A DNA stretch of 40,452 nt from an uncultured Pseudomonadota bacterium (GTDB lineage: Bacteria; Myxococcota_A; Polyangia; Nannocystales; Nannocystaceae). Location: positions 1-40,452 of the forward strand of contig CAJXVA010000022.1 of assembly GCA_913061055.1 (NCBI GenBank). Direction: 5' to 3'. The stretch's first letter is position 1. Every line of letters begins with the position of its first letter. The notes under the pieces were generated by a model. That model had not been told where the DNA came from. It saw only the letters and a list, made by a program, of their open reading frames with translations, and searched no databases. Position numbers and translations under genes: made by a program. Below, piece after piece: positions 1 through 40,452 of this stretch.

Positions 1-29
1 CGGCAGCGTCAGATGTGTATAAGAGACAG
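1..29 (+). other. Nextera transposase adapter left on the contig end
   Basis: The first 29 bases end in the Tn5 mosaic end (AGATGTGTATAAGAGACAG, positions 11-29), preceded by CGGCAGCGTC, which is the rest of the Nextera read-1 adapter without its first four bases. This is library DNA, not genome. Everything to its left was lost when the fragment was cut, so the gene at 30-408 is truncated artificially rather than by biology. Confidence 0.97.
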
Positions 30-408
30 CGTTCAAGCTGAGCCCGCCCCTGCTCGACCGCGGTGCCAGCTGTGATGCCCCCGAGTCCCCGTCTTGCGGG
101 TCCGCGGTGCCGGGGCGCCTCGAGCGACGGGCCGGCTTCGGCTTCGGGGAAAGTCTCGACTCCGGGTGCGGACGCCGCTGGGGCTGTAGCTGTGGCGCTG
201 GAGCGTGTTGTCGGCCCGGGGTCGACCGGTCCGAGTCGCTGGGGGCCGGGTCGAGCGACACGAGATCCACGACCACGGGTTCGGGCAACGACCGTCTTGT
301 TGGCGGATCCGGGGCCGGCAACCATCCCAACACCGCCGCACCCACCGCGTGCGCCGCGATGGAGCCAGCCACCCCGACCAGTCGGGGCCTCGTCGACCAA
401 GCAGTCAT
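30..408 (-). CDS. TonB-like energy-transducer N-terminal region (3' truncated by contig end)
   Basis: Reading the minus strand from the ATG at 408 gives 126 residues, open up to the adapter. They begin with a short cytoplasmic stretch and one hydrophobic segment (about residues 9-30, containing GVAGSIAAHAVGAAVLGW). Then come the PEPVVVDLVSLDP motif and a long Pro/Arg/Ser-rich spacer. This is the layout of TonB-type proteins: an inner-membrane anchor, then a periplasm-spanning Pro-rich arm. The C-terminal domain is missing because the contig stops. The gene at 2683-3804 has the same plan, and both contain a Gly-rich GGLSL/GGGLAL motif after the Pro-rich arm, so they look paralogous. It diverges from the carboxypeptidase gene across 107 bases. 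GGAG lies almost against the ATG, so the exact start is uncertain. Substrate and partners cannot be told from the sequence. Confidence 0.6.
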
Positions 409-515
409 GCTCCGAACCCGGACCGTATTCGAACGGCACGGTCCTGGGTTGCCAAGGTTCCATCGACGGCCCGTTCGCCGACGATCAGAGTGATCCGTGT
501 CATGATCACGGGGTC

Positions 516-2681
516 ATGCGTGCTCCCCGACTCGTCGCTGCCGTGATCGCAGCGCTGTGCTGGTTGTGGGTCGGCATCGCAACGGCCTCGGGATTTCCCG
601 ACTTCGACCCGGACCGCGAGAGAGTCCTGCACGGGCGGGCGCTTCCCAAGCAGAGTCCCGTCGCGGGCGACGCCGATCTCATCGGACCCTGGGCGGAGCA
701 CGACGGGCAGCTCGACCTCGGGAGCGAGGAAGGCACGGGCAACCGATTCTGGCTGGTCAAGAAGGGCACACGGGACGTTGCCGACGGCCTGGTACGCGCC
801 CGGCTGAGCCCGGGCAAGCGCATCGATGCCTCCGTCATCTTCCGAGCCCAGGCCGGCACCGACCTTCGCGAGCTGTCGGGCTACGAGCTCGCGTTCGACG
901 TCGATGGCGCCCGCCTCATGCGCTGGGACAACGGGACCGTGCTTCCGGTCGGGCCGGCGCTCGAGATCCCTCGCGTGCAGCGTGCGGCCAGTCTCGAGGT
1001 CATCATCTACCTGGTCGGACCCCAGATCATCGCGACGGTTTACGACGGCGATTCCCTCGACCGACTCGGCTCGCTCGCGGTCCACGAGACAACCTACGCG
1101 GACGGCCGGGTTGGCTTTCGTGCGGGCAAGAAAGCCGAAGCCATGCGGTTCGGACTGCTCAGTGCGATGGACACCCGTGCCCCGGCCCCGAAGGCCAAGG
1201 GCTCGGGTCGCTACGGGTCCATCAAGCGCTACGGCCTCGACGCGGACCCGGGGACGACGCCGTTTGGCAACACCCGGTTCGTGTTCATCCCGAACGCCGC
1301 CGTCCGCGATCTTCCCGGTGACCTCCGGCGGAATGTGAAGTCGCGGCTCACCGCGGACGACGGCACGCGCCAGGCCGTCGTATTCACGGACACGGTGGGC
1401 TTTGAGCGCATCAAGAGGGCGGGCGTGGAGGTCCTCGCCGCCGACTCGAACGTTCCGTGGAAAACCTTCGACCCCGACTACCGCGCCCAGGCGGCGAAAG
1501 GCCCCGTCTCGACACGCCGCGGGTTCAGGCTCGACCTCAGCTACAAGAATGTGGACATGGTCGGGGCGATTCTCCGCGGCTACCAGGAGAAGTACGCGGA
1601 CATCAGCACGCTGGTCGAGCTCGGTCGCACCCACCAAGGTCGCCCGCTCTGGGCGCTCAAGATCTCCGACAACCCGACCACCGCCGAGTCGGAGCCCAGC
1701 GTTCTGCTCAACGGATCGCACCACGCCAGCGAGCTGCTCTCGGTCGAGTACCCACTCGACGCGGCCGCGCAGATTCTCGAAGGGTATGGCCGCGACCGCG
1801 AGGTCACCCGATGGGTGAACGGCATGGAGATCTGGGTCGTGCCGATGGTCAACCCCGACGGCAACTGGATGTTCCTCGAGGAGTCCCGCTTCGCCAGCCG
1901 CAAGAACGGACGAGACACCAACCTCGACGGGTTTCATGACCCGTTCGAGGGCATCGATCTCAACCGGAACTATGGGTTTGGCTGGGGCAAGACCCCGGGC
2001 AGCAATGGCGTGACCGGCAGCAAGTACTACCGCGGACCCCACCCGTTCTCGGAGCCCGAGTCCTGGGCGATGGCGTCGCTCGGCGACCAACAGCACTTCG
2101 CAGCCTCGATTTCATTCCACACCGTCGGCAACGCGATCTTCGTTCCGTATACGGTGGGCGACACCCAGACCCCGGACCCCAACGTCCCGTTGGTCATCGC
2201 CAAGCAGATGGAGGAGTCCGGGCTCGAACAGCCCAACGGGCGCTTCATCAAGGTTCGGGCCAACGGCTACCCGGTCTCCGGCAGCGACCAAGACTGGCTG
2301 ATGCACAGCTTTGGCACGGCCGCGTACATCGTCGAGGGCTCACATCACAACCCCTCCCTCGAGGTCCGTGCCCGCGCCGTCGAAGCCACCCGGCCTCTTT
2401 GGCGAACGCTGCTCGGCCGGGTCCTGACAGGCCCCCGGATCTCCGGTCATGTGCGTACTGCCGATGGCGCCCCGGTCGAGGCCACGGTTCACGTCAAAGA
2501 GATCCAGCTGCAGGCCGGTGAACGATGGACGGCCCGGGCTCGCGACGGACGCTTCGATCGCCTCGTCAGCCGCCCTGGCCGCTACACGCTGGAGGCCAGC
2601 GCACCGGGTTTTGCCCCGGCCACCGTCGAGGTGAAGGTTCGCGGCGCCACGGCGATCGACATCACGCTCGAGCCGGCCTGA
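516..2681 (+). CDS. Exported M14 zinc carboxypeptidase with N-terminal beta-sandwich and C-terminal regulatory-like domain
   Basis: The protein has 721 residues. The start at 516 is chosen because it opens directly on a signal peptide (MRAPRLVAAVIAALCWLWVG); the frame is open further upstream but that part is low-complexity. Domains in order: a concanavalin/LamG-like region (roughly 50-215), a linker, the M14 peptidase (roughly 345-655) and a CarboxypepD_reg/transthyretin-like fold at the C-terminus (last 80 residues). Peptidase motifs are complete: HHASE supplies the first zinc His and Glu, DLNRNYG the substrate-binding Asn-Arg, SFHTVGN the third zinc ligand, and YIVEGSHH the catalytic Glu. 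It should remove C-terminal residues from peptides outside the cytoplasm, consistent with a scavenging or predatory life. Its stop is one base from the stop of the convergent TonB-like gene. Specificity cannot be predicted. Confidence 0.9.
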   Translation: MRAPRLVAAVIAALCWLWVGIATASGFPDFDPDRERVLHGRALPKQSPVAGDADLIGPWAEHDGQLDLGSEEGTGNRFWLVKKGTRDVADGLVRARLSPGKRIDASVIFRAQAGTDLRELSGYELAFDVDGARLMRWDNGTVLPVGPALEIPRVQRAASLEVIIYLVGPQIIATVYDGDSLDRLGSLAVHETTYADGRVGFRAGKKAEAMRFGLLSAMDTRAPAPKAKGSGRYGSIKRYGLDADPGTTPFGNTRFVFIPNAAVRDLPGDLRRNVKSRLTADDGTRQAVVFTDTVGFERIKRAGVEVLAADSNVPWKTFDPDYRAQAAKGPVSTRRGFRLDLSYKNVDMVGAILRGYQEKYADISTLVELGRTHQGRPLWALKISDNPTTAESEPSVLLNGSHHASELLSVEYPLDAAAQILEGYGRDREVTRWVNGMEIWVVPMVNPDGNWMFLEESRFASRKNGRDTNLDGFHDPFEGIDLNRNYGFGWGKTPGSNGVTGSKYYRGPHPFSEPESWAMASLGDQQHFAASISFHTVGNAIFVPYTVGDTQTPDPNVPLVIAKQMEESGLEQPNGRFIKVRANGYPVSGSDQDWLMHSFGTAAYIVEGSHHNPSLEVRARAVEATRPLWRTLLGRVLTGPRISGHVRTADGAPVEATVHVKEIQLQAGERWTARARDGRFDRLVSRPGRYTLEASAPGFAPATVEVKVRGATAIDITLEPA

Positions 2682-2682
2682 A

Positions 2683-3804
2683 TCATCGTGCGGCGTAGGG
2701 TGCGAAGCGCTGTCGGCTCGTGCGAATTCGGTTGAGCGCGCGGAGTTCGGAGGCCGGATACGCGTCGCCGGACCCTGCTGGTAGCTCGTCACGAATGAAG
2801 CCAACGATCATGGCCCTCGCCTTGGCTCCGGCGGCGGTCCGAGCCTCATCCAAAGTGTCCTCCACGTCGCCATCCCCCCGTGGGTCCCCAAGGGGTTCTT
2901 CACACTCGTCCCACAGAAGGAAGAGCTGCTTGCGGCGACGCTCGAATGTCCAACTCGGTCGCTCCCAGGTGGTCTTCAGTTGCGCCGACAGAGCCGCGAG
3001 CTGCCTGCGAATCTGCGTCTTGGACCACGAGCGGGCCATCTGCATCCGAAGCTCCGCCGTCTGTCGCAAGATCTTCGTCTTCAGCCCACGGAACTGCTGC
3101 TCGCCGGCGAGCTTCTGAGCAGGGAGCAGATTGGTCCGCACCGACGTGCCGTTGACAGTGGCCAGCCGATCTCGGAAGCGGACCCGACCATCGGGACGCA
3201 CGATGGCGACAAACGGTGAGCTGATCCCGCCAAACTTGTAGGATCCGTCCTTCCGCTTGCGGAAGCCGGCCGCTTCCAGCGACCGAGGCTCGTCGTCACC
3301 GGTGAGGCGCGCGACCGGCCCCAGCGCGGGTCTGCTGGGATTGGAGCCCTGCGGCGGTGTCGGCGGGTGGACAAGCGATGCCGGCGGCACACCCGCCCCG
3401 GGACCCGAGCTCCGGCCAGAGCCCTGCCCACGCAGTCCCGACAGCGCCAGCCCGCCTCCTCCCGGCGTGCCGGCGCTCTGTGGTGGCGGCGAGGGGGCCT
3501 GCGATCCGCGACGGGATTGAGGCTTCGCCGTGGCCCCTCGCGAGGATGGCAGGGGCGCCGGCGATGCATCCTCTCCTGCAGGGGGTTCCGATGATCGCGG
3601 AGCACTCGAAGGCCGCTCCGCTGCGGCGGTATCCGTCGTCGGACCAGGAACCTCGCCCAACCACACCAACTCGACCATCTCGGCGTGCGGACGCGGCTCG
3701 GGTCGAGGGCGAGCGGGCAGCGCGAGAAGACCCAGCGCGAGCAGGGCGTGGGCCAACACGGACGCGAGCCACGCCCCTGCCCGTCCTCGGCCCCGCCGCT
3801 CCAT
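2683..3804 (-). CDS. TonB-like energy transducer with Pro-rich arm and unassigned C-terminal domain
   Basis: This 373-residue protein starts with MERRGRGRAG and one hydrophobic helix (about residues 11-31, AWLASVLAHALLALGLLALP), then VELVWLGEVPGP, a Pro/Ser/Gly-rich arm to about residue 160, and a soluble C-terminal domain. That domain carries FGGISSPFVAIVRPDGRVRF, then basic amphipathic helices (RSWSKTQIRRQLAALSAQL) and a Trp/Arg-rich stretch. The N-terminus and arm are typical of TonB/energy transducers, but I do not recognise a canonical TonB C-terminal fold. A role in linking the inner membrane to an envelope partner is inference. It resembles the truncated gene at 30-408 in plan and in the GGGLAL motif, and the two flank the exported carboxypeptidase. 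It converges on the carboxypeptidase with a one-base gap, so no terminator can fit between them. Confidence 0.65.
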   Translation of the reverse strand: MERRGRGRAGAWLASVLAHALLALGLLALPARPRPEPRPHAEMVELVWLGEVPGPTTDTAAAERPSSAPRSSEPPAGEDASPAPLPSSRGATAKPQSRRGSQAPSPPPQSAGTPGGGGLALSGLRGQGSGRSSGPGAGVPPASLVHPPTPPQGSNPSRPALGPVARLTGDDEPRSLEAAGFRKRKDGSYKFGGISSPFVAIVRPDGRVRFRDRLATVNGTSVRTNLLPAQKLAGEQQFRGLKTKILRQTAELRMQMARSWSKTQIRRQLAALSAQLKTTWERPSWTFERRRKQLFLLWDECEEPLGDPRGDGDVEDTLDEARTAAGAKARAMIVGFIRDELPAGSGDAYPASELRALNRIRTSRQRFAPYAAR

Positions 3805-3858
3805 CCAACCAGCGTACGCACGTCGCGGCAGGCGTTGCTACGCTATCCGTCCCACGCC

Positions 3859-4455
3859 ATGACCGAGATCACAGCGCCTGGCCGCATCCTGCCCAGCCTG
3901 CAGCCGCCCCAGTGGACCGGCGCGGACACGGCACAGTGTGAGCCATTGATCGGAGACACCACGCGCTGGAGCGAGTCGGTCGAGTTGCCCTACGTCGCTT
4001 ATGGCGTCGACCGAGGCGAGAGCTTCGACTTCTTTGCCCGTGACCCCGCTCGGCTTGTCGAGCTTCGCGCCGCCGCACGCTCGAGCCTGACCGCGCTCAC
4101 CTTCGACCTCACCCTGCTGAGCTACGACACGCTGTCGGTCCTCGATGTTCACGGCTCGTACTACGCGAGCGAGTCCGTGCTTCACCCCTCCTTCATGCGA
4201 GCTCTGGAGTCCCGCCTCGAGTCCGACATGCTTGTGGTCGGGATTCCGTGCCGCGGCCACGCGTACGTGACCGCGGGCGCCCAGGATGAAGATGACCTGC
4301 GTCGATTCCTCGACCTCATCGCGACCCAGCATGCGGCAGCTCGCCAACCCCTGTTCGCCCTACCGGTGCTCGTGCAAGCCGGCGACATCGTCGGCATCCT
4401 TCATCTGACTGAGGACGACGAGGACGACGGCGAGCTCGAGACACTCCTGCTCTAG
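3859..4455 (+). CDS. Hypothetical protein, soluble, acidic
   Basis: This gene encodes 198 residues from the ATG at 3859. The frame is open upstream, but that part overlaps the divergent TonB-like gene and reads as low-complexity Arg/Pro. No signal peptide, membrane helix or catalytic motif is visible. The middle (LTALTFDLTLLSYDTLSVLDVHGSYY) and the end (GHAYVTAGAQDEDDLRRFLDL, then FALPVLVQAGDIVGI) suggest a mixed alpha/beta fold, and the C-terminus is very acidic (TEDDEDDGELE). I do not recognise the family. It converges on the barrel gene, and the two stops share the same four bases CTAG (4452-4455), each reading TAG on its own strand. Confidence 0.7.
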   Translation: MTEITAPGRILPSLQPPQWTGADTAQCEPLIGDTTRWSESVELPYVAYGVDRGESFDFFARDPARLVELRAAARSSLTALTFDLTLLSYDTLSVLDVHGSYYASESVLHPSFMRALESRLESDMLVVGIPCRGHAYVTAGAQDEDDLRRFLDLIATQHAAARQPLFALPVLVQAGDIVGILHLTEDDEDDGELETLLL

Positions 4456-5360
4456 AAGCGAATCGCAGCACCCACGACGGGACCGCCCAACGCGACGTCA
4501 CCGACCATGCGGTGGTCGTATCCAGCGAAGACCTCGACCCGGTTGATTGAAACACCGAGCGTGCCGCGGGCTTCCATGAACACGGTGTTGCCAAGCCGCA
4601 TGATGGCGCCTCGCCCGGAGACGACCAGTGGCCGGATGGGATAGAGGTCGAACGCGGCCGCCGCACCCAGGCCGGGCGTGACTGTGGGGTCTTCGGGCAG
4701 GGAACGCTGGTCGTCGAACATGATGTTTCCCACCAGGCCGAAGCGCACCGCCAGCCTCTCCCCCGGCGAGAACTGCGGGCCGAGTTCGAAGGTGGCGAAG
4801 TGCAGACGGTCGCGAACCTTGCCCCCGATCTCGACGTCGCCATCCAACCGCGCCGTCGGTCCCTCGAGCATCAGATCGTATCGCCCTTGTACGTAGAACC
4901 GCGGGGTCATCACGCGAAGTTGGGCCGACGATCGCCACACGTCCTCGTACAGGAACGCCCCCTCAGCCCCGATGCGCATCACGACGTGCCGAGTGTCGTC
5001 GTCGACCTCCGAGTCCTCCGCGGCACGGACCATGTATCCTTCTCGGCCTGCAGCGTAGGGATACGGGAGGAAGCCGCGGCGCTCGTCCATGACGCTGTCC
5101 GTGCAACAGCTTGGCTCGTCATCCTCTCCACTCCCGCTGGCGATCGCCCCAACGATGGCGGACAGAAGGCCCTCGTCATCGTCATCGTCGTAGTACCCAT
5201 CGGAGCCTGAGCTTCCGGCCGAACTCGAGCGCGAGTTCGAACGGCTTGGCGAGGAAGCGCCGGCTTCCTTCCGCGCGGCGTTGAGCCGGTCTCCCGCTCG
5301 ACTCTGCAGCGGAATGAGGAACACAGCCGCCGCCACCAACACTTGCCACCACGCACGCAT
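4452..5360 (-). CDS. Putative outer-membrane beta-barrel protein
   Basis: From the ATG at 5360 the protein has 302 residues and starts with a clear signal peptide (MRAWWQVLVAAAVFLIPLQS then RAG). Longer starts at 5384 or 5393 are possible. A Ser-rich then Asp-rich linker (DGYYDDDDDEG) and a CC pair follow. The remaining two thirds alternate polar and hydrophobic residues in barrel-like strands (AQLRVMTPRFYVQGRYDLML, LHFATFELGPQF, VEVFAGYDHRMVG), and the chain ends in Phe (VVGAAIRF), as outer-membrane barrels do for BAM recognition. No family-specific motif was recognised, so transport or structural roles are open. Its stop overlaps that of the preceding convergent gene by four bases. Confidence 0.65.
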   Translation of the reverse strand: MRAWWQVLVAAAVFLIPLQSRAGDRLNAARKEAGASSPSRSNSRSSSAGSSGSDGYYDDDDDEGLLSAIVGAIASGSGEDDEPSCCTDSVMDERRGFLPYPYAAGREGYMVRAAEDSEVDDDTRHVVMRIGAEGAFLYEDVWRSSAQLRVMTPRFYVQGRYDLMLEGPTARLDGDVEIGGKVRDRLHFATFELGPQFSPGERLAVRFGLVGNIMFDDQRSLPEDPTVTPGLGAAAAFDLYPIRPLVVSGRGAIMRLGNTVFMEARGTLGVSINRVEVFAGYDHRMVGDVALGGPVVGAAIRF

Positions 5361-5575
5361 GCACGACAGAAGTGCACATGCCATTCCGATCATGATTTCA
5401 AGCCTTTGCGCCGCCATCAACCGGCAGCCGCGTGGCGAAAAAGCAACAGTGCGGCCGAGGCACCACACGGATCGGTGTGACGCGCTGCCATGCAACCGGT
5501 GCCGCCAAGAGCGCGGTTTCGGGGGCTCCGCGGCGATCCCATGGCGGAGGGTTGGGGGTCTGCTAGGCGTGCCCG

Positions 5576-6832
5576 GTGGGCAAGCCGGTCGTCATTGTCG
5601 GAGCGGGACTCTCGGGGCTGAGCTGTGCGCGGACCCTCCATGCACAGGGCATCCCGGTGCGCGTGCTGGAGCGAGGCCGTGCGGTCGGCGGCCGAGTCCA
5701 GACCGACGAAGTCGACGGGTTCCGCCTCGACCGCGGGTTTCAGATCCTGTTGACCGGCTATCCCGCGCTCGCCCAGCACCTGGACCTGGACGCGCTCGAC
5801 CTCCGCGCGTTCGAACCGGGCGCCGTCCTGTGGACGGGCCAGCGCTTCGAAACCATCGGGGACCCGCTGCGTGCCCCCGCGTCGATGCTTCCGACTCTGT
5901 TCGCCCGCTCGGGAACCCTGCGGGACAAGATCGAGGTTCTCCGCCTGCGTCGCGACGTCCTGCGCGGCGACGACTACGCCGCATTCTCGTCCGACGATCG
6001 CACAACCCTCGAGTACCTCCAGTCACGAGGGTTCTCAGAGCGGTTCATTGAGCAGTTCTTCCGACCGTTCCTTGGCGGAGTTTTTCTGGAGCCCAATCTG
6101 GAGACGACAGCGCGCTTCTTCCGGTTCGTGTTCCGCATGTTCTCTTCCGGCGAGGCAGCCATCCCTGCCCGAGGCATGGGCAGCATCCCGCTGCAGCTCG
6201 CCGCCGGCCTGCCTGCAGGTTCGGTTTCTGTTGAAACGGCCGTTGCGGAGGTTCGCTCGAATGGTGTCCGGCTTGAAGACGGGCCCTGGTTGGAGGCCTC
6301 CGCGGTCGTGGTCGCCACCGAGGCAACGTCTGCGGCGCGGCTCGTGCGAGGCATCGAGGTGCCTCCCTGGCGCGCAGTCAGCTGTTTCTACTTCGCCGCC
6401 GACCGAGCGCCGAGCACCCGCAAGGCACTCCACCTCGACGCCTCGTCCGGCGGCCCGATCAACAACCTTCACGTCGCGTCGGCGATCAGCCCCGAAGTCG
6501 CTCCCCCGAACAAGCACCTGATCAGCGTCACCTGCCTCGGCGGGACCAACGACCCAGAGCGTCTGCGCGATGCCGTCCTCGCGCAGGCCGAGACTTGGTT
6601 CGGAGCGCAAGTCCGGGCCTGGACTCCTGTGCGGGACTACGTGATCGGCGAGGCTCTGCCTGCGCAGCCCGTCGGTGCACTCGAGCCCCCACGACGACCC
6701 GTTCGCCACCGCAGCGGGGTCTACGTATGCGGCGACTACGTCGACCAGGCATCGATCGATGGCGCGATGGCGTCGGGCCGACGCGCCGCGGAGGCCATCG
6801 CCGCCGACCAGTCTCGGGAGGCTACGGGGTGA
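5576..6832 (+). CDS. FAD-dependent amine-oxidase/phytoene-desaturase-like oxidoreductase
   Basis: The protein has 418 residues from a GTG start (5576) that puts the Rossmann motif at the very N-terminus, as expected. VIVGAGLSGLSCARTL is the GxGxxG dinucleotide-binding fold, followed by the acidic end of beta-2 (VLERGRAVGGRV), which is the flavin amine-oxidase signature. Near the C-terminus, GVYVCGDYVDQASIDGAMAS is the FAD-binding motif (GD followed by GA(M/I)xSG) that closes the same fold. The centre (FFRPFLGGVFLEPNLETTARFFRFVF) matches the helical substrate cap of CrtI/protoporphyrinogen-oxidase-like enzymes. It is probably cytoplasmic or membrane-associated and oxidises a hydrophobic substrate. 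Neighbours give no pathway, so carotenoid chemistry is only one possibility. Its last 11 bases overlap the convergent lipoprotein gene. Confidence 0.85.
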   Translation: MGKPVVIVGAGLSGLSCARTLHAQGIPVRVLERGRAVGGRVQTDEVDGFRLDRGFQILLTGYPALAQHLDLDALDLRAFEPGAVLWTGQRFETIGDPLRAPASMLPTLFARSGTLRDKIEVLRLRRDVLRGDDYAAFSSDDRTTLEYLQSRGFSERFIEQFFRPFLGGVFLEPNLETTARFFRFVFRMFSSGEAAIPARGMGSIPLQLAAGLPAGSVSVETAVAEVRSNGVRLEDGPWLEASAVVVATEATSAARLVRGIEVPPWRAVSCFYFAADRAPSTRKALHLDASSGGPINNLHVASAISPEVAPPNKHLISVTCLGGTNDPERLRDAVLAQAETWFGAQVRAWTPVRDYVIGEALPAQPVGALEPPRRPVRHRSGVYVCGDYVDQASIDGAMASGRRAAEAIAADQSREATG

Positions 6833-8285
6833 AGCGCCCGACCCAGATATCACGGTCGTCCGCACCGGTATCGACCGCTCCGGCGAGCCAGACCTCGCCC
6901 GCCGACCCGATGGTGACCTCGCGGCCGTAGTCGGGTCCCGCGGCACCACCGGGGACGATCGAGGTCCACAACTCGGCTCCCGCCATGTCGTACTTGCGTA
7001 CGAGGACGTGCCGAATCTTGCCGAGGATCTCGCCGCCGGTGACCACGATCGCGCCCTCGGGATCGGCCTCGACTCCGAAGGCATGCGCTCCTTCGCCGGA
7101 GCCGCCCGCGTACCGATCGGTCCAGACGGTCATGCCAAGCGCGTCGTAGCGCCGGACGACGACCTGCCACGGGATCGCGTTCCCCTCTTCGTAGCCGCTG
7201 ACCACGACGTCGTCCTCGCCCAGCACCGCGATTCCGACGAGGTAGTCGTTGTTGCTCTCGGGTCCATTGAAGGACCGCGACCAGATCTCGTTGCCGTCCG
7301 CGTCGTATTTCGCCAGCCAGGAGTTCCGCCCCTCACCATCGGGCCCCTCTTGATACCCGGCGGCATAGATGTGGCCGGCGGGGGACACATCGAGTTTCCA
7401 GATGAGGTCGGTTCCTCCGTTCGGGCCCGGAAACACCCGGCTCCACAACACCGAGCCGTCCGCCGCGAGTTTGCGAAGGAAGACGTCATTGCCACTCGTC
7501 GGACTCTGAGAGTACCCGCCGAGGATGACGTTCCCGTCTGCATCGAGCGCCACGGTGTTGAAGATATCGTTGAGCGAGTCAGAACCGTTGTACGACTGGG
7601 TCCAGACCGGTTCGCCCATCAGATCGTACTGGCCAACCCAGGCGTCGAGCCGTTGTCCCTTTGGCCCGCTGGTGTAGCCGGATGCGAACACGTTTCCCGC
7701 CCCGTCGGTCAGCACGGCGCGAATCTCATCGTTGGCTCCGCCCGGACCGGTGAGGACGACCTCCCAGGTCAGCAGACCATCACTGTCGTACCGCCCCATC
7801 CAGCCATCGCGCGACCCCTCCGCGTCGGCGCTGATGTACCCCGTGACGAGGGCGCTGCCATCGGGCTGAGGCGCGATGTCATAGGCCTGATCGATCTGCC
7901 CCAAGCCGGAACCCAAGGAGGTCTGCCAGACCAGCTGCCCGGAGAGCTGGCAGTCTCGGTTGCAGCCATCCCCGTTGACATCGTTGCCATCGTCGCACTG
8001 CTCGCCCTCGTCGACAGTTCCGTCGAGGCACTTGGGAGGCGACGAAGTGTCGGTCGGGTCACTCGAGTCGCTCGGGCTGCTTGGGTCGGAGCTCGCGTCG
8101 GCTTCGCCCGCCGTCGTCGAACTCTGTGCCGCACTCGTCGAGCCGTCATCGTCCTCGATCGGCGTGGCGGACTCGGCGGACTCGCTCGTCTCGCCCACGA
8201 CCGGGCCATCGGTATCTTTGACCGCGCCCGAACCGTCGCCCGCTGAACAACCAGCGATGAGCAACAATCCCCCGAACCAACGCAC
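6822..8285 (-). CDS. Beta-propeller lipoprotein with DUF4215 Cys-rich repeat
   Basis: This gene encodes 487 residues. MRWFGGLLLIAGC is a lipoprotein signal peptide (lipobox IAGC). About 65 Ser/Thr/Asp-rich residues follow, then KCLDGTVDEGEQCDDGNDVN and GDGCNRDCQ, the DUF4215 (Myxococcus Cys-rich) repeat. The rest is a run of roughly 50-residue repeats built around W(Q/E/T/S)xx followed by D(G/P)xGxxxxxGY (for example ALDADGNVILGGYS, SPAGHIYAAGYQ), each a blade of an SBBP/PQQ-like propeller. The protein should sit on the cell surface or in the periplasm as a lipid-anchored binding or scaffold propeller; no catalytic residues are apparent. The C-terminus overlaps the oxidoreductase gene by 11 bases on the opposite strand. 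Confidence 0.85.
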   Translation of the reverse strand: MRWFGGLLLIAGCSAGDGSGAVKDTDGPVVGETSESAESATPIEDDDGSTSAAQSSTTAGEADASSDPSSPSDSSDPTDTSSPPKCLDGTVDEGEQCDDGNDVNGDGCNRDCQLSGQLVWQTSLGSGLGQIDQAYDIAPQPDGSALVTGYISADAEGSRDGWMGRYDSDGLLTWEVVLTGPGGANDEIRAVLTDGAGNVFASGYTSGPKGQRLDAWVGQYDLMGEPVWTQSYNGSDSLNDIFNTVALDADGNVILGGYSQSPTSGNDVFLRKLAADGSVLWSRVFPGPNGGTDLIWKLDVSPAGHIYAAGYQEGPDGEGRNSWLAKYDADGNEIWSRSFNGPESNNDYLVGIAVLGEDDVVVSGYEEGNAIPWQVVVRRYDALGMTVWTDRYAGGSGEGAHAFGVEADPEGAIVVTGGEILGKIRHVLVRKYDMAGAELWTSIVPGGAAGPDYGREVTIGSAGEVWLAGAVDTGADDRDIWVGRFTP

Positions 8286-8368
8286 CTCTCAAGAGTATCA
8301 AGGGCGCAGCTGGAGTCGCGGCCCCACCGCGGTGGGGGTCGTCGACCTACCGCGCAGCGGGCGCGGGG

Positions 8369-8503
8369 CTACAGACCCTGGCGCGCGTTTTGGTCGGCGA
8401 CGCCACGCTCGAGGCGGCGAATCGCGACGGCCATTGCCAGCGCACATCCGCCGATGAACAGCCAGAGCAGCACGAACGACACGATTCCCCACACCTGCAA
8501 CAT
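8369..8503 (-). CDS. Possible 44-residue single-pass membrane protein
   Basis: A short open frame from ATG 8503 to TAG 8369 encodes MLQVWGIVSFVLLWLFIGGC, then ALAMAVAIRRLERGVADQ and six more residues. One strong transmembrane helix (residues 5-27) is followed by a positive, polar tail, as in a type II or tail-in small membrane protein. It sits in the gap between the lipoprotein gene and argS, divergent from argS. In-frame TGA upstream limits the start. There is no good Shine-Dalgarno site. Chance cannot be excluded, but the helix-then-RR pattern is unlike the shadow frames around it. Confidence 0.4.
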   Translation of the reverse strand: MLQVWGIVSFVLLWLFIGGCALAMAVAIRRLERGVADQNARQGL

Positions 8504-8547
8504 CGCGCGATCGTTGTAGCACAGGCTGATACCCTCGGCGGCCGCTC

Positions 8548-10383
8548 ATGCCTGAAGCTCACAGCCGGTCCACCTCCGCCCTCGCGCAGGCCGTCGCCGC
8601 CGTGCTCCACCCCGTGCTCCCGGCCGAAGCCGGCCTGAGCCTCGACGACGTCGCCGGCATGCTCGCGCCTCCGCGAGCCAAGAACATGGGCGACCTCGCA
8701 TTCGGCTGCTTTCGGCTCCGCCCAGCGTACGACGGCGCTCCACCACCGAAGATCGCGGCCGAGCTTGCCGAGAAGCTCCCCACCGATGGCGTGATCGCTC
8801 AGGCCGTCGCCGCGGGGCCATTCCTCAACCTCACGCTGGATCCGGGGTCGATGGCAGCGGCTGTCCTGCCCACACTCGCCCGCGGTCTGGGAGAACCCGT
8901 CGTCACCCGGGACGAGAAGGTGATGGTCGAGTACAGCCAGCCCAATACCCACAAAGCGTTTCACGTGGGGCACATGCGGAACGTGTCCCTGGGAGACGCG
9001 CTGGTTCGGCTGCTGCGCGCGCACGGTCACGAGGTCGTGGCCGCGAACTATCTGGGCGACGTCGGAGCCCACATCGCAAAGTGCCTGTGGTGGTTCCTCG
9101 ACGTCCTCACCGAGGAAGAGCAGCAGCCCCCAAACGACGGCAAGGGGGAGTGGCTCGGCTCGCTCTACGCCAAGGCCAACAACCAGCTCGTCGATTGGGA
9201 GACCTCGGCAAAAGCGGGTGACGCAGACGCGCAAGCGAAACTCGACGCGGCCAAGGCTCGCACCACCGACATCTTGCTCAAGCTCGAATCCCGCGACCCC
9301 GAACTGCTCGCGGTCTGGGAGAAGACCCGTCAGTGGTCGCTCGAGGAGTTCGATGAGATCTACGCGTGGTCCAAGGTCGTCTTTGACCGCGTGTTCTACG
9401 AGAGCGAAGTCGACGAGCCGGGGCTGAAGCTTGTGCAGGAGTACCTGGACAAGGGCGTGTTCGTGGAGAGTGAAGGTGCGATCGGCATCTTCAACGAGGA
9501 GATCAAGCACATGCCGTTCTTCATGCTCCGCAAGGGCGACGGCACGAGCCTGTACTCCACGAAAGACCTCGCGCTCGCGAACCTCAAGTTCAAGGACTTC
9601 GCCATCGACCGCTCGATCTACGTCGTCGACATGCGGCAGAGCGACCACTTCAAGCACGTCTTCCTGACCCTGAAGAAGATGGGCTTCGAGCAGGCGGAGC
9701 TGTGCCACCACGTCCCGTACGAGATGGTCGAGCTCCCCGAAGGCGCGATGTCGACCCGCAAGGGGACCGTCATCCTGTTCCGCGCGCTGCGGGAGCGCAT
9801 GCTGGGGCACCTCCAAGAGGCGTACCTCGACAAGTACCGCGGCGAATGGAGCGACGCTGAGATCGACGAGACGGCGCACGCGTTGGCGCTGGGCGCGATC
9901 AAGTACGGAATGCTCAACCGCGACGTGAACCAGAAGATCGTCTTCGACCTCGAGGCGTGGATGAATCTCGAGGGCAACACGGGGCCCTACATTCAATACT
10001 CGGCCGCGCGTCTGGGCTCGATCCTCCGCAAGGCCAAGGAGGCCGGCAAGGTTCTCGACCCGGCGCTTGTGGACAATGCTGAAGCCCTGCGCGCCGCGGG
10101 ATCCGAGCTCGTTCAGCCTGAGGAGCGCGAGCTCATCGGGGCGCTCGACGGCCTTCGCCTGGCGGTGTTCAACGCCGCCAGCCATCTCAAGCCGTCGCTG
10201 CTGTGCACCTACCTCCACAGCCTTGCCAAGGCGGTGAACCGCTTCTCCACAAACAAGAAGTGCAAGGTCATCGACCAGGACGGCGACCGCCTTCAGGGGC
10301 GGCTGCTCCTGGTCACCGCGGCCAACGAGGCACTGCGCTGGGGACTTTGGCAGTTGGGGATCCCCTCCCCGCAGCGGATGTGA
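8548..10383 (+). CDS. argS: Arginyl-tRNA synthetase
   Basis: The 611-residue class I aminoacyl-tRNA synthetase charges tRNA-Arg with arginine in the cytoplasm. After an N-terminal additional domain (about residues 1-110), the catalytic fold begins at EYSQPNTHKAFHVGHMRN, where HVGH (139-142) is the HIGH signature. MSTRKG (about 401-406) is the KMSKS equivalent. The C-terminal helical DALR anticodon-binding domain follows (NTGPYIQYSAARLGSILRKA, then LLCTYLHSLAKAVNRF). The length is slightly above the usual 550-590. No other synthetase or tRNA gene is nearby, and the gene appears to be transcribed alone. Confidence 0.97.
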   Translation: MPEAHSRSTSALAQAVAAVLHPVLPAEAGLSLDDVAGMLAPPRAKNMGDLAFGCFRLRPAYDGAPPPKIAAELAEKLPTDGVIAQAVAAGPFLNLTLDPGSMAAAVLPTLARGLGEPVVTRDEKVMVEYSQPNTHKAFHVGHMRNVSLGDALVRLLRAHGHEVVAANYLGDVGAHIAKCLWWFLDVLTEEEQQPPNDGKGEWLGSLYAKANNQLVDWETSAKAGDADAQAKLDAAKARTTDILLKLESRDPELLAVWEKTRQWSLEEFDEIYAWSKVVFDRVFYESEVDEPGLKLVQEYLDKGVFVESEGAIGIFNEEIKHMPFFMLRKGDGTSLYSTKDLALANLKFKDFAIDRSIYVVDMRQSDHFKHVFLTLKKMGFEQAELCHHVPYEMVELPEGAMSTRKGTVILFRALRERMLGHLQEAYLDKYRGEWSDAEIDETAHALALGAIKYGMLNRDVNQKIVFDLEAWMNLEGNTGPYIQYSAARLGSILRKAKEAGKVLDPALVDNAEALRAAGSELVQPEERELIGALDGLRLAVFNAASHLKPSLLCTYLHSLAKAVNRFSTNKKCKVIDQDGDRLQGRLLLVTAANEALRWGLWQLGIPSPQRM

Positions 10384-10386
10384 CGC

Positions 10387-10797
10387 TCAGCGGCAGACGC
10401 CGAGAGTCGCCAGGCCCGCAGCCAGGTCCATCTCGAGCTCGTTGCAGCCAGCGCACGCTTCGCTGGGATCGGTGACGAAGTCTCCGCAGACGCCTTCGCC
10501 GGCGATACTCATCGAGGCCTCACCGGTCAACACTTCGGAGGTCTTCGCGGTCGCTGACGCCGAGATGGTGCTCGAGGTTGTGCTCGTGTTCGAGTCGACC
10601 GACCCGTGCTGGTGAGGCCCGCGGTCTCACACCGCAGCTCGACCCACTCACAACCCTCCATTCCCGGATTGCAGGCGTTTTCCTGGGTCGGGTCCAAAAA
10701 ACCCCCTCCTGCACCCACCAACGTGGAGAAAGACCACCGTCCAGATTCGGAATGCAGACCCGACATGCGTCATCACGCCCCAACCTACCCACCTCAT
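10387..10797 (-). pseudogene. Frameshifted Cys-rich secreted-protein remnant
   Basis: No single frame covers this stretch, but three minus-strand frames read in succession like one myxobacterial Cys-rich protein. The first part (from ATG 10797) ends near FLHVGGC. A second frame supplies DPTQENACNPGMEGCEWVEL and RCETAGLTSTG. A third, after a frame change near 10605-10620, supplies SVDSNTSTTSSTISASATAK, then GVCGDFVTDPSEACAGCNEL and ends LATLGVCR at the TGA 10389-10387. The Ser/Thr linker followed by Cys-rich ends matches the intact lipoprotein at 12131. Homopolymers (six A, five C at 10697-10707) lie near one change, so an assembly error is possible. Alternatively only the last frame, from an internal ATG, is translated. 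Confidence 0.4.
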
Positions 10798-10857
10798 GCC
10801 CAGGCGTGAGGTCTCGCCGCTTTTGCGGGTGAGCACACCGTGCTACCCCAGATCCGA

Positions 10858-12069
10858 ATGGATGACGCTCGCACGCCAGTGATCGCGGCCGCCGTGCGCA
10901 CCCCCATGGGTCGCGCTCGAGGACAGCTCGCTCCGGTCCGCCCCGACGACCTCGCGGCGCACGTCGTGCGCCATATCAGCGAGCACTTCTCTCCGGTCAT
11001 GGGGCAGCTGGAGGACGTCTACTTCGGCGCTGCCAACCAGGCCGGAGAAGACAACCGCAACGTGGCCCGGATGGCGACGCTGCTGGCGGGGCTTCCGGTC
11101 GAAGTTCCCGGCGTCACGGTCAACCGATTGTGTGGCTCCGGCATGGAAGCCGTGCTGCAAGCCGCCAAGTCCGTCATCAGCGGCGAGGGGCAGGTCTACA
11201 TCGCAGGCGGCGTGGAGAGCATGACCCGCTCGCCCCTCGTGCTGCCCAAGTCCGACATGCCGTTTGGGCGCGGCGGTGAGCTGTTCGACACCCAACTCGG
11301 CTGGCGGATGATCAACCCGCGCATGCAACAGCTCTACCCGGTTGAAGGTCTGGGCGTAACCGCTGAGAACGTGGCAGAGCGCTACGAGATCACCCGCGAA
11401 GACCAAGATGCATGGGCACTGCAGTCGCATCAGCGGGCCGCCCGTGCCCAGGACGAGGGCTGGTTCGCCAACGAGATCACCTCGATCGAGGTTCCTCAGG
11501 GTCGCAAGAAGGATCCCATCCGAGTCCGGGAGGACGAAGGTGTGCGTCGCGACACCACCATGGAGAAGCTCGCAAAGCTGCGACCTGTCTTCAAGGAAGG
11601 CGGAACCGTCACGGCAGGCAACGCCTCGCCGCTCAACGATGGCGCGTGCGCGTTGCTCATCACCTCTCTGGCCAAAGCCAAGACTCTCGGTCTCGACCCG
11701 ATGGCCCGTATCGTCTCCTGGGGACATGCCGGCGTGCATCCCGGGGTGATGGGGATCGGCCCTGTCCCGGCCTCGCGAAAAGCACTCGACCGTGCGGGTA
11801 TCACCAGCGCCGACGTCGACGTGGCGGAGCTCAACGAGGCGTTCGCGAGCCAGACTGTCGCTTCCATGCGCCGCCTCGACCTGGACCCAGAAAAGGTGAA
11901 CCCCGCCGGCGGTGCCATCGCCCTCGGGCATCCTCTGGGCTGCTCAGGCGCCAGGATCACGACCACCCTCGCGCACGGCTTGCTTCGCTCACGTGGCCGC
12001 TACGGGTTGGCCACGATGTGTATCGGCGTTGGCCAGGGGATCGCGGTCGTTCTCGAACGCCTCGCGTAG
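10858..12069 (+). CDS. Acetyl-CoA acetyltransferase / 3-ketoacyl-CoA thiolase
   Basis: The protein has 403 residues from ATG 10858; a GTG six codons earlier is a weaker start. Thiolases cleave or condense beta-ketoacyl-CoA and acetyl-CoA in fatty-acid or aromatic-acid breakdown, or in storage-polymer synthesis. Family features are complete: the nucleophile Cys at about residue 92 in NRLCGSGMEA, NEAFA, GGAIALGHPLGCSGAR with the active-site His, and the second catalytic Cys in MCIGVGQG near the C-terminus. The opening TPVIAAAVRTPMGRARG is the usual thiolase strand. No beta-oxidation partner lies next to it, so degradative and biosynthetic roles cannot be separated. Length is normal for the family (about 390-405). 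Confidence 0.95.
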   Translation: MDDARTPVIAAAVRTPMGRARGQLAPVRPDDLAAHVVRHISEHFSPVMGQLEDVYFGAANQAGEDNRNVARMATLLAGLPVEVPGVTVNRLCGSGMEAVLQAAKSVISGEGQVYIAGGVESMTRSPLVLPKSDMPFGRGGELFDTQLGWRMINPRMQQLYPVEGLGVTAENVAERYEITREDQDAWALQSHQRAARAQDEGWFANEITSIEVPQGRKKDPIRVREDEGVRRDTTMEKLAKLRPVFKEGGTVTAGNASPLNDGACALLITSLAKAKTLGLDPMARIVSWGHAGVHPGVMGIGPVPASRKALDRAGITSADVDVAELNEAFASQTVASMRRLDLDPEKVNPAGGAIALGHPLGCSGARITTTLAHGLLRSRGRYGLATMCIGVGQGIAVVLERLA

Positions 12070-12130
12070 AACACCGAACCCAGACGCGCGCCGCTTGACC
12101 CGATCGAGCGTCGCGCCTACGGTTTCGCAA

Positions 12131-12682
12131 ATGAAGAGCTTTGCTTGGATCTCCGTGGTTTGTCTGGCCCTGCCCCTCGCAGCCGGCTGCCCCGCGGAGG
12201 AGGATGATTCGGCTGGCGACGAGGGTGCCAACAGCGAGAGCAACACCACCGACGTCTCGACCACGGACGAGCCCACCACCACCGCCGAAGGCAGCAGCGG
12301 CGGCGGCGGCGAGAGTCTGCAGGCGACGTGGGGCGCCCCGTGCACCGAGGACAGCGAGTGTGTGGCGCTGCTGGGCGAGGGCGGCGTGTGCCTGACGGAA
12401 GCCGTGATCTTCGAGCTCCCCGGCGGCTACTGCAGCAAGCTGTGCACGCTCCCTGAGGGGAGCAAATACTCGATCGGTGATCCGCAGTGCGACCCCGGCG
12501 GCGGCATCGACTGCATCGGCCAAGCGCCACTGTTTGAGGTCTGCGCCCCGCCGTGCACCTCGGACTCGCAGTGCACCCGCAACCAGTACAGCTGTCGCAA
12601 CTTCCCCCTCATCGCGGAGGAAGGCGACCCCACGTACTGCCTGATGCCGGACTGCTGCCAAGAGTCTTGCGACGCGTGCTGA
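12131..12682 (+). CDS. Cys-rich lipoprotein
   Basis: The 183-residue protein begins MKSFAWISVVCLALPLAAGC, a signal peptide ending in lipobox LAAGC. An acidic Ser/Thr/Gly linker (about residues 20-65) follows, then a Cys-rich domain of about 115 residues (GAPCTEDSECVALLGEGGVC, YCSKLC, CDPGGGIDC, CAPPCTSDSQC, CLMPDCCQESCDAC) that is presumably disulfide-bonded outside the cytoplasm. The spacing of Cys resembles myxobacterial EGF/TIL-like secreted modules, but I cannot assign a named family. The last codons overlap the GTG of the homocysteine S-methyltransferase gene by seven bases, so translation of the two is probably coupled, which is odd for a surface lipoprotein and a cytoplasmic enzyme. 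Confidence 0.75.
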   Translation: MKSFAWISVVCLALPLAAGCPAEEDDSAGDEGANSESNTTDVSTTDEPTTTAEGSSGGGGESLQATWGAPCTEDSECVALLGEGGVCLTEAVIFELPGGYCSKLCTLPEGSKYSIGDPQCDPGGGIDCIGQAPLFEVCAPPCTSDSQCTRNQYSCRNFPLIAEEGDPTYCLMPDCCQESCDAC

Positions 12683-13443
12683 CGACACTCCTCGACGGTG
12701 CGATGGGCACCGAACTCGCCCAGCGGGGCTTCGAACTCCGCGCCCCATTGTGGGGCGCCCGGGCGATCGAGGACGCGCCGGCGCTCGTCGTCGCGATTCA
12801 CCGGGACCATATTGCCGCCGGTGCCCAAGTGCTCGTCACCGCGAGTTTCGGCCTCGACGCGGAACATGCTTCGCTCGCGACCACCTCCGTTGAGCTGGCC
12901 CGGCAGGCTGGGCCCAACCTTCCGGTGGTCGGGTCCGTCGGGCCCGCCGACCCCTCTCGCAGCACTGCAGAGCGGCAGGAGCACTACGCAGCGTTGGGGC
13001 GCGCCCTGTCGGCGGGCGGCGCAACAGCACTGTTCGCGGAGACGCAAACGTCGCTGGCCGGTGCTCGGCTCGCGGTGACGTCGCTGCGGCGATTCGGCCT
13101 TCCCGTCTGGGTCGCGCTGGCATGCGACGCGGATGGAAAGACCCTCGCCGGAGACCCCCTTGATGCTCCGTTGGAAGCCGATGCGGTGTTCGTGGGCTGT
13201 ACGGAACACACGGGCCTCCTGCCGGCGCTACGCAGCCTCGCACCCCACAACTCGGTCCTCGCCGTTCGCCCCAGCCTCGCCCTGACAACCGTGGACGGCT
13301 TCGATCCTGCGGGTGCCAGCGAGGCGGACGTCGTCGAGGCCATCGAGCGCTGCCGCACGCAGTTCGAGCTGGCCTACGTGGGGGGCTGCTGCGGAACAAC
13401 CCCCGCGTTCACAGCCGCGCTTGCACAGGCCCTTCGCGCATGA
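12676..13443 (+). CDS. Homocysteine S-methyltransferase family protein
   Basis: The protein has 255 residues from GTG 12676. This start keeps the family's N-terminal strand TLLDGAMGTEL, which an ATG at 12701 would cut off. The family moves a methyl group from a donor such as S-methylmethionine (MmuM) or betaine to homocysteine using a zinc-bound thiolate. Zinc ligands are visible: a Cys in FVGCTEH and the Cys-Cys pair in GGCCGTTP near the C-terminus. ETQTSLAGARLAV is the barrel strand with the substrate acid. It is shorter than E. coli MmuM (about 310), so several barrel loops are trimmed. It overlaps the lipoprotein upstream by 7 bases and the EamA transporter downstream by 4 (ATGA), making a coupled three-gene unit. 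Confidence 0.85.
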   Translation: MLTTLLDGAMGTELAQRGFELRAPLWGARAIEDAPALVVAIHRDHIAAGAQVLVTASFGLDAEHASLATTSVELARQAGPNLPVVGSVGPADPSRSTAERQEHYAALGRALSAGGATALFAETQTSLAGARLAVTSLRRFGLPVWVALACDADGKTLAGDPLDAPLEADAVFVGCTEHTGLLPALRSLAPHNSVLAVRPSLALTTVDGFDPAGASEADVVEAIERCRTQFELAYVGGCCGTTPAFTAALAQALRA

Positions 13444-14312
13444 CGGGCATCGCCCAGCTGTTGCTGGCGTCGTTGCTCTGGTCATTCTCATTTGGCCTGA
13501 TCAAGGCCCACCTCGGTGACGTCCATCCCGCCTTCGTCGGCTTCGCCCGACTCGCCCTCACACTCCCGGTCTTCCTTCCGCTGCTCCGGTTGAGAGGTCT
13601 GAAGGCAACGGACATCCGACGCCTGCTGTTCATCGGCGGCGTTCAGTACGGGCTGGCCTACAGCACCTATCTGTACGCGTTCCAGTATCTCGAAGGCCAT
13701 CACGTCGCCTTGCTCACGATCTTCACGCCGCTGTACGTCGTGGGCTTCGATGCGATGCGGGCCCGGCGAGCACCGTGGACTCCGCTGGCCCTCGCAGCCC
13801 TGGCCGTGCTCGGTGCGGCGGTCATCCAGTACCGCGGCGTCTCGTGGTCGGGTGTCCTGGCCGGCGTCTTGTTGATGCAGGTCGCCAACGCCTGCTTCGC
13901 GTGGGGGCAGCTCGCGTACCGCGACTTCCGACACCTGCACACGACGCTTCAGGACCGCGACGTATTCGGCCTGCTCTTCGTCGGGGGAACACTCGTTTCG
14001 GCGATCACGACCACCGCGCTGCAGGGATGGTCGGCCGCTGCTACGCTCGAACCGTCGCAGCTCGGGACGCTGATCTATCTGGGGGTCGTCGCGAGCGGCC
14101 TGGGATTCTTCGCGTGGAATCGCGGGGCCGTGTCGACTCCGCCGGCCACGCTCGCGGTCATGAACAACCTCAAGATTCCGCTCGCCGTCGCGGCCGCAGT
14201 GGTCGTGTTCGGTGAGGAGACGGACCTGCCTCGTCTGCTCGCCGGAGGCGGATTGATGATCGCGGCAGCCTTCATCGCCCAGCGCTGGTCAACACGAGCC
14301 GCTCGCGCCTGA
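13440..14312 (+). CDS. EamA/DMT-family inner-membrane exporter
   Basis: The 290-residue polytopic protein is made of two EamA repeats of five helices each. The first opens LLLASLLWSFSFGLIKAHLG, the signature of the first repeat (conserved W-S-F). The second runs from about residue 135 (WSGVLAGVLLMQVANACFAW) and ends with the family's ATLAVMNNLKIPLAVAAAVV. Drug/metabolite transporters export amino acids, carboxylates, purines or toxic metabolites. It is coupled by ATGA to the homocysteine S-methyltransferase gene, so a sulfur amino acid or related metabolite is a reasonable but unproven substrate. The following 240 bases to the pentapeptide gene carry no gene. Confidence 0.9.
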   Translation: MTGIAQLLLASLLWSFSFGLIKAHLGDVHPAFVGFARLALTLPVFLPLLRLRGLKATDIRRLLFIGGVQYGLAYSTYLYAFQYLEGHHVALLTIFTPLYVVGFDAMRARRAPWTPLALAALAVLGAAVIQYRGVSWSGVLAGVLLMQVANACFAWGQLAYRDFRHLHTTLQDRDVFGLLFVGGTLVSAITTTALQGWSAAATLEPSQLGTLIYLGVVASGLGFFAWNRGAVSTPPATLAVMNNLKIPLAVAAAVVVFGEETDLPRLLAGGGLMIAAAFIAQRWSTRAARA

Positions 14313-14485
14313 GTCGCCGCTCCAGTCCAACACCGACTCGCGTCTCGCCGTTTGTGGCCCCCTCTGAAAGCAACAAAACAAACAATCAGCGAAGCGGGCA
14401 AACGTCAGTGCCTCTGCACGTCCAACGCCACGCACCGAGCCTCGAGATCCTGCCCAGGGAATCCCCCAGACCTTCACGCCGCGAA

Positions 14486-14554
14486 ACTTAAGTATTGCAA
14501 GATACATAAAAATGCCTCAGTGTTCGATTCTACCGTCGGGAACCCGAGGCCACC
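14486..14554 (+). promoter_or_regulatory. AT-rich leader of the pentapeptide gene, possible promoter and RBS hairpin
   Basis: An AT-rich island (14487-14512, with AAGTATTGCAAGATACATAA) interrupts otherwise GC-rich DNA about 45-70 bases ahead of the GTG at 14555, as expected of a promoter; TACATA could be a -10 element. Downstream, CCTC (14515-14518) and GTTC (14522-14525) can pair with GAAC (14540-14543) and GAGG (14546-14549), and GAGG is the only ribosome binding site candidate. The pairing is interrupted by mismatches, so the hairpin is weak. Bases 14313-14485 show nothing I can name. Confidence 0.3.
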
Positions 14555-16639
14555 GTGACCACCGCGAAATCGAAATCCTCCGCCAAGTCTGCTGCTCGTA
14601 AACGACCCACGCCTCCTCCGGCTGGCGGAGCCAAGGTCGCCCCAGCAGCAACGGTCCCGCCCGTCGCTGTATCCGCGAAACCTACTCCGACCCCGGCCGC
14701 GAACGCTCGCGCGATGGCATCGGCCGCGGTCCCAGTCGCGGAGCGCTCCACCCTCGACGGTGCCGACCTCTCCGACGCAAACCTCGCGGGCATGTCCTTC
14801 GCAGGCGCTTCTCTCCGAGGTGCTCGGCTGACAACCGCGCGGCTCTCGGGGGCCAACTTCAAGGGTGCCAACGCCCAGCAAGCGGATCTATCCGGGGCTG
14901 ACCTCACCGGCGCCGACCTCGAGCGCTGCACGCTCCGATACGCGAACCTCCAGGCAACGAGTCTGTCCGGGGCCAACCTCAGCGGCGCCGACTTGTGGCG
15001 CGCAAACCTCAGCCAGACCGACCTCGGCGCGGCCCACGGTCTTTCGAGCGCTCGCCTGCACGGCGCGGACCTCCAAGGACTCGACCTTCGCTCCGCCGAA
15101 CTCGCGAACGTCGAGGCCCGGAGCTGCAACCTCTCCAAGGCTGACCTCGGGGGTGCGAACCTCAGCGGCGCCGTGCTCGACCACGCCCACGGCGGTGACG
15201 CAAAGTTCATCGAAGCGGACCTCACCCGAGCGACCGTCGCGGGCGCCAACTTCACCCGCGCCAAGTTCGATGGCGCCTTGATGCCCAACCTCCAGGCTCG
15301 CGGAACCCGATTCCGCGAGGCGTCCCTGGAACGAGTGAGCTGTGACGGAGCCAACTTCGAAAATGCCGACCTCACCGATGCGGAGATGACCGAGTCGGTG
15401 TGCAAGGGCGCGAAGCTCATTGGAGCATCGCTGCGGGGAGCCTGCCTCACCAAGGCTGACTTTTCGGAAGCCACCCTCGAAGGGACCAGTCTGCTCCGGG
15501 CCAAGGCCAAAGGGGCCAAGTTCGACGGGGCCATCCTCCGTGACGCCGACCTCACACGAGTCATCGCCGGCGGCGCCTCGTTCGAAGGTGCTGAGCTTGG
15601 AGGCGCCAACCTTTCTCGAGCCAGACTCGCACAGGCCAGCCTCAAGGGTGCGGACCTGTGGCGCACCAACCTGTATCGCGCCAACCTCGAAGGCGCCAAC
15701 CTCGAGGGCGCACGCGTCCGAATGGCGCTCAATCTCAAGAGCGCGAACTTGCAGAGCGCGCGGCTGGAAAACGTCGCACTCGAAGGCTCCGACCTTCAGG
15801 GCGCACTGCTACGAGGAGCACACCTCGCGGGGGCCAACCTGGAGAACGCCGATCTGCAGGGCGCCGACCTTCGAGACGCGGATCTGTCCGGTGCACGCCT
15901 GATGGGCGCCAACCTGCATGGGGCCAACCTCGAGGGTGCCAACCTCTCCGGCGTCGACCTTCGGCACGTGCTCGACCTTCCCGCCGCCACACTGCGCAAG
16001 GTGAACTTCAGCCGCTGCAACCTCGGGGGTGCCACGCTCTCGTCGGCGGACATGCGCGGTGCTGTGTTCGTGGATGCTGACCTGTCCCGGGCCCGCATTG
16101 AGCAGGTCAACTTCGACGGCGCGAACCTCGAGCGGGCCAACCTTTCAGCCGCCCAGATGATGGGTGCCAGCTTCAAGAACGCAAAGCTCACCGGCTCCGA
16201 CCTTCGAGATGCGGTCGACCTCACCGACGCAGCCTTCGACGGCGCAGAGCTGGCCAGAGCCAACCTCAGCGGCCTGTCGCTTCGTCAGACCGACATCCTC
16301 GCGCGGGCCAGCACGCTCAATGGTGCTTGCTTGCGCCGGGCCGACCTTCGCGGTGCAACCTTGCAGTCGGCCAAGGCCGAAGGTGTGGATTTCTCGGGGG
16401 CCGACCTCATGGAAGCCAATCTCATCGACGCCTCGCTCGAGGGTGCTTCGCTCGAGGGCGCGGACTTGTGGCGTGCCGACCTGACGTCGAGCAAGCTCTC
16501 GGGGTCCAACCTCACCGACGCCGACTTCCGGGAAGCGAAGCTCGACAACGCGGACCTCAGCGCAGCGGTCATCGACGAGGCCGACTTCGTGGGCGCTTCG
16601 ATGAACGGCGTGAAGGGATACACCGCCGCGTCGGCCTGA
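14555..16639 (+). CDS. Very long pentapeptide-repeat protein with Lys/Ala/Pro-rich tail
   Basis: The protein has 694 residues from a GTG start. Residues 1-65 are basic and disordered (TTAKSKSSAKSAARKRPTPP, then AP/AT-rich), resembling a histone H1-like or DNA-binding tail. From about residue 66 to 690 nearly every five residues fit A(D/N)LxG or close variants (GADLSDANLAGMSFAGASL), about 125 repeats, enough for some 31 coils of a right-handed square beta-helix. A few breaks (HALVLDLPAATLRKVNF-like segments and Cys/Met substitutions) may mark loops. There is no signal peptide, so it is probably cytoplasmic. Known single-domain pentapeptide proteins (MfpA, Qnr) mimic DNA and protect gyrase but are near 200 residues. 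This one is more than three times as long, and the role is unknown. A bidirectional terminator follows at 16654. Confidence 0.85.
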   Translation: MTTAKSKSSAKSAARKRPTPPPAGGAKVAPAATVPPVAVSAKPTPTPAANARAMASAAVPVAERSTLDGADLSDANLAGMSFAGASLRGARLTTARLSGANFKGANAQQADLSGADLTGADLERCTLRYANLQATSLSGANLSGADLWRANLSQTDLGAAHGLSSARLHGADLQGLDLRSAELANVEARSCNLSKADLGGANLSGAVLDHAHGGDAKFIEADLTRATVAGANFTRAKFDGALMPNLQARGTRFREASLERVSCDGANFENADLTDAEMTESVCKGAKLIGASLRGACLTKADFSEATLEGTSLLRAKAKGAKFDGAILRDADLTRVIAGGASFEGAELGGANLSRARLAQASLKGADLWRTNLYRANLEGANLEGARVRMALNLKSANLQSARLENVALEGSDLQGALLRGAHLAGANLENADLQGADLRDADLSGARLMGANLHGANLEGANLSGVDLRHVLDLPAATLRKVNFSRCNLGGATLSSADMRGAVFVDADLSRARIEQVNFDGANLERANLSAAQMMGASFKNAKLTGSDLRDAVDLTDAAFDGAELARANLSGLSLRQTDILARASTLNGACLRRADLRGATLQSAKAEGVDFSGADLMEANLIDASLEGASLEGADLWRADLTSSKLSGSNLTDADFREAKLDNADLSAAVIDEADFVGASMNGVKGYTAASA

Positions 16640-16653
16640 GCGACGCGCACCAA

Positions 16654-16689
16654 AAAAGGACCGCCGGGCAAACGCCAGGCGGTCCTTTT
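16654..16689. terminator. Bidirectional rho-independent terminator between the pentapeptide gene and lon
   Basis: AAAAGGACCGCC (16654-16665) pairs perfectly with GGCGGTCCTTTT (16678-16689) across a 12-base loop. The stem is followed by four T on the plus strand and six T on the minus strand (AAAAAA at 16652-16657). It lies between the convergent stops at 16639 and 16710, so it should end both transcripts. Confidence 0.9.
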
Positions 16690-16709
16690 CTTGTGGGGGT
16701 GCGTGTCGC

Positions 16710-19085
16710 CTACGCCGAAGCCCCGACCGCGCTGTCGTCTGGAGTCAGCCCCGAGGCGGCCGGCTCCAATGCGGCATGCAGTACATCGGTCATGTCGTGG
16801 GCGATGATGAACTCGAGGTCATCGCGGACCGTGTCCGGCAGGTCGTCCAAGTCGCGCTCGTTCTTGGCGGGCAAGATGATTCGCCGGATCCCGGCCCGGT
16901 GGGCGGCGATCACCTTTTCCTTGATGCCCCCGACGGGAAGGACCCGCCCCCGCAGCGATGCCTCTCCCGTCATCGCGGTGTCCGGGCGCACCCTGCGTCC
17001 GGTGAACAACGAGGTGAGCGCGGTGAACATCGTCACGCCCGCACTCGGGCCATCCTTGGGTGTGCCGCCCGCAGGCACGTGGATGTGGATGTCGTGCTCG
17101 GCGATCTCGTCGGGGTCCACCCCCAACAGCTCCGCGTTGCTGCGCACGTAGCTCAACGCGGCCTTGGCAGACTCTGTCATCACCTCACCGAGCTGACCGG
17201 TGATTTGTACGCCGCCCTTTCCCTTCATCTTGCTGGTCTCGATGAAGAGGATGTCGCCGCCCACCGATGTGTACGCCATGCCGGTTGCGACGCCGGGGAT
17301 GGAGGTGCGCTCGGCGATGTCGTTGAAGAACCGAGCCTTCCCCAGGTGTTTTCGAATCAAGGTCTCATCGAGCGCGACCGAGGGCGTCTTGGTGCCGCTC
17401 GAGCGGACCGACTCCAGCGCGAGAGCTCGACACAGCCGAGTGATCTCGCGGTTGAGTTGCCGGACGCCAGCCTCCCGGGTGTAGTCCCGGATGACCAAGT
17501 TCAGCATGTCGTCGGACAGGTCGAGCGAGGACGGCTCCAGCGCATGGTCGGTGAGCTGCTTGGGCAGCAGGTGAGCCTTGGCGATCTCCTTCTTCTCCTC
17601 GGTGGTGTAGCCACCGAGCGAGACGATCTCCATGCGGTCCCGCAGCGGGGCCGAGAGCGGCTCGAGGCTGTTGGCCGTAGCGATGAAGAGCACCTCGCTG
17701 AGGTCGAACGGAACCTCGAGGTAGTGGTCCGTGAACGTGCCGTTTTGTTCGGGGTCGAGGACCTCGAGCAACGCGTGCTCCGGCGATCCCATCCAGCCTT
17801 GGCCGAGCTTGTCGACCTCATCGAGCATGATCACCGGGTTCTTCACCTTGACCTTGCGCAGCGCGGAGACCAGACGGCCGGGCAACGCACCGACGTAGGT
17901 CCGCCGGTGACCACGAATCTCGGCCTCGTCCCGAACGCCACCGAGCGCGACCCGAATGAATGGACGACCGGTCGCGTCGGCGATCGACTGTCCCAGTGAC
18001 GTCTTGCCCACCCCGGGCGGCCCGACGAGACACATGATGTTGCCCCTGGGGTTGCCGGTGAGCTGAAGAACCGCGAGGTGCTGCAGGATGCGCTCCTTGA
18101 CCTTGTCGAGGCCGAAGTGATCCTCGTCGAGCTTGGCCGCGACCGCGTCGATGTCCTCTTTGACCTCGGCCCGCTCCGACCAGGGAAGGTCGGCGATCCA
18201 CTCGAGGTAGGTGCGGGTCACGTTGGCGTCTGGCGCCGCGGGATTGAGCGACTGAAGCTTGCGGAACTCCCGGTCCACCGTCTCCTGAACCTCCTCGGGT
18301 AGACCGGCTGCCTTGAGCTTGGCCTCGAGCTTCTCGAGTTCATCGTTGGCAGAGGCTCCACGACCCTCGCCCAGCTCCTTCTGAATCGCGCGAAGCTGCT
18401 GACGAAGCACCGCCTCGCGCTGGTCCTTGCTCAGCTCCCGACGGACCTCCTCGCCGATCTGGGCCTTGAGTTCGTGACGAGCCTTGGCCTCGGACAACAG
18501 CTGCGCACACAGGCGCAACCGAGCCGGGACATCGAGCGTCAGCAGCACCTCGATCTCGCGTCCCCGATCGACGTCGAGCCCAGAGGCGATGCGGTCGGCG
18601 AACACGCCGGGCTCCTCCGCTTCCGCGAGGATTTCCTTGAGCGTGTCGTTCCCGCCCCGGGCCATGGGTCGCAGTGCCTGGCGAAGTTCCTCGAAGAGAA
18701 GCTGAGACTCCGGCGAGAAGGCGTCGGTCTCCTCGACCGCCCGCCCCGCGGCACGCCAGTACGGCTTGCTCTGTTCCAGTTCGTCGAGCTCGAATCGTGC
18801 GACACCTTCGAGCGTGACCCGGTAGGTCTGCCCGTCGCGAGCCTGGTGAATTTTGCGGACCCGGGCCAGAGTACCCACGGGGTGCAAGTCGGCCTGGACC
18901 GGTTCGTCGGTCTTGGGGTCACGCTGAATGGCGACACCAATGATGTCCCCCACGGACACATCCTCGATCAGCTTGACTGATCGGGAGCGACCGACGGGGA
19001 GGCTCATCGTCGTGCTCGGGAAGAGCACGCCGCTGCGCAAGGGAAGCAGGGCGAACGACGTGGGGAGCGATTTGAGGTTGGTCAT
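16710..19085 (-). CDS. lon: ATP-dependent Lon protease
   Basis: The protein has 791 residues from ATG 19085; the extra open frame upstream has no family match, and MTNLKSLPTSFALLPLRSGV is the proper Lon start. Domains: the N-terminal LON substrate-binding domain (about 10-205), a coiled helical part, the AAA+ module with Walker A GPPGVGKTS (about 355-363) and Walker B VIMLDEVDK, and the proteolytic domain with the catalytic Ser in PKDGPSAGV and Lys in GGIKEKVIAAHRAG. It degrades misfolded and regulatory proteins in the cytosol as a hexamer. Length and motifs are complete. Its upstream region holds a perfect hairpin and a dyad (19104-19169) that could regulate it. It is transcribed convergently with the pentapeptide gene, with a shared terminator. 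Confidence 0.97.
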   Translation of the reverse strand: MTNLKSLPTSFALLPLRSGVLFPSTTMSLPVGRSRSVKLIEDVSVGDIIGVAIQRDPKTDEPVQADLHPVGTLARVRKIHQARDGQTYRVTLEGVARFELDELEQSKPYWRAAGRAVEETDAFSPESQLLFEELRQALRPMARGGNDTLKEILAEAEEPGVFADRIASGLDVDRGREIEVLLTLDVPARLRLCAQLLSEAKARHELKAQIGEEVRRELSKDQREAVLRQQLRAIQKELGEGRGASANDELEKLEAKLKAAGLPEEVQETVDREFRKLQSLNPAAPDANVTRTYLEWIADLPWSERAEVKEDIDAVAAKLDEDHFGLDKVKERILQHLAVLQLTGNPRGNIMCLVGPPGVGKTSLGQSIADATGRPFIRVALGGVRDEAEIRGHRRTYVGALPGRLVSALRKVKVKNPVIMLDEVDKLGQGWMGSPEHALLEVLDPEQNGTFTDHYLEVPFDLSEVLFIATANSLEPLSAPLRDRMEIVSLGGYTTEEKKEIAKAHLLPKQLTDHALEPSSLDLSDDMLNLVIRDYTREAGVRQLNREITRLCRALALESVRSSGTKTPSVALDETLIRKHLGKARFFNDIAERTSIPGVATGMAYTSVGGDILFIETSKMKGKGGVQITGQLGEVMTESAKAALSYVRSNAELLGVDPDEIAEHDIHIHVPAGGTPKDGPSAGVTMFTALTSLFTGRRVRPDTAMTGEASLRGRVLPVGGIKEKVIAAHRAGIRRIILPAKNERDLDDLPDTVRDDLEFIIAHDMTDVLHAALEPAASGLTPDDSAVGASA

Positions 19086-19103
19086 GGCGACTCTCTTTCG
19101 ATC

Positions 19104-19121
19104 GGACGGCGAGGACCGTCC
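19104..19121 (-). promoter_or_regulatory. Hairpin in the lon 5' leader
   Basis: GGACGG (19104-19109) and CCGTCC (19116-19121) form a perfect 6-bp stem with a 6-base loop, ending 18 bases upstream of the lon ATG. It could affect message stability or translation of lon; a chance inverted repeat in GC-rich DNA is also possible. Confidence 0.35.
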
Positions 19122-19144
19122 CAGGGTTACGGGTGCACGTGCCC

Positions 19145-19169
19145 CATGTGTTCGGTAACACGGCACATG
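19145..19169. promoter_or_regulatory. Nested dyad upstream of lon, candidate operator
   Basis: GTGTT-CGGT-AACAC (19148-19161) is a perfect 5-bp-arm dyad, and overlapping it CATGTG (19145-19150) is repeated inverted as CACATG (19164-19169). Two nested, imperfectly centred palindromes about 60-85 bases ahead of the lon ATG suggest a protein-binding site. It matches no named consensus (not a CIRCE element). Confidence 0.35.
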
Positions 19170-19500
19170 TAGCCTTCTGACGCAGTGGGGCGAGTCGGAA
19201 CGCGACTCGCGCATCGGATCGGAGCTTCGATGGGCCTAACATGAGGCTGCTTTCGCCGCTGCCAACCCTAGGAATGGACGCACAAACCGACCATTTTCGG
19301 GGCCGGTACGTCTCCAAGGACCGACATCGTGGGGCGTCGACGAGGGACCGAACCGGGCTGTTCGGGGGGGCGGTGCATCTTTTTTCCTGGCCTCTAGGTG
19401 GGCCCTAGGGGCCGTCCGAGAGAGGTTGGCCGTTGGTGTGGTTGGCCCAGCGGTTGACGACTCGCCGATCCGACACACAGTGACCGCCCAGAAGGCCCCG

Positions 19501-20145
19501 ATGCAACTGCACTCGAATCCAGATCCCCTCCAGGAGCTCGGCTCTCCCACAGTGCGTACCTTGGTTGTCGGCGAGGATCCCCTCGTCCGAGAATCGGTGG
19601 TGCGCCGAGTGCGAGGTCGAGCCTCCGAGTCCGAATCGGCCTCAGCCGCCGAAACCGCAGCCCGCATGGGTGCCGAAGTGGTCCTGTGGGATCTCGGACC
19701 GTCCACCTCTGGCGGACCGGGCTTTCGCTTCGACACGGTCGGCGTGCCGGTCATCGCGTTGGCTCCCGCCGATGCCAAGGCGCTGCCGCTGGTGTCCGCC
19801 GGAGCCTCCGGCGTGCTGCGTCGCAACGTCTCCGGTGACGCGTTGCGCAGCGCCATCGACTCGGTCAAGCAAGGTCTCAAAGTCATCGATCCCGAGCTGC
19901 TCGACACTCCATCGCGCACCGGCCCCCCCACGGCCACGCGTGCCACCGCCGCGCTCACGCCCCGCGAGCACGACGTACTCGAGCTCCTCGCCGTGGGCCT
20001 CAGCAACAAGCAGATCGCTTCGAAGCTTGGCATCAGCAGTCACACCGCCAAGTTCCACATCGGCGCCATTCTCTCGAAGATGGACGCGGCGACCCGAACC
20101 GAAGCCGTCGTCCGAGCCGTGCAGCGCGGACTCATCGTCGTCTAG
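19501..20145 (+). CDS. NarL/FixJ-type regulator with degenerate receiver domain
   Basis: The protein has 214 residues from ATG 19501, chosen because AGAAGG lies 8 bases before it. Residues 19-135 fold like a response-regulator receiver (VRTLVVGEDPLVRESVV, then AEVVLWDLGP with the possible phospho-acceptor Asp). The conserved Lys near the end is replaced (GVLRRNVS instead of GxLxKD), and the Thr/Ser switch strand reads ALAPADA. Residues 150-214 are a LuxR-type helix-turn-helix (LTPREHDVLELLAVGLSNKQ, IASKLGISSHTAKFHI), which is intact. No histidine kinase is adjacent. The altered receiver suggests regulation by something other than normal phosphorylation, or by a non-cognate partner. A terminator follows immediately. 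Confidence 0.85.
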   Translation: MQLHSNPDPLQELGSPTVRTLVVGEDPLVRESVVRRVRGRASESESASAAETAARMGAEVVLWDLGPSTSGGPGFRFDTVGVPVIALAPADAKALPLVSAGASGVLRRNVSGDALRSAIDSVKQGLKVIDPELLDTPSRTGPPTATRATAALTPREHDVLELLAVGLSNKQIASKLGISSHTAKFHIGAILSKMDAATRTEAVVRAVQRGLIVV

Positions 20146-20161
20146 TCATCCGGGGCCTCCA

Positions 20162-20196
20162 AACGTCGCTTCAGCAGCTGCTGAGGCGGCGTTTTT
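20162..20196 (+). terminator. Rho-independent terminator of the NarL-type regulator
   Basis: AACGTCGCTTCAG (20162-20174) pairs with CTGAGGCGGCGTT (20181-20193) through 13 pairs including three G-T pairs, with CAGCTG as the loop, followed by a run of five T (20192-20196). It lies 17 bases after the stop at 20145. Confidence 0.8.
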
Positions 20197-20219
20197 CGTT
20201 GGTTCTTGCGTTGCCCAGA

Positions 20220-20999
20220 TCAGGTGGCGAAGCTGCGCCACAACATGGCGAGGCCGCTGACCGTCGCCGTGACCACGACGAACCACCGCACCACGCCGGC
20301 ACCCGAGCGCAGCTGCCAGCGCGCACCCAACCATCCACCGACGAGCCCGCCTCCGGCCAGTGCGAGGCCTTCGGCCCAGGCGACCTGCCCGGCCGCGGCA
20401 AAGATCGGCAGTGAGACCAGCGTGTAGACGAGGACCAAGGTCACCTTGACCGCGTTGGCTTGAACCGCGGCGAGCCCGACGCCCATCGTCAGCAACGCGA
20501 GCAGCGGGAAGCCGACGGCGACCTGCAGAAAACCGCCGTAGAATCCGACGCCCACCGCCGCGAGGTAGGTCGTCACGCTCGGGTCACGAGGCTCGCCCTG
20601 CGCTTGCAGGAACCGTGCGGGACGCAGCAACAACACCACCGCCCACCCTGCGAGAAGCGCTCCGATGATCGGCAGCAGCAGCGCGTCGTCCAGCCGAGTC
20701 GCGAGGAACGTGCCCGCGCCTGCCCCGACGATGATCGGCGCGGCGAGCTTGGCCACGAGCCGATAGGGGCGTTCTCCCTTGCGATGAAACGTGGCGACCG
20801 CGCTGAGGCTCTGCACCAGCACACCGGCACGGAGCGTTCCGTTGGCCAGCCCTGGCGGCAACCCGACCGCCAGCAGCAGCGGAAGGACCAGCAGAGATCC
20901 ACCACCGGCCATGGTGTTGACGATCGCGGCAAGCGCGGAGCCAACCGCCAGCAGGGCCCACGTCGCGCCGGGAGGCAAAGATTGCAGGAGTGCCTCCAC
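20220..20999 (-). CDS. TauE/SafE (TSUP) family membrane permease
   Basis: The 259-residue protein has about eight hydrophobic segments in two inverted halves. The first half carries the TSUP signature ALAAIVNTMAGGGSLLVLPL, with the family's GGG and following Leu/Pro. The second half has YLAAVGVGFYGGFLQVAVGF, the repeat of the same motif (GFxGG). TSUP proteins move sulfite, sulfoacetate or other organosulfur and small anions across the inner membrane. No sulfur-metabolism gene is adjacent, so the substrate is not known. It is transcribed away from the ApaH-type gene, with starts about 30 bases apart, so the two promoters must overlap. Confidence 0.9.
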   Translation of the reverse strand: MEALLQSLPPGATWALLAVGSALAAIVNTMAGGGSLLVLPLLLAVGLPPGLANGTLRAGVLVQSLSAVATFHRKGERPYRLVAKLAAPIIVGAGAGTFLATRLDDALLLPIIGALLAGWAVVLLLRPARFLQAQGEPRDPSVTTYLAAVGVGFYGGFLQVAVGFPLLALLTMGVGLAAVQANAVKVTLVLVYTLVSLPIFAAAGQVAWAEGLALAGGGLVGGWLGARWQLRSGAGVVRWFVVVTATVSGLAMLWRSFAT

Positions 21000-21035
21000 G
21001 TGACGCGGAGCCTAGCAGGGGATAGCGTGCACGCG

Positions 21036-21749
21036 ATGCGCTACGTCGTCGGAGACGTGCAGGGTTGCGCCCGCGAGCTCGAGCGGCTGCTTCAGTTCGT
21101 GCGGTTTGATCCCGCTGAGGATGAACTGTGGAGCGCAGGCGACCTCGTCAACCGCGGCCCCGACAGCGCAGCCACAGCAAAGCTCTGGCGCGACGTCGGC
21201 GGCAAGGGCGTGTTGGGCAACCATGAGGTCTACACCCTGTGCGCCCACTCCGGTCGCTGGCCACGAAAACGCGACACGCTCGAGGGGCTCTACGCCGACC
21301 CCAGCGCCGACGACCTCCTCGCTCGGCTGCGAGCGCTTCCCATCCTGGTCCATCTGCCAGGCGTGGGCGACGGCCCGGACGCCTGGCTCGTTCACGGTGG
21401 GGTTCACCCACAGTGGCACGACCTCCACGCCGCCGCCGCGCGGATCAACGCCGGCCCCCACGACGACGACTGGCTCGAGTCCGAGGACGTGGGCTTTGCG
21501 ACCCGGGTGCGGTGTTGCGACGCGGAGGGCAACCGGGTCAAGTACGACCGCGGGCCCGAGGACTGTCCCGAAGGCTACTCACCTTGGGATGACCTGGTCT
21601 CGCAGGACACCCTCATCGTGCACGGGCACTGGGCCCGCCGCGGGCACTACCGCAACGACACCGCGCTCGGACTGGACTCCGGCTGTGTCTACGGGGGCCC
21701 GCTCACCGCGTGGTGCCAAGACGAAGACCGGATCATCCAGATTCGGTGA
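21036..21749 (+). CDS. apaH: ApaH-type symmetrical bis(5'-nucleosyl)-tetraphosphatase
   Basis: The protein has 237 residues from ATG 21036. An in-frame GTG at 21027 has the better-spaced AGGGGA, but ATG gives the family's usual N-terminus MRYVVGDVQGC. ApaH splits diadenosine tetraphosphate into two ADP and can remove Np4 caps from RNA. Metallophosphoesterase motifs are in order: GDVQGC, GDLVNRGPDS, GNHE (GVLGNHEVY), WLVHGGVHPQW and IVHGHWAR. Gln replaces His in GDxHG, as in many bacterial ApaH proteins. E. coli ApaH is about 280 residues, so this is a compact form. The symbol is by motif only; a related PPP-family phosphatase cannot be excluded. Confidence 0.85.
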   Translation: MRYVVGDVQGCARELERLLQFVRFDPAEDELWSAGDLVNRGPDSAATAKLWRDVGGKGVLGNHEVYTLCAHSGRWPRKRDTLEGLYADPSADDLLARLRALPILVHLPGVGDGPDAWLVHGGVHPQWHDLHAAAARINAGPHDDDWLESEDVGFATRVRCCDAEGNRVKYDRGPEDCPEGYSPWDDLVSQDTLIVHGHWARRGHYRNDTALGLDSGCVYGGPLTAWCQDEDRIIQIR

Positions 21750-21769
21750 CGGCCGCGAGCCGAGCGGAG

Positions 21770-23242
21770 CTACTCGCGCTCGGCCAGGATGTAGGCCATC
21801 AGCGCCATCGCGGCCGCGTTGCCCTGAATGTGCGCGGGGTCGATCTTCTCGATGGTGTCCGCTGGGCTGTGGTGAAGGTCGAAGTAGTGGCTGGCATCGG
21901 GACGCAGCGCCATCGAGAGCACCCCGTTCTTGGTCAGCGGGCTGATGTCCGCGCCGCCCCACCCTTTGATGACGCTCAACTCCCCGAGGTCCGAGAACAG
22001 CGGCTGATACACCTGCAGGGCCGCAAACGCGTCCGCATCGTCACCTGCAAGGGAAAACCCGGTGGGCGCCCCCATGCCCGAGTCGCTCTCGATCGCACCG
22101 ACGTGGGGCTCGTTACCGTGAGCGTCGAAGTACGCCAGGCCTCCGCGAAGGCCGTTCTCCTCGTTGGTGAACAGCACCACCCGGATCGTGCGCCGAGGCT
22201 GTAGCCCGGCCTCGCGAATGAGCAGCGCGGCCTCCATCGCCGCCATGCACCCGGCCCCATCGTCGCTGCTGCCATCTCCAACATCCCAAGAGTCGATGTG
22301 ACCACCGATCACAACGACCTCCTCGGGTTTCTCGCGACCGACGATCTCCGCGATCGCGTTGCCGCTCTCGGCGTCGGGCAACAGCTTCGCTCCCATCTTC
22401 AGCGAGACCTTCACGGGCCCACGCTTGGAGGTGCGGGAGAGGAACTCTGCGGCCTCGACGGTCACCGCCGCCGCGGGGATCTTTCGGACGCCCTCCTCGT
22501 AGATCAGCGTTCCGGTGTGTGGGGTGTCGAGCGAGTGTGCGGTCACCGAGCGCACCAGGACGGCATCCGCCCCCTTCTTCGCAGCCTCGGAGGCGCCGCG
22601 GGTCCGCGACCGGACGGTGTCGCCATAGTGACTGTCGCCCGTCGCCGGATCGTAGGGCGGCATGACCTGGTTGATCAGAATGATCTTGCCCTTGGCTGCC
22701 GTGTCGTCGAGCTTGGCGATGGCATCGACGTGATCCACGACGATGACCTCGCGAGTCAGGGTCCCGCGGGTCCCCACGCTCATGCCCAGGCCGATCATGG
22801 TGAGGTCGCGACGCGCCGGGCTGGCCATCTGAAGCCTCTCCTTGCCCCGCACCCAATGCGGCACCATCACCTTTTCTTTGCGGACGTTCTCCTGCCCGTC
22901 GGCCCTCATGGTGTCGAGCGTCCACCCGATGGAGTCCTCGAGCGCCTGCGAACCACTAAGGCGGTGACCATAGAGATCCGTCATCTTGGCCAGTCGATCC
23001 CACCCGCGGGTCTTGCCCTTTGCCGCAGCAAAGATCTTCTTCGCGGCGTCCCCGGCCCACTTCGGAGGGACGTTCGCTCGCACCACGGGCGCGGGCGCGG
23101 GAGACTCGACCGCGACCTCGGCGACGGGGGCCGGCGCGGGCTCGGGCTGCGCGTCGATCGGGGTCGCCGCTTCCGGAGCAGGGCTGGGTTTGCAGCCGAG
23201 CACCGCGACGACAGAAATCCCAGCAATTGCGCGGAGGTTCAC
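21770..23242 (-). CDS. M28 zinc aminopeptidase/carboxypeptidase-Q-like lipoprotein
   Basis: The protein has 490 residues from GTG 23242, chosen since NLRAIAGISVVAVLGC gives a signal peptide with lipobox VLGC; the 142 codons open upstream are Arg/Ser/Pro noise. A Pro/Ala/Glu linker follows. The catalytic core has a PA-like insert (about 150-300) and the M28 metal centre: GGHIDSWDVGDGSSDDGAG (His and bridging Asp), NEENG (catalytic Glu and ligand), IESDSGM (Asp) and LHHSPADT (His). It resembles eukaryotic plasma glutamate carboxypeptidase (M28B) in motif spacing. It should trim peptides at the cell envelope. It is divergent from the DUF4349 gene with about 100 bases between. Confidence 0.9.
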   Translation of the reverse strand: MNLRAIAGISVVAVLGCKPSPAPEAATPIDAQPEPAPAPVAEVAVESPAPAPVVRANVPPKWAGDAAKKIFAAAKGKTRGWDRLAKMTDLYGHRLSGSQALEDSIGWTLDTMRADGQENVRKEKVMVPHWVRGKERLQMASPARRDLTMIGLGMSVGTRGTLTREVIVVDHVDAIAKLDDTAAKGKIILINQVMPPYDPATGDSHYGDTVRSRTRGASEAAKKGADAVLVRSVTAHSLDTPHTGTLIYEEGVRKIPAAAVTVEAAEFLSRTSKRGPVKVSLKMGAKLLPDAESGNAIAEIVGREKPEEVVVIGGHIDSWDVGDGSSDDGAGCMAAMEAALLIREAGLQPRRTIRVVLFTNEENGLRGGLAYFDAHGNEPHVGAIESDSGMGAPTGFSLAGDDADAFAALQVYQPLFSDLGELSVIKGWGGADISPLTKNGVLSMALRPDASHYFDLHHSPADTIEKIDPAHIQGNAAAMALMAYILAERE

Positions 23243-23343
23243 GCCGCATGGAGTACCGAACCCTCGCCCGACGGGCAATCCCGGGCTTTTTTCTGAACGC
23301 TGTAAGGACCTTGCGATTGCAGGCGTTCGGGGAGACGAATCCC

Positions 23344-24276
23344 ATGATGACCTCAACAAGACCTTCAGCCTGGATTGTGCTGGCCTGCATGTTGGTCGGT
23401 CTACCCGCGTGCGCGAAGTCCATGGCCCCTTCAATGGAACCCGGCTACTCCGGGGCGGACCGTGGCTATGCGGAAGAATCGATGGACGGCGGCGGTGCCT
23501 ATGCCGAGGACGACTACGACTCGATGTCCGAGCCCATGCCGGTGATGGCCACGAGCGCCGCGCCTGAACCCGAACGGGCCGAGCGGCGGCGACTGTTCGG
23601 CTCGCGAGCGGACAAGAAGCGGGCCAAGAGCTCTCCCTCGACTCCGCCTGCCGAGCCGCCGCCAGCACCGAAGGGGTCCGCGAGCGCGGCTCCAGATTCC
23701 GCCGAGCCCAAGCCCGCCGACGAGCAGCCTCCCGAAGCCGATGAGGGTCGGCAGATCATCTACACCGCCGGCATGCGCATCGCGGTCTTCAATCTGCAGG
23801 ATGCGCTCGAGACCGCGGAAGCACTCCCGGAGCGGTACGGCGGCTACGTCCAGACGATGTCGGACAGCCAAGTCGTGCTTCGCATCCCCTCCAAGAACCT
23901 ACGCCCGGTGATGAGCGGCCTCGCGGGGTACGGCAACGTCGAACGCCGATGGCTGCAATCCCAGGACGTCACCGCGGAGTTCACCGATATCGAGTCGCGG
24001 CTCAAGGCGCTGGAAAAGACCCACGCTCAACTGCTCGAGCTGCTGGGCAAGGCCCGCACCGTCGAAGAAGCGCTCAAGGTCCGCGAGGCACTCGATCGCG
24101 TCTCCGCCGAGCTCGAGGTCCTCAAGGGCCGCCTGCGACAGCTCAGCAACATGACCGCCTACTCCACCCTCACCCTCGACTTCTACGAACGGGGTCCGCA
24201 CAACCCCACCCCCAGCAGCAACGATCCCTTCCCTTGGGTCGACAGCCTCGGCGTCGAAGACACGGAGTGGAAATGA
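23344..24276 (+). CDS. DUF4349 lipoprotein
   Basis: The protein has 310 residues from the double ATG at 23344. The signal peptide ends in lipobox LPAC. A long disordered linker rich in Gly/Tyr/Asp, then Arg/Lys and Pro/Ala, runs to about residue 138. The DUF4349 domain follows: IIYTAGMRIAVFNLQDALET, GGYVQTMSDSQVVLRIPSKN, then a long coiled coil (FTDIESRLKALEKTHAQLLE to LDRVSAELEVLKGRLRQL) and a final strand AYSTLTLDFYERG. Family members are envelope lipoproteins or membrane proteins of unknown function, often with a C-terminal helix. None is visible here, so anchoring is by lipid only. The next gene starts one base after its stop, forming an operon. Confidence 0.9.
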   Translation: MMTSTRPSAWIVLACMLVGLPACAKSMAPSMEPGYSGADRGYAEESMDGGGAYAEDDYDSMSEPMPVMATSAAPEPERAERRRLFGSRADKKRAKSSPSTPPAEPPPAPKGSASAAPDSAEPKPADEQPPEADEGRQIIYTAGMRIAVFNLQDALETAEALPERYGGYVQTMSDSQVVLRIPSKNLRPVMSGLAGYGNVERRWLQSQDVTAEFTDIESRLKALEKTHAQLLELLGKARTVEEALKVREALDRVSAELEVLKGRLRQLSNMTAYSTLTLDFYERGPHNPTPSSNDPFPWVDSLGVEDTEWK

Positions 24277-24277
24277 C

Positions 24278-24883
24278 ATGAAACGCTTGCTCACGATTCT
24301 CGCCATCGCCTCGACAACCACCGCTTGCGCGACCCACAAGCTCGATCCTCCGGCGGGCTTTGCCCAGGTCGACCACAGCGAGTACGCCACGACGATGATC
24401 GCCCCCGACCACGTGGGCCTCAACGTCCGCGTTTGGTCCAACGTCAAGGGCGGGTCCCTCGGCTTCTGGAGCGAGGACATGGTCAACAAGCTCGGAGAGC
24501 GCGGCTACGCGCTCACCCGGCAATCGGCCGTGAAGTCCAAGAACGGCGTCGCCGGCACTCGCTTCGACTTCGACTACACCGCACCCGACGGAGTCGAGAA
24601 GTTCTACTCCGCCGTCCTGTTCGCCTCGGACAAGTACCGCGTCGTCCTGCAGGTCGCCGGCAACGCCGAGCTCGGTGCCCGCTACCTCGCTCAGCTCGAC
24701 GGCATCGCCGGCGAGACGAAGATCCGCGGCTGCAAGCTCGTGAACTCGCTGTGTAAGAGCGCCCAGCCTCGACCGCTCAAGATCGCGCCTGCGGCCGCTC
24801 CCGAAGCGCCCGAGGCCGCTCCCAAAGCGCCTGAGAACGCTCCAGAGGGCAACACAGCACCGCCCGCCGCGACCGACGCGTAA
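24278..24883 (+). CDS. Small lipoprotein in operon with the DUF4349 gene
   Basis: The 201-residue protein begins MKRLLTILAIASTTTACATH (lipobox TTAC). The globular part (about 25-165) is GC-coded alpha/beta sequence with no family I recognise (EDMVNKLGERGYALTRQSAV, KFYSAVLFASDKYRVVLQVA). The last 40 residues are a repeat of (E)APxAP units (PEAPEAAPKAPENAPEGNTA), a periplasmic linker that may bind envelope polymers. It is the second gene of a two-gene unit with the DUF4349 lipoprotein (one base apart), so they are likely to work together. The repeated domain and the tight spacing are the only functional clues. Confidence 0.8.
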   Translation: MKRLLTILAIASTTTACATHKLDPPAGFAQVDHSEYATTMIAPDHVGLNVRVWSNVKGGSLGFWSEDMVNKLGERGYALTRQSAVKSKNGVAGTRFDFDYTAPDGVEKFYSAVLFASDKYRVVLQVAGNAELGARYLAQLDGIAGETKIRGCKLVNSLCKSAQPRPLKIAPAAAPEAPEAAPKAPENAPEGNTAPPAATDA

Positions 24884-24946
24884 GCGGAGCGGTCAGCGCG
24901 AGCGTCACACCTGTCACCACGCCCACATACTCTCCACACCCATCAG

Positions 24947-24978
24947 CTCCCCGCTCCTACATACTGGAGTCCGGGGAG
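24947..24978 (+). promoter_or_regulatory. Hairpin burying the ribosome binding site of the DUF1592 gene
   Basis: CTCCCCG (24947-24953) pairs exactly with CGGGGAG (24972-24978), and the following CTCC (24954-24957) with GGAG (24966-24969), with a two-base bulge TC and an 8-base loop. The Shine-Dalgarno GGGGAG sits inside the 3' arm, five bases before the ATG at 24984. The structure is strong and its loop (TACATACT) is unusually AT-rich, so translation is likely to depend on opening it. A thermal or ligand switch is possible, but chance in GC-rich DNA cannot be excluded. Confidence 0.5.
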
Positions 24979-24983
24979 TACTG

Positions 24984-26705
24984 ATGGCACACGCTTGGGA
25001 TCGCACGCTCGGCATCATGGCTGGGCTCGCACTGACCGGCTGCTACGCCGGAGCACAAATCGACGTCGAGACGGACGGGGCCAGCACTGCGCCCACCGCC
25101 TCCGGCGAATCTGGCGATACGACGGACGGCGAGGGCAGCGGGGGCACCGACGACCCCGATGTGCCGATGGCCGAATGCGACGGCATGGTCTTCGACCCCG
25201 GGCCGAACCTGGCTCGTCGTCTGACGGTGCTCGAGTATGGCAACACCGTCGAGGCGCTGCTTGGAGTCGACGTCCGGCCGGAGGCGACCGAGCAGCTCCC
25301 CCCCGAGCTTCGAGCCGACGGATTCACCAACACCTCCAGCGGCCTCATCACCACGCTTGGACACATCGAAGCGTATGACGCCCTCGCCTCCCTCGCGATC
25401 GAGCGCATGCCCGACCTCGCAGGTTTCGTGGGCGAGTACACCTCGTGCCAGGAGTTCTCTCCCGCGTGCGAGGCTGAGTTCGTCGAGCGCCTGGGTCTGC
25501 GAGCGTTCCGGCGCCCGCTGACCGAGGACGAGCGCGATGCCCTGGTCTCGGTGTTCGCCGCGGCGCAGGACGAAGACGAGACCTTCGCTCAGGGGGCGGG
25601 GCTGGTCATGCAGGCCATGATGCAGAGCCCGGCGTTCCTGTACCGGCTCGAGGACGAAGTCTCTGGAGATGGAGCTCGAGAACTCGGCGGGTACGCCCTG
25701 GCGACACGCCTGAGCTACTTGATCTGGGCCGGTCCCCCCGATACCGCGCTCCTCGACGCCGCCGGCAATGACGCGCTGCGAACCGACGCGGAGATCGAAG
25801 CTCAGGTCGACCGCATGTTGGCCTCGCCCGAGGCCCGCGACGCATCCGAAGCGTTTGTCGACGACTGGCTGAACCTCGCCCGCCTCAACGGTCTCCCCCG
25901 AGATCCAGAGCGGTTCCCCGACTGGACCACGGCGATCGCCGACGCCATGGTCGACGAGACCCACAGCTACTTCGGTGCGCTGGTCTGGGACGACGTCCGC
26001 CCGCTGATGGACCTGTTCATCGCGCAGGAAGCCTGGCTCACGCCCGAACTCGCGACGCACTACGGCTTGGAGCCCCAAGGCGAGGGCATCCAGCGCTACG
26101 ACATGAGCAACCAGCCCGAGCGCGGCGGTCTGCTGACCCAGGGCAGCATGCTCACCATCGGGGGCAACGAGAGCTCGATGGTCGCTCGCGGCCTGTTCGT
26201 GTTCGAGAGCGTGCTTTGCCAACATCCGGTGTCTCCACCGCCGGGGGTCGACACCACGCCCCCGGATATCGAACCAGGAAGCTCCCAGCGAGACATCTCG
26301 GAGGTGCGCACAACCGATGCGACCTGTGCCGGTTGCCACCTTCAGTTCGAGCCCATCTCTTGGGGCTTGGGCCGCTACCTGGCCGACGGAACGTTCGCCG
26401 ACGAGGATCACCTGGGCAACGCCCTGCGCGAGGACGGCTTCTTGCGCCTGCCGGGCTCGGCGGAGGAGTACCCGTACAACAACGCGGGCGAAATGATGAC
26501 GCTGTTGGCCGAGGCAGACGCCACGCGCGAATGCATGGCCAGCAAGACCACACAGTTCGCCATCGGACGAGCCCTCACGGGCAACGACGACTGCACGATG
26601 GAACAACTGCAAACGCGCTTTGCACAGAGCGACGGCACCTGGCGAGACCTCGTCGTCGCCATCGCGCTAAGCCCCGGCTTCCGGTCGGTGAGGGTGGAGG
26701 AGTAG
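24984..26705 (+). CDS. DUF1592/DUF1588-type CxxCH-containing lipoprotein
   Basis: The 573-residue protein begins MAHAWDRTLGIMAGLALTGC (lipobox LTGC). After a Ser/Gly/Asp linker come the modules seen in planctomycete and myxobacterial paralogues: DUF1587 (LARRLTVLEYGNTVEALLGV), DUF1595 (FVERLGLRAFRRPLTEDERD), DUF1592 (MQAMMQSPAFLYRLEDEVSG to WLNLARL), DUF1588 with the heme-binding motif CAGCH (TTDATCAGCHLQFEPISWGL) and DUF1585 (AGEMMTLLAEADATRECMAS, GRALTGNDDC). It is a lipid-anchored c-type cytochrome-like protein facing the periplasm or the surface. The Tat-exported DUF1552 protein follows two bases later and is its usual partner. Function is unknown, although the gene pair is widespread. 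A strong hairpin covers its ribosome binding site. Confidence 0.9.
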   Translation: MAHAWDRTLGIMAGLALTGCYAGAQIDVETDGASTAPTASGESGDTTDGEGSGGTDDPDVPMAECDGMVFDPGPNLARRLTVLEYGNTVEALLGVDVRPEATEQLPPELRADGFTNTSSGLITTLGHIEAYDALASLAIERMPDLAGFVGEYTSCQEFSPACEAEFVERLGLRAFRRPLTEDERDALVSVFAAAQDEDETFAQGAGLVMQAMMQSPAFLYRLEDEVSGDGARELGGYALATRLSYLIWAGPPDTALLDAAGNDALRTDAEIEAQVDRMLASPEARDASEAFVDDWLNLARLNGLPRDPERFPDWTTAIADAMVDETHSYFGALVWDDVRPLMDLFIAQEAWLTPELATHYGLEPQGEGIQRYDMSNQPERGGLLTQGSMLTIGGNESSMVARGLFVFESVLCQHPVSPPPGVDTTPPDIEPGSSQRDISEVRTTDATCAGCHLQFEPISWGLGRYLADGTFADEDHLGNALREDGFLRLPGSAEEYPYNNAGEMMTLLAEADATRECMASKTTQFAIGRALTGNDDCTMEQLQTRFAQSDGTWRDLVVAIALSPGFRSVRVEE

Positions 26706-26707
26706 AC

Positions 26708-28138
26708 ATGCGGTATCGAAAGGTCATGCCTCGGCGTACGTTCCTGCGGGGCGCCGGCAGCGTTGCAATCGGACTCCCCTTCCTTGGGGCCATGCGGAGC
26801 AGCTCCGTGTGGGGTGGTGGGGATGAAGCCCCCGCTCGCGCGTTCAACCTCTTCTTCGGGCTCGGCTGCCCGACACCGCTGCAGACCGAAGGGTTTGCGG
26901 GGCCCCTCGAGCCGCTCAGCGAAGTCATCGACAACCTGCTGATCGTCCGCGGCGTCGATCAAGTCCGCGGGGATATTCCCGGCGCCAACGCGCACTTCGA
27001 CGGTGCGACCGCCTCGTTCAACGCGATCCCCTCGGAGGGCGAAGTCCAAGCCGGAGGCCCGTCGATCGACCAGGTCATCCGTCGGCAGGTCTATCCCGAC
27101 GGACAGCCTCCCGGTGTGATTCCGACGCTTCTTGCCGGTACCTGGTTCCGGCGCAGCCGGCCCGGTCGGTACCTGCACTCGTGGAACGAGGACGGCTCGC
27201 CTGCCGACCTTCCCATCGAGCGCCCGGCCGCGCTGTTCGAGCGCATCTTCGGCAGCGGTCTTCCGGACACCAACGACCCGAACGAGGAGAAGCGACTGCG
27301 ACAGAAGCGCAGCATCCTCGACTCGGTGCTGCCGCAGTACCAACACATGATGAGCGATGCGAGCAACCTGGGGCAGGCGTCCCGGGCTCGCATCGCCGAC
27401 CACCTCGACAACATCCGGGAGCACGAGCAACGCGTCTTTGGCGAAGGGCCGGAGTGCGAGCTCCCGCCCCAGCCTCAGCCCTCCACGCTCCCGCACGAAG
27501 GTGCGGCCGACCCCGATGGCAGCGGCATCGACATCACGATCGAGGACCTGACCTCGGAGTGGCGACTGATGTCGGACCTCTACGCGCTGGCGGTGCAATG
27601 CGACGTGGTCCGCTTCGGTGGGATGACCTACCTGGCAGCGGGCGAGCGAATTCGGCTCACCGGCGACTATCTCTACCAGGGCGAGTTGCTGCACCAGTTC
27701 AACGACCAGGCGATCCACGGGACCGGTGGCTCGGCGGGTTGCAGCCACGAGTTCTGGCATCAGTTCAACGAGAACGCGGAGAACCTCCAGCTGCGGATGC
27801 ACGTGCACCTCAAGATGCGCGAGCTCGTCTACTTCATGAAGAAGCTCGACGATCCGACGTACGCCGACGCCAACGGGCAGTCCATCCTGCACAACGCTCT
27901 GGTCTCGATCTCGACCGAGTCCGGCGACGGCCGGCACAACGACATCATCCGAGAGCTCAGCGGAATCTTTCACGCATTCTCGCCCGCCGGCGGCCGGCTG
28001 CGTTCCGGGGAGATCGTCGATGCCAACGCCGAGGCCCTCGATGTCTACAACACTATCCTGCAGCAGGGCTTCGGCCTCGACTACAAGATGGGTCCCGCCG
28101 ATCGGCCCGTGAACGTCGTCGACGCGATCCTGCCGTAA
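26708..28138 (+). CDS. Tat-exported DUF1552 protein
   Basis: The 476-residue protein starts MRYRKVMPRRTFLRGAGSVA, a twin-arginine signal (RRTFLRG), so it folds in the cytoplasm before export, often a sign of a cofactor. The DUF1552 core follows: FFGLGCPTPLQTEG, LIVRGVDQVRGDIPGANAHF, GPSIDQVIRRQV and SDLYALAVQCDVVRFGGMTY. His-rich and Cys-containing segments (GTGGSAGCSHEFWHQFNENA, RMHVHLKMRELVYFM) could bind metal. The start is set by GGAGG six bases upstream and by the Tat signal; the frame is open further into the previous gene. The gap to the DUF1592 gene is two bases, so both are probably made together as one exported pair of unknown role. Confidence 0.9.
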   Translation: MRYRKVMPRRTFLRGAGSVAIGLPFLGAMRSSSVWGGGDEAPARAFNLFFGLGCPTPLQTEGFAGPLEPLSEVIDNLLIVRGVDQVRGDIPGANAHFDGATASFNAIPSEGEVQAGGPSIDQVIRRQVYPDGQPPGVIPTLLAGTWFRRSRPGRYLHSWNEDGSPADLPIERPAALFERIFGSGLPDTNDPNEEKRLRQKRSILDSVLPQYQHMMSDASNLGQASRARIADHLDNIREHEQRVFGEGPECELPPQPQPSTLPHEGAADPDGSGIDITIEDLTSEWRLMSDLYALAVQCDVVRFGGMTYLAAGERIRLTGDYLYQGELLHQFNDQAIHGTGGSAGCSHEFWHQFNENAENLQLRMHVHLKMRELVYFMKKLDDPTYADANGQSILHNALVSISTESGDGRHNDIIRELSGIFHAFSPAGGRLRSGEIVDANAEALDVYNTILQQGFGLDYKMGPADRPVNVVDAILP

Positions 28139-28151
28139 CCGCCGACCGGCT

Positions 28152-29633
28152 CTACTTGGGAGCGATCGTCGCCACGAGGGCATCCCCTTCGCTGGCGACG
28201 GTCACCTCGACGGCGTACTCGCGCTCCGCGAAGGCACTGCGCAATCCCTTGAACCGGGCCGACTCCGAGAGCACCTCGGACAAGTCCGACAGGGGCATGG
28301 TGAAGCTCCAAGCGCGCCCGGTACCTCCCACGGCACCGGGATAGCGGGACTCGATGGTCTCCATCAGCGTGGGAACCTGCTCGAGCCCGTAGACAACATC
28401 CTGCTCCAGCGGGGTTCCAGCGACGAGGAACGGAAGCTTGCTCCCCGCCTCAGGCAGCGCTTCGACCGGCGCCAGCTCGAGCGAATCGAGACCAGGGAGC
28501 AAGTCCGAGGACGTGAGCAGCTGTGCCCACTGGGTCCCCACACCGGTCAGCTCGATGCGAACGTCGAGCTGTTGGCCCTGTTTCCCGAAGGGTGCCTGGG
28601 CGGCGACCAGCTCCACGCTACGATCGGGAACGACGCGCGGGCCGGCAGGTTTGAGTCCAGCCAACACGGCCCCGCTCGAGATGGCGGCATCGAACGTCTC
28701 GAGGTGAGAGAAGTCGACCTCGAGCATGTTGCCCTTTCCAGGCTGCAGCCGGAGCTTGCGCGTCTGCGTTGGCTTGGCGAGGAGGGAGCGGTAACGGCCG
28801 AGCGCCGCGTTGTCGATGTAGGGGAGGATCGGCAGCGCCTGCCCGCTGACGGCCGGGTGCGCGAAGTGGTCCAACACCAGCGTCTTGCCGATCTCGCGGA
28901 CCACCAGCACCGCCAGCCCACTGTTCTGACGGGCGACCGCGACGACGTTCTCTTCTTCCAAGAGCCCCTTGAGCAGCGCACCGTTTCCCCGCCTGGGGAC
29001 GGCCTGGCCCTTCACGAAGATCGACGACCCGCCATCGTGCCGCTCGGCGAGCAGAGACTGCTGGCGAACGAACCATCCGGGGCGGTCCAACTTCCCGACC
29101 AGCCTCCAGTGAACCAACGGCGGCTTGCTCGTTGCGAGGGCGGTGTACACGGGCTCGAGCGCCGCCTCGACGGCTGGAATGAGCTCCTCAACCTCGCAGT
29201 TCGATCGTGTGGCGCGGTCGAAGCACTGCGGCAGCAATGGCCGCGCATCGAGTTGTGAGGCTGCTTCGCAGGCACAGAACCCACCGGCCGCAACGGCTGC
29301 GCGCCCCGCCTTTTCGCGAACGGAGAACAAGGCCTCGATCGACGCGTCGGTGTCGGGCTCTGCGGGCAACAGCATCGCGCAGGCCACGGAGTCGCGCTCA
29401 AACCCGAGGTCGTCCAGCGCCATCGGGTCCAGCACCCGAGCGTACAGGCCGGTCGGAGGCGCGGGCGCGGGAAGGTCGAGCAGGACGGGCGGCATGCGGT
29501 CGCGTCCGGCCGACGTGCAGCGTACGACCGCCGCGCGAGCGTCGATCCAGCCCAGAGGGCCCGGGTCCGCGCCACACCCAATCAGCAAGGCCCCAACGGC
29601 TGTGAGTGCCCCGATGCCGCGTTCGGCTCGCAT
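28152..29633 (-). CDS. Large lipoprotein of unknown function
   Basis: The protein has 493 residues from ATG 29633 (MRAERGIGALTAVGALLIGC, lipobox LIGC); the extra codons upstream overlap the divergent gene and look random. About 95 residues with a Cys-poor, Pro-rich stretch precede a region with five Cys (GGFCACEAAS, LPQCFDRATRSNCEVEEL). The rest alternates strands and helices (HWRLVGKLDRPGWFVRQQSL, VLVVREIGKTLVLDHFAHP, RKLRLQPGKGNMLEVDFSHL) in a way that suggests a multi-domain alpha/beta surface protein. I recognise no family. Its C-terminus converges on the DUF1552 gene with a 13-base gap. Confidence 0.75.
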   Translation of the reverse strand: MRAERGIGALTAVGALLIGCGADPGPLGWIDARAAVVRCTSAGRDRMPPVLLDLPAPAPPTGLYARVLDPMALDDLGFERDSVACAMLLPAEPDTDASIEALFSVREKAGRAAVAAGGFCACEAASQLDARPLLPQCFDRATRSNCEVEELIPAVEAALEPVYTALATSKPPLVHWRLVGKLDRPGWFVRQQSLLAERHDGGSSIFVKGQAVPRRGNGALLKGLLEEENVVAVARQNSGLAVLVVREIGKTLVLDHFAHPAVSGQALPILPYIDNAALGRYRSLLAKPTQTRKLRLQPGKGNMLEVDFSHLETFDAAISSGAVLAGLKPAGPRVVPDRSVELVAAQAPFGKQGQQLDVRIELTGVGTQWAQLLTSSDLLPGLDSLELAPVEALPEAGSKLPFLVAGTPLEQDVVYGLEQVPTLMETIESRYPGAVGGTGRAWSFTMPLSDLSEVLSESARFKGLRSAFAEREYAVEVTVASEGDALVATIAPK

Positions 29634-29700
29634 CACCGGCGCAGGGTACCAGCCCGAGCGCGGCCAGGTGCGTTTCGGGGTAGGATCGACGTCCGTGCGG

Positions 29701-30468
29701 ATGCGAGTCGCGCTGGCGCTCTCCTTGGCGCTCCCGGCCCTGATCGCTTGGGTCGCCGTCGGGGTCGACCCGGGTTCGGTGGTGGACGCGTGGTGGCTCC
29801 CCGCGGCGGGAGCTGTCGTGGCCCTGATCTGGCTGCTCGCCCTGAGACGGTCGGTGGTGTTGCTGGTCGTGGCTGGGGGACTCGCGGCACTCAGCGCCCA
29901 GACCAGCGCCAACGCCCGCGCCATGATGGATGTCGCCAGCGATGCCGCGGCCGCGGGTGCCCTTCCGTTCTACGACCTGCGAAGCGGTGGAATCCCAGAA
30001 CCGATCCCGCCCTATGCCCGGGTCAGCGGCTTCGTCCGCTCCGGATGGACGCTCGACGAGTACGCCGTCGAGCGCGGCGAACTCCCCGATCAATCCGCGG
30101 CACCGATCGCCGTCCTCGTGCCGGTCGTCGGCACGCCTGCGGTCGTCGCTGAAGACGACGCGCCCAGCGGGGGCAACCCGATCGAGCCTGGGGTCGCCGT
30201 CGTCGTCGCTCGTGTCGCACCATCGGCGACGTTCGTGCGGACCCAACCCACCAGTCTCAACGGCAAGACCGAGCCTCTCGATCCGGACATCCTCGCGACG
30301 CTCGTCCAAGTGCAAGGCGACCCCGCGCAGCTTCACGGCGTGCTGCTCGACACCCTCGCCGTGCCCAGCCGCCAGGACGCGTGGCTCGAGCTTGGGCTGG
30401 GCCTCATCGCGCTCGTGGTGGCGATGATCTGCGGCTTCGTGGCCGCTGCCCCCCGATCCGAAGCGTAG
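29701..30468 (+). CDS. Membrane protein of unknown function with a central extracytoplasmic domain
   Basis: The protein has 255 residues from ATG 29701; an in-frame GTG two codons earlier is the alternative. Helices are predicted at about residues 5-20, 30-45 and 49-67, then a soluble domain (about 85-225: YDLRSGGIPEPIPPYARVSG, PIAVLVPVVGTPAVVAEDDA), then a fourth helix (LELGLGLIALVVAMICGFVA). The layout resembles small-membrane TMEM/DUF proteins whose middle domain sits outside the cytoplasm, but no family motif is evident. Starts of this gene and the lipoprotein are 67 bases apart on opposite strands, so they share a regulatory region and perhaps a role. Confidence 0.7.
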   Translation: MRVALALSLALPALIAWVAVGVDPGSVVDAWWLPAAGAVVALIWLLALRRSVVLLVVAGGLAALSAQTSANARAMMDVASDAAAAGALPFYDLRSGGIPEPIPPYARVSGFVRSGWTLDEYAVERGELPDQSAAPIAVLVPVVGTPAVVAEDDAPSGGNPIEPGVAVVVARVAPSATFVRTQPTSLNGKTEPLDPDILATLVQVQGDPAQLHGVLLDTLAVPSRQDAWLELGLGLIALVVAMICGFVAAAPRSEA

Positions 30469-30470
30469 AT

Positions 30471-30524
30471 CCACCCGCCGAGCAGAAATCCTGCGTCCAC
30501 GCAGGACCTCGCTCGTAGGTGGGG
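30471..30524 (+). promoter_or_regulatory. Dyad and nested RBS pairing upstream of the ArsI-like gene
   Basis: CCTGCGT-CC-ACGCAGG (30490-30505) is a perfect 7-bp-arm dyad ending 21 bases before the ATG at 30527, a good size for a dimeric repressor such as an ArsR-type protein or for a transcription-control site. Around it CCACC (30471-30475) can pair with GGTGG (30518-30522), part of the Shine-Dalgarno GGTGGGG (30518-30524), so in RNA the dyad could be the inner hairpin of an RBS-hiding structure. Which of the two roles applies cannot be decided from the sequence. Confidence 0.45.
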
Positions 30525-30526
30525 AC

Positions 30527-31006
30527 ATGACTCTCAGCCAACCCCGCGTCCATGTCGCTGTGGCCGTCTCGAATCTCGACCTCTCCGTCGCCTTCTACGA
30601 ACGCATGTTTGGACTGGCACCGGTCAAGAAGCGGCCGGGATATGCCAAGTTTGAGCTCAGCGAGCCCCGATTGAACTTCACCCTCAACGAGACGCCACAG
30701 GCGCGCGCGCCACAGAGCCCTGCCCACTACGGTATCGAGGTTCCGGCGCCGAGCGACGTTGCTGCGTTCGCGTTGCGCGTGCGAGGCGCGGGTCTCGAGG
30801 CTCGACCGGAGGACAACGTGACATGCTGCTACGCAGTGATGGACAAGATCTGGATGCGAGATCCGGACGGGCACGCGTGGGAGGTCTTTGCGATCACCGA
30901 GTCCGATGTGGACAGTGCTCGACCGGTCCAGACCGAGGCGAAGGTCGAGGAAACCAACGAAGCCGCGGCAGACGAGCCCTGCTGCGAACCCACGTGCTGC
31001 ACATGA
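30527..31006 (+). CDS. arsI: ArsI/CadI-family C-As lyase (VOC metalloenzyme)
   Basis: The 159-residue protein is one VOC fold. ArsI-type enzymes are Fe(II)-dependent dioxygenases that break the carbon-arsenic bond of trivalent methyl- or aryl-arsenicals. Metal ligands are in the expected places: His9 (RVHVAVAV), His67 (AHYGIEV) and Glu119 (HAWEVFA). The vicinal Cys pair that holds trivalent arsenic is C100-C101 in NVTCCYAVMDKIWMRDPDG, the hallmark of the family. The C-terminus adds a Cys-rich tail (EPCCEPTCCT), also seen in CadI-type members. A strong Shine-Dalgarno (GGTGGGG) sits two bases before the ATG. The gene overlaps the sigma-factor gene by ATGA, so the two are made together. Cadmium handling is the alternative role. 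Confidence 0.88.
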   Translation: MTLSQPRVHVAVAVSNLDLSVAFYERMFGLAPVKKRPGYAKFELSEPRLNFTLNETPQARAPQSPAHYGIEVPAPSDVAAFALRVRGAGLEARPEDNVTCCYAVMDKIWMRDPDGHAWEVFAITESDVDSARPVQTEAKVEETNEAAADEPCCEPTCCT

Positions 31007-31569
31007 GCCTCGAGCAACACCCTTGGACCTCCATCACGGGCGACCTGCGACGCTACATCGCGCGCAGGGTGCCTGCGGCGGAGGTCGAGGACGTCGTGCA
31101 GGACGTGTTGCTGCGGGTCGTCGCGTCCAAAGATGCCCTCGCCGAGGACCGCCCGCTGGCGCCCTGGGTGCGCACCGTCGCTCGGAACGCAGTCATCGAT
31201 CGACACCGAAAGCGCAGCGCCTCGCCCCCTCCCCCGGACCCTGCCGTCGATGCAGAAGGCCTGACGATCGAAGCCCAGTCCGAGGCCCAGCGTGCGCTGC
31301 TGGGTATCTGGCTGCGGGTGACCGTCGACGAGCTCCCCGAGCCCTACCGTGAGGCTGTGCACCGCGTCGACGTGCTTGGCGAGGCCCAGTCCGATGTCGC
31401 CGACGCGTTGCAGCTCCCGTACTCGACGATCAAGTCGCGGGTTCAGCGAGGCCGCGCCAAGCTTCGCGACTCGTTCTTCCGCTGTTGTGACGCCGAGCTC
31501 GACGCCCGGGGACGCATCGACAGCGTTCGGTCCCGCCAAGACTGTCCGTGCTGTGATCCGCAGGGCTAG
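31003..31569 (+). CDS. Sigma-70 family (SigZ/ECF-like) factor with Cys-rich C-terminal tail
   Basis: The 188-residue protein has sigma region 2 (about 13-75, DLRRYIARRVPAAEVEDVVQ then DVLLRVV and WVRTVARNAVIDRHRKR) and region 4 (about 100-158, VDELPEPYREAVHRVDVLGE to LPYSTIKSRVQRGRAKLRD, a helix-turn-helix). Instead of ending there it carries a tail with Cys161-Cys162 and Cys181, Cys183, Cys184 (RCCDAEL, DCPCCDPQG). Myxobacterial CorE-type sigma factors sense copper or cadmium through a Cys-rich C-terminal tail and need no anti-sigma factor. By analogy this one may sense arsenite or a soft metal directly. Its ATG overlaps the stop of the ArsI-like gene, so product ratio is coupled. No anti-sigma gene is adjacent. 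Confidence 0.85.
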   Translation: MSLEQHPWTSITGDLRRYIARRVPAAEVEDVVQDVLLRVVASKDALAEDRPLAPWVRTVARNAVIDRHRKRSASPPPPDPAVDAEGLTIEAQSEAQRALLGIWLRVTVDELPEPYREAVHRVDVLGEAQSDVADALQLPYSTIKSRVQRGRAKLRDSFFRCCDAELDARGRIDSVRSRQDCPCCDPQG

Positions 31570-31613
31570 CACCCCGCGGGTTTCACTCCCGTAGCTCCCG
31601 CGGAGTACACTGC

Positions 31614-34442
31614 GTGCACCCCGTGTCGGAGCTTCCGCAGGACGCCACCGCGATGTCTGGATCCGATCCGGACGCGACGCTGCTGCCCGATGGGGCCGCC
31701 AGTGGGCCGCAGGCGCCTCAGCTCGAGCCGGGAACGAAGATCAGCCGGTACACCTTGATCGAGCGGGTCGGCGCCGGTGCGATGGGTGTCGTGTTCTCGG
31801 CGTGGGACCCGAAGCTGGACCGCCGGATTGCTCTCAAGGTGGTTCAAGGCGACGGCTACGGGACCGCCGACACCACGGAGCGCTTCCGCGAAGCCAAAGC
31901 GATGGCGAAGCTGTCGCATCCGGGGGTCGTCACCATCTACGACGTCGGCGCGGCCGGTGACATGTTGTTCATCGCGATGGAGTATCTGCGTGGCGTGACG
32001 CTCGGGCGCTGGCGCATCGAGCATCCAGAAACCCCCTGGGCAGAGGTTGTTCAGCTCTACATGCACGCCGGTGCCGGCCTGGCGGCGGCGCACGACGCAG
32101 GACTGGTGCACCGCGACTTCAAGCCCGCCAACGTGATGGTGACCGAGGGCGGGCGGGTCACGGTGCTCGACTTCGGCCTCGCGAAGATGGACGGCGAGCG
32201 CCGGAAGTCCACGCGGGTTGGAACGCCGCGCTACATGGCCCCCGAGCAGCACCGGGGGTCCCCCACCGACGCCCGCAGCGACCAGTTCTCCTTTTGCGCG
32301 TCGCTGTACGAAGCGCTGTTCGACCAGCACCCCTTCGAAGGGGAAACCGCCTTCGAGTTCTCCCTGAGCGTGCAGGCGGGAGAGCTGAGACCCGTGCCGG
32401 CGAGTCACGACGTGCCGAGCCGGATCTGCGATGCGGTGACCCGCGGCTTATCGACGCAGCCCACCGATCGATTTGCGTCGATGGAAGAACTGCTTCGCGA
32501 GCTCGATCCCCTCGCTCCCTCCCGCCGGCGGCAGTGGAGCGTGTTGACCATCGGAGGCACGTTGGTCGTGGCGGCCGCGGCGGTGGTTGCAGGCGGTGGC
32601 GACGAGCCGTGCGCGGGGGCGAGCACCGCACTCGAAGAGGTTTGGAATGCCGAGGTCCGGGGGCAACTCGCGACCAGTCTCGAAGCCGCATCGATTCCCC
32701 CCCAACAGGTGCAGGCGGTCCAGGCTCGGCACGATGCGTTTGCGAAGTCGTGGATCGCCGCGCGCCAGGATGCGTGCGAAGCCGCGAAGGTTCGGCACGC
32801 GCAGAGCGAAGCCATCATGGAGCTCCGCTATCACTGCCTGGACACCCGGCTCGATGCCGTGGGATCTGGACTCGACAACCTCCTCAGCCCAGAGCCGGAC
32901 GCTCCGCTGAGCGCGGCCACCACGCTCGAGGAGCTCCCGACGCTCGGGCGATGCTCCGACCTCGAAGCGCTCCGTGCGGAGTACCCGCCCCCAGAAGACC
33001 CCAAGGCCCGTGCACGGGTGCGTGAGCTCGAGATCGAGTTGGCACCGTACGACGCAGTCCGGGCCAGCGACCCCGACCAAGCGAAAGCGGCCTTGGAGGC
33101 GATCTTGCTCGAGGCCGACGAGCTCGGCTACCCCCCATTGCGCGTCCACGCTCGAGCGACCTTGGGATCGCAACTGACCTTCATCGGGGAGGTCAACCGA
33201 GGAATCGGAATGCTCGAAGACGCCGTCATCCTGGGACTGCGCGCCAACGCAAGAGCAGCGACCGTGAGAGCGCTGTACGAACTGGCGCAGCAGAAAAGCA
33301 TCCACCAAAGGGATGCACAGGACGCCCTCTTCTTCGCCGGGGCCGCGATCGCGATCGCGAAGACATTCCCCGGTGGTGACTTCGCCCTCGACCAGGGATT
33401 CAAGGTGCGAATCGAGATCTTCGAACACGCCGCCCGCTTCGAGGAGGCCTACGCAGAAGCGAAGACCTTCCTCGAACGACTCGAGGTGGCCGGAGACCTC
33501 GAAGCCCCCCGCGGCATCGAACTCCGGGCTCGCATGGCGTCATACGCGACGCGCCTCGACCGACACGACGAGGCCGATTCCATTCTTGCCTCTCTCCTCG
33601 ACGAACCGCAGAAGGCGGAGGGAACCCTCGAGATCGCGCGCGCGTACACGGTTCGGGCGCACCTGAGAAAGGTCCGAGGCGAGACGGACGGCGCCGTGGC
33701 CGACCAGCTCCAGGCCCACAAAATCTACGCGCGGCTGCTTGGGCCCCGCCACCTCAACGCCGCGGGACGCCTGGGCGACATCGCCTTGGCCCTCGCCTAC
33801 GCGGACCGGCTTGACGAGTCCAGGAACTACGGAAAGAGAGCCATCGCCGCTCTCACCGTCGAGCATGATGGTCACGCTGACGCCGCACTCTCGCAGCTCT
33901 ACGAGAACCTGGGCTGGGTTGAACTCAACCTTGGAAACCTCGACGCTTCGATGACGGCGCTGGATCAGTCGGACCGTTGGGCCGCGGACCTGCGCGGTTC
34001 GGTCATGGCCCAGAAGAATTGGCGGGCCCGAGCGCGGGGTCGGATCGCCGAGGCTCGCGGCAACTTCGAAGAGGCCCGGGCTCTGTTCTCACGAGCGACC
34101 AAGACCACCACCAACGAGAAAAATCGACTGGCGTGCAGCGTCGGCCTCAACATCGCGGATCTCCACGCATCGGACACTCCGGCGGCACGCGCGGCTCTCG
34201 AGTCCGCGCTCGACCACCCAGAAACGAACAACATCGAAAAGGCTCGTGCCGCGTGGGGCCTCGCCTTGGCCGAAGCGCGTGATGGTCAAGCCGACACCGC
34301 GCGCCGTCATCTCGCCCGCGCCCGCAAGCACCTCGGCGAGGTGCCCTACGAGCGCATGCTGGAACGCAAGCTTCTCGCGCTCGAACAACAGCTCGACTCA
34401 GTTCCGCCGACGCCGAAGTCCGAAGAACCCCAAAAGGAGTAG
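31614..34442 (+). CDS. Transmembrane Ser/Thr protein kinase with TPR-like output region
   Basis: This 942-residue Hanks-type kinase starts at GTG 31614; GTG 31623 and ATG 31653 are alternatives. The kinase domain (about 45-300) has RVGAGAMGVVFSAWD as the glycine loop, Lys75 in RIALKVV, HRDFKPANV (about 166-174, Phe replacing the usual Leu), DFGLA (186) and GTPRYMAPEQ. A single helix (about 308-329, WSVLTIGGTLVVAAAAVVAG) puts the rest outside the cytoplasm. That part (about 335-930) is helical, with TPR-like pairs and four to six Cys near its start. The pattern is common among myxobacterial kinases. The last 45 bases overlap the convergent protease gene. The signal sensed and the targets are unknown. 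Confidence 0.9.
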   Translation: MHPVSELPQDATAMSGSDPDATLLPDGAASGPQAPQLEPGTKISRYTLIERVGAGAMGVVFSAWDPKLDRRIALKVVQGDGYGTADTTERFREAKAMAKLSHPGVVTIYDVGAAGDMLFIAMEYLRGVTLGRWRIEHPETPWAEVVQLYMHAGAGLAAAHDAGLVHRDFKPANVMVTEGGRVTVLDFGLAKMDGERRKSTRVGTPRYMAPEQHRGSPTDARSDQFSFCASLYEALFDQHPFEGETAFEFSLSVQAGELRPVPASHDVPSRICDAVTRGLSTQPTDRFASMEELLRELDPLAPSRRRQWSVLTIGGTLVVAAAAVVAGGGDEPCAGASTALEEVWNAEVRGQLATSLEAASIPPQQVQAVQARHDAFAKSWIAARQDACEAAKVRHAQSEAIMELRYHCLDTRLDAVGSGLDNLLSPEPDAPLSAATTLEELPTLGRCSDLEALRAEYPPPEDPKARARVRELEIELAPYDAVRASDPDQAKAALEAILLEADELGYPPLRVHARATLGSQLTFIGEVNRGIGMLEDAVILGLRANARAATVRALYELAQQKSIHQRDAQDALFFAGAAIAIAKTFPGGDFALDQGFKVRIEIFEHAARFEEAYAEAKTFLERLEVAGDLEAPRGIELRARMASYATRLDRHDEADSILASLLDEPQKAEGTLEIARAYTVRAHLRKVRGETDGAVADQLQAHKIYARLLGPRHLNAAGRLGDIALALAYADRLDESRNYGKRAIAALTVEHDGHADAALSQLYENLGWVELNLGNLDASMTALDQSDRWAADLRGSVMAQKNWRARARGRIAEARGNFEEARALFSRATKTTTNEKNRLACSVGLNIADLHASDTPAARAALESALDHPETNNIEKARAAWGLALAEARDGQADTARRHLARARKHLGEVPYERMLERKLLALEQQLDSVPPTPKSEEPQKE

Positions 34443-35900
34443 CCCCGCCCCGCTCGGCGCTCCGCCGACCCGGCAACCGCCGGAGTTCGAGTTCTCACTC
34501 GCGCCGGCTGAGCTTCCACTCCCGCTCCCCTCGGCATCGCCGCCCGGGTCCGTGTTCGCTCCGGACGTCGTGCCCGGGGTACCGGAGGTGGTGCCCTCGG
34601 AGTCCGAGCCCCCGCCGGTCCCACTGGAGAGGCCTCCCGAGGACGAGTCGCCACCGCCCTCGGAGCCGCCATCCAGGCCGCATCCGGGACCACCGACGCC
34701 GAAACACACCGTCTGCATGTCCGACGTGTTGCCCGCGTGGTCCGTCGCCACGAGCGTGACCTCGTAGGACCCGTTGGGAAGCGTCAGGTCCCAGGACCAT
34801 GCCTGCCACTCATTGCGAACATCCACCTGCTCGTCGCCCAAGTCGAGCGCCCGAATCGTCATCGCCACGGTGGCCACGCCCCACCCTTCGTCGGAGGCCT
34901 CGGCCAGCACCTCGACCTGGGTCGTCCCGTCCGTGTCGAATTCCTGCTCCATCGTCGGGGTGACGATCGAGACCACCGGCGCGACACCGTCGGGCGTGGC
35001 GTCGAGGCCTTCGCCACAGGTCGATGCCCACTGCACCACATCGGGCGTCGAGCACTGCGTGGTGTATGTGCCGTCGCCGAGCCAGGGCGACGTGGGCACA
35101 CCACCGCACTGCGCCGTCGGACTCCACGTATTGCCGTCCGCGCACGGCGTGATGTCGATGCCCGAATCCTCCTCGATCCAGTCGATGGCGTTGGTCGCCA
35201 AGACGCTACCCGCGGCGTTCATGCAGTTGGGGTCCACCGGGTCGGCGCCCTGGGCCCACGAGTGAATCGCCGCGACCCGCCAGGTGCCATCGCCTCCTTG
35301 CGCCGGGTCGAGGTAGACGAACGTCGGACCGCCCGAGTCTCCATTGCAGATGATCTCGTTGGGCGTCCCGGAGATGATCTCGCCGTTGTTCGTGATGTTG
35401 TTGATGCTCAGCTCCAGCATCTTCTTTCGACCGCTGTTGCCGTCTTGGTCGCGCCCGAAGCCCACGTGCATGATGCGGGCACCTTGGTAGACCGCCGAGG
35501 CTTCACACGCATTGACCACCGGGATGATCGGAACCGAGGTGACCGGGGCGTCGAGCAGGCAGTACGCGTAGTCTTGGCCCTGCGCGGTGGCCCCGTTCCA
35601 CCCTGGCCCTTGGCGACAGGTGCTCGTGGTCACCAGCTGCTGCGCGGTCTGAGCGTTCTCGCCAAAGCGCACCGCGCTGGGGACTCCATCGGTCACGCAG
35701 TGCGCCGCAGTCAGCACCACCTGGGGGTGAATCAAGGTGCCCGTGCAGGCTCCACCACCACTGGAGAGGTAGACGACCGAGGGCCAGCCACAGCTGTCCA
35801 CGAAGTCGCCGCCATAGATGTGTTGGGGCTCGATCGGTTGTGCGACCGAGCCGACCATCAGAGGCGTGAGGAGCGCGATCGAGGACAACCAACCAGTCAC
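34398..35900 (-). CDS. Secreted trypsin-like serine protease with MYXO-CTERM tail
   Basis: The 500-residue protein starts with a signal peptide (MTGWLSSIALLTPLMVGSVA). The S1 domain (about 28-240) opens at IYGGDFVDSCGWPSVV, and the catalytic triad is complete: His in LTAAHCV, Asp in GQDYAYCLL, Ser in CNGDSGGPTFV. Next come a Cys-containing insert and an Ig-like region (VVSIVTPTMEQEFDTDG, YEVTLVATDHAGNTSD). Then follows a long Gly/Ser linker and the MYXO-CTERM signal: GGCRVGG, a hydrophobic stretch (LLLLGFFG) and LRRRRN, which mark sorting to the cell surface. It is probably a surface or released protease. Its 3' end overlaps the TPR kinase on the opposite strand by 45 bases. Confidence 0.93.
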   Translation of the reverse strand: MTGWLSSIALLTPLMVGSVAQPIEPQHIYGGDFVDSCGWPSVVYLSSGGGACTGTLIHPQVVLTAAHCVTDGVPSAVRFGENAQTAQQLVTTSTCRQGPGWNGATAQGQDYAYCLLDAPVTSVPIIPVVNACEASAVYQGARIMHVGFGRDQDGNSGRKKMLELSINNITNNGEIISGTPNEIICNGDSGGPTFVYLDPAQGGDGTWRVAAIHSWAQGADPVDPNCMNAAGSVLATNAIDWIEEDSGIDITPCADGNTWSPTAQCGGVPTSPWLGDGTYTTQCSTPDVVQWASTCGEGLDATPDGVAPVVSIVTPTMEQEFDTDGTTQVEVLAEASDEGWGVATVAMTIRALDLGDEQVDVRNEWQAWSWDLTLPNGSYEVTLVATDHAGNTSDMQTVCFGVGGPGCGLDGGSEGGGDSSSGGLSSGTGGGSDSEGTTSGTPGTTSGANTDPGGDAEGSGSGSSAGASENSNSGGCRVGGAPSGAGLLLLGFFGLRRRRN

Positions 35901-35942
35901 AGGTAGGATATGTCAGGTTTCTAAGACCCACACAAGTAGCGC

Positions 35943-37133
35943 ATGGCGCAAGTGAGACACTCCGTCGCGGTGAGTGTTCTGGAGCTTCAGCCCCACCTGC
36001 AGGTCCAAGGCGCGCACGGAAGCTACCGCCTCGACCGCCCATTGGGAGAAGGCGGGTTCAGCCACGCCTGGGCCGCCACCGCTGCCGACGGCACGCCCGT
36101 CGTGCTCAAACAACTCAAGCTGGGTCGGATGGGTGACTGGAAGTCGCTCGAGCTGTTCGAGCGGGAAGCGCGAGTCCTCGCCTCCCTCACGCACCCCAAC
36201 ATTCCGCGGCACATCGAGCTGTTCGCCCACGACGGCGCGCAGGCACACCCGGTCTCCGCCCTCGGACAGCTCGAGGACGCGTCCCTGGTCTCGGTCTACG
36301 TCCGGGTGGAAGGGCAGTCCCTCGAAGAACACATCGCGTTGGGCCACGTCATGACCGGCCCGCAGCTCAGCGGCGTGCTGGATCACCTCCTCGCGGTGCT
36401 CGAGTACTTGCACAGCCTGCAGCCGCCGGTCATTCACCGCGACCTCAAGCCGGCCAACGTCATCTTGGACCCAGCCGGCGTCCCGCACCTGGTCGACTTC
36501 GGTGCGATCAAAAACCACCTGCGGGAGGGCTCCACCACCGTGGGCACGTTTGGCTACTTTCCGATGGAGCAGATGATGGGGCAGTCGCAGCCGGCCAGCG
36601 ACCTGTACGCCGCCGGGATGACCACCCTCGTGATCGCGACCGGCGTGCGGCCCGAGCAGATGCCCACCGATACGAACACCGGGAAGGTCGAGATCGGGAA
36701 GCTCGCCCCGAGCCTGCCTCCTGGGGTCAGGGCCGCACTCGAGGCGATGCTCGAGCCCGTCGTGGGTCGCCGCGTCCAGACCGCCACGGCCGCGCGAGCC
36801 CTGCTTCACAATCCGGGTCGCGCCTTGGCCACGCAGCCGAGCACCGACCTCGCGGTGCCGAACTACGTCGGCCTGGAACGCGTGGCCAACCTGTGCATCG
36901 GCGCCGCGGGTGTGGGGGCGGCGCTGCTGTATTTCGTGTTCTTCAACAGCTTGTCCGAGACCATGTTGGTGACGGTGAGCGGGCTTTGGATCGCTCCGAT
37001 CGTCTTCGGCATCGCGCTGAAGGTGTCGCTGCAGTCCCGCTCGAAGCACCCGGTGAGCACGAGCATCGCGATCTCCGGAGCGGGGCTGCTGGCGTTGATC
37101 GTGTTCTTCGTCGCGATCTTCCCGGCCCTGTAA
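35943..37133 (+). CDS. Membrane-bound Ser/Thr protein kinase with three C-terminal helices
   Basis: The 396-residue protein has a kinase domain (about 27-280) with glycine loop PLGEGGFSHAWAAT, Lys56 (VVLKQLKL), HRDLKPANVI (165-174), DFGAIK and GTFGYFPMEQ, all intact. It ends with three predicted helices (about 318-340, 345-367 and 377-396), an unusual tail compared with the single helix of the larger kinase upstream; the chain ends IFPAL with almost no residues after the last helix. The catalytic part should face the cytoplasm. It is divergent from the MYXO-CTERM protease across 42 bases, so the two share a promoter region. Substrate and signal are unknown; a link to the protease is inference from position. 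Confidence 0.9.
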   Translation: MAQVRHSVAVSVLELQPHLQVQGAHGSYRLDRPLGEGGFSHAWAATAADGTPVVLKQLKLGRMGDWKSLELFEREARVLASLTHPNIPRHIELFAHDGAQAHPVSALGQLEDASLVSVYVRVEGQSLEEHIALGHVMTGPQLSGVLDHLLAVLEYLHSLQPPVIHRDLKPANVILDPAGVPHLVDFGAIKNHLREGSTTVGTFGYFPMEQMMGQSQPASDLYAAGMTTLVIATGVRPEQMPTDTNTGKVEIGKLAPSLPPGVRAALEAMLEPVVGRRVQTATAARALLHNPGRALATQPSTDLAVPNYVGLERVANLCIGAAGVGAALLYFVFFNSLSETMLVTVSGLWIAPIVFGIALKVSLQSRSKHPVSTSIAISGAGLLALIVFFVAIFPAL

Positions 37134-37155
37134 GCCGGCCGGTTCGCACTCCGGC

Positions 37156-37821
37156 TCAGCCTTGGCGGGAAACCATCTCCCCGATCCACGTCGGGGCGAA
37201 GGGCGAGGTGCAGCCCTTGACGTTCGGGTACTCCCGATACACACCCAGCGCCTCTCCGATCCGCAGCGCCCGCTTGCGGTGCTTGCGGTGGTGGATGCCG
37301 ATCTGCACCAAGCACATGTTCATCGTCCACTGCGTCACCTCGGGAGCGTCGCCCATCTCCGACTCGATTCGATCGAGCAGGGCAACGAGGTCCAGACCCT
37401 TCGGATCCTTCTCGACGCGGGTCGCGGTCAGGCTCCAACCTGCCCGCGCGGCCATCGGATGCTCCACCTGCATCCACCGCTCCCGCAGCGCCTCCTTGTC
37501 GGTGTGGTGCTTCGTGACGTAGGTGGCCAACCAGATCGCGACCTGTGAAAACTTCACGGCGCGGACCATGCGGTCGAGCTGCTTGCTCGTCAGCTTGTCG
37601 ACGTCGAGGATCAGGATCGCGAGCAGGCGCGCATCGACGTTCTTCGTCTTCCACAGCCCCACCGCCAGCGCGTGGTCCGTCTTGATGCGCTTGGCGATCT
37701 TCCGGACCTCGCCGAGCTTGACCCCGAACACGTGCTTGCCCGCGCCGTTCTTCACGTAGCGCTTGCGGACCTTCTCATCACGGAGCGCCTCGAGCTCCGC
37801 CATCACCTCGTCCACGGTCAT
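37156..37821 (-). CDS. AlkD-like DNA alkylation repair protein
   Basis: The protein has 221 residues from ATG 37821; the frame is open further upstream but only with low-complexity Pro/Arg. AlkD-type enzymes are HEAT-like helical repeat DNA glycosylases that remove 3- and 7-alkylated purines without base flipping. The opening VDEVMAELEALRDEKVRKRY and FGVKLGEVRKIAKRIKTDHA match the family's first repeats, and repeated helical pairs (LAVGLWKTKNVDARLLAILI, TSKQLDRMVRAVKFSQVAIW) continue to the end. The Trp/Asp/Arg pocket residues cannot be certified by eye, so an AlkD-like protein without glycosylase activity is the alternative. It is convergent with the membrane kinase. Confidence 0.85.
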   Translation of the reverse strand: MTVDEVMAELEALRDEKVRKRYVKNGAGKHVFGVKLGEVRKIAKRIKTDHALAVGLWKTKNVDARLLAILILDVDKLTSKQLDRMVRAVKFSQVAIWLATYVTKHHTDKEALRERWMQVEHPMAARAGWSLTATRVEKDPKGLDLVALLDRIESEMGDAPEVTQWTMNMCLVQIGIHHRKHRKRALRIGEALGVYREYPNVKGCTSPFAPTWIGEMVSRQG

Positions 37822-37951
37822 CCCCGGTAGTGTCAGCCAACGTGGGAGCCCTGCCCAGACTCGCTTCGGGGTGCCCCGGCTCGGCCCGCATCGGGTGCGC
37901 CTTTCCCACCGCTCGCAACGAGTCCGTAGGGCCTTTCCCGGTGCCAGGGGG

Positions 37952-37980
37952 TTGCGCGGGCCGTGGGGCGGACACATACT
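37952..37980 (+). promoter_or_regulatory. Weak candidate promoter of ssrA
   Basis: TTGCGC (37952-37957) and CATACT (37975-37980) are spaced by 17 bases and lie about 95 bases before the mature tmRNA 5' end, leaving room for a leader removed by RNase P. The match to TTGACA/TATAAT is only partial, and other arrangements in this 254-base non-coding stretch (37822-38075) are possible. CGCCGA and TTCGGCG later in the leader can form a small hairpin. Confidence 0.3.
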
Positions 37981-38075
37981 GCCGCGGTGCGCAGGTCACC
38001 TCCCCGGTGGCCTGCCCCAGACGCCGAGCTTCTTCGGCGGTTGGGAGCCCACACCAACCCACGGACCCCACCTCT

Positions 38076-38437
38076 GGGGGTGCAACGGTTTCGACGGGGG
38101 TTTACGAGAGCAGAGACTGCGTGTCGCGGGGCCAATCCGCCGTGTCAAAAACGGAATGGAAAACACAGTTGCAAACAACAGCAACTACGGCCAATTGGCC
38201 GCTGTCGCCTAATTAGGCGTCACGACCCTTCCTGAGGGGCCTGAGTAGGGCAAGGGTCGTCAACACACGGGCTAGCGGCAACGAGCGTTCCGGCGTTGCG
38301 GCGAAATCAAGGGGCTCGGGTTTAAGATCGCCGGTCGTCGGGCGTGCTTCGACCTCAAACGTTAAATACTGATGACTACACACGTAGATGTCCTGTTTGA
38401 GGGCTTCCGGACCCGGGTTCGACTCCCGGCGCCTCCA
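38076..38437 (+). ncRNA. ssrA: tmRNA (ssrA), complete
   Basis: The 5' end GGGGGTGCAACGGTTTCGAC (38076 onward) is the conserved tmRNA start, and GGGGGTG pairs with CGCCTCC (38430-38436) as the 7-bp acceptor stem; the discriminator is A38437. The T-arm CCGGG-TTCGACT-CCCGG (38413-38429) is perfect. The tag frame starts at GCA 38171 and reads ANNSNYGQLAAVA, then TAA 38210-38212, so the tag ends AAVA rather than the common ALAA. CCA is not encoded (next bases CTC) and must be added. The RNA is 362 nt, typical. With SmpB it frees stalled ribosomes and tags the incomplete product for degradation. It is also the insertion site of the element to its right. Confidence 0.96.
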
Positions 38438-39811
38438 CTCCAAAACCCCTGGAATCTCCAGGGGTTTTCTTTTTGTGTCGTGGTTACTGTCGTGGTTCGA
38501 GAGGCGGGCCCCGGTTTGACCTGTCGGTGTCGAGCTGCTGTGGCCTGAGGACGGTGTCGATGTGCCCCCGCCTTCGTCGCCTGGGTCGGTGTCATCGCCC
38601 GCCGCGAGGGTGACGGTCGAGTCCACGGGGACTTCAACCTCGAGCGAGGTCACGGCCCGGCATGCCTCGTCCCACTGCAAGCGTCGGTAGCCCTCGAACG
38701 CGCTGCCCTTCGCCGATGACGGATGCGTGAGGCGTTCCAAGACCGCCCGGTCCGCGCCGTCGTCGAGGGCGTGCGTGATGAAGCTGGCGCGGAAGTCGTG
38801 ACCGCGGCGAGCGGCCAGGCCAAGCGTCTTCAGGTCTGCGTCTCGGCGCCGACGCTCGTAGTTCTTGTCGCGGACGGGTCCCTTCTTGCTTGGCGCATCG
38901 CTTGGAAGACGGGGGAAGATGAGGTCCGCGGGCTCAGGCTTGCGGCCGTACAGCGCAGGCCAAGTCTCGTCGAGCCATGCAGACAGCGCCTCGAACAACA
39001 CGGCGTGAACGGGCATCTCCTTGGTCGTTCTCGTCTTGGTGCGGCGTCCACTGTATTGCCGCGCGATGCCAAGGGCAGCGAGCGGTCGACGCTTCCGGTC
39101 GAAGTCGGAGACACGCAGTCCGCAGAGTTCGCCGATGCGGACCCCGGTGAGGTACATCGTCGCGTAGACCGGCCGGCGCTCATCGGGCAGCCGCGGATCG
39201 AACATCAGTGCCGCGCACTCAGATCGAGAGAAGATTGCGCCCGCGCGCCAGTCGGGATCGGCGTCTTCTATCGGCCCGAGTTCCTCTTCGGTGAGGATGC
39301 AGGGGTCGTTCTTCGCACGGCCTTTCTTTCTGGCGTCTCGGTACAGCGCTTTCAGGGCCGTGTACGTGTTCCAAACCGTCTTCGGTGCGGGGGGTTTTCC
39401 GGTGGATTCGAGCGGCGTTACCCGCAGCGAGAGAAAGACCTCTTCGAGATCCGAAGGACTGATCGACTCGATACCGCGGTGTCCAAGGGTGGGCAGCACA
39501 TGAAGCCGCAGTCTGGTTTCGTCGTCCTTCCAGGTCTCCCGACCTCTGCGTTCGCGCAGGTCAATCCACCACGCGGCGACGGCCTTCAGCGAGTTTCGAT
39601 CGTGTGTCCCCGGTCCCGCACCAGCCTTCCGCGCTTCGATCTTGCGAAGGATAGCGTTGCGAAGAAGGACGGCCTTGTCGGCGTCTTCTGGCCCGAAACC
39701 GCTCGTTCGGGCTCGTGCCTTGCCGTGCTCATCGGTGTAGGAGATCGAGATTTTCGCGCCCCGCAGGTAGAGGCCGCGTGGGAGTCCGTCGCTGTTCGAG
39801 CTGCGGGTCAT
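38213..39811 (-). CDS. Tyrosine recombinase/integrase of an ssrA-inserted element (C-terminus fused to antisense ssrA)
   Basis: The open frame has 532 residues. An N-terminal Arm-binding part (about 10-65), a core-binding SAM-like domain (about 70-165) and the catalytic domain (about 190-395) are present. Catalytic residues are all visible: Arg225 (TGVRIGELCGLR), His338-x-x-Arg341 (GHDFRASF), His363 (LERLTHP) and the nucleophile Tyr375 (FEGYRRL). After about residue 400 comes a Ser/Thr/Gly tail. From Trp459 (codon 38437-38435) the frame is pure antisense tmRNA (WRRRESNPGPEALKQDIYV), a familiar artefact of reading across a tRNA-like 3' end. The native protein probably ended sooner, or used a different stop before insertion. 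It overlaps the upstream helix-turn-helix gene by ATGA. Confidence 0.9.
   Translation of the reverse strand: MTRSSNSDGLPRGLYLRGAKISISYTDEHGKARARTSGFGPEDADKAVLLRNAILRKIEARKAGAGPGTHDRNSLKAVAAWWIDLRERRGRETWKDDETRLRLHVLPTLGHRGIESISPSDLEEVFLSLRVTPLESTGKPPAPKTVWNTYTALKALYRDARKKGRAKNDPCILTEEELGPIEDADPDWRAGAIFSRSECAALMFDPRLPDERRPVYATMYLTGVRIGELCGLRVSDFDRKRRPLAALGIARQYSGRRTKTRTTKEMPVHAVLFEALSAWLDETWPALYGRKPEPADLIFPRLPSDAPSKKGPVRDKNYERRRRDADLKTLGLAARRGHDFRASFITHALDDGADRAVLERLTHPSSAKGSAFEGYRRLQWDEACRAVTSLEVEVPVDSTVTLAAGDDTDPGDEGGGTSTPSSGHSSSTPTGQTGARLSNHDSNHDTKRKPLEIPGVLEWRRRESNPGPEALKQDIYVCSHQYLTFEVEARPTTGDLKPEPLDFAATPERSLPLARVLTTLALLRPLRKGRDA
38413..38442. other. Probable attL: 3' end of ssrA used as integration target
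   Basis: An integrase gene begins its convergent frame directly to the right of the ssrA 3' end, and T-arm to acceptor (38413-38437) is the standard core for tyrosine recombinases that use tRNA or tmRNA genes. The ssrA gene remains complete after insertion, as such elements normally achieve. The matching attR, a direct repeat of this core, is not in the window, so the exact crossover cannot be set. Confidence 0.65.
38442..38474 (+). terminator. Rho-independent terminator of ssrA
   Basis: AAAACCCCTGGA (38442-38453) and TCCAGGGGTTTT (38457-38468) form a perfect 12-bp stem with a 3-base loop, followed by C and five T. It starts five bases after the tmRNA discriminator. It also lies inside the integrase open frame on the other strand, so it may belong either to the chromosome or to the element. 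Confidence 0.92.
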
Positions 39812-40452
39812 CGGCGTCGCTTCCCACCGAGAATTTCTTCCGCCCGGGCATCGTAGTCGACCACGCTTCGCTCACACGGCATCCGATCGCGGGCCGTCTC
39901 AACGGTCTCTCTTCGGAACTTATACGGCCGGCCCCCCAGTGGTTCCAACCGCCCGGATGCGACCCACGCCCGGATCGTCTTTGCCGTGACGCGTGCGACG
40001 ATCGCAGCCTCCGCGGTGCTGAGAACATCCGTTCTTGCTCCTCCGTGAGAACCTAGCCGTGCGACCTCGGAGCGCACCACTCCGCGAAAGAAGCTCTCCT
40101 CGCTGCGGAACCCCTCCCGGGTCGCGTTCACGAGAAGACGCTCCATGGGTCCCAGCGCTGCGGTGGAGTTGCATACCTGCGACATCTCCCGGCGCCGTGG
40201 CGGATCCGCTTCTCGCGCCAGTTGATGGAACGGGACCGACATCAGCACATCGATACGGGCGATGGTCCTCGCCGCGGCGGCATCGCCCTCGGCAAGCTGC
40301 AATTCAGCGCGAACGTGCAATCCCACGAGGCGGTCCGCCAGGCGCTCAAATACGGGCCAGCCCGAGAAGATGCGTGCCGCGTCTTCGTACTCGCAGAGCA
40401 TCTCGGCAAGCTCCTGGCTGGTGAATTCGAGCTGATGCGTGGTCGGCTTCAT
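39808..40452 (-). CDS. Excisionase-like helix-turn-helix protein (5' end at window edge)
   Basis: This gene encodes 214 residues ending at TGA 39810-39808. An ATG coincides exactly with the window edge (40452-40450), so the gene may continue to the right. The N-terminal 130 residues are helical (FTSQELAEMLCEYEDAARIF, RLADRLVGLHVRAELQLAEG), of unknown type. Residues 144-187 are a MerR/AlpA-type DNA-binding domain (VLSTAEAAIVARVTAKTIRA, then WVASGRLEPLGGRPYKFRRE), where the first helix-turn-helix and the RPYKFR wing are typical of excisionases. The C-terminal KRRR overlaps the integrase start by 4 bases. It is most likely an excisionase or element regulator; a general transcription factor is possible. 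It belongs to the integrated element. Confidence 0.75.
   Translation of the reverse strand: MKPTTHQLEFTSQELAEMLCEYEDAARIFSGWPVFERLADRLVGLHVRAELQLAEGDAAAARTIARIDVLMSVPFHQLAREADPPRRREMSQVCNSTAALGPMERLLVNATREGFRSEESFFRGVVRSEVARLGSHGGARTDVLSTAEAAIVARVTAKTIRAWVASGRLEPLGGRPYKFRRETVETARDRMPCERSVVDYDARAEEILGGKRRR

Follow-up and report, generated by a model that had tools for sequence, protein, structure and literature searches.

The window, the whole stretch of 40,452 nucleotides analyzed here, belongs to a 10.65-Mb genome that is 89% complete. It carries a gene for a predicted C-As lyase of the ArsI/CadI type, followed directly by a gene for a SigZ-like ECF sigma factor whose ATG at 31003 overlaps the ArsI stop (31006), the ATGA overlap recorded in the first reading of this sequence (the original prediction). 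A perfect dyad and a promoter-like pair of elements precede the two genes, and both proteins end in clustered cysteines (Table 1).

Table 1. Features of the two-gene operon and of the DNA before it
Feature	Position in window	Strand	Basis or reading
Perfect dyad TCCTGCGTCCACGCAGGA, 8-bp arms around CC	30489..30506	.	Read as incidental to the -35 box
Predicted -35 element TGCGTCC of a SigZ-type promoter	30492..30498	+	
Predicted -10 element CGTA, 15 bases after the -35	30514..30517	+	
ArsI/CadI-type metalloenzyme gene, predicted C-As lyase, 159 aa	30527..31006	+	NF041414, 138.9 bits; 5C4P, E 5e-26
Codons of vicinal C100-C101, counterpart of T. curvata ArsI substrate thiols C98/C99	30824..30829	+	Alignment to 5C4P; PMC12607644
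Cys-rich end of ArsI, C152-C153 to C157-C158 (CCEPTCC)	30980..31000	+	Sequence
SigZ-like ECF sigma factor gene, 188 aa, ATGA overlap with ArsI stop	31003..31569	+	Sequence, family models
Cys tail of sigma, C161-C162 ... C181, C183, C184, predicted beta hairpin between; candidate sensor	31483..31554	+	

Elsewhere in the window, a PSD/PSCyt-type protein gene (DUF1592, DUF1588, and DUF1585) and then a DUF1552 gene occupy positions 24984-28138, and a Ser/Thr kinase with TPR repeats (31614-34442) begins 44 bases past the sigma stop.

The ArsI-Type Enzyme

The enzyme scores above the curated cut-off (116 bits) of the NCBIfam model ArsI_CadI_VOC (NF041414), a family whose name also takes in cadmium-linked members. 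Sequence comparison with the solved structure 5C4P aligns its H9, H67, E119, C100, C101, and K107 with T. curvata Q8, H65, E117, C98, C99, and K105, for which roles have been described (Q8 is His in Bacillus, and C98/C99 are the substrate thiols; PMC12607644). Because of the family score and this residue match, the protein is predicted to cleave C-As bonds. The vicinal cysteine pair and the CC..CC tail to which attention had been drawn in the lyase are both present.

Tails resembling CCxPxCC end ArsI, and stretches resembling CAPGCC start ArsM (arsenite methyltransferase), in many of the related loci described below; all three proteins, the sigma factor included, therefore bear Cys-rich ends. 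ArsI genes adjacent to SigZ-like genes score 86-157 bits against the ArsI model and others up to 198, a hint at a separate ArsI lineage.

A SigZ-Like Sigma Factor

Matches to PF04542 and PF08281 above the gathering scores identify sigma regions 2 and 4 only, as in an ECF sigma factor, and a fold search (E <= 0.001) returned 27 matches, to ECF sigma factors and their complexes, which are silent on the tail. The best family models are those of SigZ, TIGR02959 (128.2 bits) and NF007215 (129 bits); the protein nevertheless falls under both curated cut-offs (168.65 and 212, respectively) and is therefore called SigZ-like here. SigZ of B. subtilis is given simply as an ECF sigma factor, with no function, in PMC10141391. 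As first noted, no anti-sigma gene is recognizable beside the sigma gene: among seven other window ORFs scanned with Pfam, five have unrelated families, two have no family, and none has an anti-sigma family. Control by the kinase encoded downstream at 31614, in the manner of the ECF43 type, was considered and set aside; in that type the acidic DAED motif of sigma2 is replaced by uncharged residues (PMC8103513), whereas by eye the acidic motif of the window sigma is intact (EVED before the invariant Q33).

The Cysteine Tail

The only cysteines of the sigma factor are the five after region 4 that had been pointed out originally (161, 162, 181, 183, and 184; spacing CC-X18-C-X-CC). The protein has 781 homologues at E <= 1e-10, and tail counts rest on the 120 matches listed: all 120 have CC within the last 75 residues, 114 have at least two more cysteines after it, and the first 140 residues hold a mean of 0.5 cysteines. 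It had been asked whether the tail cysteines vary freely among close homologues; in the 15 closest of those listed (at least 63% identity, the window copy included) the pattern is conserved, CC being present in every copy and C-x-C-C at the end in 14. In an alignment of 40 homologues C162 never varies, C161 and C183 each reach at least 90%, and the paired tail cysteines are kept in 40/40 ArsI-linked sigmas. A difference between ArsI- and ArsM-linked sigmas in cysteines within residues 9-15 after CC (4/40 vs 12/46) is too weak to build on.

An AlphaFold2 model of the sigma factor (mean pLDDT 86.5, pTM 0.50) places a beta hairpin (162-166 and 172-177) between the two Cys groups, which it would bring together. 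Sequence matches to solved structures stop at or before residue 164 (29 matches listed), so none of those listed offers a solved counterpart for the tail.

Clustered cysteines around a hairpin also fit a structural zinc site, and no ligand is given by the model. The sigma factor would then always be active once made, and the operon would be switched transcriptionally by another regulator. We regard this as improbable: tail lengths and end motifs differ among relatives (C-x-C-C, C-x-C, and C-x2-C), a variety better suited to ligand tuning than to one fixed site, and a constitutive sigma factor that drives its own promoter would never switch off.

Linkage to Arsenic Genes

A draw of 282 Myxococcota genomes contained 45 sigma matches (at least 71 bits) and 43 weaker ECF matches. 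Thirty-eight of the former lie directly downstream of a gene for ArsI (12) or ArsM (26) and seven of neither; none of the 43 weaker matches in these genomes lies directly downstream of either gene (Fisher p 4e-18). The window's own family (29 genomes) yielded 20 sigma matches in 19 genomes, with ArsI upstream in 11, ArsM in five, and neither in the stretch examined in four. Another member of the genus (G282) likewise has an ArsI-sigma pair, its sigma being only 42% identical to that of the window. For four of the 17 other sigma clusters that come next in similarity, an ArsI match lies on a contig of exactly the same length (355793, 2836, 4997, and 7510 bases), which is suggestive, though no proof, of a single contig.

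The association extends over 80 further loci from many phyla that were gathered by sigma similarity alone. ArsI is encoded directly upstream in 18 of these and convergently just downstream in three; an ArsM gene immediately precedes the sigma gene in 15 and takes another place in the locus in 13. Altogether 49 of the 80, spanning 12 named phyla, carry ArsI or ArsM in the locus. The remaining 31 have neither within ~6 kb; 15 of them are from Pseudomonadota, and four (L107, L110, L111, and L112) have the lowest SigZ-profile scores and no tail. Ten further neighbours of sigma loci were annotated: ACR3 near the sigma gene in L093, ArsH in L061, ArsP_1 permeases in L091, L104, and L106, and products of other families, namely DUF2703 (L047 and L083), PIG-L (L078), ThuA (L057), and peptidase M50 (L083). 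Each of four full ArsM sequences checked scored above the ArsM cut-off. No count rests on all-against-all clustering of six-frame ORFs, in which shadow ORFs dominated, or on an improvised gene finder, which overlooked the sigma gene at 59 of 107 loci.

A quick tree covers 120 sigmas, the 123 distinct ones less three that were too short; 45 of its 117 inner branches are open. Partner changes on this tree number 12 for ArsI and 12 for ArsM, of which at least three are forced by the starred branches. Linkage that has been rebuilt several times points to a shared function rather than to one inherited neighbourhood.

Conservation of the ArsI neighbour, proposed at the outset as a check, thus holds in a wider form, the sigma type being tied to arsenic genes far beyond chance and the linkage to ArsI or ArsM spanning 12 phyla. 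The original prediction was to be given up if the tail cysteines varied freely among close homologues or if most relatives lacked arsenic genes; neither is the case, because the tail cysteines are conserved and the sigma genes are tied to arsenic genes.

A Promoter-Like Site before the Operons

By eye, TTGCGTCC...CCGTCTATAG keeps reappearing in the DNA ahead of 37 ArsI-sigma pairs, where nothing else is repeated in the same way, which tells further against a structural zinc site and a separate regulator. The consensus is TGC[GA]TCC-N15-CGTC; occurrences were counted with TGC[GA][TA]C[CTG]-N14-16-CGT[CA], and the patterns were composed after those upstream sequences had been seen. The counting pattern precedes 31 of the 37 ArsI-sigma pairs (reverse strand 0, shuffle mean 0.25) and 32 of 36 ArsM-sigma pairs (reverse strand 0, shuffle mean 0.46), or 32 of the 33 ArsM pairs with at least 200 bp of upstream sequence. 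Within the sigma-only loci it is found before 16 of 18 ArsI pairs and 13 of 15 ArsM pairs. Six of the 37 ArsI pairs lack the site under this pattern, and two of them (L124 and L138) show a looser variant by eye. Among 61 strict sites the spacer is 15 in 54, 16 in six, and 14 in one; the -10 element is CGTC in 60, the CGTA of the window being the sole exception.

The site is absent before the seven ArsI genes and the 20 ArsM genes examined that do not adjoin a SigZ-like gene, five of the 20 being from genomes with a SigZ-like gene elsewhere, and two related patterns searched directly upstream of the sigma gene gave no match in the 37 ArsI pairs. In the 13 loci whose ArsM gene is not directly upstream of the sigma gene, a stricter pattern stands before ArsM in 8 (reverse strand 1). 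A stricter pattern also precedes the sigma gene in 13 of the 86 loci without upstream ArsI (reverse strand 7, shuffle mean 0.5), and in many of these cases ArsM lies between the pattern and the sigma gene. Three Actinomycetota with convergent ArsI have one copy of the site before the sigma gene and another on the strand of ArsI, and three betaproteobacterial-type loci (L104, L106, and L108) have it before an ArsP_1-like permease.

Genes of other families also follow a SigZ-type site. A DUF2703 gene does so in L047 (5284-5916) and L083 (6663-7253), both by family, and in L074 by a look at the sequence, and may possibly be a new arsenic gene. A PIG-L deacetylase gene, like thiol-biosynthesis deacetylases, does so in three Actinomycetota loci, L078 (7226-7969), L100, and L105, with the family checked in L078. 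In the window only 9 bases (30518-30527) separate the predicted -10 element from the ArsI ATG, and likewise in L123 and L126; the arsI mRNA may therefore be leaderless.

The original prediction gave weight to a dyad with 7-bp arms 21 bases before the first ATG. A perfect dyad is indeed there, but it is better described with 8-bp arms, and its distance to the ATG at 30527 is 20 bases. The window contains 13 perfect inverted repeats of this arm length (loops of 0-6), so the dyad alone is weak evidence. Perfection and position would suit the operator of a separate regulator, such as an ArsR-type repressor, with the sigma factor a passenger. We consider that very improbable, as the dyad occurs in one of the 123 loci, that of the window, while the -35/-10 pair that it overlaps recurs. 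It takes in the -35 box together with some of the spacer and, being found in none of the other 122 sigma loci, does not appear to be an operator or an element of its own. Nor was the suggestion that it might mark other arsenic loci of the genome borne out: around the ACR3 and ArsP_1 genes, even the closest match differs from it at 5 of 18 positions.

The promoter-like site, and not the dyad, thus bears on the claim that the sigma factor switches on its own operon. Because the site is common to these operons, standing before most pairs, autoregulation is better supported than when first proposed; the window sigma is inferred to read TGC[GA]TCC-N15-CGTC and hence to regulate itself positively. 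A genome-wide regulon was considered and dropped, since in the window's genome the pattern shows no excess over its reversed control (57 vs 54 matches), and this operon may make up the whole regulon there. No same-strand site precedes the genome's ACR3 gene or its two ArsP_1 genes; each ArsP_1 locus has one loose match on the opposite strand.

Comparison with Known Systems

Bacterial arsenic control has mostly been described through ArsR repressors. In B. subtilis an ArsI-type lyase is likewise induced with an arsenic operon, arsR-arsI-arsB-arsC, which is under ArsR control (PMC12607644); in contrast, the regulator co-encoded in the window is a sigma factor. The arsM gene of Cupriavidus metallidurans is reported not to depend on RpoD (PMC9045368), which fits control by another sigma factor without showing it. 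In the open PMC papers searched, no arsenic role of SigZ came to light, nor any report that connects ArsI or ArsM with SigZ or a different ECF sigma factor; the 2021 ECF group descriptions could already record neighbours of this kind.

Precedents by analogy for a metal-sensing sigma tail are CorE and OrbS. CorE and CorE2 of Myxococcus xanthus (formerly ECF44, now ECF238) are also ECF sigma factors without an anti-sigma factor; their Cys-rich C-terminal tail is the metal sensor, and their targets are metal-resistance genes (PMC8999054; PMC9023288). The kinship with CorE that had been supposed did not hold up. CorE-like proteins have a CXC motif in the sigma2-sigma4 linker (PMC8999054), where the window sigma has no cysteine before residue 161; the CorE/CorE2 tail spacings are C-X4-C-X2-C-X-C or CC-X3-C-X2-C-X-C (PMC9023288) as against CC-X18-C-X-CC; the best family model is SigZ; and the partners of the window sigma type are arsenic genes. 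OrbS of Burkholderia cenocepacia similarly carries an on-board metal sensor in a Cys tail, but Fe(II) inhibits it (PMC9023288), whereas the window sigma is predicted to be activated by its ligand.

These precedents also raise the possibility that the same kind of autoregulating Cys tail responds chiefly to a different thiophilic ion (Cd, Zn, Cu, or Sb) and that the arsenic genes are one output among others of a soft-metal response. The ligands sensed by the CorE and CorE2 tails are Cu, or Cd and Zn (PMC8999054; PMC9023288), the enzyme family carries the name ArsI/CadI, and Cu/Zn-type efflux models additionally match two of the ArsP_1 permeases, below the cut-off. We nonetheless hold this to be unlikely, given that, in counts covering ArsI and ArsM and among the neighbours annotated, the recurring partners are arsenic-specific (ArsM, ArsI, and also ArsH and ACR3).

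A Proposed Arsenic Circuit

Since relatives of the window sigma stand beside arsenic genes in 12 phyla, often behind one site, the regulator likely senses arsenic and drives its own operon. We propose that the window holds a two-gene arsenic operon whose SigZ-like sigma factor probably turns on its own promoter once its Cys tail binds a trivalent arsenical, probably methylarsenite, the predicted target of the co-made ArsI. Low basal expression would supply some sigma factor; a trivalent arsenical would bridge the tail thiols (CC and C-x-C-C at the hairpin ends) and shift the tail relative to region 4; and the arsenical-bound sigma would engage RNA polymerase and read its own promoter, so that ArsI and sigma levels would climb together. 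As ArsI destroyed the methylated arsenic, the ligand would be lost and the loop would shut. No ArsM was detected in the window's genome at E <= 1e-40, and the genome has one ACR3 gene and two ArsP_1 genes; with no ArsM and one ACR3, methylarsenite would be of external origin, and ACR3 could serve as the exit for arsenite.

More tentatively, and with chances that we would put somewhat under even, the proposal may extend to SigZ-like proteins at large as one-protein arsenic-sensing sigma factors, in which a CC-hairpin-CxCC tail would bind As(III) (ArsM-linked) or methylarsenite (ArsI-linked) and the holoenzyme would read TGCRTCC-N15-CGTC. If true, this would reveal a widespread arsenic regulon, in at least twelve phyla, that needs no ArsR, and would give a function to the orphan SigZ type. 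A sigma factor with its own sensor, promoter code, and detoxifying partner would represent another logic of arsenic control; the promoter sequence opens this idea to direct testing, and the system could provide a compact part for organoarsenical biosensors.
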